Source of the DNA: Agrocybe praecox | Lineage: Eukaryota > Basidiomycota > Agaricomycetes > Agaricales > Agrocybaceae | DNA: 64,000 nucleotides | NCBI GenBank assembly: GCA_964017145.1 | Contig: OZ024846.1 | Coordinates: 3,410,001 to 3,474,000 of the forward strand | Reading direction: 5' to 3' | Part shown: positions 1 to 64,000 of the stretch, in pieces | Layout of the letters: every line of letters starts with the position of its first letter | How positions within the stretch are numbered: position 1 is the first letter of the stretch | The notes under the pieces: generated by a model | The model's input: the letters and a program-made list of their open reading frames with translations, nothing else | Databases searched by the model: none | Told to the model about the DNA's origin: nothing | Made by a program: the position numbers and the translations under genes

Positions 1-2397
1 ATGGCTACTGACTTTCCAGACCGAGGAAGGAAAAAAAGTAAGTATCCTAGATACAAGAAACAGGCCACCGAAGGCTCCGAGTAGGCCATTGCCTTTTCAT
101 TAGGTATGAATCTCCATACTCCGTCGGCGAAAGTGAGCTGATCAGACAGCCAATCCTCGTCGTAGTCAACGTGGCGATATTCCTTCGTCCATTTTGTGCG
201 TTCTAGCTCTAGAATGAAAGACAGTGCTGCTCGTTCATATGCTTCAGCTCTAACAGCATACCTCCCTGATCGTTTTTCTTCACGTAGAAACCTGATAATG
301 CAACATCGATATTGATCCTTGTCTGTGTTGACGTATGTGAAATTTATCAACCGTAGAAGGAGCCGATCGCCTCCAACGATAGCTCGGGTAAAATCCGTAC
401 TGTGTTCCATGAAAATCCGGCGTCCGTTATACACTGTGTCGAAACATGGCAAGAGAGATCCCGTCCCTGCGTGGCAGATGAAGCATAGAAGTGCTGTGAG
501 ATTAAGATCCTCGTAATAGGCGGGCATTTGGGAAAGAAATATCTGATCAAGTGCCTCGTGCTGACGTTCTTCTATCAGTAACCAATGTTCATCTATTCTC
601 GCCTACACAAAATTAGTGAGCTTTTTGAAAATAGATATCACACCGGTTGAAGTATTACCATGCGTCGAAAGAAGGGAAGCAAAGTAAAGAATACGAAGAA
701 TATCATGTAGCGATCGCCGTTGTCCATAAGTGAGCCAAGTACTTGAGTGATGGGAAACGATGATGCCCGATCCACTAGCTCTGGAGAGCTGTGACAAAGC
801 GGGAAGTTATTCTCAAAGAATTCACCGACGGCCAAAGCTCTATCTTCCATGATATACCAATCTGAGTCTTTGTCTGTAATAATCTAAGTTAATAAGATTA
901 ACTCTATATACACGAGCAAGACTTACTTGGAGTTATATAGCGAAGTATGTTTATGACATGCTGCGTCCGGTAGCCATCGATATCAAGAAAAAAGCCCTTG
1001 GATCTCATGGGGTCCAAAAGAAAGTCGTGAAGAGAAGCATGTAGCATTCGGAGTGCTGGTTTACTCTCTCCATAGCGGCTTTTAACCCACTCTATTGAGA
1101 CAAGGGCCCGAAGATCACAAAACAGAATTTCCAACTCCTCTTCTTCGAGTGACATAAACTCGGATATGTCGAAGAAGTATGATTTCCCGATCACGCCATG
1201 CGAATAGATGCTGAGTGCATATAACACCTGATCTATTTCCGTCGCCGAGGAAAGTACCTCTGTGTAGAGCGCATCTAATTGGGCAAATGGCATATCGCCC
1301 TGCAGAGGTCGGAGATTCATGACAATATCGAGCCGGCGATGAGGCTGGTGCCGGATGGAACGAATAAATTGTATGACTGTTGCCGCGTAAATAAACTGGC
1401 CGGATGATTTTTCCACGAGAGATTCTACATGGTCGGGGCTAGGCCACGACGCGGGGATCCGTGATTTGAAGGGGTGAGTAGCCCTAATTTCCTCGAAGCT
1501 GTCTCTGAGAAATTTACGGATATCTTGGTCAGGCTTGTAAGTATCGTCCAAGTATAGCCGTGTATATAGACCCTTCATTTCCTGCGAGGAAAATGCGACA
1601 TTAATCTCATGCTCTGGACGACTTGCTATGAGAAATAGGATGGGTAGGTTGAATTTTCGGATGCCGTTTGAAATGACCCATAAGATGTGTTGTTGAACCT
1701 TTGAATCGAGACATTCGTCCAGGCCGTCGATCACAACGAGGCGAGAGGATTTTAAAGGCCACGCTAAACGCATTTGAGATAATGGGTGAGCCACGAGACG
1801 AGTAAACTGGTGTTCCAAGCTCCGTGTCAAGATAAGAGGATCGGCGTCGATGGTGGACAATATTTCATTCTGAACCGCTGGTATCGAATGATAAATCTGG
1901 TAGACAAGGGTCGCAATGAAAGATCCCGCATGATTCCTACTGCTGTCTGATCTCCCGAAGAAAAAACTGGCCAGAACTCCGTCGTGCAGGAGGCACAACT
2001 CGATAAAGCTTTGGGCAATGGCCGATTTTCCTGCACCTGCCGCCCCGGTAAGCCACAAAATGAACCTATCTCTGGTTTCCCTATCACGACTTTTAACCCA
2101 GTTCATAATTTTTTCCAGTACTGCGAGTCGTGTATTTGTATGACACTTCGGAGGGTCAAAACGTGCAGCGGAGTCGTGGGATGCGGTGTGTGCAACTGCA
2201 TCCTTTAAGATATCAAATGACGCTGGTTCACAAATACGGTATTAACACACAATAGTCTTGTAGGATTTTCTCACCTGTATCGACTCACATTTTCTTCCAT
2301 ATCCCCCATTATATTGAGTGAATGTTCCTCCGTTAATAACCACGCTCCGGCCAGATATTATGGATTCATTGTTAAGAACGTAGTGATGATACGCCAT
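1..2397 (-). CDS. NACHT-domain STAND NTPase, copy A (3' end off window)
   Basis: NLR-like signalling NTPase, probably cytoplasmic; in fungi such STAND proteins act in non-self recognition or programmed cell death (family knowledge), ligand unknown. Exons read on the minus strand: 2397-2289, 2222-927, 873-659, 602 to the window edge; all phases agree. Exon 1 gives a short N-terminus with the motif ISGRSVVINGGTF. Exon 2 holds the linker FDPPKCHTNTRLAVLEKIM, Walker A GAAGAGKS and Walker B VVIDGLDEC, then RPEHEI and the conserved SSGQFIYAATV. Exons 3-4 encode the helical C-terminal part (NFPLCHSS; LGYLLFFLPRSG) shared with the other three copies. The start was chosen because copy C has the same small exon with the same GTGAGT donor. 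It lies in tandem with copy B. The stop codon is outside the window. Function of the C-terminal region is not known. Confidence 0.88.
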
Positions 2398-2954
2398 CCG
2401 TTGCTCAAGAGTGGTGTAGAAGATGTGGGAGGCGAAGAGATCAGGGCCCGCTGACAGTAATCTAGAGTGTAGGGAATTAAACCAACCGTGGCAACGCTAC
2501 TGTGCTCTATGATGTTGTAAGAATAGCAAAAACACTAAAACTGTCGCTGTTGAAGAAAAAGAAATTTACAGGCGACAGGCTTGTTATTAGCGCCTAATTT
2601 TCTTGCGCATATATGGATCAATATTCCAAGTACGGAAGTATTCTTTCTTCGTTGCCAAAGAGCAAGGAGACATGTGTTTGGAGCAATTCAACATCTGACA
2701 TATCCAAAATAGGAGTTACAGAAACATGACACAGCTTTGTTTTGTGTTGCCGTTGGACGGCAGGAGGCAGGAAATTGTTTGAATACAGATGATATCTAAT
2801 TTTAAACCAACTCGGACTTGATCTTATGCGCCAACATATAATGCTAGCTGTGAAACTTTCAAAGTAAATCTATTACTATGTGAAATTTTCAGCTACACTT
2901 TTTTTTATTTCGCCCGCACTGATTATCCTACGTATTACACGTCTCCTGTTTTAG
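2398..2954. other. Intergenic, upstream of NACHT A
   Basis: Lies between the 5' end of NACHT copy A and the 3' end of copy B, both on the minus strand. It must hold the promoter of copy A. I see no convincing coding exon, RNA gene or repeat in it. Confidence 0.6.
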
Positions 2955-5579
2955 TCATGCTTCATTTGACTCTTCGGACTCCATTTTATTCAGATATTCC
3001 TGAATCCTACGAGATGCAAGCCGGGTCCGAACTGGGAAATTTGTTGCGAGGAAATTTGAAGTCAAAGTATGGCTCTGGCATTGTTGAATGAGAGGCTCAT
3101 ATCTCGCAGAAATTGGCAAGAAATATATGAGATACCCAAGAACGAGACCATACAGATTCCCGCCACCTCTGGCACTCCACGTCCTGAGTGGTAACTTCCA
3201 TATTCCTCCTTCCTGATAAAGAGAAGAACACAGATCACAGATATCGTCATGATCTCGACCATAACCAGCGTCGTCGTTATTTGGCCCCCATCCCGGATTC
3301 GATTGCCGTTGACTGTTGCTCGGTTCCGCCAGTCTAGTCTTATTCTCGTCCAGAGCCTGTAGGCAATACACAGCCGCACGAGCATATGTACCTCCGCCTA
3401 AGCTGAAAGAATGCGACCGGGTGCGATCGAGCATGAACTTTCTAAATTTCTCCACATATTCATTGTATGGGTGTTGAAAAATCTCGAATAAAGAGAGTAT
3501 GTCATGGTCATGTAGAAATGCCTCGTTTCCATCCAGTATATCTGGAGGGCACGGAAGAGAGCCCCCAGGTAGGGTTCCAAGAAGAGGGACAAAAAGGTGG
3601 GACCCCACCTGAAAAATCAGGGCAACCAAAAGGCTAAGGGATCCTTTTGAGTAATAATCAACCATTTTGTCTCGAAAGAAAGCGTCCAACGCCTGCAAGT
3701 GGCGATCATGAATTTGAGCTCGGTTAGGATCCTCTTTCATCTGTTAAAAATCATGCGTCAAGCTTCCGTCACTGAGTCCTAGACGATCCTGGCTTACAAT
3801 TCTACGTATCAGGTCAAAAAAGCCAGGGATTAAATTCTGACAAAGTGACGACTTTGTCGAACCGTTCACAAACGACGGAGAAGAACATGTTTCATAGAGA
3901 GGAAATCCTGCCACTTGGTCGGCCAGATCCAATGTTATATTACACTCTGGTGAAAAAGCTGTGAATAGGTGAACGATATACGAGATATCGGCCCTGCTGT
4001 CGTGCACCGCTGAATCAGCACAGAAAGGGAGATGTGAGGTTAGATACAAAAAAGAGAATAAATAAAGTCACTGACATGACATATGGCGAAGGCAATTCAT
4101 AACAACATATCTCGTTCTCGCAGATTCTGTATCGATATAGAATATTTTTGATCTTGCTTGATCCAAAAGGAAGTCTTCCAGAGAGGCATGGAGAATTTTA
4201 ATCTGGAAATATCCACCCGAGTCTTCGGAAATATCCACCAGGGCACCAAGGTCACAAAAGATAAGAAAAATCTCCCCTTCTTCGAACCACATGAATTCTT
4301 CGATTTCGTCCACTGTCGGAATGCGTCGGTGTTTGCAAAGGAAAATCAAACTGAGCGTTCGAAGAACCTTTTCAAGGCTTTCCGAATCGAGAACAGAGAG
4401 GATATGTTGATATAGCGCGTCGAGCTCCTCGAAAGGAAGGTCGCCCTTGGCTGGACGCAGATTTCGAATAATATCGAGTCGATGATCAGGACGATGACGT
4501 GTGGATTCAATAAACTTCAGTACCGTCGCCGCATATATAAACTGTCCGGACGATTTGGCGACTATTTCAGAGATAATGTTGTATTCAGGCCATCCATTTG
4601 GTATCATCCTTCGGAATGGATGTTCTTCCCGGATGCGCTGAAAGTTATCCGAGAGAAATGTCCGAATATCATCGTCAGGGCAGTAATTGTCATCCAGAAG
4701 AAGACGAGTATGAATACCACTTAACAATTTGGACGCGAAAATGTCACTAATGTCGTGCTCTGGTCGGCTTGCGAAGAGGAATATGACGGGAAGTTGAAAT
4801 TGGTGTATCCCGTTGGCGATTGCAGTTAAGATGAGCCGTTGAGATGCACGATTAATGCACTCGTCCAAGCCATCTATCACTATAAGGTATCGTGAATGAC
4901 TCTGGCCAAATTTACCAGCTATCAATAAGTCTCGAAGAGGTTGGAGGATCAGAACGATGAGCTGGTGATCCAACTTCTTCGTAAATATCAAGGGGTCGTC
5001 ATCTATAGCAGCCGCTATTTGCGTTTGAATGGCTGGAAGTGCACGATAGACTTGATAGGCAAGAGTTCCAATTAGCGCATCACTGTTATTGCGTGTCGGA
5101 TCCGATCTGTTAAAGAAAAAACTAGCTAGCATGAGCGTATTTGGTCTGGCCAACAATTGCTCTATGATGCTTTGAGCGATAGATGATTTGCCGGCTCCAG
5201 CCGCGCCAGCGAGCCACATAATGACTGAACTCCGAGTTTCGTCATCTTGGCCAGTAATCCAGTCCATGATTCTCTCCAGGACAGCAACTCGCGTGCGTGG
5301 ATGGCATTTTGGCGAATCAAACCGTACTCCCGAGTTATGAAAGGCGGTGGGTGCCGTGGCTTCCTTCAGGGCGTCAAATGGAGCTGAGAAATAATCAAAC
5401 GATTATTAAGCAATAAAACTTTATCAATACCATTGCTCTTTACTCTTACCTTTGCTGCTGCGGCTACCCTGAAAATAATATCGCCTGTTGTCGATCTGGG
5501 AGAACTGCCCCCCAGTGATGATTACATTGTCTGAAGATATCAATGAGGAAGATGGTGATGGATCATAAAATGAGCTCAT
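2955..5579 (-). CDS. NACHT-domain STAND NTPase, copy B (complete)
   Basis: Complete 811-residue paralogue of copy A. Four exons: 5579-5450, 5383-4076, 4009-3798 and 3740-2955, phases consistent throughout. Exon 1 encodes a 43-residue N-terminus with the motif SSDNVIITGGQFSQ. Exon 2 begins with the linker FDALKEATAPTAFHNSG and carries Walker A GAAGAGKSSIAQ, Walker B VIDGLDEC, a RPEHDI motif and SSGQFIYAATV. The last exon carries the C-terminal block ending in LVLGYLIYFLPISA and a terminal amphipathic stretch. The intron positions match copies A, C and D, so these four descend from one gene. Expected role: nucleotide-dependent oligomerising switch in fungal innate or heterokaryon recognition (inference from the family). 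No WD, ANK or TPR repeats are visible at the C-terminus, unlike many fungal NLRs, so the sensor part is unclear. Confidence 0.9.
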
Positions 5580-6523
5580 ATCGTAGACTTGTTAGTTATG
5601 GGCCAAGCGGAGCTGGCGGAGACGAGACCTGAGACCTCGCACAACAGAGACCTCGCACAACGGAGTCTCAAAAATATGAGCGGAGTTTTTAATACACGAA
5701 AATTTGTTTTCAATCGTCAAAAGAGCGCGATCCTAAAAATTGTATTTTTATGACCCACGCTGTGCAAACAGTTGATGCACGAGGAGGAATACTCATCTGA
5801 TAAGTTTGGACTCATGAAGACCTGGCGTACGTAGCCATCGGCACACAATCGGCATAGTACTTGCGCGTTCAAAATGACCGGCAATAAATGTAACCGGTTT
5901 TATCGCGTGACCGGGTAATAAGAGGAAATTTTCGTCACGAGTTGACCTGGATTAAATTTAGATCAGATCAATTCAACCTTATTAATATCAGTTACATTCA
6001 TCACCTGTGCAAGTGACCGTGACTGGCGCTTTAATTAAATTCACGTCAATGTCCCTGCTGTTCTGATTTAAACGTTGAACGCTCGAATCCAAACTTCATG
6101 CGAATCTTCTATTGAATAACGAATCGAAAATATCATAACAGGCCCAAAATACCAAGACAAGACATCGAGTAATCCTCATGGCTCAAGTCTGCTTCATATT
6201 TTTCGCATTTCCAAACCAATTTCACAATTCAGAGGATAACTGACGGAGGATGACACCGAGCGAAGGAGAGACAGATGTCTACTCACGGAGGTCAAAGGCT
6301 AAAAAAGTTGACCAGCCCCTATGGAGGATCCATCAGCTACGTTGAAGAGTCCTGAATCATCTGGGGCTGCTGATTTCTTTATTTTCTCTGCTTCCCAACG
6401 CCAATCCTTCCATGAATGTTGCAATGTTGTTGTTGAAACTCCGATAATAATACCTGTATAAGGAGAGGTGTCGGCGCGTTTGTGCCAACTTTCAGCGTGT
6501 ACCCTTTGTTTCCAACCACGACT
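5580..6523. other. Divergent intergenic region between NACHT B and PL14
   Basis: Bidirectional promoter region between NACHT copy B (-) and the PL14 gene (+). Near 5622-5670 a short direct repeat of GACCTCGCACAAC occurs twice with flanking GAG. No coding exon or RNA gene recognised. Confidence 0.6.
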
Positions 6524-7643
6524 ATGCCACAAGCCGAGGCAGAACTCAACTTACTATCACAACTGATCCCTAGTGCTGAATTCATCACTGGATTTACGAC
6601 TTCGAAATATATCGCTCGCCCCGATGTTCTATACGTCGAGCTTGACGACAGGACGCTTGGCGCCTACCGGATATCATCAAAGACCAATCATAAGAAGGTA
6701 TCCCCGCCTTCGTCTTCCAACTCCGGGTCGAAGCCCCCTGAGAGCGCATGGGAGGCCGTGTATCCAAAGGGAAGCATAAATCCCTCGGGAAGTATACCTG
6801 GAGGGTTCGGATTATACCTTTCTGGTCCTACAGCCTTCGCCAAACGACTTGAAATCGCCAAAGAGGCGGTTTTCAGCTACAGATTCATGTTGCAGCAAGA
6901 TTGGGAATGGGTGAAAGGCGGGAAACTTCCTGGAATTTGTGAGTTCGTCATTTTACAAATGCGGTGCTCTAAGCGAGGTGAATTTTCTTCTAGTCGGTGG
7001 ATTGGGTGACCTTTCTTACACATGTAGTGGTGGAAGGCAGGAAAATCGTTGCCAGTGCTTCGACTTACGCGCCATGTGGAGGTGATTATACCTACGAATC
7101 CTCCTTGTTTTCTTCGAAAATTGACTCTGTTCTTATAGAGCTGAAGCTGAAGGAGAACTATACGCTTATCTCCCACTTGTTACGGAAAACAAAAAGCAGC
7201 TGACTTCCGTCCCGCCGAAATCTGTTGAAAACAATGATTTTGGCATTTCAGTCGGCCGTGGCTCGTTCAAACTTCAGGGTGCCCTCGGAAACTGGGTCGC
7301 TATCGCTTTCAGGGTCAAGCTGAATGATGTGGGTACTAATAACGGTACGTCGATATCATTATTTCCAAGTCCATCGTTGTTGATCGATATCACAGGTGAA
7401 CTTGAGCTTTGGATCGACGGCAAGTCGGTGATCAAATGTAATCAACTGTCCTTCAGATACGAAAATGAAGCGAAAATCAAAGGCATGCATTTCCAGACTT
7501 TCTTCGGAGGTGCGCTATTTTTCTATGTTATATGCCAAAACGAGTCCTTAATCCCAAGCGCACTAGGAAATGGCACAGAATGGGCATCGCCAAAGGAGCA
7601 GAAAGCCTGGTTCTCCGATATCACGGGTGCCATTTTGGCCTGA
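6524..7643 (+). CDS. Polysaccharide lyase family 14-like enzyme
   Basis: Predicted 299-residue enzyme that cleaves uronic-acid polysaccharides (alginate or glucuronan type) by beta-elimination; the exact substrate cannot be read from sequence. Five exons: 6524-6938, 6994-7081, 7139-7344, 7396-7509, 7567-7643; introns 50-57 nt and phases agree. Family-like motifs in order: GSIPGGFGLYLSGP, QQDWEWVKGGKLPG, a cysteine-rich GG..CSGGRQENRC stretch, the MWR..AEGELYAYLP strand, SVGRGSF, RVKLNDVG.NNGELELWIDGKS, and FFGGNGTEWASPKEQ.AWFSD near the C-terminus. ATG 6524 was chosen as the first in-frame ATG. No signal peptide follows it, which is odd for a secreted lyase; an unrecognised upstream exon or an intracellular or wall-remodelling role is possible. 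It converges with the F-box-like gene 109 bp away. Confidence 0.82.
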
Positions 7644-7752
7644 TTTACCTGCCCACATCGTAAACCGTCAAGTATCGATTGGAGGTTTGCACAATGGTAA
7701 CTAAATTATATTCAATATTTTTATGTCGAGCGTGCAAATTATGAACAAAGAA

Positions 7753-9084
7753 TCACATTCTCCAAAACTCCAACCGTTTGGTGGACCTCCGTACACCCAA
7801 GATATCAGCTTTTGAAATGCAAGGCAAAAGGGGTTCAAGGGTTTGTCGAAGAATGTCCTTTAATATACCTTTGTTGGCTCCCATATCTTCATCGACGAGG
7901 AGAACGTCGAACACTCGTAAATTGAACCACGAGGATGTTATCCGAGAGGCAAATAAGTCATCGATCATCCCCCAAGGCAACTTTTGAGCTTCTTGGAGAG
8001 ACCTCACTCGTAACATAAGGCCAATAGTATTAAGGTTGCTGTTCCGTGTCTTGCAAGTCTCGAGCGCAGAGACGAACCAATTGAACCGCGCTGGCGCTTC
8101 TGTGCCTGTCATACGACCATACGGCATCATTTCAGCATCCACCGTCAATGTGAGTGATTTCAAAGCTCTCAAATCCTGGTACTTACGTCCCCCCCATGTA
8201 GCTACATAAATACCTAGCGTTGCTAATGTATCGGCACAAGTAGCTAGTATCTCATTGAGATTCGCGATATGGGGACCTTTGAGCGAGACCGATAACTCCA
8301 CAAGTCTTGTTAATCGAAATGGAGAACTCGAGACTGGTAATAGAGTCAACAAATTGCTTCCTGAGCGGCTATCATCTCTAAGCACCAGCTTTTCTGGTAG
8401 ACAGTGGGATGAGGGTGAGTCTATGACTTCAGAAGGGAAATTGATGGACTGGTCGAGTGTCCCATATATTTCCAACGAGGATACGCTTTCGAAAAGATGG
8501 AGAAGTCGTTCGGGGAATACTGTACCTCGTTCGACTGTAAGGGTGCGTATTGTCGGGCGTGCAAAAATGTACGCAAATGAACGGATTAGTTCGGTAGGAA
8601 AAGTTGTCCAGTTGTCCTGAAGAGATATTGTAAGCTGCCTCAGGTTCCTTAGGTCATAGGTGGTAAGGAAAACTGATAAATTTGCAACTGTATCCTCCGA
8701 GAAGAGGTCATAAGGTGGCGCCTTGGCCTCTGGCGTCGAACCAATGAGACCGCCGGCGATGCGAAGGTGGCGAATGAAGTCGATTGTACTCGGAGACACC
8801 GTAAGAAGGCTTAATAAATCGTCGAGTGTGACCTGACCCCGTCGGTCCTTGGGCAAACGGAGGGTGATCGTCCGGAACTTTAGTGGACGGCAAAGGTTTG
8901 CTAAAGCCATGGATGCCAAAGAAAGGGAGCATATTGCATCTGGGCATTCATCCAAATGCGAGGCGACTATGAGATGTATAATATCATAGGGCAAGGGAAG
9001 GGTCCAGTGAACTTGATGTTGGGGATACAATGCCTTCGGGTGGGTAACGCACTGAGCTGGACCTCCGAGGGTGCTTAACGGCAT
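7753..9084 (-). CDS. F-box/LRR-like protein of unknown partner
   Basis: Single-exon gene for 443 residues. The N-terminal part (about residues 28-75, LPLPYDIIHLIVASHL..., ending near LCRPLKFRTITLRLP) has the helix pattern typical of the degenerate F-box domains of Agaricomycetes. It is followed by irregular leucine-rich segments such as VANLSVFLTTYDLRNLRQLTISL, TIRTLTVERG, SVSSLEIYG and LRALKSLTLTVDAEMM. Such proteins usually act as substrate adaptors for SCF ubiquitin ligases, and basidiomycetes carry large lineage-specific expansions of them (family knowledge). Substrate unknown. No intron, signal peptide or membrane segment is visible. The assignment rests on the overall pattern rather than on an invariant residue, so a plain hypothetical protein is the alternative. 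Confidence 0.7.
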   Translation of the reverse strand: MPLSTLGGPAQCVTHPKALYPQHQVHWTLPLPYDIIHLIVASHLDECPDAICSLSLASMALANLCRPLKFRTITLRLPKDRRGQVTLDDLLSLLTVSPSTIDFIRHLRIAGGLIGSTPEAKAPPYDLFSEDTVANLSVFLTTYDLRNLRQLTISLQDNWTTFPTELIRSFAYIFARPTIRTLTVERGTVFPERLLHLFESVSSLEIYGTLDQSINFPSEVIDSPSSHCLPEKLVLRDDSRSGSNLLTLLPVSSSPFRLTRLVELSVSLKGPHIANLNEILATCADTLATLGIYVATWGGRKYQDLRALKSLTLTVDAEMMPYGRMTGTEAPARFNWFVSALETCKTRNSNLNTIGLMLRVRSLQEAQKLPWGMIDDLFASRITSSWFNLRVFDVLLVDEDMGANKGILKDILRQTLEPLLPCISKADILGVRRSTKRLEFWRM

Positions 9085-10656
9085 GTTCGCTTTTCATTCC
9101 AACTCAGCCTTTACTCGCTTTTATAATTTGCGTGAAAATAGATGAGCTGATGCGGTCAGTTCAGGTACAGCTAGACAAGGTATATAGATGTAATGTAATA
9201 GCCGTCGTGACCGTTCATATAGAGGGAAATGATAATGCCATGAGTCGGGGACATGTTTTATTGTGGAAATAGCGTCGTCCTGAGCTGACCTCTACGTACG
9301 CAATAACCATTTCTAGGTAGGCTCTATCAAAACGACACACCAGTGGCCTTTATACTATAATTTTATACGCTAGCTTTGATGGCACTAAAAGTTCGATTGG
9401 AGTGGAGGTCGACACCAATATCGAATGGCAAGCCCAAAGAGATACCCTACCTAGTAATGAAGCCATTATCAGACCCGTCCTCATGAGCTTGCGTGTAAGT
9501 AGAGCAAGATGCATAGCGCACCATTGTGATTGGAAAGTAATCATCTGGGGCATCAACATCGTTGAAGAATATTGCTAATGATCCCATTTGGCGTTAAGAA
9601 GCATTGGCTTCTTCGGCTTCCCTGCACAATCAAGCGAAAACGACGGGATTACGTTGAGAAGAAAGTACAAACAATAACTGACCATTAGGAATACCAAACT
9701 GAAAGATATTCCGCTGGAATAATGTCATCCAAACAGCGCCGAGAGTTAGGATACATATCGATAGAATAGGAAATGGAGAATAAATGACATTGTCTCGAAG
9801 CTTGGGATACTAGAACGATATTGCTTATCGCTCCCGAGTAACATGATAACTAACTGCAGCATAGCGTACAGCCCGCTGGAGTAATGCCTTCGACCTCTAT
9901 AACAGGGGAAACATGCGGTTAATATAAGCTCATAGTGCTATGAGACACAGCTTCATTGTTGGGGCTACACCCTGCAACGGGATCGGCTGCGGACACGAAG
10001 TAGAGGAAGCCAATAAGGTCTCGAGGAAGACATGCCACAGAAGGTTTAGTAGTTTCAATGAGCTGCCCAGTTTTGTGAGGCGATATATTTCATGTCCGTA
10101 TCGACATCGCTGACCCCGAGCAAGGTGGACATACACGGCGAAGCGTTAAACTTCTGTCTGTCTGGAGGAACAAGAAGACTGCTAGCCAAACTTTCATTGA
10201 CCTGCATGAGTATGGTGTTCTTGCGTGATGAAAACCACCCTCGTTCCAACACCAAAAGAGAATGCAGTAAGGTTCACGTTCGTGAGGCACATGAGCTGAG
10301 TCCATCCATTGACATTGTGATTCAGCAATGTTCGGAAGAAGGAGGCAAAGATAAAGGGAACAAAATGCGAGGAACAAATTTGGAGAGGAACAAACTTTCG
10401 GCAGTCCAAAAGCTCTGCCACATTTGAATTCCGTCAGCCGAAATTCACATCCCGTGATGCTGACAGCTGCCGACGCGCTGCGACGCGTCTCCCCAGCTTC
10501 AAACCTTATCAACTTCGGCGGTAAATCATCGTACTGATCGGCGCCTAAGAACGTACAAAATTTATCCCGTGGTTAAAAATAGTTTTTAAAGTATATGTAC
10601 ATGGATGAATAATTGATCAATAATAAAATCAACCAGAAACATAAATTTGGGAATAT
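9085..10656. other. Intergenic stretch without a credible gene
   Basis: Short open frames occur on both strands, some with hydrophobic runs on the minus strand around 9350-9800 and 10090-10512. None joins into a recognisable protein, and all are broken by stops without consensus introns. It could contain the remains of a membrane-protein gene, but I cannot assign a family. Confidence 0.5.
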
Positions 10657-12751
10657 TTACGACAGGCTCAGACTCGTCAGCAACATAATGAAGGTTGACA
10701 AGATCACTGTCGTAGTAGAAGACATCGCACGTTTCACACTACCAGAGTCCCCCCTCAAAGCCTGCACTGTCGAATTTCCGGTGTATAACGTTGAGGAAGC
10801 CGTATCCAAAGCTACGAGCACAGTGCTAGGTCCAGGGACAGTGACTCTGCATCTATTCTTGCAGTTCATCTCAGTATTTGCCTGGTCGCCCTCCAGCATT
10901 CCGTTTTCCCTGACCGTCTGTCCAGCCCAAGAAATTTCGGTGCGTTCAAGCACGTCCGACACAGAGAGCAGGTGAATAGTGACATTGCTAGCTACCCCAG
11001 TCGGGATGCTGAACACTTGGTCGGAGGTCCCGAAGTTGAACAGGGCAAACTTTCCGCGCGAGGCTCCTGCGTCGTCATAGATTGCATATCCAGCCACAGT
11101 AGAAGCTTGGTTGGTCACGGATTGGTTGAGGTTGAGGTCAACGATAATGTTTCCCCCTTGGGAGGTCACTTCAGACAGGAAGAGGGCACCATAGTAAGGC
11201 GACCCCGTCCTCCATTCCGGCTCAAGTGAACGCTCCGGACTCGGGAAGTCGAACAAATTGTATGTGATTTCATGCTCGCGAGTGTGGATGAAGACAGCGC
11301 TGTAGTTCAAACTGGCCGCTTTGAGGTCGACGTCAGCGACCCAGAGCAACATTGCGAACTTCCAAGACAATAAGCGTATCTTCAATTGAATAGGATATAG
11401 AGCGTACCGTGTCGGAAATGCTTGAGCCTCCACAAGAAACGGAATTGAATTCTGAAAGAATCAAAGGAACGCCCAACTCCTCCATCCGCTTCATGGCGGG
11501 CAATTGTTGTGTCAAATAGGGTTCAACCGGAAACATTATAAAGTAGCGTTCTCTGATATGAGCAGGAAAATTAAATACCATTAGCATGCGTAAGGTAATA
11601 CGTGATGTTCGTGTTTCGGGCGTTGGGACCTTTGCAAATATTTTGGGGATATTATTGAAGGCTTGAGAATGATCAGGAAAGATTCGGACGAGTAAGCGTA
11701 ATCTTAAACAGACGTATAATACTTGTAAGGAGTCCGGCATTGAGGATGTCAATTATATCCCTAAGTCTGTTATAGCGAAGAAATATATACGGCTGATAAA
11801 CCTGGCTTACCAGTTACAACACGTCGTAGGACCAGCTGCCATCGGGGTATCTGCAATTGCACCCACATCCTTCATTTTACCAATGAGAAACTCGAGTTCT
11901 GGGATATATAATAGAAGCATTATGATGTTAATCACGATACTTACAAAACCATAACATACGTAGTCCGAGATATTATAACCGGGTCGCTTCTCGTGGGAAG
12001 AGTACAAGTCAGGTTCCTATTTTCGATACAATCAGCACCACAACCTCTGTCACTCCATCTGAGGCCACTCCAATATTACTCACGTTACCCAACATCAAAG
12101 CGTCCAACTCATTTCCTAGCTTATTGTGCGTATCCAGGGCCAGCTGAGCCATCTGGTCGAATTCTTCAGGGAATTGAGTGCTTATCCCGATATAAAACTG
12201 CATAACGCCGACTTTGTGTGACATCCCATTGAGGGTGTCGAGGAGGAGAGTTCCGAATCTGGTGTGAATGGTATTGTACTGCGAGTCATCCGTAATTTCG
12301 AGAACTGAACGGAGGTTGCTGATATATTTTGAGCTGTTGTATGATTCAAAGGTTGATAGACTAAGATTGGATTGAACGGTCAATAAAAAGGTAATGAGTA
12401 CGCACGCGTCCATTCCATTTCAATTTTCCTCCAAACCTGATCCTTAGAGGCTTTGACATGCGCGCCGCCAGATTTACCATGCAGTTTTGCATAGCGGTAG
12501 GTGGCTTCGACACGGATTTCTCCCCTATAAATCAGCATAAAAAGGGTACTGGAGTAATAAGAGGATTTTTTTCACTCATGTAACGTGTCGAACGAGCTGA
12601 GTTCATACGATACCCCGATAAAATGATCTTCAACGACATTTGGGATTCGAGTAGCGGTCTGTTTTTCTGGGAAGGTCACCCTGACATCCGGTGCTGATAA
12701 ACCAGGTAAAATAAAGCTGAACAGCACAAGGTAGAGTAGTAGGGAAAGCAT
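10657..12751 (-). pseudogene. GH79 (beta-glucuronidase-like) gene, apparently disrupted
   Basis: Glycoside hydrolase family 79 homologue, normally a secreted enzyme removing glucuronic acid from proteoglycan-type glycans. Visible in order on the minus strand: signal peptide MLSLLLYLVLFSFILPGLSA at 12751; HFIGVSYELSSFDTL; exon at 12534 with TAMQNCMVNLAARMSKPLRIRFGG; FGTLLLDTLNG; LGN joined over an intron to EPDLYSS (acid/base Glu codon 12014-12016); CCNW; LILSEFNSVSCGG (nucleophile Glu codon 11450-11452); the C-terminal beta-sandwich; and a hydrophobic tail that might be a GPI signal. Damage: the donor expected after DTL reads ATGAGT at 12574-12579. The frame shifts in an A-rich stretch near 12424-12431 (right after RFGG), and again near 11690. 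An alternative GT donor at 12584-12583 gives an open but non-homologous frame, so an automatic model may still call this a gene. Both catalytic glutamates remain. Confidence 0.65.
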
Positions 12752-14114
12752 GGCTGTATTTTATGGGTGATTTAAAAGAATCCAGAGCCTAGAGGTATAT
12801 TATTATTAACGGTGGAGTATCGCCCAAGGTTCCACTTATAAGTTTGCGAGGGTAAGAACAGAAGGCGTAAACCGGGTCTAACTTTGCCCTGATGACAAGA
12901 GCCCCTGCTTAAAGAAGCGAAATGGGAGGAAAAGGAAGGGAAGAGAGGGGGAAAAGTGGCTGTTCTCAACTTGCTTTTTTATGTATGATAAGTTGGCGCG
13001 ACAAGCCCGTTTCGCGAAACCAGCATATGTTGATCGCAAGTTGATCGTGCCTTCCTTCCTTGTCGGTTGCTTGAAGTTTCTTGTCAGTTCTGGGCAGCAA
13101 GACAAGTTGTGGGCCTTCCACGAGGTCTTTTTTGACTGTGATCTTGTTATCTCTCGTTTTTTACTCGCCTAAGATGAAGGATAAACATGCCTGAAATATC
13201 AAAGACCACGAAACAATGAGTGGTTCTTCCTCCAGATTGACGGACGTGGTCTTCGTGTGCGTTTCCTTACTTTATAATTTATCGCGGAACTACTGTGCTT
13301 TCCGGCGGTAACGGAATCCATGCCGGCGCTTAGTTTCTTGCTCTTGGCGCTGATGTCATTCACCTCCGTCTGAACTGTAAACACAAGTACGGCGTAATTG
13401 AGGCCATTCATCAGATGTTAAAATGCCTCACGCATCACGCGTCTCATCAGGTCCAGACTCCATATACATATGACGTCTATTCTGAAGCAGGGAATTAATG
13501 CTAGAAAAAATGACTCAAGTGCCAGATATGTAGTCCTTACATGGCATGTATCAACGTTTTTCGAATCAATTCTCGTCCTGAAATTTCCAGTTTACTATTA
13601 TTAGACCACTCGGCAATCACATAGAAATACATCCCATGCCTAAGGCATCCGTGTTATCGGTTCATGGACACTTGACTATACGACGCATTACACGTATATG
13701 CAATAAATAGCAACAACTACTGCTCATTTTTCAACTACAAGCAAGTAATAATCGAGTACTGTACAATCGAGGGTCAGTGGAAATAATTGGTTTTAGTTAT
13801 CAAGAAAAAAAGCATTGAAACGAACGAACGAACAAAGCGTCCATCACGAAGAATGGAGGCAAGTGTACATCAGAAAATGCTACAAATATATGTAATACGT
13901 ATCAGCGTCGTAAAAGTACAGTTCAACTGACAGTTAAAAGTGCATATTTGATACAAGATAGAGAACGTAAAGGGAGAAAGAAACAGAAGGAAAAAGAAAG
14001 AAAAAATTAGTGGTTATCGTATGATTGGTTGATATGGTCGATCCAGTGGATATCGATGATTTCTTTCGGTCCATGATTCCAAAATCTTGACTCAAGAGGC
14101 GATTCCGGTCAGAA
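12752..14114. other. Intergenic between GH79 and the zinc-finger gene
   Basis: Contains the promoter of the GH79 copy and the 3' untranslated region of the regulator downstream. A short GAAC tandem (GAACGAACGAACAAA) lies near 13820. No exon or RNA gene recognised. Confidence 0.55.
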
Positions 14115-17100
14115 TTAAGCGGGTGCTCCTCCTCCCGCCGGTTTGTTGGCGTTATTACTATCGCCAAGCTTGACAACCGAAGACGGTAAAGGTGACGGCA
14201 ACGATTGCAAGTTCAAGCTCGCCCCAGGGGCACTCATCCTTCGCTTCCGCCTGTCCGCAAGGCTGATAGCTCCTCCACGCTCGACACCGAGGACAGCTCG
14301 AGGATTCTTCGGGGCATCCGCACCGATTTTTGGACCACCAGGTGCATCGGAAGTGGAAGTGGAAGGGGCACGAATATCAGGGGCGCCTGCACCCCAACCA
14401 ACCATCTCTCGATTCTTCGTGTCGATGTCGTCGTCATAGCCATAGAACGCCTTCTTGGCATTAGCAGGCCCCAAAGTCTGCGAAGGAAGACGCTTGAAAG
14501 AAGGTCTGTTACTATCCGCGTCTGACTCTTCCTGGCTGGGAGATCCACGAGAGTGGGTGGTACTGGCGGACGACAAGGACGGACTGGCGCTCTGTTCTTT
14601 CTTCGTGGGGAAAGACCCAAACGCGTTGGCTAACGAGGATGGCGTGGGCGAAGCCTGAGATTGTTGCGATTGTGGGCCGGCAGTACTTTTCGGCTTTGTA
14701 TTAGACTTGGACTACAAAGCGTCAAAACTGTCCAAATTGAGAAATCTAAAGGACGGACGTACTGAAGTCAATTCAGCTTTGCTTTTCATAGGTCTCTTCA
14801 GCTGTAAGTTCATCAACGCTGGTGCCTTCCTAGCAAGAACAGCAGCTTCGTATGACCTCAAATCTTCAGGATTGCCATGGAGTGTCGTGCGTATGGACGA
14901 CATTGGTCCGAGTTTGCCGTGCTGGCCATCGCCTCGCTGCTGTTGCTGTTGCTGCTGATACTGGTGCTGCTGATGGTAATAGTACTGGTCCTCTCCATAC
15001 ATGTCATCATACTCGAGGACTGGGGTCTTAACGCTAGGCAAAGACGATACCCTCTGGCGCCTGTATGGGGTGGCCGTCGATGTCGAGGAACCCTTGTTGG
15101 CCTGGGAAGAACCCGATGACGTTGTGATAGGGTCGCCCAATCCGGAAGTAGGTCCAGTCAACGGCGTGCGCATATATTGCTTCCAAAACTCCTTCATTTC
15201 GCGAGAATCCATCTCTCTGGACGGTGTCTGGAGGCCATTACCACTTCCCACAACCCTCGCAGGCAACCCACCCATACCGCTCAAGTGTAATCCGGCAGAA
15301 AGCAGTCCAGAACCTTGCTTGATAGGCATAGGAGTGTCCATATCCCCACCCAACAAAGCACCAGACTCGTTCCTTTCAGAACCGTCTCCTCGACTGCCCC
15401 TTTCTCCATCTGCTCCTGGGTGATCATCGTCATCGTGTCCGTGATTATGAGCCTGACCGGGATCAGAAAAGAATGGCTGGCCATCTGCCGCAAGTCCTGC
15501 GAGCACGTTCGGGTCGTCCAACGACATCAGCCCAAACGCAGAAGAGAATTCTAACCACAACAACTTTCGTTTAGTCCTCTCGAGAAATTACGACCATCGA
15601 TAGAATTCGAAAGTACCTTGTCGTTCATCGGAAGCGGTTGCATACCCTACATAACTGCCTGCACTATCGCCTCGGTGGTGATGAGACGAAGAGGACGAGT
15701 TTGTCGACGTCGATGCGGTCGCCGCTCGATCAGGAATACCCAATGCAAAGTTATACTGTTAAGATGGGAAAAAAACCTAGGTCAGTTTCATCATTGGACA
15801 GAAAATGTTTGAACGAATGAAAAGAAAATGAAAACTCAAAAAATGAAAATAAAAATAAAAATAAAAAAACAAACAAAAGGATGAAGAGAAAAAAATAGAA
15901 ACCAAAACCTCCAGACCCGTCGCTCCGGCGGCTCGTTAAAAAAATCTAAACCAGGAGATCTTCGAAAGGTAAAGTAGCAAAAAGCAACCGAACATTTCCC
16001 GGAGGATCGGAGCGGAGGCTTTACCCCACATAGGTGCGTCAATCCAGTCATTTGACACACCATAAAGACAGAAAATATAACCTTCGGCCTTCTTCTGTCC
16101 GCTTTCCACGACGACGAGGAGAAACGATAGAATAAACGGAAAGGAAAGGAAAGGAAAGGAAACGCCGCAGTGTGGAGTAGGTACAACTGAGGTGGAACTC
16201 GAGAACAAAATAGAGACAACAATAATTGACCTCTCTTCCATAGTATGACCGTTTCGACGATCGTCGGACGGACGGAAGAAGTGGGCCCAGAAAAAAAACG
16301 ACAATAAATGTCAAAAAAATAGAAGAGAAAAGGCCAACAGAGAATGAGAGCATAACGAGATCTGACAGGCGCCTAGATCCCAAAGAACTAGAGAAACGAC
16401 CGCCTCTGGTCCGCCCAGACCATCTTCCTTGATAACAATAATGACAACTCTAGCCAGAACTACACCCATTTCCGCCTTGAGCGCGTCAAGTTTCAAATGA
16501 ATCAGGAAAAAAGAACAGAAAGAAGAAGCAAACACAACGTCAAAAAATAAGATTTCCGGCCCAGAATAAAAGAACCACATCCACATCCACATCACATCAC
16601 ATCACATCAAATGAAATAATTGAAATGGACACCTCGCGACGAAAAAAACAGGCAAGAAAAGGAAAGTTGAAAGAGCCAACCGACAAACGATTCGGAACCT
16701 AAATTGAATATGCCAGATAACCTTCGTCGTGGGCGGCGAACGAAGCACGTACGGGACCCAAAAAAGACCGCAAAGGCGAGAAAACACAACCCACACAATG
16801 CCCGATAGGCCAAGAGGCTTTGAGCACTCTTCGGCACCGCCGATGCAGGCGAAGAAAAAAATAGAACGAAAGTAAATGAAAACTAAAATGAAAAAGGCCA
16901 GAACATCGAGCAAGGAGGGACGGGCAAAACACTTCTTCCGTCATCCGAAGCTCGCTATCCAAAGGAAAACCTCCGAAAGGAAGATCTCCAAGTCCAATAG
17001 TCAAAAGCAGGACACGCACACGCACAAGCAAGAAAGAAGCCAACTAAAATCTTGCTATCATCCCATCGTCGTCAAGGAGAAGAAAAACCAACCAGCCAAT

Positions 17101-19622
17101 GAAAACCCATCAAGTGAATGAATGGAACGAACGAAACGAAATAAACGAGATTGGCCAAGACCGCATCATCATCGCGAATCGTGAATCATGATAGAACGAA
17201 TCAATGCAATGATACGATGTAAAACCGTAAATCGTAAATCGTAAAAAATAAAAATAGCCAAAACAAAACAGACGAAGACTTCACATCGGGAAAACGTCAA
17301 AGAAAGAACATAAGATTTCGTTATCTCTGCCGCGGAGGGTAAAAAGAAAAGTGATAAGCGAGAAACCAAAAAGATGTGATGCGATGAAAGCGAATGCGAA
17401 AGCGTGAGGGTATTCCCAAAATAAAGAAAAACAAACGAACGAACAGCAAAAATTCAGCGAAAACGTACCCCATACATCCCCTGCTCTCCGCCTCCCTGCG
17501 CACCACCACCGCCCTGCGAATGCGAAGGAACCATATACCCACCCAAAGGCAAATGCACATTCGAACTATTTGCCGAACTAGCTCCATCACTGAAATTGTC
17601 GTTCTGTCCTTGTCCTGGGGCATGTGAGCCATGGTGTCCTTGGGCATGTGTATGCCTATCCCCCGTATGACCGAAATCGATAGCGTCGACAGATTCAGAC
17701 CTCCTGGTATTATTGCTGTTGTTTTCATTCGTCGTCGTTGACGTGGGCAAGTACGAAGAAGGGACAGAGAATGGCATCGAGATGCTCATGTACTGCTGTT
17801 GCTGATGTTGTTGTTGGTGCGGATGATATTTATCTAAAATAAACCAATCCAAAGGATGTTGAATTATCGATAAATGAAATTATTAGTCGAATAAAGCGCA
17901 TATATCCACGCATATTCATATCCACGAAGCATTCCAGAGACGCAAAGAAAGAACCATCGCAAATAGCAACATCGAGGAGATCGCCGCACCGAGGGAAAAC
18001 ATTCCATCGCAGTATGCAATATGCAATAAAAACAAATAAATTAACAAAACACATTAAACATGACGACGCACAAGAGAGAGAGGGGAAGCGCCAATATAGT
18101 TAGATTTTGATGTTCATGAAAAATATTCATGTATGGTTTTCATGTTCATGGTCATGAAGAGGAGATGATGGAGGGCAGCAGAGTTACATGTGTAAAAAAA
18201 GAAAGAGAAAGAAAAAAGGACGTTTAGCGCTACGTATACCTAAAACTAGGGAAATAAAAATGATTACCGTGCATTGGCCCTCCTCCGTGGTGTCTGCCAT
18301 ACACATCGTTCATCTCCTGCTGTGACTGTGGCTGCTGGTGCGAGTCCCATCCCATCCACGATGATGACGAGTTACTGGCGGGAGCATTCCCCGCCGCCGC
18401 CGCCGAAGACGCCGAGGTGGACGATGACGTCCCTCGCAACGGCAGCGGATCATACATCCCCAAACCAGATCGTCCTCCTCCAAGGCCTGGGCCGCTAGCA
18501 CCAGAAGAAGTGGCGGCAGACGAGGAAGTAGGAGTGGAGCCGAACAACTCGGCTTGCGCCTGGGCGCGATACTTGGTCGTGTAATCCGCTACAAGATCCG
18601 TGGCGTCCACGCCCATGAGCGTCGAACTAGACATACCCGCTGATGAAGATGCAGAGGCAGATGTGGATGACGATGAGTTTGTCGTCGTTGGAGGGTATAA
18701 ATTGGGAAATGCAAATGTATTAGAGGCATACAGCGTCTCCGCCATACTCGTCGGTACTAATCCGCCCAGACCATGATGTTGAAGTTGATGCGAGTGGTGG
18801 TGAGATGAAGATCCCAAAGATGTTGGTGGCGGTGGTCCGAGTATAAAATCATCTTCGGGGTGATTGGAAAAGGAAGACAAAAGACGGGAAGAGGAAGAGG
18901 ATGGGAGTGGAATCAGCCCATTGGCTGATGCCGTTGAAGATGTTAGATTGCTGCTGCTGCTTGCCGGATGCGGGTTATGGCCGGGACCTGCAGGCGCTGT
19001 TTGTCGATGGAATTTGACGTACGTGCATCGGCATTTACGTTGCACACATTTAGCTAATAAAGCGCATATATTCAACAAAAATGAATATATGATGGAAAAT
19101 AAAACTCACAGCAAGGATTACAACCATCGCAAGGCAGACTGGATTGGACACACTGATCGCAGGCCTGTTTGGACGTCGTTGCCCTGGACGCCGATGCCGA
19201 GCCCTTCCTCCTCGTCCCGATGTTTGCAAGCGGTTTCTCATTAGCATGACATTTGTTTATATGTCTGGCAAGCAGATCACTGGGCGAAAAAGAAATCCGG
19301 GTAAGCACATCAATCCGCAGTTACGCCATTCATCCAGGCAAAAAAAGTGAAAAAGCCGAGACATACCTTCTGGCGAACTGGTCTCCACAATACTGGCATT
19401 TGTAAGGTCTGTCTCCCGTGTCTATAGAACAAAAAAGATGGTAATGAGCGGAACGGATCGGTGTTGGAGGAGCTAAAAGCAGGTGGAGCGGGTTGGGGTT
19501 TTTTGGTGCAAGTTGGCTCCAGCGGGAGAGAATGAAAACTTACGGGATCGCATGTGTCTGGCGACATGTTGTGGGCGAGTAAAAGTTGCCTGGCAGACGG
19601 GGCATTTGTGGTCTCCGCCCAT
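14115..19622 (-). CDS. C2H2 + Zn2Cys6 hybrid transcription factor
   Basis: Predicted 992-residue nuclear regulator combining two C2H2 fingers with a fungal Zn2Cys6 cluster. Exons: 19622-19544, 19421-19367, 19279-19110, 19053-18268, 17833-17469, 15755-15617, 15550-14763, 14711-14115; every junction keeps frame. Finger 1 is CPVCQATFTRPQHVARH plus H across the first intron. Finger 2 is CQYCGDQFARRSDLLARH with its last His in NKCH. The Zn cluster follows at about residue 85: ACDQCVQSSLPCDG, then, across an intron, CSKCVQRKCRC and TYVKFHRQTAP. The rest is low complexity: Ser-rich, His/Gln-rich (YHPHQQQHQQQQ; QYQQQQQQQ), Gly-rich, consistent with activation domains. Two introns are unusually long (about 430 and 1713 nt). 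The final intron (14762-14712) is needed to bypass an in-frame TAG. Targets are unknown; no fungal-specific TF middle domain is seen. Confidence 0.85.
15756..17468 (-). other. 1.7 kb intron of the zinc-finger gene
   Basis: Spans the gap between the fifth and sixth exons. The plus strand is strongly purine- and A-rich with runs such as AAAATAAAAATAAAAATAAA and GGAAAGGAAAGGAAAGGAAA. Donor GTACGT is at 17468 and acceptor AACAG at about 15760. No coding exon was recognised inside it. Alternatives are an overlooked exon, a nested non-coding RNA, or two separate genes. Confidence 0.6.
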
Positions 19623-19948
19623 GGTTGTAGTAGAAGCAAAATGAGTGACGACGGGTCTTTGCTGTTATTTAATCTTGCAAATCCAAATTACGGCCAGCAT
19701 ACTAAAAACTAACGACGTCATTTTCCCACGCCCCTTGACAACGCTATTTCCTCCTTTTTCTTCCTTTTTTCTTCCTTCCTTCCCCCTCCAATCACGGATG
19801 GCTGCAGCCCCTGCCCTTGTATCCTTCTTTTTCCTCTTTCTTTTCCATTTCTCTGTTCCAACATTCCTCGAATGCCACCTCCGTTGTTTTCGATGACGCA
19901 CTTTGCTTGGCCACCACTTACCAAATCAAGCCATCCGAGATCGGATCG

Positions 19949-19956
19949 TGACGTCA
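19949..19956. promoter_or_regulatory. CRE-type palindrome TGACGTCA
   Basis: Perfect 8-bp ATF/CREB-type bZIP site about 330 bp upstream of the zinc-finger gene start. A CCAAT box lies at 19974-19978. Whether a bZIP factor binds here is inference. Confidence 0.45.
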
Positions 19957-22900
19957 CCCATGTGGGCGCTCAACCAATAAAAAACGGGGGCACTCGCGAA
20001 CGGGGTGCTGCCCGGAGCATTAACTCCGGGTCCATTCTGACCGCCCGACCGACACACCGACAATATTGTACGCTCCCGAATATTTAATAAATTCTTTTTC
20101 TCAGAACCGTGCTTCAAATAGATAACCTATGACGGTGTGTAAAAGCATGGGTGGATGTACACACACAACCGGTCGTCCACTCACACGGTCGTACCGGAAC
20201 ACTGTATTTGCTCAATTCTTTCACGACCGACGACGTCGACGTCGATCCCCGACTCCACAGCAATAAATTACTTTAAGATGAAGTCGGAGTACCATAAAAA
20301 GTATAAAAACTCCCCGCACTGCTCGGCGTCGCCTGAACCACGCTCGTCGCGCGTCGGGCACGCAACTCAAGTAACATCCATTCAAAACTAACGCGGGTAC
20401 GCAAAAAACATTACATAAACACAATAAAACCCTCGTTTCCTACATATGTAACTTACTCCTTATTAATACCACGTCTGTTGTATGTACACTCACGTGTGTG
20501 TGATAGATCTCCCAAAACGCGTTAGACTCAAACAAATGACAAAACAAATCCCAAACAAACAAATAAATCACCCATCATTCATCTATCCATCGCATTACAT
20601 ACGCTTCGCTTCTTCTTGATCAGATGTTTTCTTTTCCTTATATGTGCTTCTCTTACCCTTTCCTTACTTGCTCACGAATTTTTATTTTATTTCTCCATCT
20701 ATCTTTTCTGTTCCTTCCTTCCTTCCTTCCTCCCTTCCATCTAATCCTTTGATCAGACCTTCACCTTCTCCCCCATCAAATTATTCCCCGCATACACCTA
20801 CATCCATAACTCAACACAACGTATCACCACCACCACTGGCACATTCATCGCTCACTCATTAGCACAAGACCGACTCGCCTCCCGCAATCAAACTTCGTAG
20901 CATACCCACATGCCTACCTGCCTACTTGTACCCTCGCAACTAAAACAATCACATCATTACAATTATGATAATGATAATGATAATGATACCTATCTACACA
21001 CCTACGTACATACATCATTTACTCGTCAGTCGAAAATGCGCACTAGTCCATTCGAAGTAAAGGCTAAGTTACACAAAACCTAATTTCAAAACCTGAGACC
21101 TGAGGGTTCATTCGGTCGAACAGCGAGGCGAACTCAAAGTCAACTGCGAAGCGAAGCAGTAACTTCAGCTTCAACTTTCAACCAAGCGATGCTCGCATCG
21201 TCCTCTTACTTGATAGCTACATATTTCAAGTCTTGTATGGCATTTCCACAGAGTTAAGTGGAATTAAATTCCAATCTCTCATGTCATCCACTTTCCTTCG
21301 ACTTCAATATACTAGGCACCTCAAATCCCGTTCGTTCATTAACATTATTCGCCTCGCCACGCGTTAACTTACGACCGACCAACCGACCCTGTCCTCTATC
21401 CTGTTGCGACCCTGTTGCGACGCCGCTGACGTCGTCCCATCATTAGCGTCGCCATCTCACCATCGGTGTATCGTTATTCATCACCACCCCTCAAATCATT
21501 AACTATGTACATATCACTATTCACGGGCCTAGCGAAACGCGAATGAATAAAAATGGAAATTCGCGTACTTATTACGTAGTACTAGAAGCGCGCCTAGGAT
21601 CAGCGTGTATCAACGAGGATTGAAATAAATAACGATCATCTCGTCTCACCTCATCTCGCTTGATTCTCGTTGATTGTTCCAAATGATCCTCTTCATATTT
21701 AGGCCTATACTCTCTTTCCTTCTCTTTCCCTCATATACACACAGACGTATAACATACATACATACATCCTACAAGTCCAAGCCTCCAACTTGAAGTCCGT
21801 CCGTCCCAGTGCACGAATATGTCAGATGTCAGATGTCAGTGCTTCAGCTATCACTTGTTGTCAATTTATCTTCCCGCCTTCCCGCCTGCTTGTTTTCCCG
21901 TCCTGTTCTTCCTGTCTGTCCTGTCCTTCCTATTGTCTATCTATATGTGTATCGGATCCGTCTGTCTATCAAGATCCTTTTCTGATGGACAAAGATGCAA
22001 ACAGCCGCACTATCGATATATGCTATCGTCTGTTTCATGCATATGTGCATATGTACTATCCGACGTAGTCTAATAAGTGCCGAGCGCTGACGCTACCTTA
22101 GTCTTATCTTGCTACCCGAACGCTCTACTGTTAATTTCACTTCACCTCTGGATCCCTCACTGTATCACTGTATATAATCTTGACCGACCGACTGCGCATT
22201 GTTGGACTCGACCTAAGTAAGACCGGGGTAGATTCCTATATACGTAGTATTATACCTCAAATTCCGGCAGGCTTGGCTTCCGAGTCCGGAACCTGGTATG
22301 GTCTTTGCATAGTATGGTGTACATGCTACATACTAGGTAAGATCGACCGAAAAGTAAACTATATATATGAGACGTACGTACTCATTAACCTCATTCGAAC
22401 ATCAGCGTTGTAATTATCAAGTTACCGAGCAGACTCTCCAACGAGCGTTAAATGGACCCTGACCGACCGACTCTCATCCGCGCTGTCCTTAACAAACGGA
22501 ATATCCACTGAGGAGGGGTACGAAGACTCACGGATTTAATGTAATGGAAGAATTCAAGAAAAGAAGTATAGAAAAAAGGAAAGACAGAAACGAGCCCTCG
22601 GCCAAAACGACGACCAACGAAGCTATATACATCCTGTATCTTAGTATTTTAGTACCTAGACGGTCTGGTAGGCCTAGACCTTACTAGAATATATCAATAT
22701 CAAATGGAGGCGTATAGTGCATTCAATGGAGCTCTTTTCCCAACTCATAGAGGGTGACACAGCCAGGTCCCTCAGTCGCACGCCTGCTGGTCCCAGGTAG
22801 GATCTTCACGATAGCTTAATATTTATTTACTTCTTCGTACTAGTTGATCATCTACGTAGGTATATCTATCTCTATTTATGGAAAGTCATGAGCAATTGGG

Positions 22901-25900
22901 GTACATCCAACTAAATAGTAATAACTAGCGTATGTACTATAAATAAAAATGGACTGCATAAAACTAAAAATAGAACGCACCCGCAGCAGCAGGATGCCTG
23001 TACAAGGCAACGCACTCAATGGAGATTTAGGATAATCTTTGGGTCCACGCAACGCTGAGCGCTGACCAGATTTCTGTTTATCCCATTACTTACTCCTAAG
23101 TTTTAAGTGCTTCCCGCAGAGGTCGCTTGGTATATATATGGAAGAATCGTCCCTTCTGCTCACCTGCGTGGCATCTACTCTTTTAACGGCTATTTCTGCA
23201 CTCGTACCCGAATACATGACCCTCTATCTATATATAGAGGACGGATATGTTTTATATGTCCATTGTCTGATGTTTATGTACACATACCCGCTCTCAAGCT
23301 CCACCGGAACCGCAATGCAGGGTTTCGATGTCTGATTACATTTATTTATATCTGAACATACTATTCGTGCTTTCATTGGCTCGTTACATGCACAGAATAT
23401 ACCTACCTGCGGATGTGGGGATGTAAAGAAAGGCGCGATGTGGCATGGACATGACATATCGACAAATGACATGGCCCGTTGGAAACGATCAGTCTGTCAG
23501 ATGTTTCTCGACAATCGAAGAAAAGATAAAATTAACATTAGCGGTAAAGAGGAGCACTCTATAATCTATATCCAATGAACAGGAGCCCCGTTATGTTCTT
23601 TCAATTATATCTTTATTAATTAATATCTGTCTCGAATAAAGGCCTACTTTCAATGGGATACTTTTTATATGGTCTTTTCAAATCTTTAACCATCACCCGG
23701 CGCAGATTGAGACTACTTGAAAGAGTAAAACATACGAGAGGGTCTAACCATATCAAGTACTATGTATCAGACACCTTCCCGGCGCATGGAAGCTTGAAAA
23801 CGGGTTCCAACCCCCAACAGCAACGGCAACAACATCTCAAACAAAATCCGAGCCGAGGTCATGGCGTACACTTTCTATTATCACTCGTAACAGATATCCA
23901 CGCTCGAGGAATCATAACCTTCAAGGCAGTGCCACAAGAGCTCGAAAATTTCAACCACTCGCACTCTCCGTAGGCGTGATCCATACTTAGAGTATATTCG
24001 AAGCACCAGCTCAACGGCACAAGTGAAAAAACTTACAGAAATCATTCAACCACCCACTCTCCGCAGCTTCCGGCTTCCGGGATGGGAATCAATAAATAGA
24101 CATAGACGACATCAAAAGAGACACGCACTGCTTTACAGTAGCTTCAGCCTTTGAGCGAAAGCCCGTCACATTCCCGCCAATGGGAGCGACTTGACTCGGA
24201 TTGGCTGGAGGGGCGGAAGGGGGCGGGATTGGTGGGCAGCCTATGTCCGAACGTCGTGTGCAATGCCCAAATGTGGCCCTCGGGATTCCACATGCCAACA
24301 TCGAGATATCAAAGGCTATTGATACAAAATAGGCTGACGTGACATTGGCACTGATGATATGTTATAAAACCAAAACATCCGGTGGGCCATGCACATTTTT
24401 GAATCAGGTATGTAAATACATTATCAGGTAAATGGCCGGGCCCGACTTCCTGGGCCAATAGAGAGCGAGCGTGTAAGAGCGCGTCAGGAGGCGTCAAACG
24501 CGTCGCGTGAGGCGACCCACTATGACGCCGACAAGGGTCAAAGTCTTCCAGGGACCAATCATAGTGACGGGTTTCGTCATTCTCACTGATCTCGTGTCCT
24601 CTCTCCTCTCGAATGATCCTTTTCTTTGACACATAAAAAGAAGCTAATTATAAGCCATCCCTTTTTCCATCCACGATCTCCCAGCAGACAACGCAATGCA
24701 CAGCCATCCTCATGACGCTGGGAAATTGCGTCTTGGTAGTAGGTACATTCAGTCTTTACATATAATTGTAGCACACGATTTATTGACCTCAATCGTTAAC
24801 ACCGTGAAGCTCCAAGGGTCCGCCAAGGAAGTGTATATTGCATGCACCAATTCAATCATAAATCATCCTCCTAACAAGGTAAAATCAATGGTAAATAACG
24901 TTCCAACCCTTCAGTGAGAAAAATAGAAAAGAGGAGACATTTTAACAGGTGCTCAAATGTGTGAAGTCATGCCACAAGCAATAAATGTCGAAGTAAAACC
25001 TTCACATCCCCGTTGGTCGTCAGGGAGAAGAGGGTTGAAATCTGAGCAGAAACCACCAGGCCGGAGAATGAGAACGAGACCGATGAATTCATACACTGGG
25101 CATCCATTTAAGCGTATGAATAACGTGTGATTAAATCGATGAAGGCGTTCTCACTCAGGTCATTTGGTCTTCAGTTGAATAACCGATTCCACTCATCAAA
25201 GGAACTACGATAACGCGTTCGAAATGCGCAGCAGAATGCAAACCCCCCAATAGTAATGTATAACCTCATAGCTCAGGTGATTTCTCGCATTTTCTCATAG
25301 GCGCGTCATGGACATTGGAAGCGCCTCCATGACGCACTATGACTTGCCCGTGTCAGCACTTGGAAATAAGAAGCTCATGACGTACAGACATTAATATCTT
25401 TTGTCGGGGTATCCAGTGCTATTGTGAATGGATGATTTAATGGCCCATTACCTACCATGTTAAAAGGCAACGAGATGCAGTCATCACGATTCACAACTCC
25501 GATATCGAAACCCTCAAAACGTCATGCTGTTAACTTGCTGTAAACCAACCGAGGCAATATTCCACGTGACGCACAGCAAGACGCGTCGCGTGCCTAAAGT
25601 GCCACCATGGTGAAAGTTGAGGAACAGTTTGGAACTCCGACCAAAATAAGCGCCCAAAATTAAACCCAGGGCCAGGCCGGACAAACTTCGATGCAATTAA
25701 GCACCAGAGTAAACAGACTTTTAAGTTACGTTAAACCTTATGGTCCATATTCCAAATTCTAAGAAATTTCCGTGTAGTTAGTAGGTGGTCGACATTTACT
25801 CAGCGAGAATCATCAGAAGTATTACCGAAAATAAACGTTGGGGTTGGAATGTTGACCTAACAAGAGATTTTATTTCACTATGTCTTGTATATGATCTTAC

Positions 25901-26432
25901 CTCAAATGGCACGTTTAAATGGGCAGAAATTGTCTTCTTACTTCTTGTTCTTCTTGGCATACAAATGCTGTCTTTTCCATGCATTATCCGAAGTTCAATT
26001 TGTTTAATGATCATATGCTCAGTGGTGCACAGCAAAAAATATATTCACAGATAGACGTGCGGAGCGGCGGAAACATACGATATGTCGATAAATGCCAATT
26101 CAAGCCGTAAAGAATAGACAAAGAGACGTTAGAGACGTTGATATTGGCATCATCTCGGTCATTTTTCGCTATTAGTGCAATCGAAGAAGCTTCTTTTGTG
26201 CGTCATACATTAACATTACTCACAAATGAAAGGCCCGCCTTGCCGCTAATGTGCTAGAAACCGTTACTGTAACAAGGAGATCATGTTTACGATCTTCTTG
26301 GTAGAATATACGCCTATTGATAGTATCATGCGCTCGTCCGCCCGTGTTTATGCTGTTTGCGTCTTGTCGGACTAGCTTTTAATCGGGTAAGACACCGTGT
26401 GCAAAGCGGAGAGAAACCAAGCTTTTGAGAGG

Positions 26433-26438
26433 TTTAAA
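26433..26438 (+). promoter_or_regulatory. TATA-like TTTAAA upstream of the LPMO gene
   Basis: TTTAAA sits 64 bp before the LPMO ATG and just before a run of nine or more G. It is a plausible core promoter, judged by position only. Confidence 0.3.
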
Positions 26439-26501
26439 AGGGGGGGGGAGACATGAAAACAAACGTGAAAGTTTGAAGAAACCTTTGAGTCTCGTACTAA
26501 A

Positions 26502-27751
26502 ATGCTCAAGACCGCCATCTTCGCTGCTGTTCTCTCTGCACTCACAGTCTCAGTCCGTGGACATGGATACGTTCAAGACATCGTGTCCGGATCGACTCAT
26601 TACACCGGTTACCTTCCGTACCAAGACCCATACTACAACCCTCCCCCTCAGCGCATCGTTCGCAAGATCCCTGGAAATGGTTAGTCCAAGTGCAAAGTCT
26701 GCTCCATTCATTTTCCACGTCTCTTACAAACACCGTATACCGCTCATACAGGGCCCGTAACTGATCTAACCCTCATCGAGTAAGATGCATCCTGTATTTC
26801 CGTGTCGGCTCTGTGTGTACAATCAACTCACGAAATATCACTGACAGCCTCCAATGCAACGGTTACACCGATGGCGGTGCTCCCGGTTCTGCACCTGCAC
26901 CAATCTTCGCTACCGTGGCTGCCGGATCTCAGCTAAAACTCAACTGGACGACCTGGCCAGATAGCCATATGGTGTGTGCCAAATTATCATCCTGTCCCAA
27001 TGGAGACAAACTCTAAAAGCATCGGTCGGACAATGGTATCTCAGGGTCCAATGATCACCTACATGGCCCGCGCGCCCAGCGACATCACCAAGTGGAGCCC
27101 TGGAACTTCGTGAGCTCTTATACTCTATAAAAATATTGTTGCTTCAGCTATTCATTGCCATAATCCATCATTTTTCTTTTAGCGCCGTTTGGTTCAAAGT
27201 CGCCGAATCCGGAAAAACCTCCGACGGGAAATGGGCCGCAACAGACTTGCTCACGGCGTCCAACAGCATCTACACTTTCACTATCCCTCCTAAATTGAAG
27301 GCTGGTCAATATATCGTCCGTCATGAGATGTAAGCAAAGAGCCTTCATAACTATCTTCATGATTTAAACGACAATGCTAAACACACACACTCTTGATAAT
27401 TAGCATTGCTCTGCATGCAGCGTATACTTACCCAGGAGCTCAATTCTATCCCGGTTGCATCCAGATTCAAGTAACAGGGTCTGGTACCGCACTTCCCACC
27501 TCCTTTGTCTCCTTCCCTGGTGCATACACGCCTACGAGCCCTGGTATCGTCTACGACGCATACACAAGTAAGGACTCTGTCTTGAAGCGATTAATAATTT
27601 TTAACGTTATCTCAGACACAAGCGCATACCCTATCCCAGGACCTGCTGTGTACGTACCAATTTACTTCTCTCAATCTATGGTCAAGCTAACGTGCCTATC
27701 TCTTTCTCCTCCTACTACTTACGACAAAAAAGGTGGACAGGAGGAAACTGA
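26502..27751 (+). CDS. AA9 lytic polysaccharide monooxygenase
   Basis: Secreted copper enzyme that cleaves cellulose or related beta-glucans oxidatively. Predicted 252 residues in eight exons: 26502-26679, 26752-26779, 26848-26971, 27045-27109, 27183-27329, 27404-27567, 27616-27649, 27733-27751; phases agree and the sum is a multiple of three. The signal peptide ends at RG20, so His21 (HGYVQDI) becomes the N-terminal ligand of the histidine brace. The second ligand is the His of DSHMGPMITYMA, formed across an intron. LHAAYTYPGAQFYPGCIQI supplies the axial Tyr and conserved Gln. The Cys in LIDLQCNGY and the Cys in YPGCIQI are likely disulfide-bonded. The protein ends AVWTGGN with no CBM1 module or linker. 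Exons of 28, 34 and 19 nt make automatic prediction error-prone. It converges with the MFS gene. Confidence 0.93.
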
Positions 27752-28220
27752 ACCACAGGGCTATTTCAGAAGAATGCCATTTTATTTTCGGCTTGGACTC
27801 TAAGGTTTAATTACCTGTATGACAGATACATATCCTGTCATACGATTCTACGAATATATCAGAATTTTGTTTTTGGCTATAGTTATATATGTACGGTATA
27901 CTAAGATGTCATCAAGATGTCAATGCCATAAAATGCGTGCGTGCGTATGGGTGGGTGTGTCTAGGATAATGTGGAGAGGAAAAGAAAACGTAATAGATAG
28001 CTCGCGGTAGGGTTGGGTTAACCCAAAAAAAAAAGTGGATGCTGGGTGACGTGACCGAGGGTGTGGACGCAATGAACGAGCAGAGAAGAAAGAGCACAGA
28101 AAAGGGGAAGAGTCTAATTCAAAGTTGAAGTCGAAAACAAAACAAACAAAAAACAAAAACAAAAAAAAAGAACAGGAAAAAACAGAAAAACAGAAGAAAG
28201 AAAAAAACCCCTTTTCACTT
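27752..28220. other. Intergenic between convergent LPMO and MFS genes
   Basis: Holds the 3' untranslated regions of two convergent genes. It has A-rich runs (ACAAACAAAAAACAAAAACA near 28140) and no recognisable gene. Confidence 0.6.
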
Positions 28221-31104
28221 TCATCGGTTGCTCTTTTCGTCCGCCTCCGAAACATCAATCGCACTCCTCGTCGGAGTCATAATCTTACCCTCCTCCACTT
28301 CAATTGCACTTCCGGTGCTTTTCGCCTTCAAAAATGCCGTATCACTCGACCCCAACGGCGTCTGCTGCACGAAAGTATTCGCACAAGACGAAAACGCCAT
28401 CCCCGAGTTGGACGACGGTGACGTCACATAGCTCTGATCTATCTGCTGCGTCGGGGCTGATAATGAATCATTCTTGTGCTTCAATGTTCTGGGAGCTGCT
28501 GCTGCTGATGCCGATATTGGTGATTTTCCATTGTCTCCGACCTCAGTTTGCGTATCAGAAGGTGATAGATGGGTGCCCTTCTCGTTCTCTGATATGGGAT
28601 TCGGCTTTGGTGGTCCACGTTGTCCGACTACACCGACGCCGCGGAAGCTGATGATGCACAAAACCGTAGCTAGAGGTGAAAAAGAATCAAGCATCAGTAC
28701 ACATTTTGGAGGGACAAGGATAGGAAGAATACCTATGCACCCGAAAGCGAACGCTGTCCACTGCGCAGCCCTATACTTTGAAATGAGATCTCCACCAGGA
28801 GCGATATTCAGTCCAACATTATTAAACACGACAGTCGAAACCGTAACGCCCATAGCAGTACCCAACTAATACAAAAAAGATAAGGCCAGCAGTCAGCATA
28901 TAATTTCGTAAAGAAAGAGGAGTATCAACACGACATACCTGAACCATCGTGTTAAACAATGCCCCGGCCACACTCTGCTCATGAGGCAAAGCAAACTTCG
29001 AAAGGAACATTGTTCCACTAGAAAATACGAAATCCGCGCCGACACAGGAAAGGTACGTCGAATTGAACGCGTAGCCCCAATACGTCGAGTTAGGCTTGAT
29101 AATCGCAAAGAGGAGGCAGGAGAGCGTGGTCGATCCTGTTCCGATGGCTATTATATTATAAAGAACAGATAATGAGAACCATGGATGCGATGGAAATGGC
29201 TATCGCAATGAAGGACGTACCAAACAGATACACGATAGGCACATACGGCGCCATGAACCCCACGAACACATTACAGAGCACACCAGACACGAACATCGGT
29301 AGAAGCCTCACAACGCTCTGTATTGGAGTGTAGTTGTTATAATCTTGATAATACAACTATATTATTGAGAAAAAATTCGCAGTCAGAAAGAGTGCAAATA
29401 AAAAAAGAATGAAATAAGAACAGAACCCACCTGTACCCAAAACGTCCAAGCCATAAACGCACACCAATTCGTGAACGCAATAACCAGCGTAGCCGCGAAC
29501 CTCCCTTTGGCCCTCGTCCAAATCGTCAACCGCATCAGCGGAGGGGGAGTCCACACCGAATACGGCGCGTTCGGATCATCTTGGATTTTTTCGAGGTAAT
29601 GTTGCCAGTACAAGAATATCGCAATAAACAGGACGCCGACGATGAGAAGGGCAATAATGTCTGTGTATTTTTGCGGCAAAAAAAGGATTTCAAGATGAAA
29701 AAAATCAGTAGGCGAGAAAATGGGCACAAGAGGAGACGAGAGAAAGAAGAGAAGACGTACACCCAGTACCCCACTTCTTCGGAGCCAGCTCTCCCTGACT
29801 TAACACAAACACAATAAGGACCAATCCAATTGTAACAAAAAACGCTCCTATCCAATCGACTCTCTTATCCTTCTCCTGGGACGGCACATCATTGTCAATC
29901 GAAATGAACCCGCCGAGGGCACACAGCGCCATAAGCCCGCTGAGAAGCCAGAACGTGGAGCGCCATTTTTGTCTGCGAGAGATTGGACATTTTTAAGATA
30001 AATATCAAGGATCTGAGCAGGCTTGAATGAAGGGGTAAACGCACGTAGTAAACTCGGTTAACACACCACCAATGGCTGTACCGAACACGGCTCCGACGGG
30101 TGCGCCTGCTGTGAATGCGGCGAATGCAAACGAACGGATGCGGGAAGGCGGGAACGAATGGGCAAGGATTCCGACCTAGAGAAATTAAGATGAGAAAAGA
30201 AAATAATATGTAAATGAATCAGTAAAGAGAATAAACCCCACGAAGTCATGTACATACAGCAGAAGGCAAAGCTGCCGCCCCTCCTACACCCTGCAATCCT
30301 CTAAGTATCTCCATTGTTATGACATCTAGATCGAGTTTGTTAGACCAACAAAAGATTCTTGCAGAGCTTTTTTGAAAAGAGTAAAAACGTACTATCCGAA
30401 AACCCACATCCAAGCGTAAAGATTGACATCCAAAGCGTGCCAGCCAAGAACATTTTCTTCCTTCCGTACACATCAGCAAGACGGCCACAGACGAGGAGGA
30501 GGCATCCCTAATTCGTTCGAGGTTGAGTGAGAAAATGAAAAATCAACAGTTCAATAGATATAGGCTTACGGAACTTAAAGGATACGCAGAAATGATCCAT
30601 TGCACTCGTGCAGGCTCGAGGTTGAAATCACGAGCGATGGTGGGCAGGGATATGGACACAGAGGTCGAGTTTGCTGTCTATGGGGTACGAAAAAAAAGTT
30701 AGTTTACGGAGGATGAATTAAACATAGAGATAAAGAAAAAGCCATACATTGATAATCATCACAAACGTCAGTGTTGTAACCACTATCACCGACCGGAGGG
30801 TGCTCCTCTCTGTGCTGTTCGCTCTTGAGCCGATTTCTTTTTGCTGGCCGCCACCTCCACCATCTCCATGATGACCGTCTCCTTCAATAATATTTTCGAC
30901 CGACCCCGACCTTGACTTTGACTTGGATGCAAATGAAGGTGCCCTCGTGTTAGTGGCCGTAGCCGTCCCTGGCGGCGTTGGAGTCGATGTGCTGCGTTCA
31001 GTTGTATATGCGACTTCCTGCTCTTGGTTTTGGTCCGGAATTCGATTTCCTTCATCCTTTTTTTCATCAGAATACGTTGGTGGAGGTGTACGTTCGTCGC
31101 CCAT
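28221..31104 (-). CDS. MFS transporter, DHA2-like (14-TM drug:H+ antiporter type)
   Basis: Integral membrane transporter, probably at the plasma membrane, exporting drugs or small metabolites by proton exchange; substrate unknown. The ATG at 31104 opens a hydrophilic N-terminus of about 110 residues rich in Thr/Pro/Ser and Gly. Motifs then appear over several exons: start of TM1 SVIVVTTLTFVMIIN; ARVQWIISAYPLSS; motif A-like GRLADVYGRKKMF; ITMEILRGLQGVGGAAALPSA (motif-C-like region follows with AGAPVGAVFGTAIGG); KRVDWIGAFFVTIGLVLIV; and the later segment FVSGVLCNVFVGFMAPYVPIVYLF. The last membrane segment precedes a Ser-rich cytoplasmic tail of about 150 residues ending EADEKSNR. Exons are short with introns around 50-70 nt. 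The topology call of 14 segments is inferred from the DHA2 pattern (insertion GALGG... two extra helices) and not counted by a program. Confidence 0.87.
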
Positions 31105-32980
31105 CGTGCCGTATGATATTTTTGATCGTTCTTAATTCCAATTGTTGTTTCCTCGTTGGTATATGCGTGCGCGCAGACTATCCAGAAGAAAAGAAAAGAA
31201 ATAAGTCACTATATGCGTTCAAGAAAAGGATAGGGGACAAGAACGAGGGATAACGGATAGTTGGGACGAAGATCAATGATTAATGAGGCACCCACCTTTT
31301 ATGACTTAGACTCGTATCAATCCTTCTTCTTCTTCTTCGGCTTCGTAAATCGTATTACTCAAACCCGCAAAGGATCTTTCCTTTCCTGTCCCAATGAGGA
31401 GATTGATTCGATACTTGCACGACGTCAAGTCGAGTTCGAACGTAATTCCTCCGAGTCGACTGGGCGAAGGCAGGCAGGCAGTCAAGGGTAGATGACGATC
31501 AAGCACCTTGTGTATATAAATGGGCGGCGGACCAAGATCTCCTTGATAGTTGGATTTACCGTTTAGTAGCCGGTTGGCTGCAGATCTGTTTTCCTCTTCG
31601 TCGCTCTAGTTCTCGCGAAGCAATAGCACGACCGCTGACGATGCCACCAAAGAGTCGTATTCGCAGAGTAGAGTAGGGGCTCTGTACGTATATCTCCCGT
31701 CCGTTCGGTTCGTAAAGCCTCAATAAACCCCCTACGGATGTGATACCAATCCTTTCGAGCGTTGATGCAGTCACGGAGCTGATTGAAAAAGGAATCGAAA
31801 TGTTGAATCGTCGTTTGTCCACACAACTCGGGCGTCTCAAGTTTACTTCGATCGAGGTATCCTAGTCCGTCTGTATTAGCTGACCGATACGTAAGAACAG
31901 ATGATTCGTGGATGGAAAACTCCAGCAGCGAGGAAAGAAAATCTTCAAAATTTTTTGTGCCCCTCGGTTGGTTGGTTGGTTGGTTGGTTGGGTGGCTCGT
32001 TCTTCCCCGCTAGACCTCCCTTCGGCTTATATACTCTAGATGCAACTAAGCAAAAACGGGAAATCAAATTTCCAAAGTCGATCAGGATCGAAACCACGCG
32101 TGTAGTGCGTGCGGTGTGTGTGGCCCACGTACGGGAGGGTCCTATCCGAAAGTTGAAATGATCGCCAGAGCACGTCACGACTCGAGAAATCCTCCTTGTA
32201 GCTTCAGTCGTTCCGAACGTCGTCCTATGTATAGCCCGTTCTACTCCCTTGCCGCTGGTGGTGGTGGTGGTGGTAGTAGCAATATGCAGAGGTCTGATTC
32301 GATTCTCGAAGAAAAGAAGTCAAAGCACCCCCGGGCGACGTGCAGTACATCATCCTGAATGGACCCATCATATACGACGCGATGCGACGCTTCGCACACA
32401 TGATGAGCATACTTGAAGTGGGTTGATTGATGTAATAATGTAACAGCAATTTCCGAACAAGCGGGGAAGGACATATGATTGGCCGACCATTCCAATCTAT
32501 TAGTCAGAGGGGAACCAACTTATAAGATAACCGTATGGGAATCAAATAATTATGATTTGTCAAACTTATTTTATGGTAACCGACCTTCCGCGTCCAGTAA
32601 TCAGCAAGTAACCAGTCTGATTTTATAATGGAATCCATATTCATTCATACTCAGAGTCTATGCATTTGAGTGGGGGATTGTGCATGTCATTCCACGTTCG
32701 TACATCCTTCCGTACGCAACCAACATAGAGCGACATAGTCTTCAAAAACAAAACAAAAAACAAAAAAACGACTAATAAAAAAAAACATATACGATTAACA
32801 CATTATGACAACAACGTAATAGGGAAAGAGGCGTAGGTAATAATTTTGGTAGTTCGATGTTGGTGACAGTGATCAGGGCGTAATAGGAACTTAGGAGAGC
32901 GGCAGCTTAAGAGAGGGAAGAAGCAACGCGCACCCCGCCTGCCAACATGACAAATGCTACGAAAAGCCGGAGCCTAACAT
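31105..32980. other. Intergenic between HSP10 3' end and MFS 5' end
   Basis: Must contain the MFS promoter and the HSP10 3' untranslated region. A TTGG microsatellite of about six units lies near 31967-31992 and a TGG/GGT run near 32260. No coding exon recognised. Confidence 0.55.
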
Positions 32981-33916
32981 TTACTCCTTGATCTTAGCGA
33001 GGATCTCTGCGTCCTTGAAGAGGAAGTATTCCTATGAAATGTAAAAGAAAATTGTCAGCATCAGTCTCTCGCAATGAAATTTCAAGAAGAAAAAAATTAA
33101 TCATTGCACCCACACTACGCGTGTGCGTGCATGCGGGCTCCAAAATCCACCAGCAGGATAGGCGGGTGAAAAAGAAACACAAAAACAAAAAAAGCAATAC
33201 GAACCTCTTCTCCGACCTTGATGGCATTTCCACCCCATCCAGGCAACAACACCCTATCGCCAGCCTTCACAGTGGTAGGAACGACGACACCATCCTTGTT
33301 GGGGGCACCAGGGCCGACAGCGATGACGGTGGCCTCAGGCAGAGGGTTGGTGGTGGCGGACGTAGGCAGGAAGATTCCAGAGGCGGTTTTCTGTTATCGC
33401 AAGTATTCATCCGTGTTAGCAGGCGTCCATTATACGTTTGCAGGAAAATAAGAACATACAGTTTCAGGCTTGAACCTCTGCACGAGGACACGGTCGAGGA
33501 GAGGAACGAGGGACTTGATAGATTTGAAAGTAGCTTGGGCGGCCTAGCAAGGAAAAAGAAAAGAGAAAAAAAGTCAGTCAGTCGGTTGGTCTTCGGTTGT
33601 TTTCGTCAAACGGGTGATAGGACTCTGCGCCCCTAGTGATTCCATGCCCCCAGCACGAAGCGTGCATTGGACGATAGTGCTCGTCGTCGTTGTGCTGAAG
33701 TAGTACATGGGCGTGCACATCCGAATGTACACTTGTTTCCGGGTAAAACCACCATACGTGGCGTATAGCGCCAACCCAACAGGTTAAAAAACACACACGA
33801 CGCGACCCAGACATCAACATGCACATAGCCACCCAGCCATGTCCATCCATTATAGCCAAAGACCCATAAACCACCTCTATACAACCAGAGCAATAGGACG
33901 TTCAGACACTCACCAT
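32981..33916 (-). CDS. HSP10: 10 kDa mitochondrial chaperonin (GroES/HSP10)
   Basis: Co-chaperonin that caps the mitochondrial Hsp60 barrel and drives folding of imported proteins. It is 107 residues in four exons: 33916-33914, 33543-33460, 33390-33205 and 33031-32981. The first exon is only the ATG codon, followed at once by a GTGAGT donor. GroES motifs: SIKSLVPLLDRVLVQRF, the mobile loop ETKTASGIFLPTSA, ATVIAVGPG, VKAGDRVLLPGWGG, and the C-terminal EEYFLFKDAEILAKI. Length and order match the family. The N-terminus is basic and amphipathic and works as an uncleaved import signal in known HSP10s. Heat-shock elements lie upstream. The uricase gene follows in the same orientation. Confidence 0.96.
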
Positions 33917-34088
33917 TTGGACTAGGATGACGAATAATAGGGCTTTAAAAGGAAAAAAGAGTAAACGTCAAGCAAGAAAGAAACACTATGTAGAAAGCAC
34001 AGAAATACGTGAGCCGTTAGAGGAAAGGAAGAATTGCGAAGAACGACGTACGTGACGATGAGCAAGGACAAAAAAGAGGAAACTATCT

Positions 34089-34114
34089 AGAAACTTCCCG
34101 ACGTGGAATATTCG
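34089..34114. promoter_or_regulatory. Two heat-shock elements upstream of HSP10
   Basis: AGAAACTTCC (34089-34098) and GGAATATTCG (34105-34114) each fit nGAAnnTTCn, the inverted pentamer pair bound by HSF. They lie about 175-200 bp before the HSP10 start. A CACGTG box occurs farther upstream near 34166. HSF control fits a chaperonin gene. Confidence 0.7.
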
Positions 34115-34396
34115 CGACGGGATTTTCAATTTGGTTCCGGTAAATAACGATTAAGTATGCCGATCACGTGGTCGTTGGAAAGGGTATGGCCTGAAAAATA
34201 ATAGATTTCATTAAGCTTGCAAATTGCGACATGGGAGGCTCATGAAGTAACGACATTTTATTCGTGTTGTAGTAAATAATTTGTGTCATGCAGTCATTTA
34301 TTCACAGACGAAATAAAAGAAACAAAATGTAGATAGATACAGATAAAATACCATCATAGTTGGTTCATTCCTCCTCTCTTTTCGATCTCGTCCCTC

Positions 34397-35873
34397 TCAT
34401 TTCCTCGAAATCGTGGCAGTAATCAAACCACTAGGAGCGTCAATAGGCGTAAACACTTCAGCTTTGGCACTACAGCAAGAATTTCAGCAAAAAGCGAGGA
34501 AGGAGAACGAAGTGGACATACGGCGTGAGGTTATCGATATTCAAATATCTCATATCCACCGGAATATAATGTTTATTGGGCAGAGCGTACGAAACATGGT
34601 TGATGCTTGCATTCTCAACAATGATGCGTTCAGCCATTTTGTATAGAGTGGCCTGCATAAAGGGAATCGAAATCAGCATCCGACATTCATCCAAGCAGAG
34701 AACCGAATCAAGAAAAGTGGATGCAAACGTACTTGGACACTAGCACTCTCATCTACGGCAAAAACCTCTAACGTTGCCTTCCTCGCTCGTCCAGCGACCT
34801 CATCATCCCAAACACTTCCCTCATAGCCCTCTTCGCCCTTCTGCAAAGGGATGACGAACTCCAACTTCTTTTCGTCTGTAGGAGCTCTGATGGAGAGAGG
34901 GGCGAAAGTGTACGAGAGGTCGACGGAGGTGGAGAAGATCCTGTCATTCACTTCTACGAGGGTGGTGTATTCGTCGCGATAGAAGTTTTCAAAAGCGGAT
35001 CCAGTGGATTTGAGGACTGTATGAGGTGACGGTTAGATGATGATTTTGAACAATTTTGAGGAATGGTGAGGAACACTGGGTACGTACCAAGCAAATCGGC
35101 AATTCCAGCAGTGACCTTGCCCACTAGCTTATCCTTTCCGGCAGAGCCATCGACCTAGACAACAAAGACAGGAAAGAATAACAACCAGAACGTCAATACC
35201 ACTAGTGGTCGATCAATAATTCCCTATACATACCTCGACTTTGACAATCCTCTTATCATTGCCATCCCTGAAGAACGAATGTGAATGGCCCTCGGGGGTC
35301 TCCTCTCCGTCAACATGGATCCTCGACCACCTCAACTGCTCAATCGTCACAAACGCTTTGGAAATGTGTGCGTATTTCGAGACGAAGAATGTTCCTAGAT
35401 GCAGAGCGAATTTCTCTGCGCTAAGGATGTGTGGGGAGGTTTTCGCGAGGACTATATGTCGGAAAAGAAAAGGGGTGTTCAGTCAAGACTGGATATGGGC
35501 TCGGAGAGGGGAGGAAAAAGATCACGTACAATAAGTGATGTTTTTAACTGCGCAAACGAAGATCATCAGCGTTCAGGTCCACAACAGAGATCAGTGGATA
35601 ACGAACGTACTGGAATCAGTAGCAACGACAACCGAATTGTCTGCCTGTGTGTAGCTGCACAATAATGTTCAATCAGCATCTCATTCAATACAGACACGCA
35701 TAGCATGCAATTAGATATGAAAAAATCGCGACTACTCACCTGGTAGCAATCTCTCCCTCCAACAGAGCCTCGACGCTATACTCCACGATATGATGCCACT
35801 TTTCCTCTCGTACGATTCTAAAGACGCGCACTTTGGTCTTCCCGTATCTAGCTGCAGTGAGTTCGCTGGCCAT
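34397..35873 (-). CDS. Uricase (urate oxidase)
   Basis: Oxidises urate to 5-hydroxyisourate in purine catabolism, usually in peroxisomes, with no cofactor. It is 322 residues in eight exons: 35873-35740, 35654-35611, 35547-35530, 35451-35234, 35154-35088, 35016-34733, 34652-34522, 34469-34397; phases agree. Motifs: ARYGKTKVRVFRIVRE with the catalytic Lys region; HHIVEYSVEALLEGE; YTQADNSVVVATDS with the catalytic Thr; HSHSFFRDGNDKR; GSAFENFYRDEYTTL; ENASINHVSYALPNKHYIP near the C-terminus, containing the uricase signature. An 18-nt exon encodes part of DSIKNITY. The protein ends TATISRK, which is not a canonical SKL/ARL-type peroxisomal signal. A GATAAG site near 36257-36262 upstream could bind a nitrogen GATA factor (weak inference). 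Confidence 0.94.
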
Positions 35874-36880
35874 CTTAATGATTACTGTTCAGATGTAGTG
35901 TGTTGAGTGGTGTCTTAGAGGTAAAGATACGAAGTGACGATGGGTGATCAAGGGTCGCAGTATCAGGCAACCTGGACTTCTGTCGTTCTTAAATCTTGCA
36001 CACAATATCAATCACGCCAATCCAGGGTCTAGACCAAGAGAAAGAAAAGACTCACGAAAGGATGGTATTTGTACTATGACCTGGGGTCTCGCTTCTCCTA
36101 TAGATGATGGTAGACTGTGGGTGAGAAATATCCGGGTGCGACAATCGTTCGTTGATACGTACTTGTAACAGAGGCTCTTTGGCGCTTGGTATGGCACTAA
36201 GCAAGTACTTGATCCAAAGAGAGGAGAAGCGATGTGGGCGATAGGAGTATATCAGAGATAAGACGTCAACATTTCATCATTTTTATAATTGCTCAATCTC
36301 AATTCGTTTTCACAGGCTCGGCAATGCGATTCTGGGTCCTCTGGGACGTCTGGCCTGGTGGTAAGATGAAAATACGGGGGTTCAAAGAAAAAAGAAAAGA
36401 CAAAAAAGAAAACAGGGCGCTTATTTGTTGTAAACATAGGAACTATGGAGATGGAAGACGGAAAGAATAAGTGTGTTGGCAGGATCGGATAGAGAAGGAA
36501 CGATTAACGGCTCTGGTACGAAGTTGACCCGGTGACCAGATGAGAAATAATCGGGAATTGATGTTGAAGATAGAGTTGTACCGATCAAGTTAATCTGATC
36601 TAATCTATTTCTATTCTGCCCAGTGCTCCAAGTTGGACCCTACTCTGAACCTCTACATACCCCTGCTATTACCTAAAGATCCTGTCAAAAACAGCGTTCC
36701 CAGGGATACATGGTTTCCAGCGTAAAACAAGACGGCGAGTATTACTAACCTTTTCGAGAACAATAGGCAATTAAAATATCACAATAACCTCGATTTAAAA
36801 ATACAACGCCTCGTATGCAACTTGTGAGAATATAAGTCCTGATCTTTGCAGCTTTCTTCTATCATACATACTATCGACCC
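35874..36880. other. Intergenic between uricase and the retrotransposon
   Basis: Divergent promoter region: uricase (-) on one side and, before the retrotransposon landed, the small gene at 43355 (+) on the other. GATAAG at 36257-36262. No coding exon recognised. Confidence 0.55.
36831..36836 (+). promoter_or_regulatory. TATAAG box, presumed promoter of the split-off small gene
   Basis: TATAAG lies about 49 bp before the retrotransposon insertion point. With the element removed it would be about 120 bp upstream of the ATG at 43355, a normal distance. Position-based inference. Confidence 0.4.
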
Positions 36881-36884
36881 ACGT

Positions 36885-37070
36885 TGGAGCAGTCCAATCT
36901 GCCAGCCGCGGTGGACTGTGGTGAGAATGGTTGTCTATTCCCGGTGACAGCGTGCACAGCTGATAGTCACCGGCGATATCCGTAAGTACATAGTCTAATC
37001 TATGTACGAGCCATGAATCTAATCTACTTATTGTTTAATCCAGAGACCGTGGGCAGATTGCACTGCCACA
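36885..37070 (-). repeat. 3' LTR of the retrotransposon
   Basis: 186 bp, begins TGGAGCAGTCC and ends CTGCCACA in plus-strand reading. It matches 43096-43281 along its whole length by eye. Confidence 0.95.
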
Positions 37071-37084
37071 TGTGCCCCCCTTTC
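37071..37084 (-). other. Polypurine tract
   Basis: On the minus strand reads GAAAGGGGGGCACA directly before the 3' LTR, the expected place for plus-strand primer formation. Confidence 0.75.
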
Positions 37085-37113
37085 ATCAAGCAACGCCCTC
37101 GTTGCGTACCCTT

Positions 37114-40100
37114 CTAACTATCCCCCACAAGTCGCTCGTCACTATCGTCTTCAACATCCTCTCGGGCATCGTGCCACGCTTCGTTGACTCCGTCATCGTC
37201 TGGATCTCCTCTCAGTTCGCTCGCTTCCTCGTCTCTGGAAGCACTTCTCTCAATGTTCCCTCTAGCCGGTACTTGATCGTCACCTTCCTCTCGTTGGCGC
37301 CACTCCTCTTCGATCGTTTGTTGCGTGGCTTCAAGTTCCGTGCCAACCCTTGGAATAAACAGCCGCAGGCGTCGAGAGCTGAAGTTCCCGCCGATTGGTA
37401 AACCCTCTAACGATTGGAGTTTGTACGAATTCTGGTTGCGGCTGATGACACGGCGTGGGGCCGAAAACTTTGGTACGAGTTTTCTATCATTCTTGAAGGT
37501 GTAATCAAGATCGCTCCTGTAAACCTGCACCAGATCTCCTGCTTTGAAAATGACTTCCCGAGGTGGGCTTGCGAGGACCTTTTTGTCAAATGCCACTTTA
37601 CGACGATGGCTGTGATCCACTATCTGCGAGTACCCATCAAATCGCTGCTGGTTCACATAGGCTAGCTGAACCTCTACCTCTTCTGGTGTAGGTTCGGATG
37701 AAATGTTGGTGATTGGTGTAGGTTTTGTGTTGATAACGAGGCCCAGGATCAATTCGTTGGGTGAGTATTTCAAGTTTGGTAGGATTCGATTATTGATATA
37801 TCTTATTGCAGCTTCTAGATGGTCTGGCCAATTTTCGGGAACATCCATTGCATCGTATTCGTCCTCGCCAAGGTCCGGAGCACACATACGCTTCAACCGA
37901 TCTAGGAGTATCTTGTTCATGCCTTCGAGCAGACCGTTGACCCATGGTGAGTAAGCAGGACATATTTGGAGCTTTGTTCCCCTTTTCTCACATTCTTCTC
38001 GAAGTTCTTTGTTATCAAATTCGGGACCGCCGTCAACCATGAGTGTTTCTGAAGGTGTGAACATGTCGCATATATCACCGTAACTCTTCTTTGATGACTT
38101 GCCTGTGGCTGCAGACTTAAGCTTGGTTGCCCACAGACGTTGCGAATACACATCCATCCATAGCGAAAGTTTGCCGAAGCCACCTTTTCCTTTGGGCATT
38201 GATAAAGTGTCGGCAACCATGAGTTCGAATGGGTGTCGTCTGGTAATTGGTTCTAGGAGAGAATGAAGGTGCGTTGAGCCGAAACTCTTGCATTTCCCAC
38301 AATTCATAATTGCTTCTGTGATAGACTTGTCAAGGCGTGGGCTGGTAATTGTGTCTAGAAGTTTTGTTTTGATGTTATCGCGATGGAAGTGGCCATTGTT
38401 GCGATGGATTTCGTAGGCCAGGGCTCTCGTCTCTTCTTGCGTCACACATTCTATCCTTGGTCTTGCCCTTACTGATTCATCTCCCACCTTCCACAGTCGT
38501 CCTCCCTCTATCATATACCCCTCTGCCTTGTGCTTTGCTCTCTTCCTTATCCGCAAGCTCTGTCCGTGGTCCAACTCCAATAGAGAATCAATGATCTCCA
38601 AAAATACTTTCTCGTTGGCGAAGCGAGTTCGCAATGCGGAGTAGATTGACTCAGCGTGTGTTGTATCAATCTGGAAGACGTCGTTAGCTAACCGCATACG
38701 TGCTTCCCAGTCTTCGCTGACAGTCCACTCGTGTCCGTCACCGTCTTCATGAGGTAGGTTGACAAATTTCCGGCTGAGACCGTCCGCAACTAAATTGAGT
38801 TTGCCAGGTCGATGCCTCACGTCCACGATGTTGAACGCCAGTACTGCGTCACGCCATCGTGCGTGTGTTGAATTTAACGTTGAGCTGAGGAGGTGGTCTC
38901 GAAGAGCTTGACAGTCTGTTTCGAGCTCGATAGGGTAACCCCATATAATGTCACCGAATTTATCGAGTGTGTGTTTTAGCGCAGCAAATTCTAAAATAAA
39001 TGGTTTGTACTTCTCTTCCGTTACAGATGTCCGCTTTGAGATAAAGGCAATAGGGTGCATTGTTGACTTTTCGGAACCGTTGGGCAGGATCGATGTGAAT
39101 TTTTGTGTCAGCATACCTGCGAATCCGAATTTGCAACCATCAGTAGTCACGACGAAGGGGGTGCCATCGAACTTTGGTCCTTTGAGAACGGGTTCGCTGG
39201 TAAGTGCTACTTTCAAACGAAGGAATGCCTTATCATGCTCCGCATTCCAGAGGCCGACCAATGAATGACCTTTCATGGCACGATTATATGCAGCTTTACC
39301 CTTCAACTTTGGGAGTTCGATGTTTCGGACGAGATCTGTCAGGGGTTGTGCCATCGTAGCATAACCTTTTACGAGAGACCTGAAGTATCCTGCTAGGCCG
39401 ATGAAAGAACCCAAGTTCTGTAAGTCTGTTGGTGTTTTCCAGTCGACAATTGCGGTTAATTTTGTTAAGTCAGGTTTTATTCCATCAGGTCCAATACGAG
39501 CACCAGCGAATGTAGCTTCAGTCATGAAAAATCTTGATTTAGATGCTGAAAGTGATAGTCCTGTTTCTCGTGTTCGTTGGAGCAAGCGACGTGTGTTGGA
39601 GAGGAATTCATCGAATTTATCGCCTGCCATGCCACCATCATCTACGAATAGTTCGATCAGGGTGCCAACAAGGTCGCCTAGAGCCCTCGCTGTCATCTCC
39701 GAAAAGGTTGATGGGGCACCTGTTAAACCAAACGGCATCCGTTTATATGAGAAGTATCCCCGTCCTTCGACGTAGAAGCATATGTATGGTCTGTCTTCGG
39801 GCCTGATTTCGCATGCGTAAAATCCATTTGCAAAATCGAAAACTGTGACCCAACGATGACCACTCAAGGCTTGCTGTTTTGGGCGGATATCTCCCTGTGG
39901 CATCGGAGGGACCTGTGTGACTTTATTCAATTCTGCAAAATCTTGGCATACACGCCATTTTGTTTGCGCCTCCGGGGCGAGCTGATCTGCAGCGGTTTCT
40001 TCTCTAGGTGGCAGCTCTTCAAATGCTGCAGGTAAACCAGCGGTGATGCATTGGTCATTTACGCGATGCTTCAGAGAGTCGATGGTAAGGCCTTCTCCGT

Positions 40101-41436
40101 CGTGCGCTTTTTTTGCTAATGTAGTTGCACCACAGCATTTTACGTCCTGGTGTGCGATTGGAGTGATGATGTCTGCAGCGAGCATTTTATCGATGACACC
40201 ATTGAAGAATTCTCGCTGCGGTGGGCTTTGTGGGCGTTGGTTGACTTTGGTTCGAAATACTGTGTCTCTTGGTATGTCTAGACGGTGTGCTGCACCTTCT
40301 ACTGGTGTAACTTCGCTCATGGACAGTGCAAAACAATCTGCATATTCAGCTATGAGATTCTGCACTACCTGTTTCTGTTCCTGTGAGAGGTCGTCCCCGA
40401 TCGTTACCTCTCCAAGGATTGTTGCCACACGGGCTGCGTTATGTGGATCTGTTTTACGAGTTAGCAATGTGGGTTCGAATGACTTTGATACATCTGGCTG
40501 TGCAAAGCCAGGATGATCTGGGCTGTTTCCTGCCACTTTATCTAGGATCCAGGTATCCCGCCATTGAGTGTCTTTGTCTGACACGGAGTCTGACGAACCT
40601 GTGGTGGTAACACTGGGTGGAATTTGGTCAGTTATGTGCTCATCTGCGGTCTCGTAAATAACGGGTAAGACTTCCCTCAAGGGGGATCGCAAATCCCCCA
40701 AGAAGTTTGTGCGCTGTTTAATGTCGATTGCGAGATTTGCGAGGAGATGACTCGCCAATCCAGATGTCTTCGAAAACTGATTTTGCAGATTGACGGGTAT
40801 GTGTCCGTCATGCGGAATTGAGACTGTGTCATTTCCGTAATCGTGTACCGCTTTCATGGTTTCGAGGAGTGGCTTTCCAACAAGAACTGCCCAAGCCTTG
40901 TTGCTCCCAAAGACTTCGAATCCGCCTTCGAATGTCATGTTTTTCACTGTGACTTTTCCATGCCATATTCCTCGAGATGGGACGAGACGACCATCTGCCA
41001 TTCGCAGCATCATTTTGGATGGTTCTAATGCTGAAAGCCGGCCTTTTGATAGGTCGAACATTGTCTCGTCGATTGCATTGACCATGGCGCCATCGTCGAA
41101 AACAGCACGGAACCTGACATTCTCTCCCCTCGGCCCTGTTAATGCCATATCATGGACAAACGGTACGCTCTCCCTCTTCATCCCATTCTCCTCTCTTAGG
41201 CTGCCAACGGTGTATAGGTCTGAAACAAAATTTTGTTTATTATCTGACACAAAATACATGGTATGCGTATCCGGGACAACCTCATCAACTACAGGTGCAT
41301 TTCCCTTCCCCTTTTCGGGGTGACACAGTCTGTTGGCAGGCCTGTCGTTGTTCCCAAGCAGCGGCACAGCCTGCTTGGGAATCTTCGCACATCTCTGCTT
41401 TTGTTCCTGGGTCGTCGACGAAGCTTGATACTTCAC
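37114..41436 (-). CDS. pol: Pol polyprotein of the Ty3-type element
   Basis: About 1440 residues counted from the end of gag, uninterrupted. Protease-like region: FRAVFDDGAMVNAID with the active-site Asp, and WAVLVGKPLL. Reverse transcriptase: WRVCQDFAELNKVT, GHRWVTVFDFANGFY, FSYKRMPFGLTGAPSTF, and the catalytic LFVDDGG, an FVDD form of YxDD. RNase H: PFVVTTDGCKFGFAGML, HPIAFISKR, LELETDCQAL-like segment. Integrase: zinc-binding HRNNGHFHRDN and CGKCKSF, then the DDE set in MVADTLS, MVDGGPEFDN and NGLLEGMNKIL. The C-terminus (DLVQVYRSDLDYTFK...) resembles the integrase tail; no chromodomain is recognised. Its frame stays open upstream into gag, and it lacks a good ATG at the 5' end, so expression as a Gag-Pol fusion by -1 frameshifting at 41454-41460 is expected. 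Confidence 0.95.
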   Translation of the reverse strand: MKYQASSTTQEQKQRCAKIPKQAVPLLGNNDRPANRLCHPEKGKGNAPVVDEVVPDTHTMYFVSDNKQNFVSDLYTVGSLREENGMKRESVPFVHDMALTGPRGENVRFRAVFDDGAMVNAIDETMFDLSKGRLSALEPSKMMLRMADGRLVPSRGIWHGKVTVKNMTFEGGFEVFGSNKAWAVLVGKPLLETMKAVHDYGNDTVSIPHDGHIPVNLQNQFSKTSGLASHLLANLAIDIKQRTNFLGDLRSPLREVLPVIYETADEHITDQIPPSVTTTGSSDSVSDKDTQWRDTWILDKVAGNSPDHPGFAQPDVSKSFEPTLLTRKTDPHNAARVATILGEVTIGDDLSQEQKQVVQNLIAEYADCFALSMSEVTPVEGAAHRLDIPRDTVFRTKVNQRPQSPPQREFFNGVIDKMLAADIITPIAHQDVKCCGATTLAKKAHDGEGLTIDSLKHRVNDQCITAGLPAAFEELPPREETAADQLAPEAQTKWRVCQDFAELNKVTQVPPMPQGDIRPKQQALSGHRWVTVFDFANGFYACEIRPEDRPYICFYVEGRGYFSYKRMPFGLTGAPSTFSEMTARALGDLVGTLIELFVDDGGMAGDKFDEFLSNTRRLLQRTRETGLSLSASKSRFFMTEATFAGARIGPDGIKPDLTKLTAIVDWKTPTDLQNLGSFIGLAGYFRSLVKGYATMAQPLTDLVRNIELPKLKGKAAYNRAMKGHSLVGLWNAEHDKAFLRLKVALTSEPVLKGPKFDGTPFVVTTDGCKFGFAGMLTQKFTSILPNGSEKSTMHPIAFISKRTSVTEEKYKPFILEFAALKHTLDKFGDIIWGYPIELETDCQALRDHLLSSTLNSTHARWRDAVLAFNIVDVRHRPGKLNLVADGLSRKFVNLPHEDGDGHEWTVSEDWEARMRLANDVFQIDTTHAESIYSALRTRFANEKVFLEIIDSLLELDHGQSLRIRKRAKHKAEGYMIEGGRLWKVGDESVRARPRIECVTQEETRALAYEIHRNNGHFHRDNIKTKLLDTITSPRLDKSITEAIMNCGKCKSFGSTHLHSLLEPITRRHPFELMVADTLSMPKGKGGFGKLSLWMDVYSQRLWATKLKSAATGKSSKKSYGDICDMFTPSETLMVDGGPEFDNKELREECEKRGTKLQICPAYSPWVNGLLEGMNKILLDRLKRMCAPDLGEDEYDAMDVPENWPDHLEAAIRYINNRILPNLKYSPNELILGLVINTKPTPITNISSEPTPEEVEVQLAYVNQQRFDGYSQIVDHSHRRKVAFDKKVLASPPREVIFKAGDLVQVYRSDLDYTFKNDRKLVPKFSAPRRVISRNQNSYKLQSLEGLPIGGNFSSRRLRLFIPRVGTELEATQQTIEEEWRQREEGDDQVPARGNIERSASRDEEASELRGDPDDDGVNEAWHDAREDVEDDSDERLVGDS

Positions 41437-43040
41437 GTCGACGACCCTTCTCCATTTCCCTGGTTGATTAAATTGTGAAGGTGGTTGAGCTCGTCTGGAT
41501 CGTATGTTTGCACAGTGGTGTCCTCAACGTCAACCACATTAACGTTGACGATGGCTGCTGCTGCGTGTTCAGCTCGGCGGCGAATGGTTTGTGCGATGGA
41601 TCGCCATTTGTGCTCGAGAGCTGGAACCCGGGGTTTGGTGCACGGCAAGCGCAAATGGGACTGGTATCCACAGGTCCAGCACTCTCCAGATGCAACTGGG
41701 GCTGTGCCTGGAGTGAGAGGGTATGGCCGTACTTCACTAGGTCCGCTTTGCCCATGAGTGGCATGCCATTCTGTGATCTGCACGTTATACTTTGCGTTGC
41801 CGTCGGCTGTGTTGGGTTGCATGGGTAATGCTTTTCGCAGGACATCGGCGAGACGTTCGTGGGGTGGTCTTTCTGTGAAGCTGCTGGGAGTGGTGCTGCG
41901 TGAGCGCTGTGGCTGGTAGGTAGTGTTGGTAGGAATATATTGACGTTGGCTGGGTTTGAAGTTGATGTTTTGGAAGGCGGCCCCGAGGGCCTTACTCGGT
42001 GTGTCAGGGGTTAATGCAGGCATGAACCTTCGAGTCCGTTCATGTTCCTCTTCTACTTGATCCATTAGCTCTTCGAGTGTGATTGCTCTGACATTGTTGC
42101 AAAGTTCGGTCCAGGTCATGGGCTTGAGGCCAATAAGTTTGATGATCGCCTTTGGCAGGTTCTTCCGCACACCCGGAACGAGCAGATTTCCTGTGTCGGG
42201 AATGTCATTTGCGAGTCTTTCCACCTTGTCGGCCCACACAATGTGCGTCAATTCCTCCTCTCCTCCTTTACTAGCTGCTACTCGTTGTCCAAGGTCCAAG
42301 GGTTTCAGGAGTACGGCATCGAGGAGTACCTGTTTCTCTGCTGTGGTTTTTGCAATAATAGGTTTAGCAGGCCATCGAACAGAGAAGGCAGTTTGAACAG
42401 TGGTGAATGTTGCTGTATCGGCTGCAGTTAAGGTGGACCACCACTCATCTGCCGGTGACTTTGCTTTGAGGGATAGCCGAAGGAAGCGAACCTTGTCAGC
42501 TTCGGGCATTGACGTTTTCAGCATGATGATCTTTTCCAGGCGATTCATAAAGTCTTGCGGATCTTGATCATCTGGCTTTCCTGTGAATGATATGTTGGAT
42601 AGATCAGCCATGTCAACGTCAAAATTATCGTGATGCGGAATGGGCCGTGGAATTAATGACTGTGAGATCGGCGGTTGCGGAAAGGATAATGGTCCCAGAG
42701 GTAACAATGGTGAGGCGCTATTACTAAAGACTGCTGGAGACCAAGTATAAGGTGTGTCAGACGGTGAAGAAGTTAATGTGGATTCTGAGGTATCTGACAA
42801 CGTTGTTGGGCTGCGGGTGCCAGATGAACTGGCCGTTATTTCGGGAATATAGCGGTTGCTGCCGTCTCTTTCCAGATCTGTAATAGGCCTGCGTGGTGCA
42901 AGACGTGACCAGGATGAATTAATCTGAAATGTGAAAACAGTGGGGAACAGTCTTTCGACACAGAGTGTGTTCAGTGGGGAAAAGTCGCAATTTCTGGTGG
43001 GTTCAGGTGCAGTCGCTCGTTTATCAGTGATTCGGAACAT
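41433..43040 (-). CDS. gag: Gag protein of the Ty3-type element
   Basis: 535-residue capsid/nucleocapsid precursor that forms the virus-like particle. The N-terminal third is Ser/Pro/Thr-rich. The capsid-like core runs from about residue 150 (ISFTGKPDDQDPQDFMNRLE, then ADEWWSTL and a helical region). Near residue 450 a single zinc knuckle CWTCGYQSHLRLPC fits C-x2-C-x4-H-x4-C. The stop TGA (41435-41433) overlaps the first GTG of the pol count. It starts at ATG 43040, 55 bp inside the 5' LTR. Confidence 0.92.
   Translation of the reverse strand: MFRITDKRATAPEPTRNCDFSPLNTLCVERLFPTVFTFQINSSWSRLAPRRPITDLERDGSNRYIPEITASSSGTRSPTTLSDTSESTLTSSPSDTPYTWSPAVFSNSASPLLPLGPLSFPQPPISQSLIPRPIPHHDNFDVDMADLSNISFTGKPDDQDPQDFMNRLEKIIMLKTSMPEADKVRFLRLSLKAKSPADEWWSTLTAADTATFTTVQTAFSVRWPAKPIIAKTTAEKQVLLDAVLLKPLDLGQRVAASKGGEEELTHIVWADKVERLANDIPDTGNLLVPGVRKNLPKAIIKLIGLKPMTWTELCNNVRAITLEELMDQVEEEHERTRRFMPALTPDTPSKALGAAFQNINFKPSQRQYIPTNTTYQPQRSRSTTPSSFTERPPHERLADVLRKALPMQPNTADGNAKYNVQITEWHATHGQSGPSEVRPYPLTPGTAPVASGECWTCGYQSHLRLPCTKPRVPALEHKWRSIAQTIRRRAEHAAAAIVNVNVVDVEDTTVQTYDPDELNHLHNLINQGNGEGSST
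41454..41460 (-). promoter_or_regulatory. -1 ribosomal frameshift heptamer GGGAAAT
   Basis: Minus strand reads G GGA AAT in the gag frame, a textbook X XXY YYZ slippery site, seven codons before the gag stop. Slipping back one base continues into the open pol frame. Stimulatory RNA structure was not assessed. Confidence 0.75.
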
Positions 43041-43079
43041 CGTAATCGATGGAATTAAAATGAAAGAAGCTCAGAATCG

Positions 43080-43095
43080 CTCTGTTGTCACCAGA
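43080..43095 (-). other. Primer-binding region next to the 5' LTR
   Basis: Right after the 5' LTR the minus strand reads TC then TGGTGACAACAGAG. The TGG fits pairing with a tRNA CCA end. I cannot name the tRNA. Confidence 0.5.
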
Positions 43096-43281
43096 TGGAG
43101 CAGTCCAATCTGCCAGCCGCGGTGGACTGTGGTGAGAATGGTTGTCTATTCCCGGTGACAGCGTGCACAGCTGATAGTCACCGGCGATATCCGTAAGTAC
43201 ATAGTCTAATCTATGTACGAGCCATGAATCTAATCTACTTATTGTTTAATCCAGAGACCGTGGGCAGATTGCACTGCCACA
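43096..43281 (-). repeat. 5' LTR of the retrotransposon
   Basis: 186 bp, same sequence as 36885-37070, followed by the target duplicate ACGT at 43282-43285. Confidence 0.95.
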
Positions 43282-43354
43282 ACGTCCTTTCTGTTCCTTT
43301 TCAAATCCCTTCCAACCCTTAAAGTTACTTCCAAGGCCTAAGCTTACTCTAGAA

Positions 43355-43865
43355 ATGACCGAGTCTACGTCCCGGAGAGGAAGAGACAACTCGAGAGACA
43401 GTTACCCTGACACATCATTCAAAATTAACCTTAGAACCTGGGCAGATAACTACTTTTTTTCTGAGTCGCCAGATGACCCAGAGGTGCGTTTATGTGACTT
43501 TGAATTGACCTTGGAAAGATATTCACGATGGCATCGCTCCTTTCCTCGTTTAATAACAGAGTCGGATAATGCGATCCTCGTTCACGCGAACAGCACAAAC
43601 ATTTGAGGACTTCCTCGTGGTGCTACAACAAATAGACCACATACTAGTCACCCAAGCCAGTATATACGACTTCGCCACTACGAAAGGAGTACATTTTCGA
43701 ACGGAATATGCTGCTATGCGACGGTTTTATCGTGCTTATTACAGAGAGTTTAGGTCCAAGCTCGACGATAACGGCGATTGGATTATGCCCTATTCGCCTC
43801 CGATGCCCGACTATTTCAATCTGCAATTTTTCGGTACAGGGAATGACTATGCTGGATATATTTGA
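43355..43865 (+). CDS. Small unknown protein, possibly frameshifted
   Basis: The ATG at 43355 opens 83 residues (MTESTSRRGRDNSRDS..., FELTLERYSRWHRSFPRL) that stop at 43604-43606. A second frame from 43569 overlaps it and runs 98 residues (AQTFEDFLVVLQQIDHILV..., MRRFYRAYYREFRSKLDD) to 43865. The two read like one charged, helical protein of about 170 residues broken by a one-base indel near 43570; no consensus intron fits. No family recognised. The retrotransposon ends 70 bp before its ATG and separates it from a TATA-like box at 36831. It may be dead, or driven by the LTR. Confidence 0.45.
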
Positions 43866-44831
43866 TGGTGCAAAGCCTATATATTTATTTTATTATATAA
43901 ACGCAACGGATATTTCTGATCTGATTCTATAATTTGTTGGTGGCATCATCTTATTCTGAGCTCTTGCTGAGATCGTACGGGTCTAGATTGATCCTGAAAC
44001 TCATTCTCCATCTAAGTTCATACACCTCAAGCGCGTCCTGCTTGTAAACTGCAAGCGAAAGTAAAAGCCTCGTGGAGAAGGAGATGATGATCAATCAGTC
44101 ACATTTCCCTACGGCGACCTCTTCAGGCTCCTCTGGAAAGGCTTAATCTCAGAAATTAGTATGTTACGAGCTAAAGATACGCGAGTACATGGATTTTCTT
44201 TCAACAAAGCGACTTTGCAGCACATTGGAAGACGGTCATACACCGAGATACGTCTCGACGTTCTCCTTCTTCACTCTCGGAAGCGTCATTTGGTTATCGG
44301 CATCCACACCTGCGTCATACGATCACCCACAGAGTCACCCTTGGTCGTCATGAAGTCGTTATCAGCCTTGAATTGAAAGAACATATCCCACTATGGGAAT
44401 GACTTTGATTCACCAATTGGTGAAGACGGAGATTCCATCATGAAGTCAGCGTGCAGAATGCCGAAGATTCGAAAACTGAGGGACGCTCAGTTCCTCTGGC
44501 ACAAAATTGTACCATAGAAAAAGAAAACGAACTCGAACAAAGTCAATCGGTCGTATGCGCCAATGTGTAGCTCTGTATCAAACAGACGAAAAAACACCAA
44601 AACGATATATATTTAATATTTAAATTTTTATATACATGCCATACTATTAAAAACGCCTATATCTATACTTACAAGTGCGACACAAACGTAGCGAAGTTTA
44701 TCTATACAAGGGTATAACATAGAAAACACCGGCCTTGCTTTACTGCAATACAGGGTATAAGAAATTCATGTCGATTTCTCTGATTATAACATCCCTAATC
44801 TGTGGGTCCGAGTTCTCTCTCTAGCGAACCA
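43866..44831. other. Intergenic, no gene recognised
   Basis: AT-rich, with short frames only. Sits between the small unknown gene and the permease remnant. Confidence 0.5.
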
Positions 44832-46735
44832 CTAAGCAGCTCCAATAACAAACACGCACCACCCTCCGGCAGCATGTGTCCAATATAGAAATTGTTGATA
44901 CGGCTCTACACCAGGAGGAGGCTTCATCAATGGGGCAAAGAACAGGAAGACGTTCGCAAAGCCGAGCGTCACAGATGGTATAAGAAGGGAAGGGTCTAAG
45001 GCTGGACTAAATGCCGACGGCGTCGAAGACAAGGAGGATCGTAGTAAAAGTGGACTTGGTGACGCCAACGTCGAGGATGACCGCCAGGTAAGGTATACCA
45101 GTCCGAATGAGATTGTGGCATTTATTACAGCAAGAGGATATGAGATCTGGTTTTCTGTTAGCACGATCGGATTAGAGCCCGCACAGAGGGCACTTACGAC
45201 GTTGATAACGAAATTATATGCATCTCCGGCTGGCAGCGCAAATATAACGATGTTGCAAGGAAGCCTCTCTAGACAAAAGAAGAGTGTCATGAAGTTTCTG
45301 GAAAATAAATTCATCAAAGGCTTACGAAGACTTAGACCGGCCAACGGAGCTTTTGCTGGCCAGCTACTTGCCCATCACTTGCTAAATGGCAAAACACATT
45401 CTTGTCCCAGATCTTGATTAACACGGCCTTGAAAAAATAACTGATATTGAAGTATCAGCGCTGGCAAAAACCATATCTCTCGGCCTTCTCACCCCATATA
45501 TCCCTAAACAACTTGGAGAATAATATGCGCAGGCATAAAAGAAAAGAACGTTAACATCAAGTATAGCAAAAAGTATAATAATCACACAACTTCGAAGAAT
45601 GTTGAATTTCGCACTTGTGAAAAAAAAAAATGGAAGAAAGAAGTGAGGTTGGATGAATCCACAAAAATGATAGGTGTTTGAAAAAAGAAAATATAAACAT
45701 GTTTTGTCCTGTCAACGAGAGATGGTCACAGAGCATGCGCGGAAGAAAGATGAAATCATATTGATGCTTTCTTTTTCTTTTGAGGTACATCATACTGAAG
45801 TGGCCGAAGTGATAGCGAGGAGTATGCAACAATGAATCGCACGCAAATGTCAATGAATCCATAGAGCCGCGATCGAGGGAGAAGAAGGAAGGAGGCAGGC
45901 TTCGTAAGGAGCATATGCGTAGCGGCTTGGGCTTGGCATTTTCGTAAAGAAATGATGTGAAGTGGATAGTGAACATCCCGAGGACAGTAATCGGGGTCGT
46001 GGATCACGTCGACGCATATGGCCCTGTACTTTATATATCGGAAGATGGAATGAGAGAGAAAGTCAGGTGGGATGCGATGGTATGACCATAACTGACTCAC
46101 GATTCGTCCTTTTGGTGCACCTATCTTGGTAAGCCATCTAAATAGCCACCTTCCAACCTCTCTCTTTGCCAGCATGAAGTATCGTTCCCAAACGTCACCG
46201 TAAACCCTCGTGACCCGACCCAGAGATGGAAGCGAAATGATGGTGGTGCGAAGCTGGGTACCGTGGCATGGTCAAAGGTCCACCAATACGAGGGATGTCG
46301 TTGCATATGGGACATTCGACGGCTCGAGCATTGTTTAGGCACTATCAAACAAAGCGGGATAGGACGGTCGGACACCAAGCAGCGGGGGATGCGTGACAAT
46401 TTACGCTTTGCGAGTCCTGCGAGAGAAAGAAAGGAGTTGAAGAAAGGAGTTGAAGATGAGGATGCAGGAAAAAAAAGAAAAGGGTGGACGTACAATATAG
46501 GCCCCAGTAGCAGCCATCAGTTGAAATGCGAATATTGTAGGGCGGACAAATGGTAGCGAGAGAGACGATGACGAAGTTGTATCCGTAGTGACCTCGTGCG
46601 GAAATCCAGAGATATACTACCAATCTAGGATCCTTGTCGCACTCTGAATATGTACTTCAAGAGGTTGCGTTTGGGTTGCGTCATCAAGGAAGCGTCGGCA
46701 AGATGGGATCTCGGCCAGCCAAATGCGGAGCTCTA
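44832..46735 (-). pseudogene. Decayed amino-acid permease (LAT/methionine-permease type), copy A
   Basis: Remains of an APC-superfamily amino-acid transporter. On the minus strand the C-terminal half is clear: GRVNQDLGQECVLPFSK, an in-frame TGA, WASSWPAKAPLAGLS, then FALPAGDAYNFVIN, an intron, and SYPLAVINATISFGLVYL with further membrane segments ending at 44832. Just upstream, LFRDIWGEKAER and a frame-shifted match to the next helix are readable. Farther 5', near 46500-46570, FAFQLMAATGAYI before a GTACG donor matches a segment of the related remnant at 57.2 kb. The N-terminal third is missing. Stops and frameshifts rule out a working transporter. Confidence 0.7.
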
Positions 46736-47214
46736 TTTAAAAGTCCGCTTACCGAGTTAAACGGAGAGACCATTACTTTCAAACACTCACGCGGTAAGTT
46801 TAAATTTCTCTTTTGCTCCTACTTACAAGAATCCGAGAATCCTTTGTAATAACACAGATATGTGGCTTTTGAAATTTGGAACCACAGCCCCTGCACTATT
46901 CTTATCATGTCTTCGTAATCCAAGTACAAAGGCATTTTCGTCAGAAATACTTATAGTTACACACAGCCTGCGGCGCAGAGTGAGTTTTAACTGATTAATA
47001 TGAGACCAAGTACCTGTTAGTATAGGTAATAATGATAGCAACGCACGTTAAATGGCTGTGTCAATATGCATACACAACATAAAAGTCATATAAAAAAGGA
47101 TTGCTTGAGGTATACTTTTATTGTTCCTCTTCCCCCAGTGCTAACGTTAACTAAGGTAAGCTAACAATTACTGTCAAACATTAGCATTTGATTATAAACC
47201 AACGCAGGATTCTA
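46736..47214. other. Divergent gap between permease remnant A and NACHT C
   Basis: 46735-46780 resembles 57927-57980 (GGAGCTC then TTAAAAGTCCGCTTAC versus GAGCTCCGTTTCAAAGTCCGCTTAC), part of the duplicated module. Contains the NACHT C promoter. No other gene seen. Confidence 0.5.
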
Positions 47215-49553
47215 ATGAATCAAACTTCCATGATATCCGGTCCAAGTGTTATAACTGGTGGTTATTTCATGCAACATTTTACCAGTTACGAACGTAAATG
47301 TGAGTTGACACTATCACCGGCGTTTGAATGTTCAGTACACCAACTCATCTACTTTCAGCTCCGCTCGATTTGTTGACGGAGAATGTTGCACACACTGCAT
47401 TCCACAATTCTGCTGCCCGATTTGACCCGCCAAAATGTCATCAGAACACGAGAGTCGCTGTGCTCAAGAAAATTATGGATTGGATGCACCGTATGGACTG
47501 GGAAACTTGGTACCGCTATATCGTGTGGCTTACGGGGGCTGCCGGTGCGGGAAAGTCCGCCGTCGCACAAAGTATCATCGAACTCTGCCTCCCTGGAGGC
47601 CTCGTCATTGCCAGCTTCTTTTTCTTTCGCACCGATGGATTGAGAAATCACGGAAAACTCTTTGTTGCGACACTGGCATACCAGATATTTTTTTCCGTCC
47701 CAGAGACACAAGTGGGAATTCTTTCAGCCATTGACAACGACCCCCTCATCTTTACAAGAAGTCTTGGATATCAATTCGACAAATTAATCATACAACCACT
47801 GCGCATATTTTACAAACCACTGGATACCTTGGATGAAAAATGGCGTCGTCTCATTATGATCGATGGATTAGACGAATGTCTCGACCATAATATCCAAAGG
47901 GAAATATTGATGATGCTCCGAGATGCAATACGAACATACGAACTTCCCGTCATATTTCTTGTTTCCAGTCGCCCAGAGCATACTATCCAAATGGCGTTCA
48001 ACTCTCAGAAAATGGAGGGCTGTTTTACAAAACTTGTTCTCGACCATCAATACAAGCCGGACAATGATATTCGAGTTTTTCTCGAGGACAGGTTAGAAGA
48101 CATCAAGAAGGATCACCCATTTAAACATCAACTCCCTTCGAACTGGCCGATCCCAGGATCACTTCAGTCTTTGATCAAAAAATCCTCTGGACAATTCATC
48201 TATGCCGCTACTGTAATCCGATACGTCGAGTCAATTAACCATCGACCAGACCATCGCCTCGAAAACGTGATCAGCCTCAGAAGCAATCACGAAGACTTGC
48301 CATTTGCTGAGCTGGACGCCCTTTACAGTGCCATCTTTTTATCCGTGGAAAGGATAGACATTGTTCAGTCTGTGCTAGCAATATGGATGGATGAAAAGCA
48401 AAGCTATGCCAGTCCACTTGATTTAAAATTCTTCGCGATATCATCCATTGAACATATTCTCTCACTGCATGGTGGAGAAATCGAAATTTTATTTCGCGAC
48501 CTTGGTTCGCTGGTCAAGATTTCTGACCATCCAATCATGCAAACAAAGGATTTTTCATTTCATCATGCATCCCTACAGGACTTTCTTTCGGACCCGATGT
48601 GGTCTGGGGTTAATTATATTGATGTTACTGCTTTATGCGCTCGGCATCTTGCAGGTTTACTCCGTTACTTACCTAAAGTGACAGGTGCGGCTTGTCTACT
48701 AGTTGGTTTTAACTTTCTTCTGATCATTTTTCTAATAGATTTTATCAGGCAATGTCTCCGCCTATTCAATTATTGGGTCAAGACTTGTCCAATATCCCCT
48801 GAGATAATTCTCGAAATGACATCTTTACCTCTTCAGGACTTCCTGAAAAGGGAGTTGTATTCTGCATCACGGACAGACTTTGTGTCACAATTTTTAACAC
48901 TTTTGAGATGTATGGTGAGCCATACCAATTTTTTGAGGATCCTTTTGTGAATATACAACCTTACTTAGGGATGTGGGGACATTCGTTTAGCTTCTTTAGA
49001 AGCTGATATCCATAGAAAGATTGGCAGTGTTTATCTATCCCAGCTGAGCTACTATCACAGCAGTGATCATCTTGCATCACTAGTTTCAATGGCCTATTGC
49101 TCAGGCACGGATCATCTTGTTCCAAAGATCAAACATGCTATGGCTCCAAATAACAGTCAAGCGCTATTCTATGCAAATAGCATCTTCGATTGGCACCCCG
49201 ACTCAATCCTCAGTGACAACTTGAATCTTTCCATGGCATACTACACAGATTATGGCATAGCCACTGAGTCCATCAACAATTTTGTTAGGTTTCTCCGTGA
49301 TCCAACCCAATCAGCATATGATCCTTCTATCTTCGACACGTATTCCAGGACAGTGTCACAGTGCCTTTTGGAAGTTGAAAAGTGGATGTACCTATGGGAT
49401 AAGCTCGACAATGGTACTAATGTTGAAAATCAAATAATTACTCAAATGTCTCTCCAGGGTGAAATATGGACGTTGACAATTCCACATGGCAATATGCTCT
49501 TTCATGATCAGTATGGCTGTCTGTTTGCTGAAAATAAAAAAGTATATAGTTGA
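47215..49553 (+). CDS. NACHT-domain STAND NTPase, copy C, truncated by element FB1
   Basis: Paralogue of copies A, B and D. Exons: 47215-47299, 47359-48684, 48739-48914, 48969 onward; phases agree. The N-terminal exon has MISGPSVITGGYFMQH. Exon 2 carries FDPPKCHQNTRVAVLKKIMDW, Walker A GAAGAGKSAVAQ, Walker B MIDGLDEC, RPEHTI and SSGQFIYAATVI. The C-terminal region starts KRELYSAS and GCGDIRLASLEADI. Codon 710 (Gln, 49509-49511) is the last native one. From 49512 the frame enters a foldback element and gains 13 foreign residues (YGCLFAENKKVYS) before the stop at 49553. The lost part, from RFFLLLGYLIYFLP on, lies at 50702-50890. The nucleotide switch is intact, so a shortened protein could still be made; whether it signals is unknown. 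Confidence 0.85.
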
Positions 49554-49678
49554 GCCATATAATTAGTATGTTGTACATATATCTCAATAAATATATACAT
49601 TACCTTTATTATCCAATATACTTGTCAGAATATCTAACATACTTGTCGGATTGTCCAACATATGTGTCAGATTGTCCA

Positions 49679-49736
49679 ACACATGTCAGGGCAACACTAA
49701 GATCAGTGTGACAAGGCCATCAACAAAGACAAAGCA

Positions 49737-49776
<40 letters not shown>

Positions 49777-50160
49777 AGAGAGAGAGAGACACTCAATGGT
49801 TCTAAGAGATCACACCAATGATAGCGGATATCCTAAGAGATTGAAGCTGGGGCTACAGCTACATACATGTCCAGTATATATACCTTACAGCTATTCTAGA
49901 ATATTCCTACATGACATCATAGAAAGGAATGATGAGTAAAGCAATGACATCATAAAGAAAGTAAAAGAATGATGTAGAATGGATGGGGCTATGCTCATGG
50001 GAAATTAAAGTGATAAGTATCTAATCAAATGATAATCAAGAGATAATCAAGAGATAATCAAAGATATGAAGCAGATAAGATATCTACACATCTACAAAAG
50101 GGAAAAATGCGAAATAAATGTAGAAAAATAAGGAAAAATAGGGGAAACCCTGACAACACA
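49679..50160. mobile_element. Small TIR element nested in FB1
   Basis: 472 bp (49684-50155) with termini TGTCAGGG and CCCTGACA, flanked by ACACA at 49679-49683 and 50156-50160. Removing it and one ACACA restores a 21-bp repeat unit, ATTGTCCA ACACA CAACTCAG, which confirms the 5-bp duplication. No coding capacity; it contains a GA microsatellite. Probably a MITE of unknown superfamily. Confidence 0.85.
49745..49773. repeat. GA microsatellite
   Basis: About 14 uninterrupted AG units, then a further short GA run to 49790, inside the nested element. Confidence 0.9.
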
Positions 50161-50701
50161 CAACTCAGATTATCCAACATATGTGTTGTATTATCCATTA
50201 TATACATAAGATTGTCCAATGTATATGCCGTGTTATCCAACATAGTTGAGACTCGTTCTCTTACATGTAGTCGCTTAAAATGCCGGAGATGCCGGGATTT
50301 CTTGATGGCCGTTCGAATCCGTTTATAGGGGCCGAAGCCTGGCCATCAAAATATGGCTCGAAATTGGCCGGCAAGGATGGCATCAGAGCCGATCAAGAGT
50401 AAGATAATTGCCTCGAACTATGTTGGATAACCCAGCACATGTGTTGGATAATCTAACACATATGTTGGATGACCCGACAAATATGTTGGATATTCTGACA
50501 AGTATGTTGGACAACCCAACAAATATGTTGGACAATCCAACAACTATGTTAGATAATCCAACAAATATGTTGGACAATCCAACTTATGAGTTGGATATTG
50601 AAGGTAATGTATATATTTATTCAAAAATATGTACAACATACTAATTACATTGTAGAAGTATATACTTTTTTATTTTCAGCAAACGGACAGCCATAGATCA
50701 G

Positions 50702-50890
50702 CGCTTCTTTCTCCTACTCGGATACCTTATATACTTCCTTCCTCATTTCAGGGGGAGTTATACCCTCTTCCATCGTTGCCAAAGTGCATCCTTTTCTTCT
50801 GCATTTTCAAATCACTTTCCTATCCGCACAAAACTTGCTCAGGATGCTATAGAAGTGTACTTGAAACGATTTGGCCAGACCGTACCATAA
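50702..50890 (+). pseudogene. Severed 3' end of NACHT copy C
   Basis: In the frame that continued exon 4 before insertion: RFFLLLGYLIYFLPHFRG, then RCQSASFSSAF and IRTKLAQDAIEVYLKRF, stop at 50888-50890. It matches the C-terminal block of copies B and D. It is cut off from the gene by FB1 and has no start of its own. Confidence 0.9.
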
Positions 50891-51069
50891 ACAATCTATA
50901 AATGATGTACATAATACAATAAAACGACAAATATATACATCGGAGACTGGAGTTTATAATACACAATATTAATTGTGACAAGTTGCTTTCCTGAACGTAC
51001 GGCTCAATTTCGCTGAGTGGTATATACATACTTGAAATATTCAGCCAGTGCGGACAAATTTCTACATCA
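50891..51069. other. Short gap after the NACHT C remnant
   Basis: The NACHT C 3' untranslated part, then a minus-strand open stretch (ICPHWLNISSMYIPLSEIEP) that looks like a fragment of an unknown gene interrupted by the next element. Confidence 0.4.
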
Positions 51070-51820
51070 AGTTCCCTTAGTTGCCCATTCAGGGTGATGC
51101 ATCCACAGCGGAAATTACCCAACTTCCTAATTTCATGTATCAAGCCGTCTGGCTGGCCTATTGTGACCGTTTGTGACTATAATCATGTGTCTGCTGTTGA
51201 TGGCATCAAATTACAAACACATGACTTTTTGCTTGCCTCTATTTACATGTTTGGGCTCCATTGATATGTTTATATGGCCTCAAATGCAAACAAATAATAA
51301 ATAATAATGCCAGCAGGCAGGGGCATGCAGGATATAAAACAAACAAAGCCTTTGAGTGACATCACATCCAAACAACCCAATAAGGCAAGAGGACTTTGGA
51401 CTTTGAGATTTTGAGATAAAGGCCTTTCATGCATGACAGATAGGACTGAGATAAGACAGGATAAGATAAATCTATTTTTAGAACAGTCCTATTTTTAACT
51501 TTGTTCTATTTTTAGAACACAGTTCACACTTGCCAAAGAAGAACATATTTATTTTTAGAATATGTCTATTTTTAGATCTATTTACATATTTGGTAGACTA
51601 GATCAATCTATTTTTAGTTCAGATTTATTTTTAGAACACTTTAAACAAAAATAGTTTTGGTGGCTGTGTGCCAGATCACCTGCACATCACATGCATATCA
51701 CATGCTTTTCACATGACTACGCCCTTCTAGTAACTGTCGGTCACCCTGATACATGATATTAAGCAGTTGGGCCATTTCCGCTGTGGATGCATCACCTTAA
51801 ATGGGCAACTAAGGGAAACT
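51070..51820. mobile_element. TIR element of 751 bp without arm repeats
   Basis: Left end AGTTCCCTTAGTTGCCCATT, right end AATGGGCAACTAAGGGAAACT; inverted similarity continues inward about 80 bp (GATGCATCCACAGCGGAAAT and its complement). The interior repeats CTATTTTTAGA motifs. No clear target duplication and no coding capacity. It is a MITE of a family different from FB1-FB4. Confidence 0.7.
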
Positions 51821-51914
51821 CATATAGAATTCTGTCAGTACTAAGTGAAATATTTCGGATTAGACTCCGACGTCAAGAATTTTGGTGGTACTTGATGGGT
51901 GTTTCGTTGTAGCC

Positions 51915-52717
51915 GATGGTTATGGTTGTCCGTTCGCCGAAAATAAAAAACTATATACTTCTACGATGTACTTAGTATGTAGTACCGATATTTCAATAAA
52001 TTCATACATTACCTTTATTATCCAACATATAAGTCCGATTATCCAACATACATATAGGACTGTCCAACATATATATCGGGTTATTCAACACATGTGCCGG
52101 ATTATCCAACATATGTGTCAGGTTGTCCAACATATAGATTGGGTTGTCCAACATATAGATTGGGTTGTCCAACATATAATTTGGATTGTCCGATATACAT
52201 GTTGGATTATCCGACATAATTCGAGGCAATTACCTTACTCTCACTCGGCTATGATGCCGTCCTTGCCGGCCAATTTTGAGCCATTTCCTGATTGCCAGGC
52301 TTCGGCCCCTACAAACGGATCCCAACGGCCATCAAGAACTCCTGGCATCGCCGGCATTCTAAGCGACTAGATGTATGAGAATGACTCTCAACTATGTTGG
52401 ATAACACAGCATATATATTGGACAATCCAATGTGTACAATGGATAATGCAACACATTTATTGGATAATCCAAGTTGTGTGTTGGACAACCCGACACATAT
52501 GTTGGATAATCCGGTGCATATGTTGGATAATCCGGCACATGTGTTGGATAACCCGATATATATGTTGGACAATCATACATGTATGTTGGATAATCGGACT
52601 TATATGTTGGATAATAAAGGTAATGTATGAATTTATTGAAATATTGGTACTACATACTAAGTACATCGTAAAAGTATATAGTTTTTTATTTTCGGCAAAC
52701 GGACAACCATAGATGGT
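51915..52717. mobile_element. Foldback element FB2
   Basis: Element 51921-52711, flanked by GATGGT at 51915-51920 and 52712-52717. Termini TATGGTTGTCCGTTCGCCG and its near-complement. The arms are 21-bp units (TTATCCAACATATNNNNCNGA on the left; ATGTTGGATAATCCGGNNCAT on the right). The central core (about 52216-52400, containing CCTTGCCGGCCAATTT and GCTTCGGCCCCTA) is the FB1 core in reverse orientation. Same family as FB1, without the nested insert. Confidence 0.87.
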
Positions 52718-53001
52718 AAATACCCTCCTGAAACGCACCGCGCTTGTACGTCAAGCCATGAAGCTTGGAGGACTACCTGGAACGAACAAACGGCTTGGCC
52801 TAGATAGGATCAGAAGATAAAATTGTTACAGGGTTGATATGATGGTTTGCATGTAGATTTACATGCATTAAATCAAGCCTTCTTGGAGGCAATATTGAAA
52901 CTAATATGAAACCACGGAGCTCTGTCTCAGTACGTGCCTGTTATTAAAAGTACCTAATATGAGAGCACGGAGCTCTGTCTAGATAAAGTAAATAAGAACA
53001 A
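52718..53001. other. Unassigned spacer between FB2 and FB3
   Basis: Contains a short direct repeat of CACGGAGCTCTGTCT at about 52914 and 52963. No gene recognised. Confidence 0.45.
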
Positions 53002-53802
53002 GCAAACTATGGCTGTCCATCCGCCGAAAAAACATTTTCACATATATATACTATATAATCTGTATATAACATATGTATTTGAGTATTTACATATCTTACT
53101 TTGGTTATCCAACATACACATCGGAATATCCAACATATATGTCAGAATGTTTAACATATTTGTATGTTGGATATTCCAACTTCTATATTGGAGATCTCAA
53201 ATTTAATGTTGGATATCTCAACTTCAATGTTGGATATTCCAACTTCTATATTGGAGATCTCAAATTTAATGTTGGATATCTCAATTTCTATGTTGAAGAT
53301 TCCAACTTCTATATTGGATATCCCAACTTCAATGTTGGAGATCTCAAATTCAATGTTAGATTCTCAACTTCAATGTTAGATAACCCAAATTCTATATTGT
53401 AGATCTCAAATTTAATGTTGGATATCCCAACTTCAATGTTGGAGATCTCACATTCAATGTTAGATATCTCAACTTCAATGTTGGATATCCCAACTTCTAT
53501 ATTGTAGATCTCAAATTCAATGTTGGATATCCCAACTTCTATGTTGGAGATTTCAACTTCTATATTGGATGTCCCAACTTCAATGTTGGATATCTCAACT
53601 TCTGTGTTGGAGATTTCAACTCTGTATTGGATATTCTAACTTCTATGTTGTAGATTCCAACTTTTATGTTGGATAACTGACTTCATTCATTAGAATAAAG
53701 GCATATCAATGTTGGATAACTAAGGTAATATATGTAAATACTCGGATACATGTAGTATATACAGATTATATAGTATATATACACGAAAATGTTTTTTCGG
53801 CG

Positions 53803-55448
53803 GATGGACTATGAGTGTCCGTTTGTACATTTATGATTTTTTACATACATACTCAAATTTAAATATTGTCGACCATTTAAGTAAGATTGTCGACCATTTG
53901 AGAGAGATTGTCGACCACATATGACGGATTGTCGACCAAAAGATTAGATTGTCGACCATAAAATCTCATTGTCGACCATCAAAATCTTATTGTCGACCAT
54001 CAAATTGCATTGTCGACCCCAAATTTTATATTGTCGACCACCTAAGTGAATTGTCGACCACTCGCATTAACGAATTGTCGACCACTCTCGCCTAACATGA
54101 TTTTAGCATGCCATTGCAGCCGGTCTCGCCTAATGCCAATTTTGATGCGCATTTCGGCAGTCTGGCGTTGATAATAATTTAAACTCAGCCTATGCGCGTC
54201 GCGCAAGACTCAAAACTATTATTTCTTGCTTTTTATATTTTACTTCTTACCTTATGAAACAATTTTGCCACATACATACTAAATAACACGGGCTGTTTAT
54301 ACCTTAATTTACATTGTACAGACAGTTCGTGCGCCTGTCAAGTCTTGGTCAAGTCCCTACCATCAAGATTGCTGTGAGGTGAGCTGGTGTCTACATTAAT
54401 AACAGCTTCGGACATTGGAAATTATGTGAATTAAATGTGATGACGCACGTCTCAGTGACGCGGCTGTCACACGACGTTACAACTGGCTGGCTGCAGGGAC
54501 TTGACTGGCTTTCAGCTCTCAGAAGGACCTGGTGTCGGTTTTTTTTGGCGGAATATCTTTACTGAATAGTCATATACATATGTACGGAGTTTCATGTAAT
54601 ACTGGTTCATTGGCGAAGCTCTATGAGTAGATATAGCAACGAGCGGCGATGTGCGCGTTGGGCGCATATTGCATTCCCACGGTCCGTCTTCATACAGTAA
54701 GATAGCTTTCAACTCTCAGAAAGACCTGGCGTCGGTTTTTTCAGCCGGAATATCCTTATTGCATAATAATATACATATTTACGGACTCTCATGTAATACT
54801 GGTCCATTGGTGAAGCGCTATGAGTAGATATAGGAACGAGTGGCTATGTGCGCGTTGGGCGCATACCGCGTTCCCACGGTCCATCGGCGCGCAGAAAGGG
54901 ACTTGATAGGCGCACGAACTATCTGTCCTACATAAATTAGGCTAAATTTTTGTAAACATATTTTATTAGCTAGGATATACACGGCACAATTGTTTTCTAA
55001 GATAAGAAGTGAAATATAAAGAGGAATAAATAATAATTCTGAATCTCGCGCGACACGCATGAGCTGAGTTTAAATTATTAGTGACGCCGGACTGCCGAAA
55101 TGCGCATCAACATTGGCATTAGGCGAGACCGGCTGCAACGGCATGCTAAAATCGTGTTAGGCGAGAGTGATCGACAATTCGCTAATGCAAGTGGTCGACA
55201 ATTCACTTAGGTGGTCGACAATACAGAATTTGTGGTCGACAATGCAATTTGATGGTCAACAATAAGATTTTGATGGTCGACAATCTAATTTGATGGTCGA
55301 CAATCTAATCTTATGGTCGACAATCTTTTGTGATGGTCGACAATCCGTCATAAGTGGTCGACAATCTTACTTAAATGGTCGACAATAGTAGATTTTGAGT
55401 ATGTAAGTAAAAAATCATAAATGTACCAACGGACACTCATAGATGGAC
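53803..55448. mobile_element. Foldback element FB4, nested in FB3
   Basis: Element 53810-55441, flanked by GATGGAC at 53803-53809 and 55442-55448. Termini TATGAGTGTCCGTT and AACGGACACTCATA. The arms hold about ten units each side of ATTGTCGACCANNNNNNNNN (20-21 bp, GTCGAC palindrome in each). Inverted similarity then continues through 54100-54355 and 54894-55180 (for example ACAGTTCGTGCGCCT/AGGCGCACGAACT), leaving a loop of about 540 bp with a direct duplication. No transposase. Confidence 0.85.
54509..54884. repeat. Direct duplication in the FB4 loop
   Basis: 54509-54687 and 54706-54884 are diverged copies of the same 179-bp unit, each starting CTTTCARCTCTCAGAARGAC and ending CCCACGGTCC. They share GTAATACTGG and GATGTGCGCGTTGGGCGCAT-like segments. 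Confidence 0.85.
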
Positions 55449-55461
55449 AGCCATAGCAAAC

Positions 55462-56489
55462 TAGAAAATATGGACGAGAGTGCCACACATGATTGCGAAG
55501 TAAGTGACGCGCGCCACGTTGAATAAATCAGTTTCCAATAGGCAATCCATGCAGGCGGTGTGAAGAAAAAACGAGACGGCGTCATGTCCAGAATCCCAGA
55601 ATGCGAACAAAATTGTCGGATAAAAGAATGAATGTTCCGGTCGGCGTGTAACCAACAAGAAAGAGCTGTAATCACGCATGTTAAGTTGACCGGGTAGTTG
55701 ACCGGGTCGCGTTTAGAAAGAAGAAAAAACAAAAGCCTGAACAACACCAGAAAGTCGGAAGGCCAGCAAATTTGGGGAGAGCAGATATAGGTCGACAGCG
55801 TGATTTGAGAGTGTGGTGTAGTGCGGAGAGTCATGACCATGAAGGAAAGAAAGCAAAGGATGGGACCAGCTCAGCACGAGTCTTGAAATTTTCCGTAAGT
55901 ATTTTTCCAATGCCGACGAAGCCGCACCGGTACATGGCGGTGTTCCCGAGAATCCGATGGCGTCCCAAGCAAGCATGTGCACACACATAAAGCACAACCA
56001 CCTTCGAATCCAGAACTTGGGCGCTTAAGCTAAAACGATTAGGGCGCTTTCATTCTTGAGTGCGATTCAAGGTTGAGATGTCATATATTCACACATCAGT
56101 GAGCGGGGAAAGTAGCCAGAATGTTAATATTAGTGTTTGTACGAACTTGAAAGTACAACCATACGATCACACGACTTCGAGTCGAAAGGGAAGAACGTAC
56201 AAATAAGCCATCCAAAAGCCATCACGAAAAAGGTTGATGGTGAAGTTCAATTAAATGTCTATAAAAGGAACAATATTGGGTGATGGTTGAACGGTAACGC
56301 CCGCCAAACGCAACGAGAATCCCTTCGCCTGCTAAAGCGAGACGATCTGAGTAGGGAGAGCAAGGAAATACGCAGGTGGAAACATCTTGGAAACTCTCTT
56401 GGGGAAGAACGTGCTGAGGTCGCGGAAACGATAGGAGTGGATGGGAAATATTTGGGCCCGGTCCTACCATCCACATAAACAGAAATGAA
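55462..56489. other. Unassigned region downstream of permease remnant B
   Basis: Minus-strand frames of up to 140 codons occur (55415-55840, 55713-55997) without a recognisable family. It may hold further eroded parts of the permease module. Confidence 0.4.
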
Positions 56490-57830
56490 TCTCGAGAGCC
56501 GGGATCGAGGGAGACGAAGGAATGAGATAAGTCTTTGATGAAGAATATATGCGTATTAGCCGTTAGCTATGCATATGGCGTTGTCGTACCAGAATAAGGT
56601 CCAATCAACAGCACACTGCGGTGAGCGTCAAGCAGGAGCCACAGCCGACGAGGGAGAAAAACGAGCTCGTGGATTATGCCAAGGTACGTGACACTACGTT
56701 TGAGGCCTCTGGAAGATTGAACAAGAGAGGAAGTCAGGTAGGATGAGAAGAGATGACTATAACTGACTCACGATTAGCTTTTTCGATCCACCTCTCTTCG
56801 TACTCCATCCCACTAACCAACTTTGAACCTCTCTTCGCCAGCGTAAATAGCCATCATCCCGACCATTACAACCTGACCCAGAGACTGGAGCGGAAGAATG
56901 CTGGTACGAAGCTGGGTGGCATGCGGGACGACGTTGAAAACTGGGCATTTGAGCATGGTTAGATACCACAAAGCAACAAGAACAGGATGATCAAGGAGGG
57001 GGTGTAAGAGGAGAAGTCGATAACGAGGTGTGTTTATAGCCGGGCGGGAGTTAAATGACAGAGGAGCCACATTGTCTGGCTGGACGTAGGGACAAAGAGG
57101 GAGGTTGTGATAGGATGCTTGGGCAGAAGGGCGGGGGATGCATGTCTTCCGAGTCCTGCGAGAAAAAGGAAGGAAGTAAAAATAAGAATGCAGGAAAAGA
57201 TGGACGTACAATATTGGCCCCAGTAACAGCCGCCAGCCGCTAAACTTCGCGCAACCTGACCGCAAAACTGGACCTGGGCCTAGAACCATGAAGAACTACG
57301 AATCTAGACAACGCATAATTCGCTTTGCTGAACCCGACGTAAGACCAAATGACCTAATAACAAGTAAGAAAAAAGATCAAAAAGGAGGAAGGAAGAGCAT
57401 ACGAATATTACACAAGCACGCGCACACCACTCCCACCACCTCTGTACTCCTGCCATATCGTTTGCCACGAATCAAAATTTCTGGTCCTCTCAACTCTCTC
57501 TTGAAGGTTTCCTCTCAGTGCGTGAAATCCTGCACCAACAACGATAAGCAAAATGCCTGTCCTTAATATTCCCAAGGCATTCTGCAAACGAAGCCCGGTT
57601 GCAACATGGAGATCATGAAGCAGGGCTACGAACGTCAGACAGACGAACGCTACTATACGAACTGGGGAGAACAATGTCGCGTCTTCACTAGAAACTGGAA
57701 GAGAAGATGGAGCGATGGAAGCGATAGAGTGTTCTGCAAAAACGAATGAATTTCCGGCAGCATGGGCTAAGAAATCGCGCATATATTCAACTCGTATTCT
57801 TCTTCGAGAGGAAGGGAATCATACCTAGCA
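56490..57830 (-). pseudogene. Decayed amino-acid permease, copy B
   Basis: The N-terminal to middle part is readable on the minus strand: AAGNSFVFAEHSIAS, then FVCLTFVALLHDLHVATGLRL, LGILRTGILLIVVGAGF and RNFDSWQTIW from 57782 to about 57430. An intron follows, then VIWSYVGFSKANYALSR at about 57350. These match the APC/LAT segments around helices 4-6. Downstream, stops interrupt; LAAVTGANI before a GTACG donor near 57210 matches FQLMAATGAYI of copy A at 46.5 kb. 56490-56580 resembles 45860-45945. The C-terminal half is lost. Copies A and B retain complementary halves. Confidence 0.65.
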
Positions 57831-59351
57831 GAACTGCATTAGCTCAAGAGGTCGCGTCGTCAAGGATCAATCGATCATGATGTGTCGGCAGCATTATCAC
57901 GGGATGAGATCGCGGTGAGAGTAATGTAGAGCTCCGTTTCAAAGTCCGCTTACAAAGCTAACCGAAAAGTAATAACGTGTTGATTTTTTTGACGTTTGAG
58001 GCAAGCGAAGTCTCACTTTCAGGGTTTTGTGATACTTCCGTACTTCCATGACAGTTCAAATGAAAGCCCTTAGAATATTTTGATGGACCTATCTTTGGCA
58101 TGGGTCACATCCAGGTAACCTTTGACTCCACGTTCACTCTCTTGCCTGAGCTTGGGCTGATCAGTCATGTGGATTGAATTATACTTGCATGACGCTGCAA
58201 GCATAACACTCCGAGCTAGTCAGACTGGACTGGCCCAACTTTTTTCAAAATCATCGATAATTTCACATGTGGCCCAGAGTAATGCACATGCATCGATTCA
58301 TCTGTCAAGCTATTTGTGTTGGAACTGCGTAGTTTCCGTCAACTTCGCACAAACCAGTCCCTCAACCTGAGCGTATTCAAAGTATAGTATATTTACTGTT
58401 CTGGACACCAACTATACCGATTACCTTCATCTATGTCGCAGAAATAGACTATACAAGGGTAGTTTATGGTCCACTTTTCCTCGAGACCAATATCGCCAGC
58501 AATATCCATGTGTTGTTAATTGGGTCTTCTAAATCGTCTTCCGCATCGCGTATCTGATCTTAACAAACCGAAATAGTTGCCGAATCTTAGATCTAAGCCT
58601 CGTGATTTGCTTGCGGGATCCATATAAGCATACCCATCCATTGCTGCGGTTGTCCAGCGACAGGTACAATGACACGAAGCGAAAAAGCGGATGTTAATCC
58701 AGTATGTGTTATTAACGTTCAGACGACCAACCGAACCACAATCGAGAAACCTTACGTTGTTCTAGAAACCGTCAAGCAGTCGCATCCCATCTGTAGCTGC
58801 TACGGAGTATCCTGGACGAAAAAAGAAAGATAGTATAATATTTGCGGTAAGTATGTTAACAGTCCGTTCACACGACTGGTCTTTGGATTGAATATCTGAA
58901 TAACTATGAACTAAAAAAGCAAAAAAAGCGAGCCAAAAAGAAGTCTAAGTTCATATCCAGCTCCCGCTATACCTTCCAATTCTCCTACTGATACATAAGC
59001 TATAGGAAACCTGCCAGGAATGATTTCTTCTCGGGCGCTCGAAATGTTGCTGTTCATGGGGGTATTTTTACCATTCAACAAGGTACGTTCCTTGTTGGCT
59101 CACATCTTGAGCAATCACATTTGTACCTGAACGTATATTAATCGGTAGGACACAACGCATCTGAAAAAAGGGAATCGGAATCAGAGAGCGCAGCTGTAAG
59201 TACATAAAAATCCGTATTCCTAATAGATATATATCGACATTTCCCGTGGATACAGATATATCAGTCTCCTGAGACATCCAGTCCCTTACAGCAAAGATCC
59301 AGTGCTGTCGTCTACTGGGATAACCTTATAACACTTGGACGAGGCTCTCCA
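57831..59351. other. Intergenic between permease remnant B and the 59.4 kb gene
   Basis: 57927-57980 resembles 46726-46780 near copy A. The rest has short frames only. It contains the promoter of the 59352 gene. Confidence 0.5.
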
Positions 59352-60782
59352 ATGTGGTTCCCAGAGCCTAGTAGTTCAAACAATCCTTCTTTTCTTCGCC
59401 ATGGTGTCTCTGTCGGTGATGTAGGACTATTACTACCGACAGGAGGGTTTCTTTTTCTGTTTAACGTTTGCTGTCCGAAGAGCGATCCGAGAAACTTGGA
59501 TCGTGTACCCGACTGTTTTGCGCCTCTTGAGCATCCGATTGATCATACCTCTATGATAAAGACTAATGAGCAGCCAGGATATAGCTTTACTAGCCGGTCA
59601 GTCGATAGGATTGGAATGGATCTCCGTTTCGAATCCCGTAGCAGCGAAGGAGCCATTCTCGCTCTTCCTTCAGGAATGCACTCAGAGGACCTTTTTGCCA
59701 CTCAAAGACTCTGCGATCACATAGCCAACCACATAGTGAGCTGGTATCGATACGTTATCCATGAGCGCGGGTATCAAGTTGATAATGGAGATATACGTGT
59801 TGTTACCGGCTTCTCCAAAACATGCCAGTGGGGAATCGCAGCCTTCTCAGAGGCTTCAAGGCCAATTTGCCTGAAGCTAGTACGGCCTAATACTGGTAGG
59901 GAGTATTCTCATGTTTGGGACTACACTGGGTCTTGCGAGGCTCGGTCAGGGCCACCGCTATCTTCAAGCAGCCAAGGATCAACAACAGAGGCAAATCAAT
60001 GCGTATTTTTACGCACACTTAATGCAACATTCTCCGAGGACGCATGGAACAGCTTAAAGCAGAATATGTTTATAGAACCCATCAGTGATAACCCATCAGA
60101 CGTTAGATTTCAAGAAAATATACCCATGATGAAGTCCGGGTCCCAAAATGCAGGCGCATCCCAGCAGAGTTTCTCGGGTCAAGGCTCAAAGTACCAACAA
60201 TTCGTCTACGCGGTTCCGAACGTACCTTCAGCTATGGTCAGTTTTGATTTCCCATAAATTAGTCGAATTATTTTCTCAAATTACTTATAGATGTGCCATC
60301 CGTCGAAATCACTGAATGATTTTCTATGGGATAATGTAAGTCAGATTTGTTCCACACCTTTTTGTACGGGCATGCAACCTAATCTTGCCTTGTATTTCTC
60401 AGGAACTAACAAAACGTGTACCTACTCAACTTATAATCACCAGCGACAGCGACTGGATATCGATATTAAAGCCTGTATGTGGCATCTTGAGCCGTTGAAG
60501 TTTTGTAACCTGACCAACTACTGAGCGCTGATTTTCTACCTGCAGGATGATTTACGCATTCCGAGCGGGGAGGAAATTTATACCAGATTAATGGATTCTG
60601 GTGCTGTTGTTTCATCAGATAAAGGTAACTTATATTAAGCATTATAGTATTTGTATCAAAAACTAAACATATTTCGCCACGCAGGATATATGACTTTCCG
60701 TCGACCTGATGTAGGTGTACCTGTATCAAGCGCATGCAACTTCTTATGCGCCGCTATGGCAGAATATGGAATCTTCCAGTAA
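59352..60782 (+). CDS. Unknown conserved fungal protein upstream of NACHT D
   Basis: 392 residues in five exons: 59352-60236, 60291-60335, 60403-60474, 60546-60624, 60685-60782; phases agree. I recognise the pattern as an Agaricomycete protein type without a named function: N-terminal SFLRHGVSVGDVGLLLPTGGFLFLFNVC, a middle block YQVDNGDIRVVTGFSKTCQWGIAAF followed by NQCVFLRTLNATF, and a C-terminal HPSKSLNDFLWDN...VPTQLIITSDSDWISIL block. No signal peptide or membrane segment. It ends 41 bp before the NACHT D start on the same strand. That closeness suggests paired function, co-transcription, or that the two form one longer gene whose junction intron I have not found. Confidence 0.72.
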
Positions 60783-60823
60783 AAGAAATACTTTTTCATT
60801 AAAGAACCAGGATGAAAAGATGA

Positions 60824-63420
60824 ATGGTACGCGATTCTCTGCCATTTGAGGGTTCTTATACAACACGGTTAGCATACTTTACAATAGATCAGTTGAAGCG
60901 CCCAGAAATATCAATGGAAGCGCTAGACATTACAGAAGTATCGAAGAAACAACACACTACTTACAGTGCATCCCAAAAAACCTCCAGAAATGAGCATCAC
61001 GGTAAGTTATAATAATATTAATAATGATTATGACCACTTATTTATATAGCTGGTAACGACAATTTCTTCGACAACCAACAAAATATGGCAAGTGACGGAG
61101 TAAAATGTGAGTAATAAAGATTCAAGTACATGCTACCACGGAGATCTAACTATCCGTAGCGTCATTCGACATCCTGAAGAAGGCTACGGCGCCAAACGCT
61201 TTGCACGATTCAAATGCCGAGTTCGACCGCCCAAGATGCCATCCGAATACCCGCACAGCTGTCCTGAAGCAGATCATGAACTGGGCTCAACGTTGCAACA
61301 GGGAAACCAGGGACAAATACATCATGTGGCTGACGGGCGCTGCAGGAGCGGGAAAATCAGCCATCACAAAGTCATTCATCGAAATGTGTCTTCTCAACGC
61401 GCTCGTTCTCGCGACTTTCATTTTCTGGAGATCCGATGGAACGAGGAACCACGCAGGCGCGTTCGTAGCAACGATTGCATACCAGATCTATCACAAAATT
61501 CCGGCCACTCAAAGCGAGATACTCTCCGTGATTGACGAGGACCCCTTGATTTTCACGAAGGGATTGGAAGATCAGTTTACCCAGCTAGTGATGAAGCCGC
61601 TTTACAAGGCTTTCTATTCGGAAATTTCATCTCCTTTGGGTTCCTGGCAGGTCATCGTCATAGACGGTCTCGACGAATGTGGTGACGGGGCTTTGCAAGC
61701 TAGGATTCTGCTCATGATTGCAGACGCAATTGGAACATTCGATCTACCCATTCTCTTCCTCATCGCCAGCCGCCCTGAGTATGAGATTAATCTCGCATTT
61801 AGATCCAAGAAAATGGAAGGGCTATTTTCACGACTTTACCTTGACGACAAATTCCATCCCGACGACGACATTCGCAAATTTCTCAGAGACGGTTTCGAGA
61901 CAATCAAGACCAGTCACCCATTCAAATCCCTAATCCCCCCTTCTTGGCCATCCGACGGCATTGTGGAAGAAATTGTCAGAAAATCATCCGGGCAATTCAT
62001 TTATGCTGAAACAGTATTTAGCTATTGCCAATCCATACCCCATCGACCTGATCACCGTCTCGATGTGGCGAATAACCTACGGCCGGCGCAAGGTGACCTA
62101 CCCTTTGTGCAGTTGGATGCGCTATATACAACGATCCTCAACTCCGCCGCAGATACAGGGCATGTGCGATATATGCTTAGTATCTACTCACATCGCTTAT
62201 TCAAAGATGACGATGAATTCGACATATCTACATTTATGTCGTTGGAACCGGGGGAGCTCGAGATTTTGGTCCGTGATCTAGGGGCCATTGTCTCTATCGA
62301 GAAGGTCTTCTCTAAGCTGTTGAACAGGGACGTGGAGGTTGTAAAAATTTTACACATTTCACTTCATGACTTCCTTCTCGACCCCGTGAGGTCCAGAGGC
62401 TATTTCCTTGACATTAATACATACAGATCAGAGCATATTGCAAATATAATTCACTATGTGATCAAAGGTAAGAGTGTTGCCAGAAATTGTTGAACATCTC
62501 AAACTAAATTCTCCCAGATCCCGGGATCCATTACATTTCCACCTTCGAGGACTTTATTACAAGGGAATTTCCGCTATGCCAGAGCTCAACTTCGCTCATC
62601 AATATTGCTGAGAAGTTTTCATTTGTCGACCTTATACTGAATGAAATAGAAGTCTACAAGGGATATGGAAATTTCGGTCCTTTGGACCTCCGAAAATTTG
62701 TATTTTGGTTCTGGCTTCCATTCTGTGCACGCATGGTAAGGAAAAATCTTCATTTGATATTAATATTTTTAAATTTCCACATAGGCCCCTTTGGATGAGC
62801 GCTGGGCTGTAATAGAGAAAAAGCATCAAGGATATTTGGAACAGATATTTTCGTCTCAGCTGCCGTACTATTACGAGAACAACGAGACGATCCTGCTCTT
62901 ATGCGTTGCATGTCACCTGGGGAATGACATGCGTGTACCAATCCTTTCAGACAACCACAAGTCCCTTGCCAGAACAACTTACGAATGCGATGTGCTCCAT
63001 CTACTTCCGTCCTTTTCTCTCAAAGACGGAAAAGTTCAATACTTACGGCACTTTACGCGCTTTCTACAGCACCCAGAACAATCAGATAACTACCCTATAG
63101 GTCCTTCTGCCTACGCAAAGGCAGCCTTACATTGTCTAAACCAGGATCTCTCTTTTCTGTCCACGCACGAAGATACGATGCTCGACGCACTGACCGAGGC
63201 CAATGGCCAATGGAAATTAAACGACACCACGTCAGACTATCAGGACAGAATCAAATTTCTGCTTCTCGGTTATCTACTCTTCTTCCTTCCTCGAGCTGGA
63301 TTCTCTAAAGAACTATTCCAACGATGTGAAGAGAGAAGGCGGGAGAATTTCGCATTTTCCAGGCGGGGAGAACTCGTATACCAAGAGATGGTGAATTACT
63401 TGGACCGAGTTCGATCGTAG
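60824..63420 (+). CDS. NACHT-domain STAND NTPase, copy D (complete)
   Basis: 798 residues in five exons: 60824-61001, 61050-61106, 61160-62467, 62518-62735, 62785-63420; all phases agree. The first two exons give an N-terminus (MVRDSLPFEGSYTTRLAYF..., AGNDNFFDNQQNMASDGVK) unlike the ISG..VI.GG motif of copies A-C. From SFDILKKATAPNALHDSN on, it aligns with them: FDRPRCHPNTRTAVLKQIM, Walker A GAAGAGKSAITK, Walker B VIDGLDECGD, RPEYEI, SSGQFIYAETV, then EFPLCQSS and LLLGYLLFFLPRAG in the last exons. It is the only complete copy on the right side. It might be fused to the preceding gene. Expected role as for the other copies. Confidence 0.9.
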
Positions 63421-64000
63421 CGCAACGGATATGAAGCGCAACGGATATGATTTTCCGCTCAAACCCATGTACGTACAATAGCATCCTCAGAAGTAAGCAC
63501 ACCCAGCTGACATATATAGACATTAAAGTGCAGAAATTAAACTTTTCGGCTAGTCGCTTCACGCTGCACTTTGACTCCAACCACATTTCTCCCATGATAT
63601 GTACTATATGAACTATGTATTTTGTTGTAAAATATACAAGATCTAATATTATTCACTTGAAGGAAAGGAAGAAATATGCAATGCGAGATTGAATATTGTT
63701 TCGAATTAATATCAAACAAAGGCGGGAGGAAGGGTGGCAGAAAGGATGACAGGGGAGGAATGATGAGAAGGTCAAGTCGTGGATTAAGGCAAAGTTGAAT
63801 TAGGAGCGTCGTAATGCGTACATAGATAATGAGTGGGAGTGTCAAATTAAAATGGATATTTGAAGGTGAAGAAAGGACGGGAGGGGAGAAAGAGAAAGAG
63901 AGGAAAGGGAGAACGAGAAGAGAAGAGGGGCGCACGAGAGAATAATTACTATTATAACTATGATTCAGTACCAAACCGCTTGTCACGCGTGAAAATACCG
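63421..64000. other. Downstream region to the window edge
   Basis: Starts with two tandem copies of a 16-bp unit (GCGCAACGGATATGAA). Later it is AT-rich, then purine-rich. No gene recognised. Confidence 0.5.

Follow-up and report, generated by a model that had tools for sequence, protein, structure and literature searches.

Foldback Elements in the Window

The window is a 64,000-nt stretch of DNA from Agrocybe praecox (GCA_964017145.1, contig OZ024846.1, positions 3,410,001-3,474,000 of the forward strand). Within it lie four elements, designated FB1 to FB4 (Table 1), which are genuine transposon insertions with common ends, target site duplications (TSDs) and arms of 21-bp periodicity. The original prediction had described them as a nested set of foldback elements of one design, flanked by precise duplications of 6-7 bp. 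The common design and the duplications (GATCAG, GATGGT, GCAAAC and GATGGAC) are borne out, both here and by matches to the ends across the genome. Inverted arms around a unique core are present as described in FB1 (173 nt, 82%), FB2 (298 nt, 87%) and FB4 (373 nt, 87%), but FB3 is asymmetric as a foldback, with three inward units on the left followed by a single long array in the opposite sense, and neither a unique core nor the inner box described below was found in it. Nesting is confined to FB4 inside FB3: when the flanks of FB3 are rejoined minus FB4 and one GATGGAC, the 24 bases that were compared are the complement of those at the left terminus of FB3. The LTR-like insertion that interrupts FB1 apparently carries a 5-bp duplication and has 39 or more further matches across the genome. 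FB2 belongs to a family of ~748 bp, of which 12 copies were aligned.

Table 1. Positions of FB1 to FB4 and their component parts within the window
Feature	Position	Strand	Details
FB1, non-autonomous element	49512-50695	.	TSD GATCAG at 49506-49511 and 50696-50701
FB1 left array	49608-49683	+	4 inward cores, 21-bp pitch; interrupted by LTR-like insertion
LTR-like insertion in FB1	49684-50155	.	472 bp; TGTCAGGG...CCCTGACA; ACACA common to both flanks
FB1 left array, further cores	50169-50242	+	4 cores, beyond LTR-like insertion
FB1 inner box, left	50281-50294	+	TGCCG-N4-TGCCG
FB1 inner box, right partner	50369-50382	-	TGCCA-N4-TGCCG
FB1 right array	50419-50599	-	9 inward cores, 21-bp pitch
FB2	51921-52711	.	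TSD GATGGT at 51915-51920 and 52712-52717
FB2 left array	52017-52216	+	10 inward cores, every pitch 21 bp
FB2 inner box, left	52255-52268	+
FB2 inner box, right	~52343-52358	-	looser form, TGCCGGCGATGCCA
FB2 right array	52395-52615	-	21-bp pitch
FB3, left 802 bp	53008-53809	.	TSD GCAAAC at 53002-53007 and 55456-55461
FB3 left array	53104-53156	+	3 inward cores
FB3 long array	53167-53720	-	~25 units, 21 bp each except for two of 20 bp
FB4	53810-55441	.	TSD GATGGAC (7 bp) at 53803-53809 and 55442-55448; inserted in FB3 right terminus
FB4 left array	53865-54084	+	11 cores, ATTGTCGACCA type, 20-21 bp pitch, final spacing 24
FB4 inner box, left	54109-54122	+	TGCCA-N4-AGCCG
FB4 inner box, right partner	55130-55143	-
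FB4 right array	55168-55386	-	11 cores, 20-21 bp pitch, final spacing 24
FB3, last 7 bp	55449-55455	.	separated from the rest by FB4

Ends and Target Duplications across the Genome

The terminal inverted repeats (TIRs) are of two types, TATGGYTGTCC or TATGAGTGYCC, such that FB1 to FB3 terminate as TATGG..CCATA and FB4, together with the elements L085 and L089, as TATGA..TCATA. Three end patterns searched in the 59-Mb genome gave 102, 25 and 51 matches, which partly overlap, and the same patterns reversed gave none in the same genome. When an exact TSD of 5-9 bp and TIR identity were required, 30 elements were retained, 27 with a TSD of 6 bp and three with one of 7 bp. Further copies with matching ends and duplications, on which the original prediction depended, are therefore present. 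Twenty-six of the 30 were discovered purely through their end patterns; FB1, FB2 and FB4 entered the set already known for their arrays and L085 entered through its transposase; a single family contributes 12. The inverted 40-bp ends are identical in, for example, L009 and L040, and differ by a few mismatches in others. Outside the 30 remain end pairs that failed the exact-TSD or TIR-identity filter (e.g. those in L047, L053 and L058, and L049:1395-3583), as well as L043/L044, which spans two loci. One further end pair, C2:4540415-4546884, was discarded, having no TSD and no periodicity on its right side.

Architecture of the Arrays

Tandem Repeats Finder (TRF) reported period-21 arrays in all four elements (20/21 in FB4), in agreement with the period first proposed. 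Scored at lags of 20, 21, 41 or 42, periodicity was stronger than in any of 20 shuffles for each of the 62 arms of 31 elements, FB1 to FB4 included; these comprise 60/60 arms in the filtered set, with 52/52 in the elements found by ends alone, and 2/2 in FB3. An unsupervised motif search returned GATTATCCAACA from the clade with nine representatives (156 inward and 35 outward matches) and nATTGTCnACCA from that with three (60 inward and 11 outward). On comparison of these motifs, the units of both clades appear to consist of a related inward-facing core followed by a looser linker, the core consensus being related to ATTRTCNAMCA and repeated from 3 to ~25 times per array at a pitch of 20-21 bp. 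A matrix built from the TATGG arrays alone detects TATGA units weakly (12 inward versus 3.6 in shuffles), and thus the two cores are related, not identical. The earlier claim of differing unit sequences under a conserved period does not hold as worded, as a related core is common to them once strand and phase are aligned.

Between neighbouring units, core identity is 0.84-0.94 versus 0.48-0.61 for linkers, the cores having been picked by pattern. Neighbour spacings total 537, of which 450 measure 20-22 bp and 30 measure 41-43 bp. Inward matches outnumber outward ones in 62/65 arms, the exceptions being the right arms of L041 and L056 and the left arm of FB3. The first core is situated at bp 96-99 in 40/54 TATGG arms and at bp 55-56 in all 11 TATGA arms. 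A second motif, the TGCCG-N4-TGCCG box, occurs at the inner edge of the array in 42/65 arms versus 0.18 expected; it was not seen in FB3, L056 or L018, which retain arrays and TSDs, and FB3 and L056 comprise barely more than TIRs, spacers and array. As read from the sequence, the TATGG unit is near-palindromic when taken with its preceding linker bases.

Transposase-Encoding Relatives

FB1 to FB4 encode no transposase, as originally stated, but this does not extend to their relatives: among the longer copies bounded by such ends are some with the coding sequence for a transposase of the DDE integrase type (Pfam rva_4). The rva_4 domain (PF24764) of L085 is matched at an E value of 6.7e-57, and across 52 homologs D221 is invariant while D278 and E313 are conserved in at least 90%. 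The genome contains 17 grouped rva_4 loci over the cut-off, seven of which are flanked by two such ends (L039, L040, L043/L044, L085, C5, C9:1894107 and C11:271507); two more lie within 5 kb of a single such end, and none was assigned to the other eight. L039, L040 and L085 contain a single rva_4 locus apiece and are framed by arrays on both sides; in the C5 element an array is present at the left end. Candidates for the autonomous partner that had been sought are the rva_4 copies with such ends and arrays, but no copy between FB1/FB2-type ends was found among the loci with assigned ends, and the rva_4 search gave no match in the 8-kb FB1-type copy in L048. A Tc1-like transposase was dismissed as a partner for FB2, because it sits in a nested element adjoining TA; L042 has its own 6-bp TSD in place of the TA of Tc1/mariner elements, and its Tc1-like open reading frame belongs to that separate insertion.

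Pfam scans of the open frames of L085 and L039 gave rva_4 and weak helix-turn-helix matches, with no THAP domain, and a PDB sequence search with the transposase as query gave no match. The model of a homologous transposase predicts N-terminal helical domains and an integrase fold that matches retroviral integrases, MuA, TnsB and IstA. Homologues number 1106 proteins, 120 of them listed, all as protein records without DNA context.

Placement among Known Systems

By their termini and duplications, FB1 to FB4 fit as non-autonomous members of several related families of IS3EU-type DNA transposons. The IS3EU (IS3EU/GingerRoot) superfamily is described as having TA..TA termini, usually 6-bp TSDs, a DDE integrase-type transposase and fungal members, those of rust fungi having TAYGG..CCRTA ends and TIRs of over 30 bp (PMC10045372, PMC12730594). 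TA..TA termini and, in 27/30 elements, 6-bp TSDs are found here, and TIRs exceed 30 bp in, for example, L009 and L040; however, the other three have 7-bp TSDs, and the TATGA..TCATA ends of the FB4 clade agree with TA..TA only and not with the TAYGG of rust fungi. Tandem arrays and foldback arms are unmentioned in the IS3EU descriptions of these two sources. Literature searches on IS3EU, GingerRoot and foldback arms returned no IS3EU element with such arrays and no description of the internal architecture of IS3EU ends, and in the satellite-DNA papers checked, IS3EU appears as table entries or similarity notes alone.

As a design, tandem-repeat foldback arms are not new. In Drosophila, the long inverted termini of Galileo and Foldback-like elements contain tandem repeats as well as several sites for the transposase (PMC3688188). 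Long inverted tandem-repeat arms are likewise found here, in FB3 only in part, but Galileo belongs to the P type and has a THAP domain, unlike the rva_4 elements, and the two-helical-turn unit and inner box set the present arms apart from Galileo and Foldback as described there (PMC3688188). The novelty first suggested is accordingly restricted to IS3EU, for which no report was found in the literature searched.

Among integrase-type systems, the modelled homologue shares its predicted fold with TnsB. Phage Mu, grouped here with TnsB for comparison, also has ends with multiple transposase sites. In Tn7-like CAST elements, the ends are described as containing a number of 22-bp sites, which TnsB contacts through two DNA-binding domains, the ShCAST end having four uneven, nonsymmetric sites in contrast to the 3 to ~25 evenly spaced units here (PMC9371665). 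The CAST and Mu systems are bacterial, while the present elements are eukaryotic.

Proposed Role of the Arrays

As the arrays also occur in those transposase-encoding copies whose ends were readable, they are taken to be end modules that act in cis, most probably as rows of transposase sites along one helical face. Of the two readings originally offered, this transposase-binding array is favored by the arrays of L039, L040, L085 and the left end of C5, by a core less variable than its linker, by the inward excess and by a spacing near two helical turns. The best joint explanation, to which a probability of about 0.7 is assigned, is that FB1 to FB4 are IS3EU-type elements with modular ends, the array of which is bound by the rva_4 transposase, and that helical phasing aids pairing. 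Each end module reads inward as TIR, spacer, core array and, in most copies, the TGCCG-N4-TGCCG box. The N-terminal helix-turn-helix domains of the transposase would bind the array, the two-turn pitch placing its subunits on the same helical face, and this alignment may increase end specificity and ease the pairing of both ends. An intact relative would supply the transposase, which would cut at the TIRs and join at 6-bp staggers. The foldback appearance would then be a by-product of two end modules with little sequence between them. More tentatively, and at somewhat less than even odds, the elements may represent a eukaryotic integrase-type lineage in which long, helically phased rows of up to ~25 transposase sites, with a second conserved box inside, assemble a multi-subunit transpososome at both ends, unlike the small assemblies of known relatives. 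Foldback-type arms of uncertain use are now tied to an integrase-type transposase within one genome. With a repeat unit that is defined, as are its pitch, its orientation and how far it lies from the end, the purpose of tandem-repeat arms becomes directly testable.

Neutral tandem expansion of a transposon end, by slippage or unequal exchange, would make the 21-bp period an accident with no present role, and is unlikely. In the 748-bp family, all seven array length changes are of 21, 42 or 63 bp, whole units as would arise from slippage, and the three changes outside the arrays are each of 1 bp; slippage without selection also yields length changes in multiples of 21. Diversity in this family is 0.065 for the core, 0.110 for the linker, 0.007 for the TIR and 0.070 for non-array sequence, and as the core value is not clearly below the last, constraint on the core inside the family is not supported. 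Homogenisation is indicated by L052 and L089, the two arms of which are identical within each element over the stretch compared, and in these, as in L045, L054 and L085, the two arms are closer to each other than to any other arm compared, in a set that contains no close relative of the last three. Ongoing homogenisation is unsupported as a general rule, because arms of the 748-bp family are 83-90% alike inside one copy versus 90-100% for the best match elsewhere. Neutral expansion is further opposed by the likeness of adjacent cores relative to linkers, the maintained spacing, the inward bias, the fixed position of the first core and the periodicity of every arm tested.

Sites for a host transcription factor or silencer, serving transposase expression or repression and not transposition, are quite improbable. 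Near-palindromic TATGG units would suit dimeric factors, and the inner box is common to most arms, yet copies devoid of transposase retain arrays at both ends, FB3 and L056 among them have room for hardly anything else, and the arrays of L039, L040 and L085 are two-ended with a single rva_4 locus each. It is very improbable that the arms are kept as a source of hairpin RNA with a unit of small-RNA length, the other reading originally offered and here unsupported: complementarity between the two arms is 87% in FB2 and in FB4, and the arms of L052 and L089 are identical, but FB3 has no symmetric arms, likeness between arms is 76-80% in L039 (80%), L040 (77%), L041 and the 8-kb L048 copy (88% in L085), one clade has a 20-21 bp pitch, and dicing requires no periodic template. 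The possibility that the 21-bp units encode a protein of 7-residue repeats was rejected, because FB3 and FB4 mix units of 20 and 21 bp.

Insertions in the window and their copies across the genome

The window corresponds to C7:3410001-3474000 of the genome; the four foldback-like, transposase-less elements in it, FB1 to FB4, and neighbouring features are listed in the table. FB4 is located inside the right terminus of FB3; when the FB3 flanks are rejoined without one duplication, the product is the complement of the FB3 left terminus, identical at all 24 bases compared. FB1 is split by a 472-bp LTR-like sequence that has at least 39 further matches in the genome, several of them paired 6 kb apart (40 of 275 candidates scored). 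The original prediction described FB3 as inverted arms around a unique core, a picture that is not retained: its left side holds three units with cores pointing inward (from the element end toward its middle), followed by one long array in the opposite sense, without a unique core. Because the open frame after the NACHT-type gene extends into the FB1 terminus, FB1 may have truncated or altered the 3' part of that gene.

Coordinates of the elements and neighbouring features in the window
Feature	Position	Description	Target duplication
LTR-retrotransposon-like region	37114-43070	Long open frames, 1469 and 545 aa; assigned by eye	
Open frame	48969-49553	After NACHT-type gene (by eye)	
FB1	49512-50695	Discrete insertion, inverted ends	GATCAG, direct
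Further inverted-repeat element	51040-51849	Between FB1 and FB2; 103-nt arms, 83% complementary; CTATTTTTA direct repeats inside	None clear by eye
FB2	51921-52711	Discrete insertion, inverted ends	GATGGT, direct
FB3	53008-53809 and 55449-55455	Discrete insertion, inverted ends	GCAAAC, direct
FB4	53810-55441	Discrete insertion, inverted ends	GATGGAC, direct
FB4 core repeat	54508-54882	197-bp unit, approximately 1.9 copies	

End patterns were searched against the genome (59.17 Mb, 347 contigs) with up to three mismatches, and returned 102 matches to the end shared by FB1, FB2 and FB3, 25 to that of FB4 and 51 to a third end type, some places being counted twice; reversed-pattern controls in the same genome gave 0 matches for each pattern. 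Fetched stretches were then filtered for inverted ends and an exact duplication of 5-9 bp, and 30 distinct elements passed, 27 with a 6-bp and three with a 7-bp duplication. Further copies with matching ends and duplications, as the original prediction had proposed to check, thus exist. As 12 of the 30 belong to one family, the arms are not independent. One end pair (C2:4540415-4546884), without a duplication and periodic on its left side only, was dropped.

Architecture of the element ends

Self-match was scored at lags of 8-59 in each arm of the 30 filtered elements and FB3, against 20 shuffles per arm. The best lag was 20, 21, 41 or 42 in all 62 arms, each above the best of its shuffles. 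FB1, FB2 and FB4 had been noticed through their arrays, and L085 was retrieved because of its transposase. The other 26 filtered elements were located by their ends alone, so the periodicity found in 52/52 of their arms is not circular.

The core pattern ATTRTCNAMCA (≤2 mismatches) was sought in 65 arms, namely the 62 tested, the two of L089 and the left one of the C5 element, and matched 581 times inward and 145 times outward, against 60 inward in shuffles; inward matches outnumbered outward ones in 62 of the 65 arms. Among 537 core spacings, 393 were 21 bp, 48 were 20 bp, nine were 22 bp and 30 were 41-43 bp. The ends form two clades, TATGG (the FB1-FB3 type) and TATGA (FB4, L085 and L089). 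In 40/54 TATGG arms the first core is positioned at bp 96-99, the remainder ranging from bp 27 to 118; in the TATGA arms (11/11) its position is bp 55-56.

Since this pattern was composed after inspection of both clades, the search was repeated by pattern-free motif finding, clade by clade, on nine and three representative elements. The TATGG motif, GATTATCCAACA, was built from 160 sites, and a scan at threshold gave 156 inward against 35 outward matches; for the TATGA motif, nATTGTCnACCA, the corresponding numbers are 61 sites, 60 inward and 11 outward. The C5-type unit, ATTATCCACCA, is one base off the TATGG core. The two motifs agree at 8 of the 10 positions defined in both, but a TATGG-trained matrix finds TATGA sites only weakly (12 inward versus 3.6 in shuffles), which marks the cores as related yet clade-specific.

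Between adjacent units, core and linker identities are 84% and 61% in TATGG arms and 94% and 48% in TATGA arms, against a composition expectation of 28% in each, the core figures being inflated by selection of the cores by pattern. In 12 aligned copies of the 748-bp family, which holds FB2, diversity across copies amounts to 0.065 for cores and 0.110 for linkers, compared with 0.070 for sequence outside the arrays and 0.007 for the 25 bp at the termini. Core variation is therefore below that of the linkers, yet barely below that of the remaining element. All seven length changes within its arrays are of 21, 42 or 63 bp, and all three outside them are of 1 bp; slippage too yields whole-unit changes. 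The arms within one element are homologous, yet in the best-sampled family they are not being homogenised, and the foldback look therefore seems to arise incidentally from the pairing of end modules.

An inward-reading TGCCG-N4-TGCCG box marks the inner edge of most arrays. One form is present in 42/65 arms, against 0.18 expected from shuffles, and a second, partly looser form in 52/65; counting both strands, the latter occurs twice in the 58 kb of window outside the elements. No box was detected in FB3, L018 and L056, all of which retain duplications, and it may therefore be dispensable for movement.

Transposase-encoding relatives and classification

FB3-like ends bound L039 (6459 bp), with open frames matching rva_4 (Pfam PF24764, DDE integrase-type), and enclose rva_4 loci in L040 (6616 bp) and L043/L044 (approximately 12 kb including a later insertion). 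FB4-like ends and a 7-bp duplication delimit L085 (4157 bp), whose 361-aa open frame matches rva_4 at 6.7e-57. Three further end pairs with TATGAGTGCCGG ends, on contigs C5, C9 and C11, lie 6.7-7.6 kb apart and each enclose an rva_4 locus; these were placed by ends and rva_4 rather than by duplications, with sequence read at the C5 left end only. By our grouping, 17 rva_4 loci lie above cut-off, seven of them bounded by such ends, two with one such end within 5 kb and eight with none assigned. L039, L040 and L085 each have an array at either terminus, and the left end of C5 has one as well. No rva_4 copy with FB1- or FB2-type ends was found; in L048, an 8-kb copy with FB1-type ends, the open frames are of other kinds. 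Among named transposase homologs, the best come from Arthromyces, Mycena, Favolaschia, Pleurotus, Marasmius and others, which indicates a mushroom-forming fungus; the open frames judged by eye to be NACHT-type agree with this.

The long FB3-like elements also carry an extra open frame on the strand opposite the transposase, alike among copies and BTB-like by eye only; that at L039:5241-6127 has no Pfam match, and similar frames occur in L040, L044 and L086. A retroelement-like (by eye) frame pair of 865 and 655 aa is inserted in L043/L044 (C8:118008-129963). Within an FB2-type array, L042 (C7:202831-205176) contains a Tc1/mariner-like element adjoining TA, with a 95% identical copy on C6 beside FB1-like sequence.

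Complete IS3EU families are described as terminating in TA..TA, with duplications that are usually of 6 bp (PMC10045372), and a set from rust fungi as having TIRs >30 bp ending TAYGG..CCRTA (PMC12730594). FB1-FB3 match all of these features, whereas the FB4 clade matches in TA..TA and duplication length (6 or 7) but differs in having TATGA in place of TAYGG. Placement in IS3EU appears probable from termini and duplications.

Possible function of the arrays

The array anatomy is well supported, and we infer its function. On the best reading, each element end would be a docking array for transposase, the regular two-turn pitch placing sites on a single helix face. Two likenesses are the long repetitive ends of Galileo, with sites for which THAP-domain binding was shown (PMC3688188), and CAST elements, in which TnsB has 22-bp sites (PMC9371665). 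FB3 and L056 comprise little beyond TIR, spacer and arrays, which suggests that copies retain their arrays in preference to the box or internal genes.

An AlphaFold2 model of a transposase homolog, from an alignment of 52 homologs with P0010 first, has a mean pLDDT of 79 and places helices 99-135 and 146-199 ahead of an RNase-H-like core. Foldseek and VIA-align matched it to retroviral integrases, MuA, TnsB and IstA, chiefly across residues 149-400. Identity in these matches is low, and they speak for the predicted fold rather than for a mechanism. The array would presumably be bound by the N-terminal helices of the transposase, and the N-terminal region of L085 has weak Pfam helix-turn-helix matches.
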